Of a DNA stretch of 43,801 bases, positions 1 through 43,801 are shown one piece after another. Every line of letters begins with the position of its first letter. The stretch's first letter is position 1. The notes below the pieces were generated by a model that was given only the letters and a program-made list of their open reading frames with translations, ran no database searches and was not told where the DNA came from. Both the position numbers and the translations under genes were made by a program. Source of the stretch: a virus; the IMG/VR virus record IMGVR_UViG_3300030106_005416, positions 412 to 44,212 of that record. One strand, given 5' to 3'.

Positions 1-239
1 TTGAGTGCCGCTCTGTCTTGGCGGTCTGCCACCTTCTGTGAAGGTGTTCTCTTCGTCGTCTTACGACGACGCTTCTTTGACTTAGCCTTCTTCGAAGGCT
101 CTGCAACCTCTTCGAGGTTGTTGATGAAGTCCAAAGCTTCTGAAAGAAGCTTGACAGCAAGAGCCTTACGGCTCTTGGTTGGACGGAAGATGGCTTGGTT
201 GGTTGCCTTACGGCAATCGGAGAAATTGAAGTTTGACAT
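1..239 (-). CDS. Small basic protein, partial (C-terminus outside window)
   Basis: This leftward reading frame starts at the ATG complementary to 237-239 and stays open through 79 codons to the window edge. The N-terminal 40 residues look helical (KALAVKLLSEALDFINNLEE), followed by a Lys/Arg-dense stretch at about residues 50-65 (KKAKSKKRRRKTTKR). That tail suggests nucleic-acid binding, as in histone-like or RNA-binding phage proteins, but I recognise no family. It uses CGT, AAG and CTT codons, like the major capsid gene, which may mean high expression. A perfect inverted repeat lies just upstream (246-289) and could control it. The rightward frame over the same bases is treated as a shadow because it is only the complement of this Lys/Arg-rich frame. 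The C-terminus is unknown. Confidence 0.6.
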   Translation of the reverse strand, partial: MSNFNFSDCRKATNQAIFRPTKSRKALAVKLLSEALDFINNLEEVAEPSKKAKSKKRRRKTTKRTPSQKVADRQDRAAL

Positions 240-245
240 GAGATA

Positions 246-289
246 ATGTATTAAATGAAACTCATAGAGTTTCGTTTCATTTAATACAT
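246..289. repeat. 16-bp perfect inverted repeat (operator or hairpin)
   Basis: ATGTATTAAATGAAAC at 246-261 is exactly mirrored by GTTTCATTTAATACAT at 274-289, with a 12-nt spacer. The spacer side offers an alternative hairpin, GAAACTC (257-263) with GAGTTTC (267-273), so two mutually exclusive folds exist. It lies immediately upstream of the leftward start at 239 and just before the structured region at 296-699. It has no U-run, so it fits an operator or leader switch better than a terminator. Confidence 0.7.
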
Positions 290-295
290 ATCTCT

Positions 296-699
296 ACCCT
301 GACAGCTTTTCACTACACTACCTTCGGTAGTAGTAGTGGAAGTAAAAGCTGCTAACACGCTGAGAGATAACAAGTTATCTCCGTAGGTTAGCCATCGTGA
401 AGGGCTTCAGTTTGCCACTTGAATGTCACCCCTGAAAGGGGTGTTGTGGCTCGACTAAGAGTTGAGGTGAGGGATTGTCCCACCCTGACAGACTGCACGT
501 CCCATCCTGCGGTCTCATGCGGTGGTAGAGCTAAACCTACCTAACTGACTGATAGTCAGTAGGTAGCAAAAGCTGGAATCTACAGCGCAACTATCGAAGA
601 TAGTTGGGGTGGGGGGTCTGCTAAGTCGTTTCGGCACGTAGTGCCGACCGCTCTATGATACATATAATCCCCACGGTATATAGAGCTCCCCTCTTTTTT
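296..699 (+). ncRNA. Candidate large structured noncoding RNA
   Basis: No reading frame of useful length covers this stretch, yet it is dense in hairpins. Stems are: 304-310/344-350 with inner 311-316/333-338; 364-370/375-381 (CAAG loop); 414-418/446-450 enclosing 427-432/438-443; 450-456/460-466; 537-542 plus 544-550/554-560 plus 561-566 (13 bp, one bulged A); 589-595/599-605; and 631-637/641-647. A long-range helix CCCACCC (479-485) with GGGTGGG (607-613) closes a multibranched domain. CAGAC (489-493) with GTCTG (616-620) would cross it as a pseudoknot. ACCCTGACAG occurs twice (296-305 and 482-491). G-U pairs in the 450-466 stem favour the + strand. It does not show the conserved blocks I know for tmRNA, RNase P or group I introns. 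A GOLLD- or ROOL-type ornate RNA is possible but unproven. Confidence 0.6.
650..699 (+). terminator. Possible terminator of the structured RNA
   Basis: GCTCTAT (650-656) pairs with ATAGAGC (680-686). A six-T run follows at 694-699 after a 7-nt gap. The long loop and the gap make it weaker than the UUCG terminators later in the window. Confidence 0.35.
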
Positions 700-805
700 C
701 GCAGTGATCTTGAGTTTTTGCCTTCAGAACCAATTTCACACGAAAACATCTAAGCCTTTCGTTTACAGCAACTTAGAATCCTTGCATTAAACTGTTACTA
801 GACTA

Positions 806-836
806 TTGACTTTTAAAAAATTCCTTTATACCTTTA
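806..836 (+). promoter_or_regulatory. Bacteroidota-type promoter with -33 and -7 boxes
   Basis: TTG at 806-808 is followed, after 20 bases, by TACCTTTA at 829-836, matching the Bacteroidota pattern TTG-N19-21-TAnnTTTG. It would start a transcript near 842, just before the small ORF at 856 and the gene at 933. Between the putative terminator (to 699) and this box (700-805) I see no other feature. Confidence 0.55.
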
Positions 837-855
837 CGGTATCGAAGCGATTCAG

Positions 856-936
856 ATGAAGAAAGCAGCCAAAGATGGTTTTTGCGTGTACGCAGATGAG
901 TCCTTTTATTATGGCGCAAGGATAGTAGTATCATGA
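856..936 (+). CDS. 26-aa leader-like small ORF
   Basis: ATG at 856 opens MKKAAKDGFCVYADESFYYG and a further six residues, ending in TGA at 934-936. This overlaps the next start as ATGA (933-936), the coupling pattern seen elsewhere in this phage (15013). It sits directly downstream of a good promoter. No family is recognised. It could be a leader peptide that delivers ribosomes to the gene at 933, or chance. The ATGA junction is the main support. Confidence 0.4.
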   Translation: MKKAAKDGFCVYADESFYYGARIVVS

Positions 937-1220
937 AGGTAAAAAAGAGAGATCCTAAGGTTGGAACGGGTAAAAAGCCCAAGGGATCGGGTCGCAGGCT
1001 CTATACTGACGAGAATCCTAAGGACACAGTAAGGATTAAGTTCGCTACACCTGCTGATGCTCGCGCTACAGTGGCCAAAGTAAAGCGTAGCGGTAAGCCT
1101 TTTGCTAGAAAGATTCAGATATTAACTGTAGGGGAGCAGCGAGCTAAGGTTATGGGTAAAAAAGAGGTAGTTGCCATATTTAAAGCAGGAAAAGAAGCCC
1201 TAAGGCGTAATAGAAAATAA
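933..1220 (+). CDS. Small basic conserved phage protein (KPKGSGRRLYTDENP motif)
   Basis: This is a 95-aa, strongly basic protein. It begins MKVKKRD, the same seven residues that open the protein at 6886. The core KKPKGSGRRLYTDENPKDTV (residues 14-33) resembles a motif I recall from small proteins of other marine viruses, though its function is unknown to me. The C-terminal half is likely helical and Lys-rich. It overlaps the small ORF at 856 by four bases and is followed 14 bases later by the gene at 1235, which has its own TATATTTG box. A virion or nucleic-acid-associated role is an inference from charge and context only. Confidence 0.8.
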   Translation: MKVKKRDPKVGTGKKPKGSGRRLYTDENPKDTVRIKFATPADARATVAKVKRSGKPFARKIQILTVGEQRAKVMGKKEVVAIFKAGKEALRRNRK

Positions 1221-1222
1221 GG

Positions 1223-1230
1223 TATATTTG
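1223..1230 (+). promoter_or_regulatory. TATATTTG -7 box, 4 nt before ATG
   Basis: TATATTTGC is followed by only CTT before the ATG at 1235, leaving 4 nt between the box and the start codon. By the Bacteroidota rule, transcription would begin at or next to the A of the ATG, giving a leaderless mRNA. No TTG -33 element is evident. Confidence 0.6.
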
Positions 1231-1234
1231 CCTT

Positions 1235-3067
1235 ATGAGGACCAAAAAAAAATACGTTCATGGCGGCGCTCATATTCCAAGGCCCGCAAAAAAGGATGAC
1301 GCATTAAAACAAGCAGAAGAAAGATCTTTTTCTGATTACGGTTACGACTTTCTAAGGGCTCTTTCTCAGCCCTTAAATTATATGAGGGAAATAGGCGAGG
1401 GAAACTACCTTCCGAATCAAGCTGAGTTAGAAGCCCGTGGAATTAGCCCTATGGAATCTGTTGCAGCTCTTGCAAATCCTGCCGATCATATTTATGCCGC
1501 CTTAGCAGCTTCAGATATAATTGATGACAAAAACTTTAAAAGTAAAGACGGTGTTTCTTATGGGTCTCCAGGACTTCTTAGTCTTCTTACTGGAAGTTCC
1601 CCACAGAAAGTATCTAAAAATCTAGAAAAATCAATACAAGCTCTTAAAGATGCTGGAATAAAAAGTTTTACAGAGCTCAGGTATAAAGATTTAAGCAAAT
1701 TTCCAGAAGAAGTAAGAAACGCAGCAAAAGATGTTGCTCAAGTAGTAGACAATTCACAAAGATTTTTGTCAGACTTAGCAAAAGAAGTGGGTGAGGGGTC
1801 TTCCGAAAAAATAAACAGGGCTATGGCCAATTATGTGATGGAAAAAAATCCATCAATTATGGCGACTTATGATCCCAATAGCCCTATTGGTAAGAACCCA
1901 TTTCTTCAGTCAATGTTGGACACTGATGCAGAATTGTTTTCTAGAAATTATTTAACGTCTTATCGAGGGGTCGGCGCCAAAGACGCTGATCAAGCTCGTA
2001 AATTTCTAGTAAGCACAAAGGGCTCTGGAGATAGAGCCTTAAACGAGGGGATTTACAGTACTGATGATATTCAGACAGCAATGTCTTATGCTAATCCAGA
2101 AATAAATCCTTTTAGGGGGCCAGGTTCAGATGAATTTTCTGGATTTGTTGGAAAAATTAGACAAACTCCTGCTCAGGGAACTTCTTATCAAGAAATACTA
2201 AGAGATTTGGCTGCCAGAGAAAAAGCAGGATTATCTGGCGGCAGAGGTTTTCAAACAGATGGAGGGGTTAGAGTAATTAGAGACCCGAAAAATATAGAGA
2301 TTGAAGATGTTGTTCCCTTAGATCAAGCAAAAAAACTTACAGGGTCTAATTATTACGGAGGTGATCTAGATGTTACTCCATTTTTTACGAAAAAAGATTT
2401 TAATTATGGAGGCACTTTTAAAATTAAGAAAAAAGCCCAAGGGGGGATGAAGGTCAAAAAGAATGGTGACCCACCCAAAGGATATAGATATGACGCTGAC
2501 GGCTACCTCACCCCAGTAGGTTTTAGTGAGTTTCACGAAGAAGGTGATGGACCTCGTGGTCTTTCTACTGATGCCTTTCTCGCTGGGATTACTGCTGCTG
2601 AATCTAGCTCTTCTCCTACAACCAAGCAGGAGCTTACTGACGTTTTTACTCGAAAAAGAGATTTAAGGAATGCTTTAGGCAGCAGTGCTGGGGGCGCCGC
2701 TCAAGTTATCCCAGGATTCTTTAAGGGTGAAGACACGCAGACCGATCAATATGGATTTATGACCAAGAGAGTAGACGAAGGGGTGTCTGGTGAATCTTCA
2801 TTGAGGCAACAAGCTAAGCAGAACTACGATAGGTATGAAAAAGAGATACCTCAAGAGGTGTGGAATAGTCTTGGGTTGACTCAGGAGGACTTTATGGCTG
2901 GATTCCATTTTGCAGGATCTGGCAGATTTAGGGGTTACATGGCTGATCTTAGAGAGGGTCGCCTTACGCCTCAAGAGTTTTTGGATAAAAAACCTACATC
3001 TGGAAACATGACTATGGGTGAGTATCTCAACAGATTTAGAGAAGGCTCTGCTGCATACAGAGATTAA
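1235..3067 (+). CDS. 610-aa protein with possible ADP-ribosyltransferase-like core
   Basis: The protein starts with a basic segment (RTKKKYVHGG) and a helical N-terminal half. Residues 243-361 resemble an ADP-ribosyltransferase fold as found in polyvalent phage proteins. YRGV (243-246) would be the first strand with its Arg, GIYSTDDIQTAMSYA (272-286) resembles the G-x-[YF]-x-[ST]-DD-x-x-x-A-x-x-Y block, and EIEDVVP (355-361) could supply the catalytic Glu. This is a pattern reading, not a search result. At residue 405 an internal MKVKKNGDPP repeats the opening of other small proteins here, so the C-terminal 206 residues may be a fused or internally started module. The box at 1223 implies leaderless transcription. 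Packaging in the virion as an ejected effector is conceivable but speculative. Confidence 0.7.
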   Translation: MRTKKKYVHGGAHIPRPAKKDDALKQAEERSFSDYGYDFLRALSQPLNYMREIGEGNYLPNQAELEARGISPMESVAALANPADHIYAALAASDIIDDKNFKSKDGVSYGSPGLLSLLTGSSPQKVSKNLEKSIQALKDAGIKSFTELRYKDLSKFPEEVRNAAKDVAQVVDNSQRFLSDLAKEVGEGSSEKINRAMANYVMEKNPSIMATYDPNSPIGKNPFLQSMLDTDAELFSRNYLTSYRGVGAKDADQARKFLVSTKGSGDRALNEGIYSTDDIQTAMSYANPEINPFRGPGSDEFSGFVGKIRQTPAQGTSYQEILRDLAAREKAGLSGGRGFQTDGGVRVIRDPKNIEIEDVVPLDQAKKLTGSNYYGGDLDVTPFFTKKDFNYGGTFKIKKKAQGGMKVKKNGDPPKGYRYDADGYLTPVGFSEFHEEGDGPRGLSTDAFLAGITAAESSSSPTTKQELTDVFTRKRDLRNALGSSAGGAAQVIPGFFKGEDTQTDQYGFMTKRVDEGVSGESSLRQQAKQNYDRYEKEIPQEVWNSLGLTQEDFMAGFHFAGSGRFRGYMADLREGRLTPQEFLDKKPTSGNMTMGEYLNRFREGSAAYRD

Positions 3068-3078
3068 AAAGAAGTCAT

Positions 3079-3086
3079 TATATTTG
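3079..3086 (+). promoter_or_regulatory. TATATTTG -7 box upstream of Met-rich gene
   Basis: TATATTTGC lies 23 nt before the ATG at 3110, so it predicts a short leader of roughly 15-20 nt. It follows directly after the stop of the 610-aa gene. No -33 TTG is visible. Confidence 0.55.
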
Positions 3087-3109
3087 CGTCAAACAACAAA
3101 CAAAAAATT

Positions 3110-3364
3110 ATGGAGCACGGTAACAAAAAAAAGATGCCTGGTGGTGGCATGATGGTCGTTAAAAAAATGCCTGGTGGGGGCCACATGAAAAAGCCCATGG
3201 CCAAAGAAGGCATGAAAAAAGAAATGATGGCCAAAAAAGGCATGAAGATGCCTATGTACATGTACGGGGGTAAAGTCTTTGCAGACAAAGGTGCTATGCT
3301 GAAGGGCATCCTGAAGGATCCACAGCAGAGAGCTATGGCTAGACAGATGCTTAAGGAGGAGTAA
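3110..3364 (+). CDS. Met/Lys/Gly-rich 84-aa protein
   Basis: About 17 of the 84 residues are Met and most of the rest are Lys and Gly. KKMPGGG occurs twice (about residues 7-13 and 18-24) and is followed by several short Lys-Met motifs such as MAKEG and MAKKG. A YGGKVFADKG motif follows at about 52-61, then a helical tail (MARQMLKEE). The composition is real coding sequence rather than a shadow, because promoter, start and stop fit the operon. No family is recognised. Methionine-rich, positively charged sequence could bind nucleic acid, metal or membrane; this is not resolved. A strong AAGGAGG at 3353-3359 overlaps its last codons and points to a gene starting just after it. Confidence 0.7.
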   Translation: MEHGNKKKMPGGGMMVVKKMPGGGHMKKPMAKEGMKKEMMAKKGMKMPMYMYGGKVFADKGAMLKGILKDPQQRAMARQMLKEE

Positions 3365-3366
3365 GC

Positions 3367-3498
3367 TTGAAGAAGCATTACTTCAATCCTAAGAAAAAAA
3401 TAAAAGCTCCCTCAGCGGAGAGAGAGCGAAGACGCTTAAATAATGAAGCTGTCAAAAAATCTGTCACTCGCCGAGGTGACAAAAAGCAACACGGCTAA
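3367..3498 (+). CDS. Possible 43-aa basic protein with TTG start
   Basis: A TTG at 3367 sits 7 nt after AAGGAGG (3353-3359), the clearest Shine-Dalgarno-like site noticed in the window. The frame encodes KKHYFNPKKKIKAPSAERER followed by a Lys/Arg-rich tail, ending at TAA 3496-3498. It overlaps the next gene (start 3443) by 56 bases in another frame. Small basic proteins are typical of this phage, which supports it. Against it are the non-ATG start and the overlap. Translation coupled to the Met-rich gene, whose stop is 3362-3364, is likely if it is real. Confidence 0.4.
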   Translation: MKKHYFNPKKKIKAPSAERERRRLNNEAVKKSVTRRGDKKQHG

Positions 3499-3922
3499 TC
3501 GTCTGGGCATAGACAATACTCCTGATGACTGGGTTACAGCAAATCTGCGGAAAACTGCAGAACATATATTTCAACCTCTTAGGGACGCTTTCAGGTGCCC
3601 TATATACGTGTCGAGCGGCTATCGTTCGGCTGAGCTTAACACTGCTATCGGTGGTTCAAACCGCAGTCAGCATGTGGAAGGAAGAGCACTCGATCTTGAC
3701 GCTGATGTATTTGGACGTTGTAAAAACGGTGAAATCTTCCGCTGGATACTTAACAACCTTACGTTTGATCAACTTATTTGGGAGTTTGGTGATCAAGACA
3801 ATCCTGATTGGGTTCACGTCTCTTATGTTCATGATGGGGTTAATCGTGGTCGGTGCCTCAAAGCTTGTCGGGATGATGAGGGGAAGGTCTACTACGAAGT
3901 GATTTTCGGCAAAGGATTGTAA
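3443..3922 (+). CDS. Peptidase M15-type peptidoglycan hydrolase (probable endolysin)
   Basis: The 159-aa protein carries the M15 (D-Ala-D-Ala carboxypeptidase/VanY-like) zinc motifs. SSGYRS is at 57-62, SQHVEGRALDLD at 75-86 supplies His77 and Asp84, and WVHVS at 123-127 supplies His125. The family cuts peptide cross-links of peptidoglycan. There is no signal peptide or membrane segment, so export would need a holin or virion delivery; no holin is recognised nearby. It sits among small structural genes rather than in a separate lysis cassette. Either lysis or cell-wall opening during entry is possible, and lysis is the usual role for a single-domain M15 enzyme of this size. Confidence 0.88.
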   Translation: MKLSKNLSLAEVTKSNTANRLGIDNTPDDWVTANLRKTAEHIFQPLRDAFRCPIYVSSGYRSAELNTAIGGSNRSQHVEGRALDLDADVFGRCKNGEIFRWILNNLTFDQLIWEFGDQDNPDWVHVSYVHDGVNRGRCLKACRDDEGKVYYEVIFGKGL

Positions 3923-3927
3923 TTGAC

Positions 3928-3935
3928 TATATTTG
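3928..3935 (+). promoter_or_regulatory. TATATTTG -7 box, 4 nt before ATG
   Basis: TATATTTGC with exactly 4 nt to the ATG at 3940, predicting a leaderless message for the small structural protein. A TTG is present at 3917-3919 but is much too close to act as a -33 element. Confidence 0.6.
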
Positions 3936-3939
3936 CATC

Positions 3940-4425
3940 ATGGCTACACTTTCAGTTACAATCAAGGAAAGCATAAAACTCAACGGAAGAGAAAGAGGTA
4001 GTGAGATATCTATGGATGTTTCATCTATTACCCAGGTTATGCACCGTATCGTAAGCCTGCCTGCCGACGGTGGTAGCACGGCTACTCAGACCACAATAGG
4101 CAACTTTAGAACAGCAGTTACCACTGTGGACAGCGGTATGGTAGATGATGATGTTAGATACATTAGAGTTACAAACTTAGATGAGTCTAACCCAATTACT
4201 ATAAACCTTCAGCTGGCAGCAAATGGAGGTGTGGATGCCTCTACAAATGCAAGCTTTCTCTTAGAGGCTGGAAAGACCCTGATACTTAACAAAGCCACAG
4301 GTTTAGCTGCGGTCGATGATGATCAAGCCACAGCCATAACATCACTTGTTGATCTGGAAAGCATCATAGCTATAAACGACAACAATGCTGACGTAGACCT
4401 TGAGGTCTTTGTCGCTAGCGCTTAA
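3940..4425 (+). CDS. Small beta-rich structural protein, paralogue of 15284/15703 products
   Basis: The 161-aa protein has no Cys, is Thr/Ser/Asn-rich and looks mostly beta. It shares an ordered motif set with the proteins at 15284 and 15703: RYIRVTNL (73-80), LLEAGKTLIL (107-116) and DLEVFVA (153-159). The counterparts there are YIRNL, FIPLSPD and IEYGVF. Such proteins in phages are usually head decoration or minor virion components; that role is inferred. It has its own leaderless-type promoter and is closed by a bidirectional-looking hairpin terminator at 4445-4474. Its stop overlaps the end of the leftward regulator gene by four bases. Confidence 0.75.
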   Translation: MATLSVTIKESIKLNGRERGSEISMDVSSITQVMHRIVSLPADGGSTATQTTIGNFRTAVTTVDSGMVDDDVRYIRVTNLDESNPITINLQLAANGGVDASTNASFLLEAGKTLILNKATGLAAVDDDQATAITSLVDLESIIAINDNNADVDLEVFVASA

Positions 4426-4847
4426 TCTTTATTTAGACTTCTGTAAAAGGCCTGGACTAATAGTCGGGCCTTTTGTGTAAGCGCGTATCTCACCCTATAG
4501 TTGTACTTTGTTTCCTCGCGAAATAAATGATCCTCCATAGTGGTAGATGGAGTCATTTTATCAAAGTGTTTGTATAAGTAACCTTCGTTAACTAACGGAA
4601 ATACAATACGTTCGCCTAACTTTTTTTGAGAATAGTTGTAGTCCTCTGAGGCGTACTTAAGAGTAAAAAACTCTAGGTCGTATGCCCAAAGCATAAACAT
4701 CATCTCCCTCTCAAATACGTCTTTCTTTTCGCAGAACTCTATCATGCTCGTTCTCAATCTCTTGAGGTAGTTGTTTTTTACGTACCTTTGATTGAGGTGA
4801 GAAAAGTCTCTAAAAAGCTTTTTTCTTGATACTAAACTTTTAGGCAT
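4422..4847 (-). CDS. Winged-helix (MarR/PadR-like) transcriptional regulator
   Basis: The only complete leftward gene. The 141-aa product has a Lys/Arg-rich N-terminus, a helical region (FMLWAYDLEFFTLKYA, 51-66), and a helix-turn-helix-like segment LGERIVFPLVNEGYLYKHF (77-95). A wing plus C-terminal helix follows (RVRYALTQKARLLVQAFYRS, 118-137), matching the layout of winged-helix regulators, where RVRY-x-LT-x-x-G/A-R is the wing edge. No residue-level family call is made. Its start codon is only 5 bp from the start of the rightward gene at 4853. Its probable -7 box (4870-4877, reverse strand) lies inside that gene. It likely controls its own divergent promoter pair. Confidence 0.65.
   Translation of the reverse strand: MPKSLVSRKKLFRDFSHLNQRYVKNNYLKRLRTSMIEFCEKKDVFEREMMFMLWAYDLEFFTLKYASEDYNYSQKKLGERIVFPLVNEGYLYKHFDKMTPSTTMEDHLFREETKYNYRVRYALTQKARLLVQAFYRSLNKD
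4445..4474 (+). terminator. Rho-independent terminator inside the 3' end of the leftward regulator
   Basis: AAAAGGCC (4445-4452) pairs with GGCCTTTT (4467-4474). An inner GACT (4455-4458) pairs with AGTC (4462-4465). It ends the rightward transcript of the 3940 gene, yet lies within coding sequence of the leftward gene. The flanking A-run and T-run mean it could act in both directions. Confidence 0.8.
4762..4790 (+). promoter_or_regulatory. Rightward promoter TTG-N18-TACCTTTG inside the regulator gene
   Basis: TTG at 4762-4764 and TACCTTTG at 4783-4790 match the host-type Bacteroidota promoter. Transcription would start near 4796, giving a leader of about 57 nt before ATG 4853. It is the likely promoter for 4853 onward, since the terminator at 4445-4474 blocks upstream transcription. 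Confidence 0.5.
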
Positions 4848-4852
4848 TGAAG

Positions 4853-5170
4853 ATGGATATGGACCAATACAAAGGTATGGAAGAAGAGGGCTTTTGGTTT
4901 GAAATGCAACAAATTGCTTTTGCCATCAACCAACTTGTAGAAAAGTATGGTCTTGAGGATAAGGTCATTTCAGCTTTTGTTTTAGGATTGCTAGAACCAG
5001 TCGACGAAGACAACAGCAATATGAAAGCCTTTTTTCACTACAACATTCAGGGCGAAGGAGAGCTAGATATAATTAAAGACTTTATGACTGATTCTTACTC
5101 CCCGCCAGAAGACATAGAAGATACAGACTTAGACGATCTTTTAAACGGGCTGGGCATATCATTAAATTAA
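4853..5170 (+). CDS. Acidic small protein of unknown function
   Basis: From ATG 4853 the product is 105 aa and strongly acidic, ending in an Asp/Glu-rich segment (EDIEDTDLDDLLNGLG). A TTG six bases upstream or the ATG at 4859 could also serve. The middle (about residues 20-50) is helical and hydrophobic (MQQIAFAINQLVEKYGL). No family is recognised. It is the first gene of the rightward unit driven by the promoter at 4762 and is divergent from the winged-helix gene. An acidic DNA-mimic or a partner of the regulator is possible, but this rests only on charge and position. Confidence 0.65.
   Translation: MDMDQYKGMEEEGFWFEMQQIAFAINQLVEKYGLEDKVISAFVLGLLEPVDEDNSNMKAFFHYNIQGEGELDIIKDFMTDSYSPPEDIEDTDLDDLLNGLGISLN
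4870..4877 (-). promoter_or_regulatory. Leftward TACCTTTG -7 box for the regulator
   Basis: Read on the reverse strand, 4877-4870 is TACCTTTG, a perfect TAnnTTTG box 22 nt before the regulator ATG. The nearest reverse TTG (4907-4909) is 29 nt away, so the -33 element is doubtful. Confidence 0.45.
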
Positions 5171-5171
5171 A

Positions 5172-5408
5172 ATGGAAGGACTTATTAGAAAAATTATTAT
5201 CGGAAGAGATCCGAAAGATGCCATGGCGTACTATATCGGCATGAGAGCTGGTTCTGGCCAGGTGTCTGCAATAATTCTTGATGAAGAACATCTATATAAG
5301 CACGGAAAGAAAAGATATCTTGTATATTTGATGCAAGAAAACTCTCAGGTTTTATGGAAGTGTGTGGATGATATGCCGTGCATTATTGAATATGATTGCA
5401 ACTTTTGA
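5172..5408 (+). CDS. 78-aa hypothetical protein
   Basis: Starts one base after the stop of the preceding gene and ends in TGATG overlap with the next (5406-5410), so it is translated as part of that operon. The product alternates short beta-like segments (GLIRKIIIGRDP, VSAIILDE, KRYLVYLM) with charged loops and has two Cys near the C-terminus (about residues 64 and 76). I recognise no family or motif. A TATATTTG at 5323-5330 inside the gene is probably chance. Confidence 0.6.
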   Translation: MEGLIRKIIIGRDPKDAMAYYIGMRAGSGQVSAIILDEEHLYKHGKKRYLVYLMQENSQVLWKCVDDMPCIIEYDCNF

Positions 5409-5782
5409 TGGCTACAACAAATCTTTATACTGGAGGTAACGAGTTTAAGCTTCCTAATGGGAAGTTTTACTCTGGTCCATATCATGTTCACCCATCTAAA
5501 GGTGCTATGGTAGGTGCTTTCCACACTTCAAGAGCTCATGCTAGGCTCACACCAGCAAACGAGCAAGTAGATTTAAAGCTTCAAAAAATTATTCTTCCTA
5601 AGAGTCAGTTTGAACTTTTATCTTCTAATGGTCAGGCTTCACAAATCACTCCAGCCAGAAGACCATCTAGGCCATCTCCATCTCCATCTGCACCTGCACG
5701 AAGACCTAGAAGACAGCCTAGACCTACACCCCCTCCAGCAAGTAACGTGCAAAGACGCACTACTGGATACTCCTCATATTAA
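5408..5782 (+). CDS. Virion-associated-type protein with YHVHPSKG motif and Pro/Arg-rich tail
   Basis: The ATG at 5408, overlapping the upstream stop, gives 124 aa. Residues 5-50 contain LYTGGNEFKLPNGKFYSGPY and then HVHPSKGAMVGAFHTSRAHA. I recall this pattern (a short Tyr/Gly region followed by YH[VI]HP-x-KG-x-MVGA) from small proteins of other marine viruses, without a known function. The C-terminal 45 residues are low-complexity Pro/Arg/Ser (RRPSRPSPSPSAPARRPRRQ) and probably disordered. A structural role is likely but not shown by the sequence. Confidence 0.65.
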   Translation: MATTNLYTGGNEFKLPNGKFYSGPYHVHPSKGAMVGAFHTSRAHARLTPANEQVDLKLQKIILPKSQFELLSSNGQASQITPARRPSRPSPSPSAPARRPRRQPRPTPPPASNVQRRTTGYSSY

Positions 5783-5786
5783 TTAA

Positions 5787-6398
5787 ATGGAAACTATTAA
5801 TTTATTTGTTGTTGAGCTAGAAAAAAAGATCAACGACACAATCACCACGGATGGTGGTTTAGAACTTTTTATCGACACGAGATTTGAAGGTAGTGAGTTC
5901 AAACACAGGATTACTGAAGGCCCTATAGTGTGTTCCCCATTGAGACACAACACTGGTGCCAAGAAAGGAGATACTCTGTATTTTCATCACTTAGTTGTGT
6001 TAAATGAGGGTCAAGGTTTAACTGGTCACAAAAACCACTACATGGTTCAGTATGACCCAAACCACACAATTAACAACCAGGCAATAGCATATAAGAGTGC
6101 AAAAAGTGGACACATATATAGTCTCGGCGGTTGGGCTCTTCTCTCGCCTGTTGAAGAAGGTCCTGATCCTGGGGAACAATCTGACCTTATCGAAGTGGTC
6201 AAGCTTACCGACACTCCTGTTCGCAAAGCTCGCGTTGCTTTTAACGCTCCTTGGATTGAAGAGCTTGGGCTCTCTGTTGGCGATGTGGTGGGCATTAAAA
6301 AGAACAGAGATTACGAGCTGACCATTGACGGCAATAAGTACTTTAGAGTTAGAGCTGAAGACATCCTTTATGTCGAAGAAGAAGTTTACAACGATTGA
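5787..6398 (+). CDS. Tandem GroES-like co-chaperonin
   Basis: The 203-aa product reads as two GroES-type beta-barrels in one chain. Lobe 1 (about 4-112) contains GGLELFIDT (23-31), GPIVCSP (45-51) and GAKKGDTLYFHH (57-68). Lobe 2 (about 113-198) begins GGWALLSPVEE and contains GLSVGDVVGIKKNRDYEL (161-178) and the GroES-like end YFRVRAEDILYVEE (185-198). Host GroES is a single barrel of about 97 aa. Phage examples such as T4 gp31 replace it to help GroEL fold the major capsid protein. A segment at about 124-146 (GPDPGEQSDLIEVVKLTDTP) is in the place of lobe 2's mobile loop. It starts just after the 5408 gene. Function in capsid folding with host GroEL is inferred. Confidence 0.75.
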   Translation: METINLFVVELEKKINDTITTDGGLELFIDTRFEGSEFKHRITEGPIVCSPLRHNTGAKKGDTLYFHHLVVLNEGQGLTGHKNHYMVQYDPNHTINNQAIAYKSAKSGHIYSLGGWALLSPVEEGPDPGEQSDLIEVVKLTDTPVRKARVAFNAPWIEELGLSVGDVVGIKKNRDYELTIDGNKYFRVRAEDILYVEEEVYND

Positions 6399-6660
6399 TG
6401 CCGCCGAGCGCCTTATGAAGTCGATGGAGGTTGCTATAGACAACATGATCGACGAAGTAAAAAAACCTGTTGATCCTGAGATCAACGGGAGCGCTCGAAA
6501 AGCAGAGCTTCAGTCTATTAAGCAGACTGCTACAGATTGTAAGGAACTGATCGTTGAAAGACAGCGATTAGAACAAATGATAAAAGACCTACAAACAAAT
6601 GGGGGAATCGAAGAAGCCAAAGACTACAGCGGAGGTTTTGCTGAGAGATACTCTAAATGA
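6370..6660 (+). CDS. Helical small protein before tRNAs; possible small terminase
   Basis: The start MSKKKFTTID at 6370 overlaps the end of the co-chaperonin gene by 29 bases; an upstream in-frame start would add 15 residues of low similarity. The 96-aa protein is almost all helical and charged, with a coiled-coil-like middle (KAELQSIKQTATDCKELIVE and on to MIKDLQ). It precedes the two tRNAs and the large terminase, the usual place of a small terminase. No helix-turn-helix is obvious, so the call remains open. A scaffolding or regulatory role cannot be excluded. Confidence 0.65.
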   Translation: MSKKKFTTIDAAERLMKSMEVAIDNMIDEVKKPVDPEINGSARKAELQSIKQTATDCKELIVERQRLEQMIKDLQTNGGIEEAKDYSGGFAERYSK

Positions 6661-6742
6661 TTGGAAAGAAATTGTGTACCAAAAAAACAAGATAGATTTT
6701 AAGTTCTGGGACGAATCCTGGAACAAGGAGTTTGAGGACTGA
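6599..6742 (+). CDS. Short overlapping ORF, 47 aa
   Basis: ATG at 6599 opens a frame inside the 3' end of the preceding gene and continues to TGA 6740-6742. It encodes MGESKKPKTTAEVLLRDTLN, then DWKEIVYQKNKIDF and a Trp-rich end (KFWDESWNKEFED). The mixed charge with evenly spaced aromatics looks like a real peptide, and it fills the gap before the tRNA genes. No family is recognised. Confidence 0.5.
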   Translation: MGESKKPKTTAEVLLRDTLNDWKEIVYQKNKIDFKFWDESWNKEFED

Positions 6743-6791
6743 GTTGTTGGTTTTCGTCAGGCGACCCTCTACGTATTACGGGTTTATCAAC

Positions 6792-6865
6792 TGGGGCGTA
6801 GTTCAGTTGGTTAGAGCGTCTGTCTTATACACAGGAAGTCGTGGGTTCAAGTCCCACCGCCCCAA
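6792..6865 (+). tRNA. tRNA-Ile (anticodon UAU)
   Basis: A 74-nt cloverleaf. Acceptor TGGGGCG pairs fully with CGCCCCA, with discriminator A65 of the 68xx block. The D stem is GTTC/GAGC, the anticodon stem TCTGT/ACAGG, and the loop C-T-TAT-A-C gives anticodon UAU (codon AUA). The T stem GTGGG/CCCAC encloses TTCAAGT. CCA is not encoded (CAA follows). Most bacteria read AUA with a lysidine-modified CAU anticodon, so a UAU isoleucine tRNA is unusual. Confidence 0.9.
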
Positions 6866-6873
6866 CAATTTAT

Positions 6874-6881
6874 TATATTTA
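6874..6881 (+). promoter_or_regulatory. TATATTTA -7 box, 4 nt before ATG, just after tRNA-Ile
   Basis: TATATTTAC starts 8 nt after the tRNA discriminator base and leaves 4 nt before ATG 6886, predicting a leaderless transcript that would continue through tRNA-Arg. Confidence 0.5.
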
Positions 6882-6885
6882 CAAC

Positions 6886-7113
6886 ATGAAAGTCAAAAAG
6901 CGAGACTACAAGAAGGAATATGCTAAGTATGGCAAAGGCGGAAAAGCCAAGCGATACAGAGCCGACTTGACTCGCATCAACCGCCGCAAAGGAAATGTCG
7001 GCAATGGTGATGGTCTCGACGAAGCCCACGTAGGGTCATCTGACAAAACACGACTTCAGCCTCAATCTAAAAACAGAGCTAACAACAGACCTAGGCTTAG
7101 ACGCAGTAGGTAA
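6886..7113 (+). CDS. Short Lys/Arg-rich protein (MKVKKRD opening)
   Basis: The start chosen is ATG 6886, placed by the promoter box at 6874; longer versions would read through the tRNA. The 75-aa product opens MKVKKRD, identical to the protein at 933. It continues with KYGKGGKAKRYRADLTRINR and a basic end (NNRPRLRRSR). The GKGGK element recurs in other proteins here (15013, 32788). It lies between the two tRNA genes. No function is recognised; nucleic-acid binding or packaging into the virion is a guess from charge. Confidence 0.75.
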   Translation: MKVKKRDYKKEYAKYGKGGKAKRYRADLTRINRRKGNVGNGDGLDEAHVGSSDKTRLQPQSKNRANNRPRLRRSR

Positions 7114-7120
7114 TCTGCAT

Positions 7121-7194
7121 GCGCTCGTAGCTCAGTTGGATAGAGCATCTGCCTTCTAAGCAGACGGTCACAGGTTCGAATCCTGTCGGGCGTA
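7121..7194 (+). tRNA. tRNA-Arg (anticodon UCU)
   Basis: A 74-nt cloverleaf. Acceptor GCGCTCG pairs with CGGGCGT, including G-U pairs at the first and fifth positions. The D stem is GCTC/GAGC, the anticodon stem TCTGC/GCAGA, and the loop CT-TCT-AA gives anticodon UCU (codon AGA). The T arm is ACAGG-TTCGAAT-CCTGT with discriminator A. CCA is not encoded. AGA is visibly common in the phage genes. Confidence 0.92.
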
Positions 7195-7208
7195 CTAAAT
7201 TTAATTCA

Positions 7209-7340
7209 ATGGCAAAGATACAAGTATCCACTTACAAGAAGAAGCGTGTTCGCCGAAAGGGTGTTCACGCTAAGACTAAGCAGTCTAAAAACAAGCAATC
7301 AAGAAATTACAAGAAGCCTTATGCTTCACAAGGTCGATAA
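7209..7340 (+). CDS. 43-aa very basic protein
   Basis: The ATG at 7209 encodes MAKIQVSTYKKKRVRRKGVH followed by a Lys/Asn/Ser-rich end (KNYKKP-type: RNYKKPYASQGR), stopping at 7338-7340, three bases before the next start. Almost half the residues are Lys or Arg, with no acidic residue. It resembles short proteins I recall just upstream of terminase genes in other marine phages, with no known role. Codons favour CGT and AAG, as in the terminase start. RNA or DNA binding is likely from composition alone. Confidence 0.7.
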   Translation: MAKIQVSTYKKKRVRRKGVHAKTKQSKNKQSRNYKKPYASQGR

Positions 7341-7342
7341 TT

Positions 7343-7528
7343 ATGGCAGATTACATTTGTTCTTGCAAGGAGAAGCACGAGGAATCAAGATCGGGAGTTT
7401 CAATTAGGTTTGGAGATGACGGAGCATACCACGATATCAAATGTCCCTGTGGTAAATACATGGAGCTAAAAAACCCTAAGTCTGGAATTGCTAGCTTCCG
7501 AAGCAACAGGTATGGACAAGTATTCTGA
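7343..7528 (+). CDS. Small zinc-ribbon protein upstream of terminase
   Basis: The 61-aa product has two CxC pairs, CSC at residues 6-8 and CPCG at 34-37, spaced like a small zinc ribbon. A beta-like segment lies between (GVSIRFGDDGAYHDIK). It overlaps the terminase start by 17 bases, so the two are probably coupled. Such mini zinc ribbons next to terL occur in other phages and might assist packaging or recognise DNA. I cannot assign a specific function. Confidence 0.75.
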   Translation: MADYICSCKEKHEESRSGVSIRFGDDGAYHDIKCPCGKYMELKNPKSGIASFRSNRYGQVF

Positions 7529-9623
7529 TGATCAGGATATTATCGCAATTTGCCCCCACGGTACAAAAGGAGAAGTTGTTCGGATTGGTGGGTTGGACAT
7601 TGCACTTCCCGCTCAGCCTCCCAAAAAAGAAATTGCAGGATATGGAAAGCCAGATGACCTGCAGCTGTGGGAAAGGGTTCCTATGCCTGAGGAGCTGTCT
7701 AGGATTAAGAGTATGGATGAGTGGGCCGAAATGCCTCGGGAGTTCAGGCAGAAGTTTTCTCCGTATATCGAAGAGGAATTTCGCCGTCGGCGTGAAGGTT
7801 TTTGGTTTTACAACGGGGGTGTCCCTACATATATTACGGGTAGGCACTACATGATGCTCCAATGGACTCGGATGGATATAGGATATCCGAGCTTCCTTTT
7901 GTTCCAAAGAGATATTTTTTTACATTTGTCTGCGTGTGAGGCGGACCCCCGATGTATCGGGCAGTTATATACCAAGTGCAGGCGGAGCGGATACACTAAC
8001 ATCTGCTCTGCCGTATTGCTTGACGAAGCCACGCAAGTTAAAGACAAGCTTTTGGGAATACAGTCAAAGACTGGTAAGGACGCCCAAGAGAATATATTCA
8101 TGAAGAAGGTCGTGCAGATGTTCAGGTACTACCCCTTCTTCTTCAAACCAATTCAAGATGGAACGACCAATCCGCGCATGGAGCTGGCTTTTCGCGAGCC
8201 GAGTAAGAGAATCACGAAGAATAATAAGACTACGCAGAAGGGCGAGGCTCTTAATACGGTAATCAACTGGAAGAATACCACAAACAACGCTTACGACGGT
8301 GAAAAGCTTCACCTGTTGTACCTCGATGAGGCTGGCAAGTGGGAGAAACCTACAGATATTCGTGACGCTTGGAGGATTCAGCGCACATGCCTTATTGTGG
8401 GTAGAAAGATTGTAGGGAAGGCTATGGTGGGATCTACTGTAAACCCCATGGACAAGGGAGGTAAAGAGTACAAGGATTTGTGGAGGGATTCTGATCCAGA
8501 GGAACGAAACAAAAACGGCAGAACGAGAAGCGGCCTCTATAGGCTTTTCATACCAGCCTATGAATCCTTAGAGGGGTTCTTTGATAAGCACGGAAGCCCT
8601 GTTGTACATGATCCAGACCATGTCGTTGATGGACTGGACGGGGAGGATGTTGTGTTTGGCGCAAAGACTTACCTAAAAAATGAAAGGGAAAATCTCAAGA
8701 ACGATGCCTCAGAGCTTAACGAGGTTGTAAGACAATTTCCTTTTACAGAAGACGAGGCATTCAGAGATAGTATAGATGGTAGCGTTTTTAACGTCGGTAA
8801 AATATACGAGCAGATACAGTACAACGACGATCTTTTTCCTAATCCCATTGTGAGGGGAAACTTTGTTTGGAAAGATGGGATTCAAGATTCCGAAGTTGTG
8901 TTTACGCCTGATGCAAGAGGCAGGTTTAAGGTTTCCTGGATGCCTCCTGTTGAACTTAGAAATCAGAAAAAGTACGAAGGGAATAAAAAGATAGCACCGA
9001 ATGCAGAGCTGGGGGTAGGCGGGGTTGACTCCTATGACCTTGACGCCACCGTCGATGGACGGGGGTCAAAGGGAGCGCTACACCTTTACAATAAGTTTCA
9101 CATGGAGCACCCATCTAACATGTTTGTGTTGGAGTATGCGTCCCGTCCACCTTTGGCTAAAATATTCTATGAAGACTGTCTGATGGCAGCTGTGTTTTAT
9201 GGATACCCACTGTTAATTGAAAACAATAAGTATGGTATTGCAAGACACTTTGAATCAAGAGGTTATGATGGATACTTAATGGAAAGGCCTCGACACACTA
9301 TGGCTGCAAACTCTAAGGTAAACGTAAAGACCAAAGGCATACCTTCTAACTCACAAGATGTAATACAAGCTCATGCACATGCCATTGAAGCATACATACA
9401 TGACCATGTTGGGGTCAACAGAGAGACAGGGGATTATGGGAAAATGTATTTTAACAACACTCTTGAAGATTGGATTGGCTTCAAGATCAACGATCGTACT
9501 AAGTTTGACCTTACAATTAGCTCTGGCCTTTGCCTTCTTGCTGCGCAAAAGGTTAAAGTAAAAAAGAAGAAATCTAATTTTGATGAGAAGCGGTTTTTTC
9601 GCACATATAAGGTACGCGGATGA
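7512..9623 (+). CDS. terL: Terminase large subunit
   Basis: Packaging motor ATPase and nuclease, 703 aa from ATG 7512, chosen because the eight upstream residues only duplicate the overlapping gene. The N-terminal ATPase has a deviant Walker A-like loop TKCRRSGYT (154-162) and a Walker B LLYLDEAG (about 268-275). The C-terminal RNase H-like nuclease starts at GGVDSYDLDAT, with Asp506 and Asp509. It ends with a conserved acidic/aromatic region (LEDWIGFKI). In known terminases these domains translocate and cut the concatemer at the portal. The portal gene follows 30 bases downstream with its own promoter. The Arg-rich, Gly-poor Walker A is typical of some large terminases rather than a defect. 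Confidence 0.92.
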   Translation: MDKYSDDQDIIAICPHGTKGEVVRIGGLDIALPAQPPKKEIAGYGKPDDLQLWERVPMPEELSRIKSMDEWAEMPREFRQKFSPYIEEEFRRRREGFWFYNGGVPTYITGRHYMMLQWTRMDIGYPSFLLFQRDIFLHLSACEADPRCIGQLYTKCRRSGYTNICSAVLLDEATQVKDKLLGIQSKTGKDAQENIFMKKVVQMFRYYPFFFKPIQDGTTNPRMELAFREPSKRITKNNKTTQKGEALNTVINWKNTTNNAYDGEKLHLLYLDEAGKWEKPTDIRDAWRIQRTCLIVGRKIVGKAMVGSTVNPMDKGGKEYKDLWRDSDPEERNKNGRTRSGLYRLFIPAYESLEGFFDKHGSPVVHDPDHVVDGLDGEDVVFGAKTYLKNERENLKNDASELNEVVRQFPFTEDEAFRDSIDGSVFNVGKIYEQIQYNDDLFPNPIVRGNFVWKDGIQDSEVVFTPDARGRFKVSWMPPVELRNQKKYEGNKKIAPNAELGVGGVDSYDLDATVDGRGSKGALHLYNKFHMEHPSNMFVLEYASRPPLAKIFYEDCLMAAVFYGYPLLIENNKYGIARHFESRGYDGYLMERPRHTMAANSKVNVKTKGIPSNSQDVIQAHAHAIEAYIHDHVGVNRETGDYGKMYFNNTLEDWIGFKINDRTKFDLTISSGLCLLAAQKVKVKKKKSNFDEKRFFRTYKVRG

Positions 9624-9628
9624 TTTGC

Positions 9629-9636
9629 TATATTTG
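9629..9636 (+). promoter_or_regulatory. TATATTTG -7 box for portal operon
   Basis: TATATTTGC lies 17 nt before ATG 9654 and 5 bases after the terminase stop. No TTG -33 is evident. It would drive portal and the coupled fibre genes to 14234. Confidence 0.55.
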
Positions 9637-9653
9637 CGGTAAATCACTTGTAG

Positions 9654-12080
9654 ATGTATAGCAGTCAAAAGCCGTCCTCTGGATTTCCAAACCCTCTTGC
9701 TGATGCTTCAGAAAAGCATAGCAAAAAATACGGTTTGCGATATGCGAAAGCTATTGAGGGTCAGTGGGGTAAAATGTCCGATAAAAATTCTATGCACGGA
9801 AGTAGAAACGGAACATTTAAAAGAAATAGAACTTACGCAAACGGAACTCAGGACACAAGCATATACAAACAACTTCTTACTTCTCTTAATCCCAATGGAG
9901 GCGAAGGTAGTCTTTTGAATCTAGACTACACCCCAGTTCCAATATTGCCCAAGTTTGTAAGAATTGTTGTAAATAAAATATTGTCTAGAAATCCGTATCC
10001 AAATCTTGAGGCGGTTGATCCTTTGTCTTCATCTGAGAAAAACAAACAGAAGCAAAGAATAAGGACGCAAGTAGCAATAAAGAAAGAACTTCAAGAGTTA
10101 AAAAGCGAAACTGGAGGCCTTGAGTTGGATATAAATCCAGATCAACTTCCAGATACTCTTGAGGAAGCAGAAATCTTCTTGGATACCAACATAAAGACTG
10201 ATGCCGAAGTAGCTGCTCAAGTGGCTACTAACATGACTCTTTCCTGGTGCAACTTTAATGACAGTGTCTACAGACGGTGTGTAAATGATTTGGCTGCCAT
10301 AGGCATCGCTGTAACAAAAAGAAGCAACGATCCAAACTACGGGATAAAGGTCGACTATATAGATCCACTGAACTTTGTACACAGCTACACTGAAGATCCG
10401 TTTTTTGAAGACGTAATCTATGCTGGACACGTAAAGGAAATAACTATATCAGAGCTCAAGAGAATATCTAGAGACGAGTTTACAGAAGAGGATATAAGAA
10501 AAATAATGAAGGTTGCCTCTAAGAAAAGAGGTAACTACGACCCTACGGGTTATAGCATTGACAACAAAACAAACAAAGAGGCGTATTCAGAATACATGGT
10601 TCAAATCCTTGATTTTGAATTTATATCGGTTGATTGCATGTTCTTCGAAGAAAAGCAAAACAGACATGGTAATGTAGGTTTCTTTAATCAAGGCTTTCAG
10701 TACAAGGAGAGATCTGGATCTGTATTTGAGAGAAAGTCCCACAAGATGGAGATGGAGATGCTCTACGGGGGCTCATACATAATGGGGACGGACATAGTCT
10801 TCAACTATGGGCTTGTTGCTAATGTGCCTAAAAATGTGCATGACATATCTAGGTGCAGGTTGTCCTACGCTCCAGTTGCGACAAACCTGAACAACAACAT
10901 GCCAAAGTCTATGGTTGATAGCTGCATAGGTTTTGCAGATATGCTTCAGATTACCCATCTCAAGCTTCAGCAAGCCATTGCAAAAGCAAAGCCAGACGGA
11001 CTGATCATAGATATTGAAGGACTTGAAAATGTTCAGCTAGGAAAAGGTGGGGATCTTCAGCCGCTTGATCTGCACGACATATACGAACAGACTGGAGTGT
11101 TTTACTACAGAAGTAAGAACCCAGAGGGTGGATTCCAAAACCCACCAGTAAGAGAGATAGGCAACTCTATAAGAAATATCAACGAGCTTATAGGTCTATA
11201 CAATCACTACCTAAGACTTATTAGAGATACCACAGGTATTAATGAGGCCATGGATGCTAGCTCTCCAAAAGGAGATGCTTTGGTTGGAGTTAGACAGCAA
11301 GCAATAGCTGCAGGGAATAACGCCATATATGATATTACAAATGCCTCTTTGGTTTTGTATAAAAAGGTTTGTCAGGATATCGTAAAGTGTATTCAGATTA
11401 TACCTCCTGAATCTGTTCTCATGTCTATTTATGAAAATGCTATAGGACAAGAGAACATGAGCGTTTTGAGTTCCTTCAGCAATCTGCCAATGTACAACTT
11501 TGGAGTTCAAGTGCAGAAAGAAATGGAAGACGAAGAGAGAGCTTTCTTAGAGCAAAACATACAAGTTGCTCTAAACCAAAAAGAAATTGATTTAGAGGAC
11601 GCTATAGCTGTCAGAGATCTAAAAGACATCAACCAAGCTGAGAGACTTCTTATTGTGAGAAGACAGAAGCGAATGAAAAAGATGCAAGATATGGCTCAGC
11701 AAAATTCTCAAATGCAAGCTCAGCAGCAGGCTCAAGCCGCTCAGGTTGCTAGTCAAGGCAGGATGCAAGAGATGCAAATGGAAGCTCAGCTTAAGTCTCA
11801 AGAGCTCCAACTGAAAACACAATTAGAATCTCAGCTAGAGCAGGTAAAGCATCAGTTTAGAAAAGAGATAGAAATGATTAGAGCTCAAGCCACACTTGGA
11901 TTCAGAACTGAAGAGCAAGAGTTCAAAGAAAAGCTTGAGGTTTTGAAAGAAGATAGAAAAGACGAAAGGGTAGATAAGCAGGCGTCAAAACAATCAAAGC
12001 TTATCTCACAGAGAAAGGGAGAGCGAGGAGAAATTGAAGAGGCTCCAGAGCAAACAAATATCACTGAACTCATACAGTAA
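9654..12080 (+). CDS. Portal protein
   Basis: The 808-aa protein follows the terminase and has the layout of a podovirus-type portal. It has a charged N-terminal clip and wing region and a long central body with conserved-looking segments (LRLIRDTTGINEAMDASSPK near 520-540, then GDALVGVRQQAIAAGNNAIY). From residue 674 it has a Gln/Met-rich coiled coil (MKKMQDMAQQNSQMQAQQQA and on) to a Lys/Arg/Glu tail. Portals form the dodecameric DNA gate at the capsid vertex. The unusual part is the long Q/M/K-rich C-terminal coiled coil (about 130 aa), which could line the barrel or contact packaged proteins. The stop overlaps the next start by one base. Confidence 0.85.
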   Translation: MYSSQKPSSGFPNPLADASEKHSKKYGLRYAKAIEGQWGKMSDKNSMHGSRNGTFKRNRTYANGTQDTSIYKQLLTSLNPNGGEGSLLNLDYTPVPILPKFVRIVVNKILSRNPYPNLEAVDPLSSSEKNKQKQRIRTQVAIKKELQELKSETGGLELDINPDQLPDTLEEAEIFLDTNIKTDAEVAAQVATNMTLSWCNFNDSVYRRCVNDLAAIGIAVTKRSNDPNYGIKVDYIDPLNFVHSYTEDPFFEDVIYAGHVKEITISELKRISRDEFTEEDIRKIMKVASKKRGNYDPTGYSIDNKTNKEAYSEYMVQILDFEFISVDCMFFEEKQNRHGNVGFFNQGFQYKERSGSVFERKSHKMEMEMLYGGSYIMGTDIVFNYGLVANVPKNVHDISRCRLSYAPVATNLNNNMPKSMVDSCIGFADMLQITHLKLQQAIAKAKPDGLIIDIEGLENVQLGKGGDLQPLDLHDIYEQTGVFYYRSKNPEGGFQNPPVREIGNSIRNINELIGLYNHYLRLIRDTTGINEAMDASSPKGDALVGVRQQAIAAGNNAIYDITNASLVLYKKVCQDIVKCIQIIPPESVLMSIYENAIGQENMSVLSSFSNLPMYNFGVQVQKEMEDEERAFLEQNIQVALNQKEIDLEDAIAVRDLKDINQAERLLIVRRQKRMKKMQDMAQQNSQMQAQQQAQAAQVASQGRMQEMQMEAQLKSQELQLKTQLESQLEQVKHQFRKEIEMIRAQATLGFRTEEQEFKEKLEVLKEDRKDERVDKQASKQSKLISQRKGERGEIEEAPEQTNITELIQ

Positions 12081-12505
12081 TGGCAAGCAAAGTAAACTTA
12101 GATATTTCAGAAAAACTGAATATTACTTGTAGAAGGGGTGATACATTTACCCTCACCCTGAATTTAAAAGACTCTTCTGGAACGGCTATAACTTTAGCCA
12201 CTAGTGGTCATGAGTTTTTGATGCAAGTAAGGGGGGCTAAAAATACAAGGTCAAAAACCAGGCCTTTAATCATGGGGACTGCATCTAAGGGCAGGTCTGC
12301 AGAGAAAGACGGTGAAACAACAAACTTTACTTTTTCTACAGACGATAGTGGAAATGTAACAATAAGTGCAGCAGACTCTGTCATGAGAAGGGTTCCTGCT
12401 GGCAGATACGTTTATGACATCCAACAAATAGTCAACGAGGTTACTACGACCATACTTGAGGGTGTGTTTATCGTCAATGACGACGTGTCAAAAATAAACG
12501 AGTAA
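12080..12505 (+). CDS. Small beta-sandwich protein, fibre-attachment type
   Basis: The 141-aa product is beta-rich, with an N-terminal [20 protein letters not shown] pattern and a C-terminal GRYVYDIQQ...[10 protein letters not shown] pattern. This order is seen in phage fibre/baseplate N-terminal domains (BppU-like: a low-complexity Ig-like domain that sets the input range of a fibre). It overlaps portal and the collagen-like gene by one base each (TAATG), so all three are coupled. It probably links the fibres to the head or neck. The family name is a resemblance only. Confidence 0.6.
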
Positions 12506-13560
12506 TGTCAATTACCGTTACAGAGTCTGCTGGGAACACATTGTCTGTTACTGTTTCTGACGGAACAACCACTACATTTAGTACTACTGAAAGCTCTATA
12601 TCTGTATCTAACCCATCTGCTTCATCTATAGAGGTTTTAGGGAAGGGGCCCAAGGGCGACAAGGGTGATACTGGAGCTCAGGGAGCTACTGGAGCGCAAG
12701 GACCTGCAGGTGCTACAGGTGCCACGGGAGCTACTGGAGCCACGGGAGCCACAGGCGCTACTGGCGCTCAAGGACCTACTGGAGCACAAGGGCCTGCTGG
12801 ATCTGATGGTACATCACCAAATGCGTTTACCACTATCTCTGTTGCTGGTCAAGATAATGTTGTGGCTGATGCAACTGATGATACACTAACTATTGCCGCA
12901 GGATCTAACGTTACTGTAACAACCAATGCTTCAAGTGACACTGTAACTATAGCGTCGTCAGACACTAATACTCAGTTAAGTACAGAAGAAGTTCAGGATA
13001 TTGTGGGTGCTATGTTTAGTGGCAATACTGAAACTAGAATCGCTGCCACTTATGAAGATTCTGATGGCACTATTGATCTTGTTGTTGACGCTATACCTGT
13101 AGACCTTACTAGTGCAGGCACGGGCACGATTGAGCAGAGCAACATTAGGGACAGAAAATTTACAGTAACCAGCAACACAGATGGAGATCATCGTGGTGAC
13201 ATAGTATATATAGGAGGCACTACCTCTATGACCACTGGCGCTTTGTACCATTTTAAATCTGATGGAACATGGGAGCTTGCTGATGCTGATTCAGCTTCTA
13301 CTTGCGATGGGCTGCTTGGCATAGCTCTTGGTGCAGCATCAGATACAAATGGAGTTCTTCTTCGTGGTATGGTTACTATTGATCACGATCCAGGCGCAGT
13401 TGGAGATGTATTATTTGTTTCTACAACAGCTGGGGATATCACTGCTACCGCACCATCTGGTAATGGAGATATTGTAAGGATTGTTGGGTATTGTCTTGAC
13501 GCATCTAATGGTCAGATCTGGTTCAATCCAGATGGAGCATTTGTGGAGGTTAGTGCGTAA
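12505..13560 (+). CDS. Collagen-like fibre protein
   Basis: A 351-aa fibre in three parts. Residues 1-47 are a Thr/Ser/Val-rich beta segment. Residues 48-101 are 18 uninterrupted Gly-x-y triplets ([12 protein letters not shown], then six GAT in a row, ending GPAGSDG), predicting a collagen-like triple helix. Residues 102-351 form a beta-rich C-terminal region with a globular end ([20 protein letters not shown] to DGAFVEVSA) that may trimerise the fibre and bind a receptor. Phage collagen-like proteins are usually neck or head fibres. It lies between the attachment-like gene (12080) and another tail-fibre candidate (13560). Confidence 0.82.
12646..12807 (+). repeat. Gly-x-y coding repeat (collagen-like)
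   Basis: Eighteen consecutive 9-base units encode Gly-x-y. Six Gly-Ala-Thr units in tandem use varied codons (GGT, GGA, GGC, GCT, GCC), so the DNA is less repetitive than the protein. This argues for selection on the protein. Confidence 0.85.
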
Positions 13561-14234
13561 TGCCAACCATTAACGCAAATAGGGTGGCTAGCGCCATAGG
13601 TTTTGGAAGCTCTTCTTTTACTACGGCTCGTGAGGGTAATGCTGAAAGTGTTTCTGATAATCCATCTAACGCTGATGCAAATGCTATCAACCATTTTTTC
13701 TCTTCAGGCAGAGGGGGTGGAACCCACAAGATTAGAAGAGTATTCATTCATTTCGATGTAAGCAGCGTATCATCAACACCTCAAGATGCGTCTATAAATA
13801 TTGCAGGACATAGCCAGACTAATGCAGATATCATAGTTGTCAAAAGCAACGCAATGAGCGCTGATGGGAGTACTGCTTTAGCAGCATCAGAATTTTTTTC
13901 TAGCGTAGCGTATAACTTCCCATTCTCATCAGAGATTACCTCTTGGAGCACAGGGTCAAATAGTATACCCTTAAATTCAGATGGTCTTAATCACATAGGT
14001 TCTAATAATAACCTTACGGTAGCCATCATAGAACATGATTCTGATTTTCAAAATACAGCCAATACTAGCGGCACTGTTTCTTCTGGAATTAATTTTGGCA
14101 CTACCATAACATTGACATATACTGAGGCCCCTTCTGGATACGGCCATAAGGTTAGCGGTGTAGCTTCTGGAAGCGTTGGGAGAGTCAACACAGTGACCAC
14201 AGCAAGTATTGGAAAAGTCAATACAGTCGATTGA
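13560..14234 (+). CDS. Probable fibre or receptor-binding protein, jelly-roll-like
   Basis: The 224-aa protein contains HKIRRVFIHFDVSSVSSTPQDA (about 56-77), followed by ASINIAGHS. This is the R-x-x-[VL]-x-F-D-[VL]-S-x-[VI] signature of a carbohydrate-binding jelly roll as found in some phage and bacterial surface proteins. The C-terminus carries a near-repeat, SGSVGRVNTV and then ASIGKVNTV, separated by three residues, a short motif that may lock fibre ends. It overlaps the preceding fibre gene by one base. Host-surface binding is inferred from this pattern and the neighbouring fibres. Confidence 0.55.
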   Translation: MPTINANRVASAIGFGSSSFTTAREGNAESVSDNPSNADANAINHFFSSGRGGGTHKIRRVFIHFDVSSVSSTPQDASINIAGHSQTNADIIVVKSNAMSADGSTALAASEFFSSVAYNFPFSSEITSWSTGSNSIPLNSDGLNHIGSNNNLTVAIIEHDSDFQNTANTSGTVSSGINFGTTITLTYTEAPSGYGHKVSGVASGSVGRVNTVTTASIGKVNTVD

Positions 14235-14235
14235 T

Positions 14236-14243
14236 TATATTTG
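14236..14243 (+). promoter_or_regulatory. TATATTTG -7 box, 4 nt before ATG
   Basis: TATATTTGC is followed by ATT and then ATG 14248. It places the start of the basic-protein operon there rather than at the in-frame start 39 bases upstream. Confidence 0.6.
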
Positions 14244-14247
14244 CATT

Positions 14248-14553
14248 ATGAGCAAAGAGGCGTTGAGGTCAAGAATTAAACGCATGCTAAAAAAGCATGG
14301 GCTTTCTGGCGTCAACAAACCAAAGCGCACACCTAGCCACCCCAAAAAATCACACATCGTTCTTGCCAAGCAGGGAGATAGAGTAAAGCTCATTCGCTAT
14401 GGACAGCAGGGGGCTAAGACTGCGGGTAAACCTAAGGCTGGAGAAAGCAGCCGCATGAAAAAGAAAAGAGCCAGTTTCAAGGCTAGACACAGGCGCAATA
14501 TTGCTAAAGGAAAGATGAGCGCAGCTTTCTGGGCTAACAAATCAAAGTGGTAA
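14248..14553 (+). CDS. Basic conserved phage protein (ARHRRNIAKGKMSAAFWANK end)
   Basis: The 101-aa protein starts MSKEALRSRIKRMLKKHG and ends with KASFKARHRRNIAKGKMSAAFWANK-type sequence. In detail the end reads RASFKARHRRN, then IAKGKMSAAFWANKSKW. I recall this FKARH-x-x-NI-x-KGK-x-SAA-[YF]-WA signature from small proteins of many phages (some databases label it a domain of unknown function), but no role is established to my knowledge. The middle holds HIVLAKQGDRVKLIRYGQQG, a short beta-like element. It heads a block of four Lys-rich proteins, each coupled to the next. Virion incorporation is plausible, not shown. Confidence 0.8.
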   Translation: MSKEALRSRIKRMLKKHGLSGVNKPKRTPSHPKKSHIVLAKQGDRVKLIRYGQQGAKTAGKPKAGESSRMKKKRASFKARHRRNIAKGKMSAAFWANKSKW

Positions 14554-14747
14554 TGAAAACTGTAAAAGCAAAAAAGGGAGGGAAGTTTTCCATCACCAAC
14601 AAGACAATGTCTATTGATCCGCCAAAAGGCTTTCACTGGATGGAGGAGGGTGGTAGATATTACTTGATGAAGGGAGACTACGTGCCTCACCCTGGTGCCA
14701 TAAAAAAAGCAAAGTTTAAAATGGCTGACCACCCAAAGAAGAAGTGA
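14553..14747 (+). CDS. 64-aa Lys-rich protein
   Basis: The true start is ATG 14553, overlapping the upstream stop by one base (TAATG). The product has MKTVKAKKGGKFSITNKTMS, an aromatic middle (PKGFHWMEEGGRYYLMKGDY) and ends ADHPKKK. The YYLMKGDYVPHPGAIKKAKF segment suggests a small folded core with Lys-rich ends. The stop overlaps the next start as TGATG. The function is unknown and no family is recognised. Confidence 0.7.
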   Translation: MKTVKAKKGGKFSITNKTMSIDPPKGFHWMEEGGRYYLMKGDYVPHPGAIKKAKFKMADHPKKK

Positions 14748-15016
14748 TGGCAAAGAATCCAGCACAACAAGCCGCTATTGCCATTGCTATGAAGAAGGCT
14801 GGCAAGAAACCTAAGTCGGCTAAAAAAGGGATGAAGTTCAACCCTAAGTACACTCGCGGTAGTGCCAACGTGGGCAAGAGAAAAAAGCTTATGGCACAAA
14901 TTGCAGCCATATACAAAAAGTATAGAGGCACTAAAGCAAAAAGAACAAAAAAAGGATTCCCACCTGCCGTAGCAGCTAGGTTAAAAAGGCTTATGGCACA
15001 AAGAGATAAGATATGA
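14747..15016 (+). CDS. 89-aa Lys/Ala-rich protein
   Basis: ATG 14747 overlaps the preceding stop. The product begins MAKNPAQQAAIAIAMKKAGK, a short amphipathic helix. It then alternates Lys-rich linkers with LMAQIAAIYKKYRG (about 50-63) and a second LMAQRDKI end (82-89). A repeated LMAQ element flanks a PPAVAARLKR helix. It overlaps the next gene as ATGA. No function is recognised. The helix-linker-helix design and charge would suit DNA or membrane contact. Confidence 0.7.
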   Translation: MAKNPAQQAAIAIAMKKAGKKPKSAKKGMKFNPKYTRGSANVGKRKKLMAQIAAIYKKYRGTKAKRTKKGFPPAVAARLKRLMAQRDKI

Positions 15017-15249
15017 TAATTCTAAAAAAGGGCGGAAAGGTCAAAAAGAAGAAAAAGGGCGGTGGTATGGCAGGTTTGGATGCCGCACAAAAACAAGTTT
15101 ACCGCAGAGGCCTTGCCGCATACATGAGCTCAGGGAATAGGCCTAAAGTGTCTCAGCATGCTTGGGCTATGGCTCGTGTAAAGTCTGCTTTCGGAAGAAG
15201 AGAAGCAGCCAAGATACGTGCTGGTAAGGGCAAAAAGAAGAAGAAATAA
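15013..15249 (+). CDS. 78-aa Lys-rich protein with KKGGKVKKKKKGG motif
   Basis: Starts inside the upstream stop (ATGA at 15013-15016). The N-terminus is MIILKKGGKVKKKKKGGGMA. The centre is a helical segment (KQVYRRGLAAYMSSGNRPKV), and the C-terminus is AGKGKKKKK. The K-x-GG-K-x-K pattern is shared with proteins at 6886, 3110, 1235 and 32788. Function unknown. It ends the block of basic proteins, and the next unit has its own promoter. Confidence 0.72.
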   Translation: MIILKKGGKVKKKKKGGGMAGLDAAQKQVYRRGLAAYMSSGNRPKVSQHAWAMARVKSAFGRREAAKIRAGKGKKKKK

Positions 15250-15256
15250 TAATTAG

Positions 15257-15264
15257 TATATTTG
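15257..15264 (+). promoter_or_regulatory. TATATTTG -7 box for decoration-paralogue unit
   Basis: TATATTTGC lies 19 nt before ATG 15284, with an A-rich leader. No TTG -33 is seen. Confidence 0.55.
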
Positions 15265-15283
15265 CCAAAACAAAAACATTAAA

Positions 15284-15703
15284 ATGGCTACCACCAACGC
15301 AACACTGACTTTGTCTAGCTCTGACTTGACTAGCGATACTCTGTCATTGTCTTCTACCTCTACTCTTAGTGAGGCAGGAAACAACACTGGGTTGACTCAA
15401 ACAACAGGGCTTAGACGCCGCACTTTTTCTTCAGCTCTGACTAGTCAATCTAAAATTATTGACGCTGTAGAGTTTGCTGACGATGAAGCTCACAAGGTTT
15501 ACTTTAAGAACCTGTCTACAACTGCCTCTGAATTTGTTACCGTATTTATCGGAGCTACAGAAGTGGGTAGATTGTATGCAGGAGACTTTATGTTTATCCC
15601 CTGGTCTGCTGACACAACAGGAACTGCTGCTGACATAGACATCAAAACCTCTGCTTCAAACATGAGCATCGAGTACATGGTGTTTGTTCAAAACTTTGCA
15701 TAA
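15284..15703 (+). CDS. Small beta-rich structural protein (paralogue A)
   Basis: The 139-aa protein opens MATTNATLTLSSSDLTSDTL and has KVYFKNL (71-77), LYAGDFMFIPWSAD (97-110) and IEYMVF (129-134). The next protein has the same order: RAYLYIRNL, IGGGEFAFIPLSPD and IEYGVFG. The 3940 product shares it more weakly. The two adjacent genes are a tandem duplication. Such short, Thr/Ser-rich, beta proteins before the scaffold and capsid genes fit head decoration or minor head proteins, but that role is inferred. The stop overlaps the next ATG by one base. Confidence 0.72.
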   Translation: MATTNATLTLSSSDLTSDTLSLSSTSTLSEAGNNTGLTQTTGLRRRTFSSALTSQSKIIDAVEFADDEAHKVYFKNLSTTASEFVTVFIGATEVGRLYAGDFMFIPWSADTTGTAADIDIKTSASNMSIEYMVFVQNFA

Positions 15704-16122
15704 TGGCTAACGTAAGAGCCTCTCTTACTTTAAGCAGCACTAACGTGCTCAGCAGCCCGCTGAACTTGTCTGTTAACACAAGCATGTTGGCTGACTCTGG
15801 TAGTCTCATTCGTGCTAAAGTGAAGGGTGTGGCTGCTGACACAGACGATATGATCGTTTACAAAGAAAACGACAAAAATGAAAGAGCTTATCTGTATATC
15901 AGAAATCTCGAAACAACTTTAGAGGACTACATATACTTGCGTAACGAGACAGAGAGTGATACAGCTCTTTCAGCCAAGATTGGTGGTGGTGAATTTGCAT
16001 TCATCCCTTTGTCTCCAGATAAAAGCTACGCAGTTCACGCAACCAAAATAGACTCGTTTATTGAGTACGGGGTATTTGGTTTAGATAACTCATCTGTGAT
16101 CCTTGCAGGATCTGGCAGCTAA
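15703..16122 (+). CDS. Small beta-rich structural protein (paralogue B)
   Basis: The 139-aa tandem partner of the 15284 product, the same length, with SLTLSS (7-12), RAYLYIRNL (61-69), IGGGEFAFIPLSPD (93-106) and IEYGVFG (120-126). Outside these blocks the two have diverged strongly, so the duplication is old. The extended tail (SSVILAGSGS) is unique to this copy. The role is probably the same as for its partner. Confidence 0.72.
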   Translation: MANVRASLTLSSTNVLSSPLNLSVNTSMLADSGSLIRAKVKGVAADTDDMIVYKENDKNERAYLYIRNLETTLEDYIYLRNETESDTALSAKIGGGEFAFIPLSPDKSYAVHATKIDSFIEYGVFGLDNSSVILAGSGS

Positions 16123-16132
16123 TAAATAAGAT

Positions 16133-16837
16133 ATGGCTATTAAGATATACATACCGCCACAGTACGCAGGCAACCTTGTTGAACTAGACGAAAACCTTAC
16201 TGGTGTTGCTGATACGCTTATCTCTCCTCCTGGAGGAGCAAGGTGGCAGGCCGTTCATAATCTTCACACCGAGGCTGTAAATATTTTTGCTCCAGAAAAC
16301 GAGGTTCTTAGATTTATTGCTGAGGATGGGGATGCAAGAAGCGACGTTCATGCACCTGGAAATACTGGCAAACTTGATAACAATACCGCTTTGACAAACT
16401 TCAGTGGCACTGTCACTGCTGTCGATGCAGGTAGCACTACAGCATTTAATGGCGGTGGCTCTAATCAAAGTTCAATGACGGTAACTAGAAACGGCGGAGA
16501 CGTTACTAGTCAAATTACTAAGCCTGCTTTTGATGGCATTGATTGGGACGGAAGTGCATTAACAGACATTATTGTTACTGCTACGGAAGGCGCTGGTCTT
16601 GAGGAGGGTGATGTTATATCCTTTACTGTTACATCTAAGCCCGACATTACAATCACATTTACCGTTGGCGAAGATGACCTTCAGTTGGCCGCTGGAGTTT
16701 ATGCACTCAAGGCTACTACTAGAAAGCAAATACTGTCCCTTGCTGCTGGAGAAAGCGCGTATATCAATGTATCTAAAATTGAAATACAGGCTGCTGACGG
16801 TGGTGATGACGGGAAAGTTATAGCGTTCTTTGGATAA
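16133..16837 (+). CDS. Beta-rich structural protein, possibly distant third member of the family
   Basis: The 234-aa protein starts 10 bases after paralogue B. The start (MAIKIYIPPQYAGNLVELDE) and GGARWQAVHNLHTEAVNIFA (34-53) resemble the first half of the small paralogues. ILSLAAGESAYINVSKIEI (about 201-219) matches their AGE-x-x-x-I block. The middle holds an Ig-like insertion (NFSGTVTAVDAGSTTAFNGG and TDIIVTATEGAGLEEGDVIS). I read it as a larger, decorated relative, with low confidence in that kinship. Structural role likely from context. Confidence 0.6.
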   Translation: MAIKIYIPPQYAGNLVELDENLTGVADTLISPPGGARWQAVHNLHTEAVNIFAPENEVLRFIAEDGDARSDVHAPGNTGKLDNNTALTNFSGTVTAVDAGSTTAFNGGGSNQSSMTVTRNGGDVTSQITKPAFDGIDWDGSALTDIIVTATEGAGLEEGDVISFTVTSKPDITITFTVGEDDLQLAAGVYALKATTRKQILSLAAGESAYINVSKIEIQAADGGDDGKVIAFFG

Positions 16838-16855
16838 TAAAATAATTTAATATAA

Positions 16856-17935
16856 ATGGAAAACCAACCATCTGAAGCCCAAGGCTTCCAGGTCTTCGAC
16901 AACGTCGAGGACCTTTCTGCGTCTATGGCTACCGAACAGGAGCCCCAAGTCGAAACAACTGAGCCAGTTGCTGAACCCGTAGCGGAGCCAGCACCAGAGC
17001 CAGCTGTAGAATCGCAACCCGAAGAGTCTGCATACGTAGACCCTGAGGCTGCGCCAACAGAAGAAACACAAGAGTACACGGACTCTGATTACGAAGAGGC
17101 TGTCCTTTCATACATGAGCGAGAGGCTCGGTAGACAGTTTGATTCGTTTGATGATTTCAGTGCTCCACAACAAAATGCTCTTGACGAGCGCATTGAAGCT
17201 ATTGCTCGCTTCGTAGAAGAGACGGGCAGAACTCCAGAAGATTGGTTTGCGTACCAGTCGCTCAACCCATCCGAGATGGATGATATGACGGCTATTAGAG
17301 TTAGCATGGCTAGCCAGTACTCAGGCCTTTCTGCAGAGGAGCTCAATACACTTGTTCAAAGCAAATACAAAGTGGACCCAGACCTCAACAGTGAGGAGGA
17401 AGTTCGCTTGGCTCAGATTCAACTCAAGGTTGATGCTCAAGCAGCCAGAGAAAAGATTGAAGAACTTCGATCTAATTATCAGGCTCCTTCTGTGCAATCG
17501 AATGATGTTGAGTCTATCGTAGACGACGCATGGATATCAAAGATGTCTAGTGAAGTTGATCAGATGACTGGGTTGGAGTTCGACCTGGGCGGTGAGAAGA
17601 CTTTTACTTTCGGCCTTGATGATTCATACAAGTCACAACTCAAACAAAAGAATGCTCGTCTTGACGAGTACTTCGACCCCTACGTCAGTGAAGACGGAAA
17701 CTGGGATTACGACAAGCTGTCTGCTCACAGGGCTGTCGTTGACAACATCGACGCTATTGTAGCCTCTGCATACAAGCAGGGGTTGGGCGACGGTCAGCGC
17801 ACTCTTGTAGATAAGGCTGCTAACGTACAGTCTCAAACGCCTACAGAGACGGGGGCACCACAATCAAATCCTCTTACTGATCAGCTAAAACAAATTATCA
17901 GCGGTCAGGGGGGTAAAATGACTTTTAAAATCTAA
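16856..17935 (+). CDS. Scaffolding protein
   Basis: The 359-aa acidic protein lies directly upstream of the major capsid gene, the usual place of a scaffold. Its N-terminal 80 residues are disordered and Pro/Glu/Ala-rich (TTEPVAEPVAEPAPEPAVES). The middle is helical and charged (SDYEEAVLSYMSERLGRQFD, and LNTLVQSKYKVDPDLNSEEE). The C-terminus is a short basic tail (GGKMTFKI) that could contact the capsid protein. Scaffolds of this kind template the procapsid and leave it. I see no protease active site in it. Confidence 0.75.
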   Translation: MENQPSEAQGFQVFDNVEDLSASMATEQEPQVETTEPVAEPVAEPAPEPAVESQPEESAYVDPEAAPTEETQEYTDSDYEEAVLSYMSERLGRQFDSFDDFSAPQQNALDERIEAIARFVEETGRTPEDWFAYQSLNPSEMDDMTAIRVSMASQYSGLSAEELNTLVQSKYKVDPDLNSEEEVRLAQIQLKVDAQAAREKIEELRSNYQAPSVQSNDVESIVDDAWISKMSSEVDQMTGLEFDLGGEKTFTFGLDDSYKSQLKQKNARLDEYFDPYVSEDGNWDYDKLSAHRAVVDNIDAIVASAYKQGLGDGQRTLVDKAANVQSQTPTETGAPQSNPLTDQLKQIISGQGGKMTFKI

Positions 17936-17948
17936 AAACTAAGAAATT

Positions 17949-19448
17949 ATGGCAACAGCCGCACAACCCTTAACTGGTATAGATGTAGCTGGATTCAATA
18001 TCCAAACATCACCAGACAAATACACTGCTATTGGCGACCTTTTGAATGCCGCAGCAGCATCGTCTAATGAACTCGGAAAGCCCGATGTTAGTGAGCTTTT
18101 GGTCGAAGCATACGGAGACCAAGGTATCACAGGATTCCTTCAACTTACTGGAGCTGTCACTTCTGCTGGAACTTCAGACCAGGTTGAATTTTACGAAGCT
18201 GGTAGACGTCACAAGACGTTTGCATACTCGAGCGGCATCGCCCTCGACTCAAACGCCGCCACAGGTGCTGGTCTTAACTTGCCTGGTACAGCGTTGACTC
18301 ACACTACAGCAGCTGGCGATATCTCTACTCCTACTGGATCAGTTCTTGAGAAGGGCGACGTCGTGATGGACTCTGTCACTGGTGTGCGTTTGATCGTAAA
18401 CGACTCTGGCGTTTCTGAAGCAGATGATTACAGCCTTGTGAGACTCGACGGAGCTACTTGCTCTGGCACAAATGAGGTTGACACTTCTAATGGTGGTACG
18501 TTCATCCACTTGGGCAACATGTACGCTCAGGGTAGCGATCAGCCTACCAACTTCTCTAATCCAGAGGTTGTCAGAAGAATCAATTCTTACGCTATCGTCA
18601 AGGACCGCTTCCAGGTTAATGGCTCTCAGGCCACTAATGTTGGTTACGTAAACATCGGCAACGGTGATTACAGATGGTTCATGTACGGTGAGCAAGAAGC
18701 TCGTAAGCGCTTCATGGACAAGAGAGAAATGATCCTCTTGTTCGGTGAGAAGTTTGATGGAGGGGGCGTCACCATGGACCTCGGAGGTTCTTTTGATACT
18801 GCCGCAGCAGATGGCGACGGTCAAATCGCTGGTTCTGAAGGTTACATCACAGCTCTCGAAGCTAGAGGTATCAACGTAAGCAATGCTAACGCTAACCCTC
18901 TCGATTCTTTCGCAGAGATTGATGACATCATCTTGGAGTTGGACAAGCAAGGTGCTCCTGCTGAGTACGCTATGTACTTGAACAGAAAGCAAGACTTGGC
19001 TATCGACGATATGTTGGCTGGAGGTGTTGCAACTTCAACTACTGCTGGTCTCCCAGGTCAGTTCGGTGCATTCCAGAACTCACCAGACATGGCTGTTAGA
19101 TTGGGCTTTAAGAGCTTTACTCGCGGTGGATACACCTTCCACAAGCACGATTTCAAGCTGTTGAACGATCCTACTTTGTTGGGTGCTACTAATAAGTTCC
19201 AGGGTGTTATGGTTCCTTTGACTACTGTTGCGGATGCCCGCACTGGCATCAAGGCTCCAGCTCTGGAAATGAAGTACAAGGCTTCCAATGGCTACAGCAG
19301 AGAGATGGAGCACTGGGTGACTGGTGGTGGTGTGATGGGTCACACAAACAACGGAGATACTGGTAAGGACGTGGCTACGTTCCACTACCGCTCTGAGGTT
19401 TGCTTGTTGACTCGCGCTGCTAACCAGCACGTTTTGATCAAGGGATAA
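17949..19448 (+). CDS. Major capsid protein
   Basis: The 499-aa protein follows the scaffold and uses abundant C-ending codons, consistent with high expression. It has the mixed alpha/beta sequence typical of an HK97-fold capsid, with a helical centre (YGEQEARKRFMDKREMILLF) and a beta-rich C-terminal half ending EVCLLTRAANQHVLIKG. The first 30 residues are Ala-rich. No prohead-protease gene is recognised in the window, so maturation cleavage cannot be predicted. A stable 10-bp hairpin lies just after its stop (19463-19487). The protein would need folding by GroEL, which fits the phage-encoded co-chaperonin. Confidence 0.85.
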   Translation: MATAAQPLTGIDVAGFNIQTSPDKYTAIGDLLNAAAASSNELGKPDVSELLVEAYGDQGITGFLQLTGAVTSAGTSDQVEFYEAGRRHKTFAYSSGIALDSNAATGAGLNLPGTALTHTTAAGDISTPTGSVLEKGDVVMDSVTGVRLIVNDSGVSEADDYSLVRLDGATCSGTNEVDTSNGGTFIHLGNMYAQGSDQPTNFSNPEVVRRINSYAIVKDRFQVNGSQATNVGYVNIGNGDYRWFMYGEQEARKRFMDKREMILLFGEKFDGGGVTMDLGGSFDTAAADGDGQIAGSEGYITALEARGINVSNANANPLDSFAEIDDIILELDKQGAPAEYAMYLNRKQDLAIDDMLAGGVATSTTAGLPGQFGAFQNSPDMAVRLGFKSFTRGGYTFHKHDFKLLNDPTLLGATNKFQGVMVPLTTVADARTGIKAPALEMKYKASNGYSREMEHWVTGGGVMGHTNNGDTGKDVATFHYRSEVCLLTRAANQHVLIKG

Positions 19449-19462
19449 TTAACCTGAAGTAA

Positions 19463-19487
19463 GAGAGGAGGCAATGGGCCTCCTCTC
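19463..19487 (+). terminator. Ten-bp GC-rich hairpin after the major capsid gene
   Basis: GAGAGGAGGC (19463-19472) pairs perfectly with GCCTCCTCTC (19478-19487) over a 5-nt loop. No T-run follows (AAGCTTC), so it may stabilise the 3' end of the capsid mRNA or act as a partial terminator rather than a full stop. Confidence 0.6.
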
Positions 19488-19509
19488 AAGCTTCACAATA
19501 CTTTTAACT

Positions 19510-20007
19510 ATGGCTACATTTAAGCACCTCAATGGAGGTAACGTACAGTCAAAGAGAGTTATTGTTTCTAACGGTTACACAAATGGCACCACCGTAACCA
19601 CCACAATACAGCAACCAGCTAACAGCCAGATTGTAGGCGGTCACTACAGACAGCTTCAAAAGGCCACTGTTGCAAGTGGTGGTTCAGTTGGTATTGATGT
19701 TGGGATTGAAGGTTCTCTTACTTCGATTTTTTCTGATGCTGACAATGACGCTATTGCTGAAGGTGTGTCTGGCGCTACAGCTATTCCTGTGGGATTTTTT
19801 CTGAATTTTGCCACTGGCACTGGCATGACTGCTAGTCAGTTTAGCGTTGGAGACGCAGCTTCGCCTGCTGTATCAGACGGTTTTACTTCTGTTGATCGTG
19901 AGGTTTTGGTTACTGTTACGTGCAGCGCACATGATGTGACTGCAGAGACTGGTGAGACAGCAGATTACGAAGTCCAGCTGGACTTTAAAATGCTTGGAAC
20001 AGAGTGA
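19510..20007 (+). CDS. Beta-rich head protein after capsid (decoration-like)
   Basis: The ATG at 19510 (MATFKHLNGGNVQSKRVIVS) is preferred over an in-frame ATG inside the hairpin 36 bases upstream. The 165-aa product is Gly/Thr/Val-rich and beta-like, with no membrane segment or motif I know. It ends YEVQLDFKMLGTE. It lies just after the capsid gene and before a UUCG terminator. Decoration, vertex or head-completion roles are all possible. Confidence 0.6.
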   Translation: MATFKHLNGGNVQSKRVIVSNGYTNGTTVTTTIQQPANSQIVGGHYRQLQKATVASGGSVGIDVGIEGSLTSIFSDADNDAIAEGVSGATAIPVGFFLNFATGTGMTASQFSVGDAASPAVSDGFTSVDREVLVTVTCSAHDVTAETGETADYEVQLDFKMLGTE

Positions 20008-20011
20008 TAAG

Positions 20012-20036
20012 AAAAGAGGGCTTCGGCCCTACTTTT
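20012..20036 (+). terminator. UUCG-loop rho-independent terminator
   Basis: AGGGC-TTCG-GCCCT (20017-20030) is flanked by AAAAG (20012-20016) and CTTTT (20032-20036). The canonical C(UUCG)G tetraloop adds stability. Confidence 0.8.
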
Positions 20037-20074
20037 CATTTTGTATGATTTGTTTTACTACATAAACTAAAAAA

Positions 20075-20872
20075 ATGGCTGCTAAATTTTTATACTTTGC
20101 CAATAGCGCTACTAGCGCAATGACCTTCCCTGTGGACAATCTATTGGCTATTGATCAACTAGACAACGCAAGCGTTGTTATGACTTTCGAGCATGCTCTC
20201 GGAACCGCTGGCTCTAACACCAAGGTTGATATGACTGTTAATCCTGGGACAGGAAAGACTGTTATGCAATCTATCTCTGAAGCTATTGCTTTCAGTAAGG
20301 ATCAGTTTGTTGTAATTGCTGATTCCGTAAACAACAACTTTATCAACTCTAACATTACAGCCGTATCTGTAGACGACTCTGGCGCTACTAATAATGGCTT
20401 GACTGCTGGGGCAGGGATTACTAGTGGTACTGATACGGTGTATCACAGCTGGGTTGAAAAGAATGGAAACATTATAAAAACAAGCATTTATATTGACCTA
20501 GATGGACTCGGATCTAGTGCTACAGCTGACGATATTGTTGGTGTTGGAACTGATCCAGCTCACATTGGTCAAATTACTGCTGCTCAAAATGGTACAATCT
20601 TTGCTGGTCAAATAACCACACTTGAGACTCCTACAACAAACCTCACAGACATTGACCTAGCTTCATCTGCTACTGGAACTTTAGCATTTGATGATGCCGT
20701 CACGTCGCCTACCGTTTTGGTCAACACAGGGGGTGTTTCTGCAAATACAATCGACGCACTGACTGCATTCCCTGCAGCCAACGATTTTCTTTATATCACA
20801 TCAGCTACTACGACTGCCGTAACGGAAGCTGCTGCTGGAAGGCTTTTGATTGAGCTTTTTGGAACAGAGTAA
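20075..20872 (+). CDS. Beta-rich head or tail protein, 265 aa
   Basis: The 265-aa product starts MAAKFLYFANSATSAMTFPV after an AT-rich leader (CATAAACTAAAAAA). The sequence is Thr/Ala/Asp-rich with many short beta runs and no recognised motif. It ends LLIELFGTE, close to the end of the 19510 product (DFKMLGTE), which may mark a shared C-terminal strand. It has no promoter box that I can see but is isolated by terminators on both sides. Such proteins after the capsid gene are usually decoration or head-tail components; this is inferred. Confidence 0.6.
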   Translation: MAAKFLYFANSATSAMTFPVDNLLAIDQLDNASVVMTFEHALGTAGSNTKVDMTVNPGTGKTVMQSISEAIAFSKDQFVVIADSVNNNFINSNITAVSVDDSGATNNGLTAGAGITSGTDTVYHSWVEKNGNIIKTSIYIDLDGLGSSATADDIVGVGTDPAHIGQITAAQNGTIFAGQITTLETPTTNLTDIDLASSATGTLAFDDAVTSPTVLVNTGGVSANTIDALTAFPAANDFLYITSATTTAVTEAAAGRLLIELFGTE

Positions 20873-20890
20873 TATATACTTACTGAAAAG

Positions 20891-20920
20891 AAAGGCTCCT
20901 TCGGGGGCCTTTTTCTTTTT
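20891..20920 (+). terminator. UUCG-loop rho-independent terminator
   Basis: AAAGGCTCC (20891-20899) pairs with GGGGCCTTT (20904-20912) around a TTCG loop, with one U-G pair. A T-rich run follows to 20920. A promoter box follows two bases later. Confidence 0.85.
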
Positions 20921-20922
20921 AC

Positions 20923-20930
20923 TATATTTG
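20923..20930 (+). promoter_or_regulatory. TATATTTG -7 box after terminator
   Basis: TATATTTGC lies 16 nt before ATG 20947, directly behind the terminator, so terminator and promoter form a boundary between transcription units. Confidence 0.6.
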
Positions 20931-20946
20931 CGGTATCTTTAATGCA

Positions 20947-22185
20947 ATGAAAAAATTCTTCTTGTTTAGGAAAGAGGAAGACTCTATTTCCAGCGGATCT
21001 ACTACGTCTAACACTGGTGTAGGTATCTCTACGATATCTATACCTGCTGATAACGTATCCTATATGACAACAAAGAAGGGTGGGTTGATAATTACATTCA
21101 ACCATTCATCTGCATTTGAAGACACCTTTTTAAAAGAAGGTCAGTCTCTTCCTAAGACCACCATAGAGATAGGCTGTGTAGAGGGGGAGGAGGCATCTCT
21201 TATGGAGGAGATATTGAACTTCATATCAAATGTTGGGGGCAAAAATGTCATGAGGTTCGACTCTGTTGGCAAGAACTCTACCTTTGGAAGGTTTGGTGAA
21301 AACAAAGAGGACATAAAGCCTATTGTGCCCACCCTGGCTGTTGATACTATTTCGGGTCAGATTAGTGACGGGGATGCCCAGGATGAGTTTATAAACAAGA
21401 TTGCTGGCATAAACTTTTACGGGAACTTGCCAGATATAGATTATAACCATGAAGGCATCTCTGGGTTTGCTAACGGAGCCACGGTAACTGCGTGGACAAA
21501 TGCGGGTATTCTTGGTTCTGCATACAACATTTCTCCAGGTGGAGGAACCACCCCCTCTGCCGTTACTGCAGCTAATCAAACTAACTTTTCGCAGTCTGCA
21601 GTCGCCATCAATTTAGATGAGTATTTTGAAGTTCCATCATACACGGTTCAAGGCGATTACACCATATATGTGGTTTTGGGGAGAGATGGAATTCCACCTG
21701 GAGGTGGATTTTTGTACGGAGATGCTGACGGGGAGACCGCTGGATTTATAGGAGATATACCAGAAACTGGGGTAATTGGAAAGGCCTTGTTGTCTAACAA
21801 TAAATTTTCAGTTAGACACGATAAACAATTAGGAGATATGGCATCTGTGTCTGTTGATCGCATATTTGAGAGCGGGGCAACGGACGCCGAAGATGATTTC
21901 ATACCTTGTTATTCTTTTGTGATAAGAAGAGATGTTAACTCTAATATGATATTTCATACTAGAGACGGAGAGATGGCTGCTTCTATAGAATCTTCTACAG
22001 GGTCTATAAGTGATTCTAGTGTTACAACTGGAAATCTTCTGATAGAAAGGCTCGGAACAACCAACGAGTTGGCCGTTAATGTTCACAAAGGACAAGTTGC
22101 AAGATTTGGAATAATAAGCAAAGACATTGGTGCAGCTGAGGCATCTCAGCTGGCTATTGATCTATTTAATTTTTATAAACTTTAA
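20947..22185 (+). CDS. Structural protein with lectin-like (LamG/concanavalin-type) domain
   Basis: The 412-aa protein has an N-terminal part (1-130) of mixed alpha/beta, and a C-terminal half that reads as a lectin-like jelly roll. Key strands are YFEVPSYTVQGDYTIYVVLG, DMASVSVDRIFESGATDAED, LLIERLGTTNELAVNVHKGQ and VARFGIISKD. This is the order of the LamG/concanavalin family. The domain would bind host glycans or capsule. The protein is not linked to the fibres at 12505, so it may be a second, head-located adhesin. The lectin call rests on pattern only. Confidence 0.55.
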   Translation: MKKFFLFRKEEDSISSGSTTSNTGVGISTISIPADNVSYMTTKKGGLIITFNHSSAFEDTFLKEGQSLPKTTIEIGCVEGEEASLMEEILNFISNVGGKNVMRFDSVGKNSTFGRFGENKEDIKPIVPTLAVDTISGQISDGDAQDEFINKIAGINFYGNLPDIDYNHEGISGFANGATVTAWTNAGILGSAYNISPGGGTTPSAVTAANQTNFSQSAVAINLDEYFEVPSYTVQGDYTIYVVLGRDGIPPGGGFLYGDADGETAGFIGDIPETGVIGKALLSNNKFSVRHDKQLGDMASVSVDRIFESGATDAEDDFIPCYSFVIRRDVNSNMIFHTRDGEMAASIESSTGSISDSSVTTGNLLIERLGTTNELAVNVHKGQVARFGIISKDIGAAEASQLAIDLFNFYKL

Positions 22186-22196
22186 TTCATTTTACC

Positions 22197-23051
22197 ATGG
22201 CTGAACAAGCTACAAAAAGACGGGCAGGCCGCCCCAAAAAGGCCGAAACAGTGGAGGCTAATATTCCTCCAGTAACAATAACGCCGCAGGCTCCTATTAA
22301 GACTAAGAAGCCTAAAATTAAGCGCAAAGAGACAGTAAACACCAACAAGGAGTTTGAGATTCCTCGCAACGGTGGTGTTGTCTTTATGCTGCCTCAAAAG
22401 GGGGTTACGGTATACGACGAAGAAAAGGACTCTGTCCGCGAGATTCGTTACTGCCCTAACGAGCCTTCTATCTATGTTGATGAGCAAAGCGACAACGCTC
22501 GTAGAGAAGCCGTGCTTTTTAATGAAGGTAGAATCTTTGTTCCTAAGAACAAGCCCAACTTAAGAATCTTCCTTGAGGCACATCCGCTTAATATGGCCAA
22601 CGGAGGAAAACTTTTCAAGGAAGTTAACAAGAAGGCTGAGGCTGAAGAAGAGTTGAGAAAAGAGTTTGCCGTAAGTGAGGCTGTAGATATGGTGCGAGAC
22701 TCAGAGGTTTCTGACTTGCTGCCAGTGGCTATGTACTTCAACGTAAACATCAACGCTCCTGTTTCTGAGATCAGATACAATCTTTTGCGTATCGCCAAGA
22801 GAAACCCTCAGGAGTTCCTGGAGTCATTTGATTCGCCTCAGGTTATGACTAGAAGCTACATTAAGCAAGCTGATGACTACCAAATCATCAAGGTCAAAAA
22901 GGATGGTGTATACTGGTTTGACAGCAACAGCTTGATTGTATCGGTTCCTGTAGGTCAGGACGCAATGGACGTCATGACTAGGTTCTGTTTAACAGAGAAG
23001 GGAGCCTCGGTGCTATCGAGTCTTGAGGAGCGTCTAGAGCGCTTGTCATGA
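22197..23051 (+). CDS. Hypothetical virion protein with AT-hook-like N-terminus
   Basis: The 284-aa protein begins MAEQATKRRAGRPKKAETVE, an AT-hook (RxGRPKK) embedded in a basic segment. Lysine-rich patches continue to residue 48 (KTKKPKIKRKETV). Residues 60-120 are a beta-like domain (GGVVFMLPQKGVTVYDEEKD). The rest is helical and ends LSSLEERLERLS. It ends four bases before a UUCG terminator and its start is 11 bases after the lectin-like gene. AT-hooks bind AT-rich DNA, so binding the packaged genome is reasonable, but I have no family evidence. Confidence 0.6.
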   Translation: MAEQATKRRAGRPKKAETVEANIPPVTITPQAPIKTKKPKIKRKETVNTNKEFEIPRNGGVVFMLPQKGVTVYDEEKDSVREIRYCPNEPSIYVDEQSDNARREAVLFNEGRIFVPKNKPNLRIFLEAHPLNMANGGKLFKEVNKKAEAEEELRKEFAVSEAVDMVRDSEVSDLLPVAMYFNVNINAPVSEIRYNLLRIAKRNPQEFLESFDSPQVMTRSYIKQADDYQIIKVKKDGVYWFDSNSLIVSVPVGQDAMDVMTRFCLTEKGASVLSSLEERLERLS

Positions 23052-23054
23052 GAG

Positions 23055-23080
23055 GAGGCCCTTCGGGGCCTCTTTTTTTT
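23055..23080 (+). terminator. UUCG-loop terminator with eight-T run
   Basis: GAGGCCC (23055-23061), TTCG loop, GGGCCTC (23066-23072), then eight Ts. It is the clearest terminator in the window. Confidence 0.9.
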
Positions 23081-23085
23081 GTTTG

Positions 23086-23093
23086 TATATTTA
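23086..23093 (+). promoter_or_regulatory. TATATTTA -7 box, 4 nt before ATG
   Basis: TATATTTAC leaves 4 nt to ATG 23098, immediately after the terminator. This fixes the start at 23098 rather than the in-frame TTG at 23083. Confidence 0.6.
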
Positions 23094-23097
23094 CAGC

Positions 23098-23883
23098 ATG
23101 GTAAGTGTAATACAGGTATACGAAGCTGTAAGGGACCTTTGCAACAAAGATCAAAAGGGTTTTATTACTCCAGCAGTATTCAACAGGTTTGCTGCCTTAG
23201 CACAACAAAACATTTTTAACGAGATGTTTAATGAGCTTAAGATAGCCACTAAGTTGCGTCGCGCAGGCTCTGACGCAGGAAGAGATAAATCTGCATATAA
23301 AGCGGTTGAGGAAGATTTAAACTACTTCATTAGCCAAGTGACTCTTAACGTAGCTGAAGAGGAGGGTACGGAAACTATTACAGACGACAACGGCAACGTG
23401 ATTGACGTTTTTATTCATGAAACCGCTCTCCACAATTTGCCGTCTAATGTAGCTAGAGTTATAAACATGACTGTTGTAGATAACGGGGCTGCTGTAGAGA
23501 TTATATACGATTCAGAAAAGCTAGAGCGCGTCTTGAAGAGCAACCTTTCTGCCCCTACAGAAGACTTCCCTGTGGCTCTTATAAACAGCAGATCTGTAGA
23601 AATATTTCCTCAAAGCATAACTTCAGACGTTCAGATGAGGTACTATAGAAACCCATCTTCTATTGATTCAGACGGATCTATTGACACAGGTAATCAGCCT
23701 AAGTATTCATCTACCACGATATCAGATGGATTTGTCATAGCTGACCCTGGCTCTTGTTTTGATTTTGAGTTGCCTAGACATTACTTCCCAGAGATTGTGG
23801 GGGAGATAGCAAGGATGATTGGCGTAAGGCTCAGAGATAACGTTATCAGCCAATATGGGGTTTCAGAAACAAACAGTAAGTAA
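23098..23883 (+). CDS. Head-tail connector or adaptor protein
   Basis: The 261-aa product opens MVSVIQVYEAVRDLCNKDQK. It has a helical N-terminal 60 residues and a beta-rich middle with NLPSNVARVINMTVVDNGAA (about 119-138) and FPVALINSRSVEIFPQSITS (about 162-181). It resembles adaptor or gatekeeper proteins placed between capsid and tail genes in crAss-like and T7-like phages. Its 3' end overlaps the next gene by one base (TAATG), so the two connector genes are coupled. The exact ring position is not determined. Confidence 0.6.
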   Translation: MVSVIQVYEAVRDLCNKDQKGFITPAVFNRFAALAQQNIFNEMFNELKIATKLRRAGSDAGRDKSAYKAVEEDLNYFISQVTLNVAEEEGTETITDDNGNVIDVFIHETALHNLPSNVARVINMTVVDNGAAVEIIYDSEKLERVLKSNLSAPTEDFPVALINSRSVEIFPQSITSDVQMRYYRNPSSIDSDGSIDTGNQPKYSSTTISDGFVIADPGSCFDFELPRHYFPEIVGEIARMIGVRLRDNVISQYGVSETNSK

Positions 23884-24758
23884 TGGCATTTGAAAACGTA
23901 GTATACGAGGGAGCTCAAACTGGCGGTAGCGAGGCTATGAACTTTGTCTCTTTGAGGCAAGTGATAGACGACTTTATTATTACCATGGACAGCGACGACT
24001 ACATCAGCAATGTGTCTGATGTGGCGATTAGAAACATAGCCCTGCGTGGTATCAGAGAGTTTGGGTTTGATGTAACCAATAGGGTTAGATCTATAAAAAG
24101 ATCTATAGATTCTACAAACAATACAATACAGCTTCCTGATGACTTTGTCGGGATAGTTAAGTTGGGGGTGGTAGATAGCGATGGTATACTGAGAGTTTTT
24201 GGTGAAAACAAAAACATAGCTGCTGCACGCATTCTTGACGGCAGCACTACCGCAGACAGCGAAGAGGGGCCCCTGGCTATAGACAACAACTTAATAAACG
24301 ATAGAAAAGACTCTAAGTCTGCCACTACAGGAACTACTGGAGGGGGTGACGATTTTGATTACTACGTTTTTGAAAACTACTTGTTCCAAGGCGGCATAGG
24401 GAGGCTATATGGTCTTGGCGGCGGAAGGCTTCCAGGCGAGTATAGAGTCAACCTAGATCAAAACAGAATAGAGATAGACACCACGGACTCTTATACTGAA
24501 GTGGTGTTAGAGTATATGGCTGATGAGGCTAGGTCTACCAACCCTGTGATACATGTGTACGCTGAGGAGGCCTTGAGATCTTACATGTACTACAAGTTGT
24601 GTGAAAGAAAATCTACAGTACCAGCCAACGAAAAGGCAAGAGCTAGGTCGGAATACTACAACGAAAGACGTAAGGCAAGAGCTAGAATGGACAACTTCTC
24701 TAAGGAAGAAGCCCTCAAGACAATTCGTAAGAACTACAAGTTGGCACCTAAGTACTAA
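23883..24758 (+). CDS. Tail tube-A-like adaptor protein
   Basis: The 291-aa protein has an N-terminal 80 residues with helical repeats (FVSLRQVIDDFIITMDSDDY). A variable Gly/Asp insert lies at about 130-160. The C-terminal helix bundle is VIHVYAEEALRSYMYYKLCE (221-240), then RKSTVPANEKARARSEYYNE and RRKARARMDNFSKEEALKTI. The end matches what I recall of tail-tubular-A-like adaptors of Bacteroidota podoviruses, which form the 12-fold ring below the portal. The stop overlaps the next gene by one base. Confidence 0.65.
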   Translation: MAFENVVYEGAQTGGSEAMNFVSLRQVIDDFIITMDSDDYISNVSDVAIRNIALRGIREFGFDVTNRVRSIKRSIDSTNNTIQLPDDFVGIVKLGVVDSDGILRVFGENKNIAAARILDGSTTADSEEGPLAIDNNLINDRKDSKSATTGTTGGGDDFDYYVFENYLFQGGIGRLYGLGGGRLPGEYRVNLDQNRIEIDTTDSYTEVVLEYMADEARSTNPVIHVYAEEALRSYMYYKLCERKSTVPANEKARARSEYYNERRKARARMDNFSKEEALKTIRKNYKLAPKY

Positions 24759-27700
24759 TGATTGAAAAGATAACCCCAAGAAAACTCAATACCTCTAAAG
24801 ACGCAAGGATTCAAGGAGCTATTGAGATGTATGACGCATACAATGTGTCTATCAATGATTTTACTGATGCGTCTGGAGACTCTGCTTTGAGTAGTGAGGG
24901 TGCTATATCTGGCAGCAATACAGGAGATCAAGGTGTCATTAAGCCAGCCAAGGGCAACAAAAAACTTACTAACACACTCACAGTAACTGACAGTGTAGCA
25001 AATACAACTGGCAACAAAAGAAGGATTATAGGTAGCGTTACTGACGAGGTAAACGGTAAGATATATTGCTTTTTGACTTCTGAGCTCGGCACAGAGCATG
25101 GTGTCTACGCTATTGACGGAGATGACTTAGTGCCAGTTTTTACTTCTGGTCACTTTCGGTTTGCAGGTAATGATCACAACGGATTTATAAAAGCCGATAT
25201 AGTATACCTGAAAAGCGGGCCAGTCATATACTTTACTGACGGAGAAAACGAGCCTAGGAAGCTTCATATAAACGAAGCAGCCAACTTTTCTGGTATTGCA
25301 TCCTATGACACTAGTGCAGCTCAAAGAACTGTTGACTTTATAACAGCATGCCCTAAAAGGCCCATGCACAGGCCCTCTTTTGTTTTCGATAGCGACCCTG
25401 ATTCAGCCACAAACTTTCGCGGTGTTCAGGGCTTTCAGTTTGCCTATCAGTGTATATATGACACGGGAGAAGAGACAGCTTTGTCTCCATACTCAAATGT
25501 AGCTGTACCTCCCTCCTACCTGAATCAAGGGGCCCTTTCTGAAGCAGCCCTTCAGTCAGACAACGTGATAAAAGTTACAGTGCCTCACACGTTTAATGGG
25601 GTGACAAACTTTACTGAAAACATATCAAAAATTAGACTTCTCGTTAGGGTTGGAGGCAGAGGGAGTTTTTTTGAGGTAGAAGAAAAAGACTACAACAAAA
25701 CCGCTGCAGACATTCTGGGGGGCGTCAGATTTGAGTTTAACAACGACTCTATCGTTACGGCCATACCTCAAGAGGATATGGATAAGATTGATGAGGGTGT
25801 ACCTAAAAAAGCCAAGACACAGGCTGTTGTAAATGACAGGCTTATGTACGGCAACTACACCGAAGGTTTTGATGAAAAGGATTCAATAGACTGCAGCCTA
25901 AGTGTATTCTACAATGACCGTCAAGAAGAGTTTACTGACTTAGAAATATCTGTAAAAAAACTTATCCTACCTGTGGGATATGATTATGGAGAAAATTTTG
26001 AGTACAACTCAGACTTGTCTTCTTTCCGAGGCACAGACAATAGTGACAACGACATCGTTCACAATAGAAGAGCGGCTTATCAGTTTGATTTATCAAGCTT
26101 GCCCTCTACTATACCTGCTAATACTGAAGTTCGTTTAAAACTTAGTATACGACCTGATAGAAATTTTGAACTTTACGATTCAAAAAATTCTTTTCACACA
26201 TTTAAAAATGTGGGGTATACACCTGGCCAAGATCAACCAGACTCTAAAAGCATAAATGCTACGACTAATACTATTAAAGACTATAATGGCAACGACAGCG
26301 ATATGCCAGCTGTAGCTCAGTTTAACGAAGGAGTTCTTTTAGATGATATGACTTGGACCATCGCACCAGCTGATGCTCCTAATGGAACTTTTAACGGCAC
26401 AACTGGAGTAGAGTATCCTGTTTCAACGGGTCACTCCCCTTCTTGCCCGTTTATCATCCCGTCTACGTCCATAACTTTTGCTTTGGCTCTAAAATTTACT
26501 GAGACCATAGATGGAGAGTCTACGGTTAAAACCAATATTAGCAACGCTATAAGAAACTTTTTTAAGAACGGAAATTTGACGGACGAGTCGGCTGGTGCAT
26601 CTTACCCAGTAGACCCCACTATACAGCTTGTGTCATCAGCGTCTGATGCGTTTCCTGAATCAAATATAGACCAAGGACTAGACAGCGCCAGCGGTTTTGG
26701 AGAGCTTCAATCTAACGATCCTGTTCTTCAAACCATAATGCAGCTTTTTTTTAGAGAAAATATTTTTAACAATGCAAACTTTGGGAGTGCTCAAAATAAC
26801 TTTCCTAAAGATGAGATACGAGTTTTGGGTTTTGCAGCTCTAAACAAGGCTAGAATAACATCAACTCTTGACTTTCAGGTTGAAGCTGTAAATGCCGTTG
26901 GCGGCACAGACAACGATATTGGGCCTATATTTAGTTTGGGTTTCTCAGAGCTTACTGGTTTCGATGGAATTGGAAAGCCAGAGTATACTACCATGATACC
27001 CAACATGACCCCTAACGGGGATTTCAAATGGTTTTGGGCATCACCAGACTATATGGCCTCTATAGGTACTGCTGAGGGCCCCACCGATGCCAATCAGTTT
27101 TTTGGAGATGATTATGATCTCGTAGTGCGGAATCCAGCTGATAGCCCACAAGTTGACATAGACTTTACAACTAAAGAAAACCTTTATTTTGTTCTGTCTA
27201 ACCCCCTACCTATTGGTACCCTTACAGGTAATTATTTTGGAGGTCAACTGTATACCTCAACAACAAACTTTTTTAGAGAGGGAGCAGACACAGAACAAGT
27301 CAATCAAGATTTTAAAAACCAAGCACTTGAGGGCATTGCTGCTAATTACGATTATTTTGTAAACTCAGATCCAGCCGTTAGATTGATGAACCTCGGATAC
27401 GTAACTGTAAACAGTGGCGGGGGCTTGGCTATAGTTAGCTCAGTATCAGACTTTTCGGGAAACAATGGGTATCAAAAGTACTCTATCGTAGACGGAGAAG
27501 TAAACGTGAGGAGATCTAATATAGGTGGGGAGAGTCATAACTTTTGGTACGGATTTCTTCATGGGACAGAGTACATAGGCAAGCAGAACAATATGTTCCC
27601 CTTGAGCAGGGGGTGGAAAGGTGGTGGTGGATTTAATACGTTCCACGGCCTCTTCAGCTATGGCAACTCTTCGTACTCAGAAAGCGATGGATTTATAGAC

Positions 27701-30700
27701 GGTAATCTTTCTGGAGCTGATGAGCAGCTCATACTGGATGACGCCTTCCCAGAAATAGAAATAAGAACTTTTTCTTACGCACAGTTTAGCACAGGCCAGT
27801 CAATAGACCCTCAGTCCAGATCCTTCAAAAGGTATTGTAACCATGACTTTGGCGTAGTGTTTTACGACGAAAGGGGCAGGGCTGGAAATGTAAACCCTAT
27901 AGGGTCCGTTTATGTAAATGGTTACGAGTTTAGCTCGGCTACTGGCTCTGCCTTTGTAGTCGCATCGTTTGACAACCAAACTGGAAACATACCTTCATGG
28001 GCCCACAGTTACAGAATGGTTTATGGTGGCAACACCACTATAGACGATTTTGTGCAATACTCAGCTGGCGGAGCTTTTGTCCCTGCAGCCTCAAAAAATA
28101 ACGATGGACTTATATATGTTTCGCTAAACTATCTGCAGGAAAACAACTTAGTATCTTATTCAAAGGCTTACGGAGCCGTTAGGGCTGACGGAGACAAAGA
28201 CTTGTACACATACTCTAATGGTGACAGATTAAGAATAATCTCTTACTACAACGACGAAGACACAAGAGTTTTTGTAAATAGTGCAGAGCACAACTTTGAG
28301 GTTGTTGGTACGGTCACATTAGGGGAAAACGACAATCCGCTAGTTGGAGAAAATGAGGATGTTCATCCAGCTAAAACTGGTCAGTTTGTTATACTGAAAG
28401 ACAACTTCTTGGCGCAAGGATTTAGTTTTGATGATGTGTTGGCTTCTAGGTCTGTAAACGCAGGACTAGATACTTCTGATATATATGACGCCAGCACAAA
28501 TAGATGGAACAGAAGGTGTGTCTTTGAGATATACACCCCAACAAAGAGCCAAGCCTCTGAAGACAGAATTTATTACGAAATAGGCAAAACATACAACATA
28601 GTAAAAAGCAGTGGCCAAAGAAGATATCAGACGCCTACGGTAATTATGACTGAGGGGGACGTTTTCTTCAGAAAAGTGGCTGTAAATCTACCGTCTTTTG
28701 TTGGCGGAACCTTTAAAGGCTTGATAGGTAACGGAAACGGAGAGTCAGAAGAGTCTATAGAGCCTAATTTTAAAAGCTACTACCTAGAGTCTAACACGTT
28801 TACTGATAGATTCCCAGGTGCGGATGTAAAGCCTTTTGGCAAACCAAGAATAATATCTAGAGAAAAGAAAGAGGTTTCAAGGCCTTCGTCTATTAAGTTT
28901 TCTGACAAGAATAATGCTCAATCAAACATTGTTAGATACACTTCTTTTAATGATTCTAAGCTTCCGTTTAAGGATCTTCAAAACAATGATGGACCTATTA
29001 CATCTCTTGTAAATTTCAACGATAGCTTGCTCTGTATACAGCAGCTTAAGTGCTCATCTATACCTGTATCTAGAACCATATTTAACGATGCTCTAGGGGC
29101 AGAAACAGTTTTGGGCTCTTCTAAGGTTCTGGGTACAGAAAAGTATTATGCTGGCTCTTTCGGGTCTAGTCACCCAGAGTCTGTAGTAAAAGTTGACAGC
29201 ACCGTTTACTTTGCGTCTTCTGATTTTAAGGAAGTGTATAGATTTAACCCCAACCAAGGCATAGAGGTTATATCTGGAAAAGGAATGGGATCGTTTTTTA
29301 ACAGGGCCTTGACGTTAGACGCTGATAAAAACTTTAGAGTTGTTGGTGGATACGACCCAGAAAATGATGAGTTTTTGTTGTCTATATCAGATGATGTATC
29401 AAGCTTTTCACCAAGTATTTTTTATGACTATGACCAGCCTAATGGAGTCGTAATTTTAGATAGCACAGAAGGCTTTACAGGCACAGAAGGATTTATAAGC
29501 AGCGGTGGTCTTACTGACGCCGACGCCGATGCTATTGTACAAATTTTGTTCAACCTAGAATCTGGATTAGAAACTGAGCAAGAAACTCTGCAAGCCATAT
29601 TAAATAGCATAGGCGACCTCCAAGGGCTTTTAACTACAGACTTTAGTGCAGCGGCAACCGAGGGGATTTCTCAGACCTTCAACATAGGAGGATTAGACCC
29701 TATAACTATAGGTCCGTTTTCAAACGCTTCAAGCTACAATGCGGCACTTGCCGAGATACAAGCTACGGCTGTGCAGTCTGTAGCCACTGGCGTGGGCTCT
29801 ATATTGGGTCAGCTTGAAAGTATTGAACAGGCTTATGACATATCTATCAGCACCACGGCGGTTGCTGTTACAAGATTGTTAGATCAGTTGCAAATACTTG
29901 ATCTTTTGGCCCCTCAGCTAGTTGATTTAACTGGCAATCCAGGCAGTGTTCCGTTGAATACCATATTAGATCCCATATTTGCTGATTCAAACATTCCATT
30001 TGTGGAAGGAGAACTTAGCTTGAGTACATACTTAGATCTAACAAGCGATGCTCAAAACTCGATAAAACTGTTGAAAGAAGCTTGGGATAATGCAGTACCA
30101 GAGGTAGTTACAGCTGAAGATATTTTAGCAAGCGACTTTGGTCTACTTGAAGTAGAAATACCTCTAGATATATTGTCATTAGGAGAGGTTAGTATAAAGC
30201 ACACTGTAAATCTTCCTGATACACCTAATTTACCATTTTCAGAAGCCATACAATCAGCAACTCAAGACTATCAAAACCTAATATCTACCATAGGCCAGCT
30301 TGATATCAGCACTGTAGTTGCTGATGTGTTCCAGTACATTGTCACCAATGTCATAGGCGCTGAGGATGAGCTTATTGTTAGTTTGACGAACCAAATTTCA
30401 ACCTTACAGCAAGTGCTTTATGGTGCAGATGAGCAACTAGGCGGAACTGGAGATGATGCTGGTGTTTTTGAAAACTATCAATCTCTGCTTCGATACGCCT
30501 TTGGCCCTGACGGAACGCCTATAGAGGATGTAACCTTAGACTCTGGTACTACCCTCGCAGGTAACGGAGCTCTTGATGGAGGTATAGATCAAGAGAAAAG
30601 AGATGCTCTCACTCTGGCAGAAAACCTTGAGGATGACGTTGACTTCCTGTTCGAGGAATATGCAAAATTCCATATTGATTTATATGGAAATGATGGTCCT

Positions 30701-31771
30701 GAACTCACGTTTACTGATGCTAACGGGAATGAATTTTCTAGCAATAGCATTGGCTACAGCACGCAACTCGCTGCCAATTATGGATTTGAGATTGGAGTGG
30801 GTTTGACTACAGCGCTACAACAACTTACTGCAGGTTTAGTTGACGAGGATATAGTAAATCAACTCAAAGTCATAATTGCAAACAGAAAGCAATTTATGGA
30901 TGAGGTAATAGAGGACTACGTTGGCGTTGATCTTTCTGGAATTGAAGATGCGCTCACAGTGGGTGAGTTAGACCCATCAAATGAATTATTTATACAGGAA
31001 GGCACAAATGACGGCTTGGTTATTAGGATAAATAACGCCTTAAATAGAGTGGCAGAAAGAATACCACCTGCAGGCTTGTTATCAAGCATAGTTTCCAAGG
31101 TATACCCTTTCATTGAAAACAATACAGCCCCTACCCCTGATCAAGATATACCTGGTGGAATAGATGGCCTTCAGGGTATTGGCGATAACATTGGGGGTGC
31201 AGATCCCCTTCTGGCGAATGAAACTGCAGCTTTACAGGCTCTTGACTTAGATCTCCAAACAATAATCAATTATTCTGCCAGTCCCGTCACGGACAACATG
31301 CAACAGGCGGAGGTATTTTCTATTGTTTCTTTAGCACAATGGTTAAACGCTCATAGGCAGTTGATAGGTGTCAACACAACTGACTTTAACACCATAGGTG
31401 TGTCTCCACAAACAGCATTTGGATTCGACCTTGGAGGTTTTATTGATCAAGTCATAACTCTCCCTCAAGGCGGTAACACTACAATTATTGAAGGGGATAT
31501 ACAGAGTTTTAAAGATTTAACTGATTTTCTTAAAAGCGGTCAGCTGTCCGCAAATCAAATTAAAGATTTGCTCAACGGTTATAAAATCAAATACTTGCCC
31601 GTCGGCCAAGTATTAATTAACCAATTTCAATTTGCAGACATGACGGGCGACGGTGGAGTTGGTGCGGCTGATTTGTTGGGCCTGTTGGCGCAATTTGGTC
31701 TAAATAACCAGCCCGTGACGCACGGATACGAAGGCAGTGAGCTTGGTGACGAAAGCTTCCCAGATGAGTAA
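24758..31771 (+). CDS. Giant tail/muzzle-like stabilisation protein, 2337 aa
   Basis: The protein starts MIEKITPRKLNTSKDARIQG. Its N-terminal 250 residues follow the beta-propeller-like pattern I know from crAss-like stabilisation/muzzle proteins (EVNGKIYCFLTSELGTEHGV, VIYFTDGENEPRKLHINEA). Residues about 1410-1540 carry the similarly placed block FNDSLLCIQQLK, VYFASSDFKEVYRFNPNQGI and GKGMGSFF. An 800-aa helical, Leu/Ile-rich C-terminal extension follows. At 2294-2305 DMTGDGGVGAAD is a dockerin-like or EF-hand-like Ca2+ loop (positions D, T, D, D-L-L). The protein probably forms the tail nozzle through which DNA leaves. It is coupled by one base to the adaptor gene and followed 12 bases later by a companion gene. 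Confidence 0.75.
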   Translation: MIEKITPRKLNTSKDARIQGAIEMYDAYNVSINDFTDASGDSALSSEGAISGSNTGDQGVIKPAKGNKKLTNTLTVTDSVANTTGNKRRIIGSVTDEVNGKIYCFLTSELGTEHGVYAIDGDDLVPVFTSGHFRFAGNDHNGFIKADIVYLKSGPVIYFTDGENEPRKLHINEAANFSGIASYDTSAAQRTVDFITACPKRPMHRPSFVFDSDPDSATNFRGVQGFQFAYQCIYDTGEETALSPYSNVAVPPSYLNQGALSEAALQSDNVIKVTVPHTFNGVTNFTENISKIRLLVRVGGRGSFFEVEEKDYNKTAADILGGVRFEFNNDSIVTAIPQEDMDKIDEGVPKKAKTQAVVNDRLMYGNYTEGFDEKDSIDCSLSVFYNDRQEEFTDLEISVKKLILPVGYDYGENFEYNSDLSSFRGTDNSDNDIVHNRRAAYQFDLSSLPSTIPANTEVRLKLSIRPDRNFELYDSKNSFHTFKNVGYTPGQDQPDSKSINATTNTIKDYNGNDSDMPAVAQFNEGVLLDDMTWTIAPADAPNGTFNGTTGVEYPVSTGHSPSCPFIIPSTSITFALALKFTETIDGESTVKTNISNAIRNFFKNGNLTDESAGASYPVDPTIQLVSSASDAFPESNIDQGLDSASGFGELQSNDPVLQTIMQLFFRENIFNNANFGSAQNNFPKDEIRVLGFAALNKARITSTLDFQVEAVNAVGGTDNDIGPIFSLGFSELTGFDGIGKPEYTTMIPNMTPNGDFKWFWASPDYMASIGTAEGPTDANQFFGDDYDLVVRNPADSPQVDIDFTTKENLYFVLSNPLPIGTLTGNYFGGQLYTSTTNFFREGADTEQVNQDFKNQALEGIAANYDYFVNSDPAVRLMNLGYVTVNSGGGLAIVSSVSDFSGNNGYQKYSIVDGEVNVRRSNIGGESHNFWYGFLHGTEYIGKQNNMFPLSRGWKGGGGFNTFHGLFSYGNSSYSESDGFIDGNLSGADEQLILDDAFPEIEIRTFSYAQFSTGQSIDPQSRSFKRYCNHDFGVVFYDERGRAGNVNPIGSVYVNGYEFSSATGSAFVVASFDNQTGNIPSWAHSYRMVYGGNTTIDDFVQYSAGGAFVPAASKNNDGLIYVSLNYLQENNLVSYSKAYGAVRADGDKDLYTYSNGDRLRIISYYNDEDTRVFVNSAEHNFEVVGTVTLGENDNPLVGENEDVHPAKTGQFVILKDNFLAQGFSFDDVLASRSVNAGLDTSDIYDASTNRWNRRCVFEIYTPTKSQASEDRIYYEIGKTYNIVKSSGQRRYQTPTVIMTEGDVFFRKVAVNLPSFVGGTFKGLIGNGNGESEESIEPNFKSYYLESNTFTDRFPGADVKPFGKPRIISREKKEVSRPSSIKFSDKNNAQSNIVRYTSFNDSKLPFKDLQNNDGPITSLVNFNDSLLCIQQLKCSSIPVSRTIFNDALGAETVLGSSKVLGTEKYYAGSFGSSHPESVVKVDSTVYFASSDFKEVYRFNPNQGIEVISGKGMGSFFNRALTLDADKNFRVVGGYDPENDEFLLSISDDVSSFSPSIFYDYDQPNGVVILDSTEGFTGTEGFISSGGLTDADADAIVQILFNLESGLETEQETLQAILNSIGDLQGLLTTDFSAAATEGISQTFNIGGLDPITIGPFSNASSYNAALAEIQATAVQSVATGVGSILGQLESIEQAYDISISTTAVAVTRLLDQLQILDLLAPQLVDLTGNPGSVPLNTILDPIFADSNIPFVEGELSLSTYLDLTSDAQNSIKLLKEAWDNAVPEVVTAEDILASDFGLLEVEIPLDILSLGEVSIKHTVNLPDTPNLPFSEAIQSATQDYQNLISTIGQLDISTVVADVFQYIVTNVIGAEDELIVSLTNQISTLQQVLYGADEQLGGTGDDAGVFENYQSLLRYAFGPDGTPIEDVTLDSGTTLAGNGALDGGIDQEKRDALTLAENLEDDVDFLFEEYAKFHIDLYGNDGPELTFTDANGNEFSSNSIGYSTQLAANYGFEIGVGLTTALQQLTAGLVDEDIVNQLKVIIANRKQFMDEVIEDYVGVDLSGIEDALTVGELDPSNELFIQEGTNDGLVIRINNALNRVAERIPPAGLLSSIVSKVYPFIENNTAPTPDQDIPGGIDGLQGIGDNIGGADPLLANETAALQALDLDLQTIINYSASPVTDNMQQAEVFSIVSLAQWLNAHRQLIGVNTTDFNTIGVSPQTAFGFDLGGFIDQVITLPQGGNTTIIEGDIQSFKDLTDFLKSGQLSANQIKDLLNGYKIKYLPVGQVLINQFQFADMTGDGGVGAADLLGLLAQFGLNNQPVTHGYEGSELGDESFPDE

Positions 31772-31783
31772 TAATATATAAAG

Positions 31784-32767
31784 ATGAACACAACGATAGC
31801 ATACAGCCATAAGGGTGGCTTTTGGAAAACTAAGTACAGCTTTCTGTCTTCTTGGTTCGCTAGAGTAGGAAAGGCTTTCTATTCATCTAAGTCTGATGCC
31901 TCGGAAGAACCTGTATGGAGGCACAATGACAACTCTGTGCCGAGAACTGCTTATTACATGGCTGAAGGCGGTACCCCAATAGGTAGCGGTATATCTGCTT
32001 CTTTTAACAAGAATGTATCTCAAAATAAGATATACAAGTCCTTTTCTATTGAGGGGAGCAACAACATATCAGGTGTTAACAGCTTTGTTGTAAACTCAGA
32101 CAGCGGCACACCAAAAACATCTTCTGTCGGGCCCATAAAAGACAAGGGGGGCATACTGTATGGACACATAGGTTTATCCCCAACTACATTTGATGGGTCT
32201 AACATATCTCTTATAGGGGAGATAACATCAGATGCCTTGGTCGATCCAAACTCTGAGGACGCCACATTTGTATATTTTTACATGAAAGGCAACAACCTTT
32301 CTACTTCGTCAGTATCTAATGCTTTGTTTTTTGGATCAGGGCAATCGTTCTACGAATCTACTTCTGGCGCTAGCTTGACTTTAAGCAGCGCTACGGCATC
32401 TACCACTGTAACGGGGACAAAAGCTGCCAACATTGCTGTTAGTCAAGATGTAGAAGACCCAACTGTTTTCACCCCTCATTACGACCCAGACAACAATGGC
32501 ACAGCGGTGTTGAGGGGCAGAGAGGTTAAGCTTACAGCAGCTTCATCTGGTCAAGCCACAGCTTTCAAGACAGCTTTAGGCGCTGTTCAGGCATCAGTTG
32601 GAGTCACCGAAAAGATTTTTCTTTACGAGATGTCTTTTGAAGGTATCAATGGATCTCCGCCTAGAGGACAATATGCACAGCTTAACGTGTCGTTGGGATC
32701 AGAACCTTATGAGTTGTATGCGTTGAACCTTAACTACGAGCCAACAGACCTTGACCATACTAAGTGA
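31784..32767 (+). CDS. Companion tail protein (muzzle-like second half)
   Basis: The 327-aa product begins NTTIAYSHKGGFWKTKYSFL, SSWFARVGKAFYSSK, and a Trp-Arg-His element (EEPVWRHNDNSVPRTAYY). This AY-x-x-K-x-x-W-x-x-x-[YF]-S-F pattern is what I recall inside the single large stabilisation protein of crAss-like phages, where the C-terminal half carries it. Here it is a separate gene just 12 bases after the 2337-aa gene, so the ancestral protein appears split or the order rearranged. The C-terminal half is beta-rich (VYFYMKGNNLSTSSV). It probably completes the tail ring. Confidence 0.6.
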   Translation: MNTTIAYSHKGGFWKTKYSFLSSWFARVGKAFYSSKSDASEEPVWRHNDNSVPRTAYYMAEGGTPIGSGISASFNKNVSQNKIYKSFSIEGSNNISGVNSFVVNSDSGTPKTSSVGPIKDKGGILYGHIGLSPTTFDGSNISLIGEITSDALVDPNSEDATFVYFYMKGNNLSTSSVSNALFFGSGQSFYESTSGASLTLSSATASTTVTGTKAANIAVSQDVEDPTVFTPHYDPDNNGTAVLRGREVKLTAASSGQATAFKTALGAVQASVGVTEKIFLYEMSFEGINGSPPRGQYAQLNVSLGSEPYELYALNLNYEPTDLDHTK

Positions 32768-32774
32768 TAATGAG

Positions 32775-32782
32775 TATATTTG
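32775..32782 (+). promoter_or_regulatory. TATATTTG -7 box, 5 nt before ATG, with TTG -33
   Basis: TATATTTGC leaves 5 nt before ATG 32788. TTG at 32751-32753 gives a 21-nt spacer, making this the only TATATTTRC box with a reasonable -33. It favours the start at 32788 over GTG 32764 and ATG 32770. Confidence 0.6.
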
Positions 32783-32787
32783 CAGCT

Positions 32788-34014
32788 ATGATCGACTTTA
32801 TATACAATATTGTATTTGGGTTTGACTACCCAGGACTTGTAAAGGCACTCGATCCAATCACCATTGGCCTTCTTGTGGGCCAAGGGGTTCAGCAGGCGGG
32901 AAAGCTTATTGAGGCCAATCAGCAAAAGAAAGCTGCAGAAGAGCAGATGCGCCAAGGCAAGGATTTGTTTGACCAAATGGTGTCTGATTTCGAGTCTGGT
33001 AAGTACGACGCTTCCTTAAGCCAAGATGTTAGAGACGCCTCAGAGCAAAGAAGGACTTATGCAGAAGAAGTTTCTGATGCAGCAGCCGAGAGAGGCACAG
33101 CGCAGATTCAGTCTGCTCTTGCGGCATCTAGATATGGGGACCCAAGGTCTGCAGCGCTTATACCGAGGCAAATTCAGAGAGTAGAGGACAGCATACAAAA
33201 AGCTGAGCTTTCTGGTCTTCAGCAAAAGGTTGCAGCCGACACCTCTTTGGCGGCAGCCCAGCAAAGAGTTGATGACCAAAACACACAGCTTCAGCAAAGC
33301 CTTGGCGCTATGAAGCTGAGAAGAGGGGCTGCTGGGATGGATGCTGGTCAACTGGCTGCTCAACAGGCTAGGGCAGCTCGCACAGCTGCAGCTACTGGGC
33401 TTTTGTCTGTTGCTGGTCAGGGTATTGCCATGGGCGCTGCTGGCGGCGGTGCAGGCACAGGAGACGGAACAGGCACGCCAGAAGTTAGGTTTGCAACTCA
33501 AGACCCAACAAACCCCGCTCAATTCAATCTTGGTTCGGTTGGCCAAACCCAGTCTGTAGACCCTTCTTCTGGCGCCAATCTTATAGATAGAATTGCGTTA
33601 GGAGAGTTTACTGGAACACAATCAGACAGAAGCCTCCCCAACAGAACATACACTCCCGAAGAAATTGCCGAGTTCGAAAGACGTCAATTAGAAGCAGCAC
33701 TTCGGGCTGCTTCGGCGTTTCCCTTTAAAAAAGGTGGTCAATACAAATTTGCCAACAAGGGCGGTGAGGTACACATGACAGAAGGTGAGTTTAGCCACAA
33801 GACAAATAAAAAGGCTTTGGTTGACGAGGAGACAGGTGTTAAGGAGGCCGAGCTTACTGGCGATGAAGCCATGGTGAGAGACGGAGAAAACGTTCTTGTA
33901 TTCAACCCTAATCAGCAAAACACCATCGAGTCTCTTGTAAACAAAGGAGATGCAAAGGGTTTGATGAAGAAGATGAAGGCGCTACTTAAAAAATTCAACA
34001 AGCAAAATGTCTAA
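32788..34014 (+). CDS. Internal virion protein (T7 gp14-like role) with N-terminal membrane-type helix
   Basis: The 408-aa protein starts MIDFIYNIVFGFDYPGLVKA, a hydrophobic segment that could insert into the cell envelope. Alanine-rich coiled coils then run from about 45 to 215 (KKAAEEQMRQGKDLFDQMVS, and on to AQQRVDDQNTQLQQSLGAMK). A Gly/Ala-rich linker and GGQYKFANKGGEVHMTEGEF (about 311-330) follow. The C-terminus is basic (KKMKALLKKFNKQNV). In podoviruses such proteins are stored in the capsid core and ejected to form a channel. The gene overlaps the next one by eight bases, and the three genes to the window end form this ejection group. Confidence 0.65.
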   Translation: MIDFIYNIVFGFDYPGLVKALDPITIGLLVGQGVQQAGKLIEANQQKKAAEEQMRQGKDLFDQMVSDFESGKYDASLSQDVRDASEQRRTYAEEVSDAAAERGTAQIQSALAASRYGDPRSAALIPRQIQRVEDSIQKAELSGLQQKVAADTSLAAAQQRVDDQNTQLQQSLGAMKLRRGAAGMDAGQLAAQQARAARTAAATGLLSVAGQGIAMGAAGGGAGTGDGTGTPEVRFATQDPTNPAQFNLGSVGQTQSVDPSSGANLIDRIALGEFTGTQSDRSLPNRTYTPEEIAEFERRQLEAALRAASAFPFKKGGQYKFANKGGEVHMTEGEFSHKTNKKALVDEETGVKEAELTGDEAMVRDGENVLVFNPNQQNTIESLVNKGDAKGLMKKMKALLKKFNKQNV

Positions 34015-36049
34015 TCTATTTGCCGCTACGCCACTTCCAGGTCGATTTGACAAGGTAGAAAAGGCGGATCTTACTGGGGCACAACAAGTTGCGCTTAGAG
34101 CAGACTCTAGAGATAGAGAGCTGGCAAGAAGATTTGAGCGTGCAGAGGATATGAGGAGAGTGGACCTCAACTCTGCTGCTAACTTTGACATCGCGTCTAT
34201 TGGGCAGTTTGGTCAAGAGATCTTTCAACAGGAAGTAAACGAGGTCCGAAATATGATCGTTAATGGAGATCTCGATCCGACACAAGCTAGGGCAAAAATC
34301 GGTGAGCTTAAGGGACTATTTGGTCAGTTTAAACAGCATGCCGACGCAATGAGCGAAAAGGACAAGGAGGCCTTGGGGCTGGTCGAAGACCCAACAAAGA
34401 GAAGTGCTTACCAGAAAAGAATGGGTATCGGCGAAGAGCTTAGCTACGGCGTTGATGACTACGCAGTACAGCACAACCTTGCTATGAACGGTGTGTTTAA
34501 GCAGGGAAGTGCTCAAAAAGTAAACGGTCAATGGACAGTCATAGACCCTAACACGGGTCAAAGAGTCCCATTTAGTCAGGTTACTGGCTTTGCGGACCCC
34601 AATCACTTCTACAGATACGGCACCAAGGCTGTTGATGTAGGAACTTTGGACGACTGGGCCAAGTCAAAGGCCACGGCTTCAGCCATTGGTTTTAAGGACG
34701 GAAAGTGGGATGAGTCCCGTGCAAGAAGCACGTACAGAGACAACATTCTTACCACTGACGATGTTGGTAAAACTCACAGACTGCAGCTCCTTGGCACGCT
34801 TGAGGATAGGGGACTTGTTGATCACCTCACTGATGATCAGAAGAGAGCCTTCAGAGACGGAGACTACACAGTTCAGACTACAGAGGATGGACAGCAGATC
34901 ATCGTTGACGCCAATGGCAAAAGGCTTTCTGCCTTTGAGGAGATTATCGCTAAGGGTGAGGACGAGTTTGTTACTAGAAGCCAGTTTGACGTGACCCTGG
35001 GTGACAGAAAGAAAAAGGGCTCTGGTAGTGGCAGTGGTAGTGGAGAGGACAAAGATTTTGTTACTGGAGGCTTAAGCGTTCCTCAGTCTGGAGCCGCTGA
35101 AAGAGCAGATCTTAGCAACCCTGAAATGGAAAAATACATAGCTGGTGGCGGCGAAATGGGTCATAGTCTTAATAGATTTAACACAGCGCCCACGATAACT
35201 GGCACTTATGTTGTTCCAAATCACCCTAACACCAAAAAAGTATCTATTGTGGCGGCAGGAGTAAACGAACTTGGTCAGCGTGTTGCCATGATTGTTGGAG
35301 AGCAAGTTGTAGAGACTCCAAGCTCTCTGGGGCCAGACTTCCCTCCTACCGTAGCAAAAACTCCTTTTGAAATGGAGATACCCATAGGGGAGGATATGGA
35401 CGGTGTTTCTAGCGACGTATATCAAGAGATATATCAGAATCATCCTGAAATGGCTCGTCAAATAGAGGCCGACAGAAATGCTCGATTTGGCACTAGAGTC
35501 GATAACATGCCAGCAGAAGAGCCCGAAGAGCAACAAGAAGTCAATATTCCTGACGCTCAAAAAGAGCAAGTTAAGAGGTACGATGCTTTGAAGAAGAGAA
35601 GAGATGAGATCCTTAACGATCCTAACCCTGTTGGTCGCGAGGGCAACCTTGAGGTAGAAAGGATTCAAGAGGAAATGGACGTTCTTTTGAGCGACAAAGC
35701 CCTCGGGCCGATCCTTAGGGAGAGAGATGAGGCAGAGCGCAGAAGAATAAATGAAGGCATTGCAAGCGCCAACAGAACCCAACAAACTCAAGCGCAACAG
35801 AGCGTGATTGACGGTGATCAAGATGCGGCTGAAGACCCCCTTGCTCGGGTTGAAAACATGGCGAAAGAATCAAGCAGTGTTATTGCTAAAATCCCAGACG
35901 CCATGAAAGAGAGGGTTACGTCTATAATAGACGCTGCGCTTCCTGAAAAGTTGTATGCTTATGAAACTCAGAACTCTGTGGGAGAAAAAGCTATTGGCTT
36001 TAAAAATGAAGCTGGAGAAGACACTGGGGAAATGATTTTCTTTAGTTAA
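34007..36049 (+). CDS. Probable internal virion/ejection protein, 680 aa
   Basis: The product is highly charged and mostly helical. The N-terminal 120 residues are coiled coil (DSRDRELARRFERAEDMRRV). The middle has a globular part (YGTKAVDVGTLDDWAKSKAT), and GSGSGSGSGEDKD at about 345-357 forms a flexible linker. The C-terminal third is coiled coil again (QKEQVKRYDALKKRRDEILN). The tail ends GFKNEAGEDTGEMIFFS. It sits between the gp14-like protein and the giant polyvalent protein, the position of internal virion protein 2 in T7-like order. No enzymatic motif is recognised. Confidence 0.6.
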   Translation: MSNLFAATPLPGRFDKVEKADLTGAQQVALRADSRDRELARRFERAEDMRRVDLNSAANFDIASIGQFGQEIFQQEVNEVRNMIVNGDLDPTQARAKIGELKGLFGQFKQHADAMSEKDKEALGLVEDPTKRSAYQKRMGIGEELSYGVDDYAVQHNLAMNGVFKQGSAQKVNGQWTVIDPNTGQRVPFSQVTGFADPNHFYRYGTKAVDVGTLDDWAKSKATASAIGFKDGKWDESRARSTYRDNILTTDDVGKTHRLQLLGTLEDRGLVDHLTDDQKRAFRDGDYTVQTTEDGQQIIVDANGKRLSAFEEIIAKGEDEFVTRSQFDVTLGDRKKKGSGSGSGSGEDKDFVTGGLSVPQSGAAERADLSNPEMEKYIAGGGEMGHSLNRFNTAPTITGTYVVPNHPNTKKVSIVAAGVNELGQRVAMIVGEQVVETPSSLGPDFPPTVAKTPFEMEIPIGEDMDGVSSDVYQEIYQNHPEMARQIEADRNARFGTRVDNMPAEEPEEQQEVNIPDAQKEQVKRYDALKKRRDEILNDPNPVGREGNLEVERIQEEMDVLLSDKALGPILRERDEAERRRINEGIASANRTQQTQAQQSVIDGDQDAAEDPLARVENMAKESSSVIAKIPDAMKERVTSIIDAALPEKLYAYETQNSVGEKAIGFKNEAGEDTGEMIFFS

Positions 36050-36054
36050 GTCCT

Positions 36055-36062
36055 TATCTTTA
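36055..36062 (+). promoter_or_regulatory. TATCTTTA box, 4 nt before ATG of giant gene
   Basis: TATCTTTA fits TAnnTTTR, with the same 4-nt gap to ATG 36067 as five TATATTTRC promoters. The base after the box is A, not C, so it is a weaker match. Confidence 0.4.
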
Positions 36063-36066
36063 AGAA

Positions 36067-39000
36067 ATGAACGGAGAAGACTACAATCTCAACCTCGGCG
36101 AGGTTCAATCACCGCAACAAGAAGAAGCTACAGGCCCATCTCTTTCTATGGATGAGTACTTGAGAAGGCTCAACAAATTAGGAGTTGAAGGAAACGATGC
36201 TATATCTATTATGGCTGGAAACGGTTATGATGAGCAGCAGGTTTATAACCATGTAGTTGCCAAGTATGAAACTCAAAGAGAGGAGTTTCTTAAAAAGCAA
36301 AAAGAAGCCGAGCGAAGAGCAAAAGAAGCTGAACAAAGGGCCGAAGCTATGAGCTCTCAAAAAAAAAAGAGCGATCGGTTCGATTCTTCGGAAGGACGCT
36401 TTATTGGGGATTTCGATGACCCTGACAGCGTAGAAGCTAGAGGAGATATAGATCAGTCCAAGTATCAGCAGATATTTGAAGAAAACCCCGATCTAAACGA
36501 CCCTTACTCTGCAGTTGCTCTTCCTCAGGACCTCATTGAGTCCATGGAGGCTGGAGAAGATGTGGAGCTTAGATATCAGTCATTTAAAAATGACGAGGAT
36601 ATTTATGATAACTATGTAGCGAAGCAAGCTGTTTCTCAGATAAATCAAGCCATAAAGGACAAGGATCAGCGCCTTTATGATGTGCTAAGAGCAGACTTGA
36701 AAGACATGGGGTATAATTACCCCCAGTCTATTGAAGAGGCCTCTTCTTACAGCGCAATCACGTTTGACGCTTTAGAAAAAGAGAGCAGTAAGCTTATAGA
36801 GCAAAGAAACCTAATCAACGATCAGTACGGACTCCCATCTGGTTTCAATCCAGAGTCTGATGTGGACTTTATGTATGCGCTAAGGGAGTCTTTGAATCGT
36901 CAAAGAGCTGACTTAGATTCTAGCGAGCTATCCGCCTACGATGAAAGGATTAGAGAGGAGGCTGATGAGTTGATTGGTGGATTTGCTGGTGAATCTCTGA
37001 TAAGAGGCTTTGCTCAGGGGTTTATTGGAGAGATAATAGATTCAGCTCAGTACGGACTTCCAGCTATGTACCACGAATACGTTGGTGACGACAAGAAGTA
37101 CAATGCTTACATGTCAGCCAGCAGGAGATCAAGTGATATAAGAGAGCAGGGAAAGAGAAATAGATTCAAGGAAAGGTTTGATATTGGTTCTGATTTGCCG
37201 CGTTTACAAGGCGAGTCTAACGAACAGTATGAGGCAAGAAAGTCTGCTTTCGTAGAGAAAGTTGCATCCATGGGCATGTCCGAAGCAACTGAGGCAATGA
37301 TAAATGGAGAAATTTCTAGCTCTGATTATCACACAAAAATGCTTTACGAAACGGGCAACACTTTTGGTAACGCCCTGAGCTACATGATACCCATTGGTAA
37401 GGCTGGAAGAGCTGTTGAAGGCGCAGAAATGACACTAAAAGCGGCAAGAAGGGCCTCTGCTGCTAAAGGGGGCATGACTGCTGCTAGGGCTGCAGTAAAA
37501 ACAGCCGAAAGATCTCTTAGGCTTGCGAAGATAACGAACGGTGGTGTGTACGCAACTCTTGGCATAACGTCTGGGGCCTCACAATACTCTGAGTTATACG
37601 ACAGAAAAGACTTAAGCTTTGCTGAAAAAATGACCCAAGCCACTCTTGTCGGTGTTGCCGAGGCTACTTTGGGCAAAATGTTTTCTAACGTTGATCGACT
37701 TTTTGTAGGCGGTGCAGCTAGAACAGTAAAAGCAAAAACAACTCAAGAGTTCGCAAAGCTGGCAAAAGAAAAGCTGGCAGAAATGACCAAGAAAAAAGCT
37801 CTTCGTGCTGGCCTAAGACAAACAGGAAAAGGCTTAAGCGAGGAGTTTCTTGAAGAGTTTGGGGTTGAGGTTGTGGCTCAAGGAGCGGAGATCATCAACG
37901 ATATAGCCATGGGGAGACAGCCCAGAGAAATCGACTGGTATGCGTTGATTGACGCTGGTATGGCTGGCATAATTGGAGCAGGACCTACAAGCGCCTTGGC
38001 TGGGGTTGGCTCTTACAGAGCCCACAACAGCCTTCTCAGGAGAAGAAAAGAAGTCGCAGACAAAATAGGAGAGATTGATGACGCCATAGGCATGGCCGAA
38101 ACTGTTGAAGAAAGAAAAAGGCTTACCCAGATAAAAGACGGTATGTCGGCAGAGCTCATGCTGATTGATGGTGAGTCTAGAAATGTCTTCGAAAGCCTTT
38201 CTGAGGGTCAGAGAAGAAGACTTCTCAAGATCCACAGAGATATGGCGTACACGGAAAACGCCCTGAGGAAGAAGGACTTGACAAAGGAAGAGAGAGAGCA
38301 GCTCACCACGAGATACGAGTCCCTCCTAAGGGCTAAGACAGATATTGAAAACTCTGCAGAGAAGCCAAAGCTGTCGAGAGATGATGATAGTGTACCTACT
38401 CAGGACGCATCTGGCCAAGAGGTTGAGATCAAGGGTGAGGACACAACTAGAGAAGACGACATAAAGGCAGAGACAGCAGAGCCTGCTGCTGAGGAGGCTC
38501 CACAGGAGCAACGTCAGGAGGCTGTTCAGCTGTCTTTGTTTGATGAGACTCAAGAGGAAGAAGCACCTGCTGAGGAAGCACCTGCTGCTGAAGAAGCACC
38601 TGCTGAAGAAGAAGCGACTGCTGAAGAAGAGGCAGAACCATCTGAAGGCGTTAAGACGTTTACAGATATGGGTGGAGACCTTGTCGATGTTACCGACACC
38701 AACGTGGTTGGGGATGGCGAGGGCAAGATGTCTCTTGAGGCAGCTATTGCTGTCAATAGAATGAGCAGAGCTTTTGGTAAATCTCTTTCAGAGGCTGGTT
38801 ACACCTTTAAAATCTACTCAAGAAAAGCTTATAATGAGCTTGCTAGAAAGGCAGACCCCAAGGCTGATCCTAGTGAAAGCTTTGGTTTTGTTCAGGGCAA
38901 AACTATTGCTATTGCTATGGACGCTCAGAATGCGGACGTATTCGAAGAGTTCGGACATGCTGCGTTGAGAGACATTATAGGTAAGGATGCTAAAGCCAGA

Positions 39001-42000
39001 ACAGCTATATACAAGACTCTTCAAGGCCTTGCCAAGAAAAACGCCACGATAAAAGAAATACTTGATGACGTAAGAAACGATGAGGTTTACAGCAGGCAGG
39101 GTCAAGCAGCCATAGAGGAGGAATCTATTGTTAAGTCTCTGATTGCTTATGCAGAAAACCCTCAAGTGTTAGGCAAAGGTGGGTTTGTGAGCAAAATGAT
39201 GGCAGCCATCAATAAGGTGTTTGCCAGATTTGTTGGAAAGGACATTAAGATTATTGAAAACGAGCAAAAGTTTTTTGACTTTGCACGAAAGTTTGCTGCG
39301 GCCACAAGAGGTGATCAAGTTGAGATAACAGATCCAGGCATACAGGATCAAGACCTTGTAAAGCGACCTGACGAGTCAGAGGCGCAGTATAGAGAGAGGC
39401 TTGCTGAGGCTGCAGAGCAAATGGATCCGATGACCGATGAGCAAAGAGCTCAGCAAGAGTTTGAAGATAGAGGAGAGGACATCTCCACGGTGAGGTTTGC
39501 GAGAAGAAACAAGACTGAGTTCACGTACCTCAAGGACACAACTGTTTACTATAGAGAAGACCCATATGCCGATATTGGGGTTACTATGCAAAATGAGCAC
39601 GGCCTTAGAGACAAGAAGATAAACGTCAAGGACTACTTCCACTTCAGAAACTGGTTTAACTACATGACCGCCAACGGTCGTAGACCAGCCAGAATTATGA
39701 ATATGTACTTTATTAAAGACGGAAAGAAGTACACTGTTAAGCCACCTAAGCCTAAGACAGACAGAGATGGTAACGTAGTTAGAATAGAGGGTCCTCTTCA
39801 CGGAAGGCTTGCAGCGGCTGATAGAGCTCAGAGGGAAAGACAGCGTAGAGCCACGGAGTTTAACGAGGCATACGACAGAGTTTTTCAGCTAGAAGAGGAC
39901 GCTGCGGTACTCAAGTCTGCTGGCATAGATTCAGCACTGGGAATGGCTTTGGTTCCTGGCTTCAATCTTCAGGAGTACACTGAAACACCGCAAGACGAAA
40001 AGTCACTATACGCAAGCAATTTTAGAAAACAAGTTCTTCTCAACAGAAGCCTTGAAGAGCAGGCGGAGGTTCTTGAAATTGCAAACGAAAACTTGCAGCT
40101 CCTCAAGGAGTCTGGACTCAGTGTCGCTGAGATAGAAGCAGCAGACAAAGCAAAGCTGCTCAACATGTCTGGCAGAACACCATCATTCCTTGCTCAGGAC
40201 GGTGACACCCTGAACTCGGGCAGCATAAGATTTGCTAGAAGAAAGAAGAAAGGCACAAGGATTCAGACAGAGGAAGAGCAAAAAGCATACATGGATGAGA
40301 TCAGAAAGCAGTTCCCTGGCGTATCTGAAGAAGATCTTTTTATAAGTGACAAAGAGCTTGCAGATTTAAACGGTGCCAGATCTGTTCTCCTTGGTTATGA
40401 CCGAAGCAAAGAAAAGGTTGGGACTGGAATATTCCAGCAGCTTAGAAGGCTTATTGGTGGAAAGAATATTGTCAGCACTCACCGTAACGCGGGTATGCTT
40501 GACAGGGTGTATGATAAGATTAAAGCAGAGATAGCTGAAGATAGAAAGAAAGGAGGCCCTAACAAAGGGTTCATAGTGATCGCTACAGCTGCACTGGACG
40601 TGGGGTCTTTGGCTGGAAACCCAAACATATTTGCAGACATTGCAAGAAGATATGTTGACGAAGGCGCAACCTTTGAGGAGAGGATGAGTAGGGCCAATGA
40701 GGTTCTCAAGTCATTGTCAAAGGCTGACTACGCAGCCTTTATTAAGGCATCAAGAAGAAGAAGAGGCGAGATTCACAGAAGAGTTAGAAGTAGACTAAAC
40801 CCAACAGAGGTCAGGTTTAAAATTGACTCTGCAGAAACACTTTCTGACTTCCTGGGTATTTTTGATGACGTAGAAGGGTTTGACGAATCTGGATTTGCAA
40901 AAAGCTTTGACGATAGAAACAGACTTGCAAGAAAGTTTGTTGGTGAATTTCTTATATCAGAAAAGCCAGATACAAAAAGCACGAAGCAGGCTGTTGATGA
41001 CTTTCTCGTAGAGAATTACGCTGATCTTGCTTTGGAAAAAGTTCCAGGAGCGTCTATTGTTACGCTTCAAAAGTTACCATACGAAGTCAGCAAGGAAGGT
41101 GCTCTTACTATACCTGAATCCGTTCTTCAAGAAGCGGTAGATGATTCTGCAGCATTCCCTGCAGCGCTAGTATCAGAGACTGCTGAAAAAACAAAAGTTC
41201 TTAAGACTCCTATCCCTATTGAGCTGGCCTATCCGTCTAAGGTAAAGAAGACAGAAAAAGATCCAACAGGCATAAGGTCTGCAAAGCAAAAGGGAGCTCG
41301 AGGGACGGAAGGTAAAATTCAGCTTATGGGGCTGAAGACTAGAGATGATGGAACTACAGAACATGATTCTGGTAGACGTCAGTCTAGAAGAAAGGGTGGC
41401 CAATCCTTTAAGATGGAGGACCAAACGGCATTCCAGAAGTGGAAGAACTTGTGGATAAGAAGGCTTCAGGACAAATACATAGACATCTTCAACATCCAAG
41501 AGTCTATTGAGCGGCAGAGAGGTAAGGTTGGACGAGAGCAAGACTTCAGGATGGCTGAGGAGCTCATGTACGGTAAGGCAGCTGAGGACTTGGCCAAGCT
41601 TGACAAGAGGGTCGAAGAGATTACTAGCCTTATGAAGAGGGCTGGAGTCAAGGTTGACGAGGTGTCAAGATACCTGTACGCTCTGCACGCAAAAGAGCGT
41701 AACGCAGTTATTGCACAGAGAAGTAAAGGGGCAATCAAAGACGGCAGTGGTATTTCTGACGCAGAAGCTGACGCCATCCTAAACTCTGCAAACAAAAAGG
41801 CTTTGAACCCCATAGTGTCTAAGATCAGAGAGATCCAACAAGACACAAGAGACACCATGGTCAAGTATGGTTTGGAAACCAAGGAGACCGTTGATGCGTT
41901 TGAGGCTATGTTCCAGAACTATGTGCCTCTTGCAGGGTTGTCTGTAGATGAAGACCTTGGCTCTCCGTATCCTACGGGTGGCGCAGGCATGAACGTGTTT

Positions 42001-43801
42001 GGCTCTACAACTAGGCGTGCTACAGGTAGAAAGACTGAGGCTGAAAACATCCTCGCTCAGGTAGTAGCCCAGAACGCTAGCATACACATCAAGGCTAGAA
42101 CAAATGAGGCGTTAAATACCCTGTACAACTTGGTTAAAGAGAACCCAAACACAAAGATTTGGAGACTCGTAGACGACAAGTCTGGCGTTGACCCTAACGA
42201 TCCTCGTGTGGTGGCCGTAAGGGTAAAGGGTGAGCAGAAGTACATCATGTTCAGGGACGCGAGCTACGCTCAAAATCTCAGGGGCATGAATTTGCCTCAA
42301 ACCAACGCTTTTATCAGGGCCCTGAGAATCCCAGCACAGTGGTTGAGAAGGTCATTTACTACTCTGAACCCTGAGTTTGTTATCTCGAACTTCTCTCGTG
42401 ATATCCAGGCAGCTATATTTAACGCAGCTGCAGAGGCAGAAATTGAAGGCGGCATGCTTAACAGTAAGGCCACCATAGGCAGGATGATAAAGCTGGTCCC
42501 TCAGACCTTAAAGACACTTGTTAAGAACTCAGTACAGAAGGGTGGAGACCCAGCTATTGAGAAGTATTTCCAAGAGTTTAAAGAGGACGGGGGAAAGACT
42601 GGATGGGCATACGCCAAATCTCTCGATCAAATAGCTAGCGAACTTGCTGGAGAAACAGAAGACAAAACAAGAACCCAAGAAATACTTGGTAAGGCGAAAA
42701 ACTTTGCAGACACTGTAGAAGGCGTCAATGATGCTTTTGAGAACAGCATCAGACTTGCAGCATACATTGCCGCAAGAGAAAACGGTATAAGCAGAGAAAA
42801 GGCCGCTCAGATGGCTAAGAACATCACTGTAAACTTCAACAAGCAGGGTGAGTTCGGCCCAGCGTTGAACGCTGTGTACTTATTCTTCAACGCATCTATA
42901 CAGGGTACGGCAAGACTCGGTAGATCTCTTGCTACACTAAAGCCATCAAAGAGACCTGACGGCACGGACAGGAGTGCTGTAGAAAGAGTTAACACGGCCC
43001 AGTGGATGGCTGGTGGCCTCATGATATTCAACGCGATGCTTACCAGCCTCGGATACGCCATGTCAGATGAGGATGAAGATGGTGTGCCATTCTGGGACAA
43101 GATTCCAGATTACGTAAAGGAGCGCAATCTGATCATCATGCGCCCCAACGGAAAGGACTACTTCAAAATCCCTATGCCGTATGGTTTCAACGTATTCGCA
43201 AATATGGGTACCGCACTCGTAGAGGGATCTAGAGGATCAAAGGAGCCAACAGAGGCTATGATGTTCTTGTTTAACTCGTTCATGGCGTCATTCTCACCTG
43301 TGTCATTTGGACAATCTAAAGACTTGTTTGTAGCAGCTGGTAAGGGGGCGGTGCCTACAGTAATGAAGCCTTTCGTTGACATCATGGTAAACGAAACATA
43401 CTTTGGCGGCCCTGTTACAGGAGAGAACCTTCCGTTCGGAGTACAAAGACCAGAGTCGGAGCTTTCGTTCAGGTCTCCAGAGGCAGTAAAGGACTTCTTC
43501 AAGTGGATGAACGAAGCTACTGGTGGCAGCGAATACAAGTCAGGCGAGGTGGACATCAACCCAGACAAGTTCTGGTACATGTTTGAGTACTTTATCGGAG
43601 GTGCTGGACAGTTTGTAAATAGATCTATCGCACTTCCTAGAGACATGTCTATCAAGTTGTTTGGTGATTCAGACCTCGATATAGAGGCCAATCAAATACC
43701 GCTGGCTAGAATCCTGTACGGAGAACCTTCTAAATACTTTGACTACGAGAAGTTTAAAGAAAACGAGCAGGAGTTCAAGTCTCTGTACAAGGAAATCAAA
43801 G
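36067..43801 (+). CDS. Giant polyvalent internal virion protein with LPD38-like region (partial)
   Basis: The frame is open from ATG 36067 to the window end (2578 complete codons), so the C-terminus is missing. Residues 1-800 are helical and charged, including an Ala/Leu-rich helical region at about 435-560. Residues 829-860 are a Glu/Ala/Pro repeat. At 958-965 VFEEFGHA resembles a zincin HExxH with the first His replaced by Glu960. RFARR occurs at 1143-1147 and 1388-1392, each between domains. The C-terminal third (about 2050-2500) carries the LPD38-like signature (FVISNFSRDIQAAIFNAAAE; NKQGEFGPALNAVYLFFNAS). Such polyvalent proteins are packaged with the genome and ejected. The domain names are recalled resemblances. 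The gene has its own TATCTTTA box. Confidence 0.7.
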   Translation, partial: MNGEDYNLNLGEVQSPQQEEATGPSLSMDEYLRRLNKLGVEGNDAISIMAGNGYDEQQVYNHVVAKYETQREEFLKKQKEAERRAKEAEQRAEAMSSQKKKSDRFDSSEGRFIGDFDDPDSVEARGDIDQSKYQQIFEENPDLNDPYSAVALPQDLIESMEAGEDVELRYQSFKNDEDIYDNYVAKQAVSQINQAIKDKDQRLYDVLRADLKDMGYNYPQSIEEASSYSAITFDALEKESSKLIEQRNLINDQYGLPSGFNPESDVDFMYALRESLNRQRADLDSSELSAYDERIREEADELIGGFAGESLIRGFAQGFIGEIIDSAQYGLPAMYHEYVGDDKKYNAYMSASRRSSDIREQGKRNRFKERFDIGSDLPRLQGESNEQYEARKSAFVEKVASMGMSEATEAMINGEISSSDYHTKMLYETGNTFGNALSYMIPIGKAGRAVEGAEMTLKAARRASAAKGGMTAARAAVKTAERSLRLAKITNGGVYATLGITSGASQYSELYDRKDLSFAEKMTQATLVGVAEATLGKMFSNVDRLFVGGAARTVKAKTTQEFAKLAKEKLAEMTKKKALRAGLRQTGKGLSEEFLEEFGVEVVAQGAEIINDIAMGRQPREIDWYALIDAGMAGIIGAGPTSALAGVGSYRAHNSLLRRRKEVADKIGEIDDAIGMAETVEERKRLTQIKDGMSAELMLIDGESRNVFESLSEGQRRRLLKIHRDMAYTENALRKKDLTKEEREQLTTRYESLLRAKTDIENSAEKPKLSRDDDSVPTQDASGQEVEIKGEDTTREDDIKAETAEPAAEEAPQEQRQEAVQLSLFDETQEEEAPAEEAPAAEEAPAEEEATAEEEAEPSEGVKTFTDMGGDLVDVTDTNVVGDGEGKMSLEAAIAVNRMSRAFGKSLSEAGYTFKIYSRKAYNELARKADPKADPSESFGFVQGKTIAIAMDAQNADVFEEFGHAALRDIIGKDAKARTAIYKTLQGLAKKNATIKEILDDVRNDEVYSRQGQAAIEEESIVKSLIAYAENPQVLGKGGFVSKMMAAINKVFARFVGKDIKIIENEQKFFDFARKFAAATRGDQVEITDPGIQDQDLVKRPDESEAQYRERLAEAAEQMDPMTDEQRAQQEFEDRGEDISTVRFARRNKTEFTYLKDTTVYYREDPYADIGVTMQNEHGLRDKKINVKDYFHFRNWFNYMTANGRRPARIMNMYFIKDGKKYTVKPPKPKTDRDGNVVRIEGPLHGRLAAADRAQRERQRRATEFNEAYDRVFQLEEDAAVLKSAGIDSALGMALVPGFNLQEYTETPQDEKSLYASNFRKQVLLNRSLEEQAEVLEIANENLQLLKESGLSVAEIEAADKAKLLNMSGRTPSFLAQDGDTLNSGSIRFARRKKKGTRIQTEEEQKAYMDEIRKQFPGVSEEDLFISDKELADLNGARSVLLGYDRSKEKVGTGIFQQLRRLIGGKNIVSTHRNAGMLDRVYDKIKAEIAEDRKKGGPNKGFIVIATAALDVGSLAGNPNIFADIARRYVDEGATFEERMSRANEVLKSLSKADYAAFIKASRRRRGEIHRRVRSRLNPTEVRFKIDSAETLSDFLGIFDDVEGFDESGFAKSFDDRNRLARKFVGEFLISEKPDTKSTKQAVDDFLVENYADLALEKVPGASIVTLQKLPYEVSKEGALTIPESVLQEAVDDSAAFPAALVSETAEKTKVLKTPIPIELAYPSKVKKTEKDPTGIRSAKQKGARGTEGKIQLMGLKTRDDGTTEHDSGRRQSRRKGGQSFKMEDQTAFQKWKNLWIRRLQDKYIDIFNIQESIERQRGKVGREQDFRMAEELMYGKAAEDLAKLDKRVEEITSLMKRAGVKVDEVSRYLYALHAKERNAVIAQRSKGAIKDGSGISDAEADAILNSANKKALNPIVSKIREIQQDTRDTMVKYGLETKETVDAFEAMFQNYVPLAGLSVDEDLGSPYPTGGAGMNVFGSTTRRATGRKTEAENILAQVVAQNASIHIKARTNEALNTLYNLVKENPNTKIWRLVDDKSGVDPNDPRVVAVRVKGEQKYIMFRDASYAQNLRGMNLPQTNAFIRALRIPAQWLRRSFTTLNPEFVISNFSRDIQAAIFNAAAEAEIEGGMLNSKATIGRMIKLVPQTLKTLVKNSVQKGGDPAIEKYFQEFKEDGGKTGWAYAKSLDQIASELAGETEDKTRTQEILGKAKNFADTVEGVNDAFENSIRLAAYIAARENGISREKAAQMAKNITVNFNKQGEFGPALNAVYLFFNASIQGTARLGRSLATLKPSKRPDGTDRSAVERVNTAQWMAGGLMIFNAMLTSLGYAMSDEDEDGVPFWDKIPDYVKERNLIIMRPNGKDYFKIPMPYGFNVFANMGTALVEGSRGSKEPTEAMMFLFNSFMASFSPVSFGQSKDLFVAAGKGAVPTVMKPFVDIMVNETYFGGPVTGENLPFGVQRPESELSFRSPEAVKDFFKWMNEATGGSEYKSGEVDINPDKFWYMFEYFIGGAGQFVNRSIALPRDMSIKLFGDSDLDIEANQIPLARILYGEPSKYFDYEKFKENEQEFKSLYKEIK
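38552..38640 (+). repeat. Degenerate 15-base Glu/Ala/Pro coding repeats
   Basis: Units like GCACCTGCTGAAGAA recur in the giant gene, encoding EEAPA motifs (about residues 830-858). The repeat makes an acidic, extended linker between an N-terminal helical part and the region holding the degenerate zincin motif. Confidence 0.7.

Follow-up and report, generated by a model that had tools for sequence, protein, structure and literature searches.

Hairpins closed by C(GNA)G loops are exceptionally stable as small DNA structures (PMC4686876), and such loops are required for supercoil-driven extrusion at the promoters of phage N4 (PMC4496689). The early-promoter DNA hairpins of N4 are the nearest physical precedent for the viral locus described here, a dense island of short palindromes, with which they share C(GNA)G-stabilised small stems at phage early genes. 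N4 has three promoters, which a virion RNA polymerase recognises, whereas the island comprises a dozen or more hairpins that differ in their stems and lie in part within a gene. The target hairpin or cruciform of diversity-generating retroelements (PMC3240598) is likewise a DNA-level hairpin in which the structure of the stem counts, its sequence does not, and the loop sequence is constrained, but each target has a single hairpin with a 4-nt GRNA loop rather than an array. For nematomorph mitochondria, coding palindromes have been described (PMC6649704), and their maintenance by template switching or arm conversion has been proposed. They resemble the island in being perfect, coding-overlapping inverted repeats that are almost devoid of mismatches; they reach 284 bp and are spread over the mitochondrial genes, whereas the island stems measure 7-8 bp, are confined to one locus and extend into non-coding DNA.

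On the RNA side, the ornate RNAs GOLLD, ROOL and OLE (PMC12286853) are comparable as large folded elements of bacteria or phages. The island differs from them in being shorter, in forming a chain of hairpins without a conserved long-range fold, in being continuous with a coding gene and in having no Rfam match. In relatives, the early operon also contains hammerhead ribozymes (RAGATH-1, type II) farther downstream, whereas the intergenic element has no ribozyme core. No known RNA family or promoter system accounts for the island.

Position, extent and distribution of the hairpin island

The window, i.e., the whole stretch of 43,801 nt that was analysed, represents bases 412-44212 of a 54,616-base IMG/VR virus record (G000). 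At its left edge lies the start of a minus-strand early gene encoding a basic protein (start codon 239-237), of which positions 1-239 hold the 5' part and which continues leftward as far as about G000:182. Immediately outside the window, a stretch of 10 N (G000:402-411) interrupts the middle of this gene. The late operon is encoded on the plus strand from about position 933, with a terminase and a portal related to those of flavobacterial podophages. Positions 240-932 therefore separate two divergent operons, and the predicted gene-free stretch is indeed intergenic, between the minus-strand gene starting at 239 and the plus-strand gene at 933. Replication genes are found on the minus strand at the opposite end of the record, and the cumulative GC skew has no turn at the hairpin island and does not mark it as an origin. 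The window also carries two plus-strand tRNA genes, for Ile (anticodon TAT, 6792-6866) and Arg (TCT, 7121-7195).

The original prediction placed a highly folded candidate noncoding RNA, favoured on the plus strand, at 296-699. Its hairpins are present, at 317-331, 364-381, 427-443, 450-466, 544-560, 588-606 and 631-647, and folding of 241-720 yielded z = -6.65 for the plus and -7.28 for the minus strand. Counting perfect stems that have 7 bp or more and loops of 2-5 nt, against expectations from shuffles, we found 12 stems in 1-700 (0.16 expected), five in 296-699 (0.09) and six in the coding stretch 1-239 (0.08), while the remainder of the window outside 1-700 contained 0.28 per kb. A per-kilobase scan of G000, with loops of 3-5 nt and overlapping placements counted, gave 20 stem placements in the first kilobase and none or one in each other kilobase. 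The hairpins are genuine and far above chance expectation. Given the stem-dense first kilobase and the six perfect stems within the coding sequence, the feature does not begin at 296, and the predicted boundary fails: positions 296-699 make up the intergenic half of an island of about 1 kb that consists of the spacer and the neighbouring early gene. In this family of uncultured phages, the island lies between the early and the late genes and includes the whole first early gene.

Homologues of the basic-protein gene were recovered from viral contigs at 18, later 42, loci. The island occupies the identical position in the first 18 contigs with this gene, dense hairpins in both gene and spacer are found in nearly all of the 42, and three relatives of about 65 kb have a single island per genome. 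Among phages of the same terminase/portal family outside the clade, elemovirus and Cellulophaga phi38:1 and phi13:2 lack the island. The Manatee Spring phage has only a slight hairpin excess around 44-48 kb. The hairpin island is clade-specific. A blastn search of phage and plasmid collections revealed no relative of the element, an exact search with one 17-nt piece of it had no match, and an exact search with the conserved hairpin H5 (see below) returned mostly contigs already known. The adjacent gene of 95 amino acids proved to be the wrong anchor, as the contigs of its neighbours (L004-L083) are without the element.

Anatomy and conservation

The island is built from perfect Watson-Crick palindromes at fixed sites, with about 7 bp in the stem and 2-3 nt in the loop. 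Across ten close relatives, 36 of 104 pairs were changed on both sides, compared with 22.5 in shuffles, and none of 500 shuffles reached 36; the covariation score was 0.232 (shuffles, 0.106) and was abolished when the pairing partners were shifted by 1-3 columns. Within the gene, 19 sites form a perfect stem in at least eight of 37 genes, with a maximum of 36, and the stem sequences often differ. The stems thus persist at their sites although both of their arms have changed in sequence, and this holds for coding as well as non-coding DNA. The structure is therefore conserved and covarying, in partial support of the original prediction, and it also stays unclassified: at gathering thresholds, cmscan of the window against Rfam returned two tRNAs only, and a relaxed scan of 1-1300 gave matches at chance level only. 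The models for GOLLD, ROOL, OLE, tmRNA, RNase P and group I introns were thus not matched, and kinship with GOLLD or ROOL, named in the original prediction as the nearest known kind, was not found.

The six perfect hairpins of the coding sequence (30-46, 53-69, 84-100, 104-120, 134-152 and 158-177) have stems of 7-8 bp and loops of 3-4 nt, and between 13 and 36 of the 37 genes retain the homologous sites. Immediately before the early gene lies a long perfect leader hairpin on the minus strand, H0 (246-289; 16 bp, 12-nt loop). All 16 of its pairs are preserved in 10 relatives, five of the pairs with double changes, and its loop has a tandem GA when read on the minus strand. Further into the spacer, H1 (311-338; CACTAC / ACTACC ttc GGTAGT / GTAGTG) occupies a site at which 40 of the 41 sequences form a perfect stem, using 18 different stem sequences. 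H2 (351-392) encloses GAGATAAC aa GTTATCTC between GCTAAC and GTTAGC, and is present in 34 of 41 sequences with 10 different stems and with double changes. H3 (427-443; CACCCCT gaa AGGGGTG) occurs in 25 of 41 sequences (seven different stems), and H4 (450-466; CTCGACT aag AGTTGAG) is poorly conserved, with 60% of cells paired. H5 (537-566; CTACCT a ACTGACT gat AGTCAGT AGGTAG) is found in 32 of 41 sequences, frequently with GAA or GTA loops. At H6 (588-606; CAACTATC gaa GATAGTTG), 26 of 41 sequences form the hairpin from 13 different stems, 16 with a GAA loop, and six of eight pairs show double changes. H7 (631-647) reads TCGGCAC gta GTGCCGA, and in its region some other sequences form a different hairpin around GTTTCGG.

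Long-range pairing fared less well. The predicted helix of 479-485 with 607-613 (CCCACCC/GGGTGGG) exists in the window but is poorly conserved, with 70% of cells paired in ten relatives; in the closest relatives it holds only with a 2-nt slip, and it is lost in a second, more distant group. The pseudoknot of 489-493 with 616-620 (CAGAC/GTCTG) can pair, although partially across the ten relatives (again 70% of cells). The 5' sides of both lie at 479-493 on the plus strand. Their 3' sides involve the conserved G-rich plus-strand tract GGGTGGGGGGTC (607-618), which is found in most sequences and comprises the 3' side of the helix and part of that of the pseudoknot (616-620). Two further elements, the direct repeat ACCCTGACAG (296-305 and 482-491) and the stem at 650-686, are present in the window and were set aside, as neither is kept in relatives. 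A candidate long-range helix, P1, pairs GGGATTGT (471-478) with ATAATCCC (664-671) and on the plus strand would contain a single invariant G-U; 98.8% of its cells are paired in 10 sequences and its outer GGG is lost in the second group. Since P1 hardly varies, its covariation is uninformative and was dropped as evidence.

The main block conserved in sequence and lacking a conserved hairpin lies at the right end (661-699; TATAATCCCCAC...CTC...TTTTTT). It occurs in most of the 41 sequences, with short changes in a few, and possibly represents a promoter or a protein site, in either direction. In the second group (L089, L088, L094, L099, L097, L091 and L095), one additional hairpin lies upstream of the basic-protein gene. 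Its loop (GAGAGTC, GAGAAGTC) is complementary to the adjacent long hairpin (GACTCTC, GACTTCTC), and the two appear to covary (alignment columns 1-110); a kissing interaction or a switch is possible.

The early operon and its basic protein

The product of the early gene is rich in Lys, Arg and Ala and is predicted to be helical, with low overall confidence. It has no relative in Pfam, PHROGs or PDB and was absent from the GTDB genomes searched, and by these comparisons the protein is novel. Its C-terminus ends in an acidic DELPF/DGLPF-like tip, which we take to resemble the tip of SSB. A candidate phage SSB encoded at L085:11004-11306 ends in EDALPF, and the two kinds of tip suggest a common partner that reads an SSB-like tip. 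The same contig encodes, on the minus strand at 5180-7261 and near the replication genes, a protein of 693 amino acids with an apparent signal peptide and a HEMGH zinc-protease-like motif (TITHEMGHYCGLFH); this is possibly a secreted metalloprotease, the motif having been judged by eye only.

In relatives, 26 distinct hammerhead ribozymes, each with a complete core, are situated between early cistrons of this operon, downstream of the basic-protein gene (e.g., L086:5826-5890 and L093:6120-6175). Judged from their position, they would cut just before a shared leader, TCAAACTTCAA. One hammerhead scanned with Rfam scored 21.5 bits, below threshold, and the identification therefore rests on the core and the three helices; the hammerheads of this clade may be unannotated. 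The hammerhead core (CUGANGA...GAAA...NUH, three helices) is absent from the window both by Rfam and by core pattern.

Of the copies of the shared leader, 65 come after a long hairpin and 26 after a hammerhead, and RNA processing probably matters at these sites. The long hairpins that precede early cistrons are perfect over 12-16 bp, and their loops often fit CT-GA-AC-GTA-GT-GA-AG, with a tandem GA and a tiny inner stem (G001:38361-38403, G001:40334-40374, G003:1501-1543 and others). This family possibly represents an RNA-processing site or a hairpin promoter. H0, on the minus strand, is one of these leader hairpins and shares the architecture of those preceding other early cistrons in relatives.

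DNA or RNA as the level of selection

If RNA folding were selected, stems containing G-U pairs should be in excess, and no such excess was measured. Perfect stems amount to 16.6 per kb in the gene, 8.1 in the 620 bases upstream and 0.30 in control stretches of the same contigs. Stems containing G-T (0.59, 0.39 and 0.52 per kb, respectively) and stems containing A-C (0.34, 0.23 and 0.45) are at background throughout. At broken coding sites, A-C cells (195) are not rarer than G-T cells (122), which indicates that the stems do not accommodate G-U to the degree expected of RNA pairing. The hammerheads of these phages, which act as RNA, are likewise poor in G-U (one fixed stem-I position in all 26 and two others in about 400 pairs), and the test therefore carries limited weight. 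Their stem-III loops are equally short (GAA, GTA, TTC and TT). This is serious counter-evidence, as Watson-Crick purity and loop shortness may be a general tendency of these genomes rather than a signature of DNA. E. coli rRNA was rejected as a G-U yardstick, having few short-loop stems above chance.

Folding energy and loops were compared between the strands. In the spacer, the shuffle-corrected energy of the plus minus that of the minus strand was -1.3 kcal/mol, with 22 of 41 sequences negative, and the coding sequence showed a slight bias towards the sense strand (24 of 32). Loops are mainly of 2-3 nt; GNA is among the leading triloop classes, and C-GAA-G is the commonest loop of all. GNA outnumbers TNC 190 to 31 in the gene sense, 69 to 27 on the plus strand of the spacer and 8 to 5 in controls; in the gene, this orientation could stem from Lys and Glu codons. 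The near-total Watson-Crick purity and the absent strand bias of the spacer would be unusual in RNA; together with the GNA loops, they fit DNA hairpins or maintenance acting on both strands. Like the promoter hairpins of N4, those of the island combine a short perfect stem with a C(GNA)G loop. No match to an N4-type virion RNA polymerase was detected in the two giant virion proteins, nor one to the T7-type RNA polymerase family PF00940, in a search whose control also failed to show.

As the same signal is found in coding and non-coding DNA, DNA is the simplest common level, and we tentatively favour an array of DNA micro-hairpins between divergent operons, at somewhat less than an even chance. 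The conserved property would then be the capacity of the DNA to form small hairpins, and we infer that these extrude as cruciforms under the negative supercoiling between the divergent transcription units, or form on exposed single strands. Speculatively, the array might mark or open a region of early control or replication initiation for phage or host proteins; its partner could, at a guess, be the basic protein encoded within the island. In a stricter version, the spacer and the whole gene form a dedicated array in which selection acts on the Watson-Crick self-complementarity of the DNA itself, and the array serves the phage as an initiation platform that depends on supercoiling or single-stranded DNA; we give this version a smaller but real chance. 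To our knowledge, no such dedicated array has been described.

An RNA leader or a noncoding RNA, taken together, comes close to an even chance. Early transcription might start at about 660-700 and run left, with 300-660 as a long structured 5' leader that continues into the structured mRNA of the basic protein. The leader would be separated at H0, in the way that hammerheads and long hairpins separate later cistrons, and the basic protein may regulate its own expression by binding to the hairpins. Leader and first gene together match the extent of the island exactly, H0 and the other leader hairpins have the tandem GA in gene sense and precede TCAAACTTCAA, and the hairpin-free block at 661-699 sits where a promoter would be expected. 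However, no minus-strand promoter is recognisable, the G-U excess and a strand bias of folding energy in the spacer are missing, and both the GNA loops of the spacer and the invariant G-U in P1 favour the plus strand, so that we regard this leader as unlikely. These last two features speak instead for the original prediction of an ornate phage RNA, which would span about 400 nt (290-700) and be transcribed divergently from the early gene, as do the 36 double-changed pairs and the T-tract at 694-699. That proposal nevertheless leaves the equally dense hairpins of the adjacent gene unexplained, and in relatives the hairpins extend through this gene, at odds with a self-contained RNA. Furthermore, the T-tract has no hairpin terminator on the plus strand, the long-range elements named for it are weakly or not conserved, the stems are Watson-Crick only with no folding-energy bias in the intergenic part, and the argument that G-U pairs favour the plus strand depends on few pairs. 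We consider such an RNA quite improbable. Least probable, and to our mind very unlikely, is maintenance without function, in which template switching during replication or arm conversion at quasi-palindromes keeps the stems perfect. Single-transition intermediates are almost wholly absent, as this would predict, and a similar pattern of perfect or absent repeats has been discussed for nematomorphs (PMC6649704), but neither the restriction to one kilobase nor the GNA bias and the fixed sites across diverged phages (in up to 36 of 37 genes) would be explained.

Should the hairpins of the locus act at the RNA level, its early transcript would be exceptionally densely structured, and the operon employs hammerhead ribozymes as well. 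If the favoured DNA-level reading is correct, the gene for a protein and the spacer upstream of it have been jointly shaped into an array of tiny DNA hairpins. The island would then be a strong natural case of DNA rather than RNA secondary structure constraining a coding sequence, and would offer a simple system for studying what such hairpins do.
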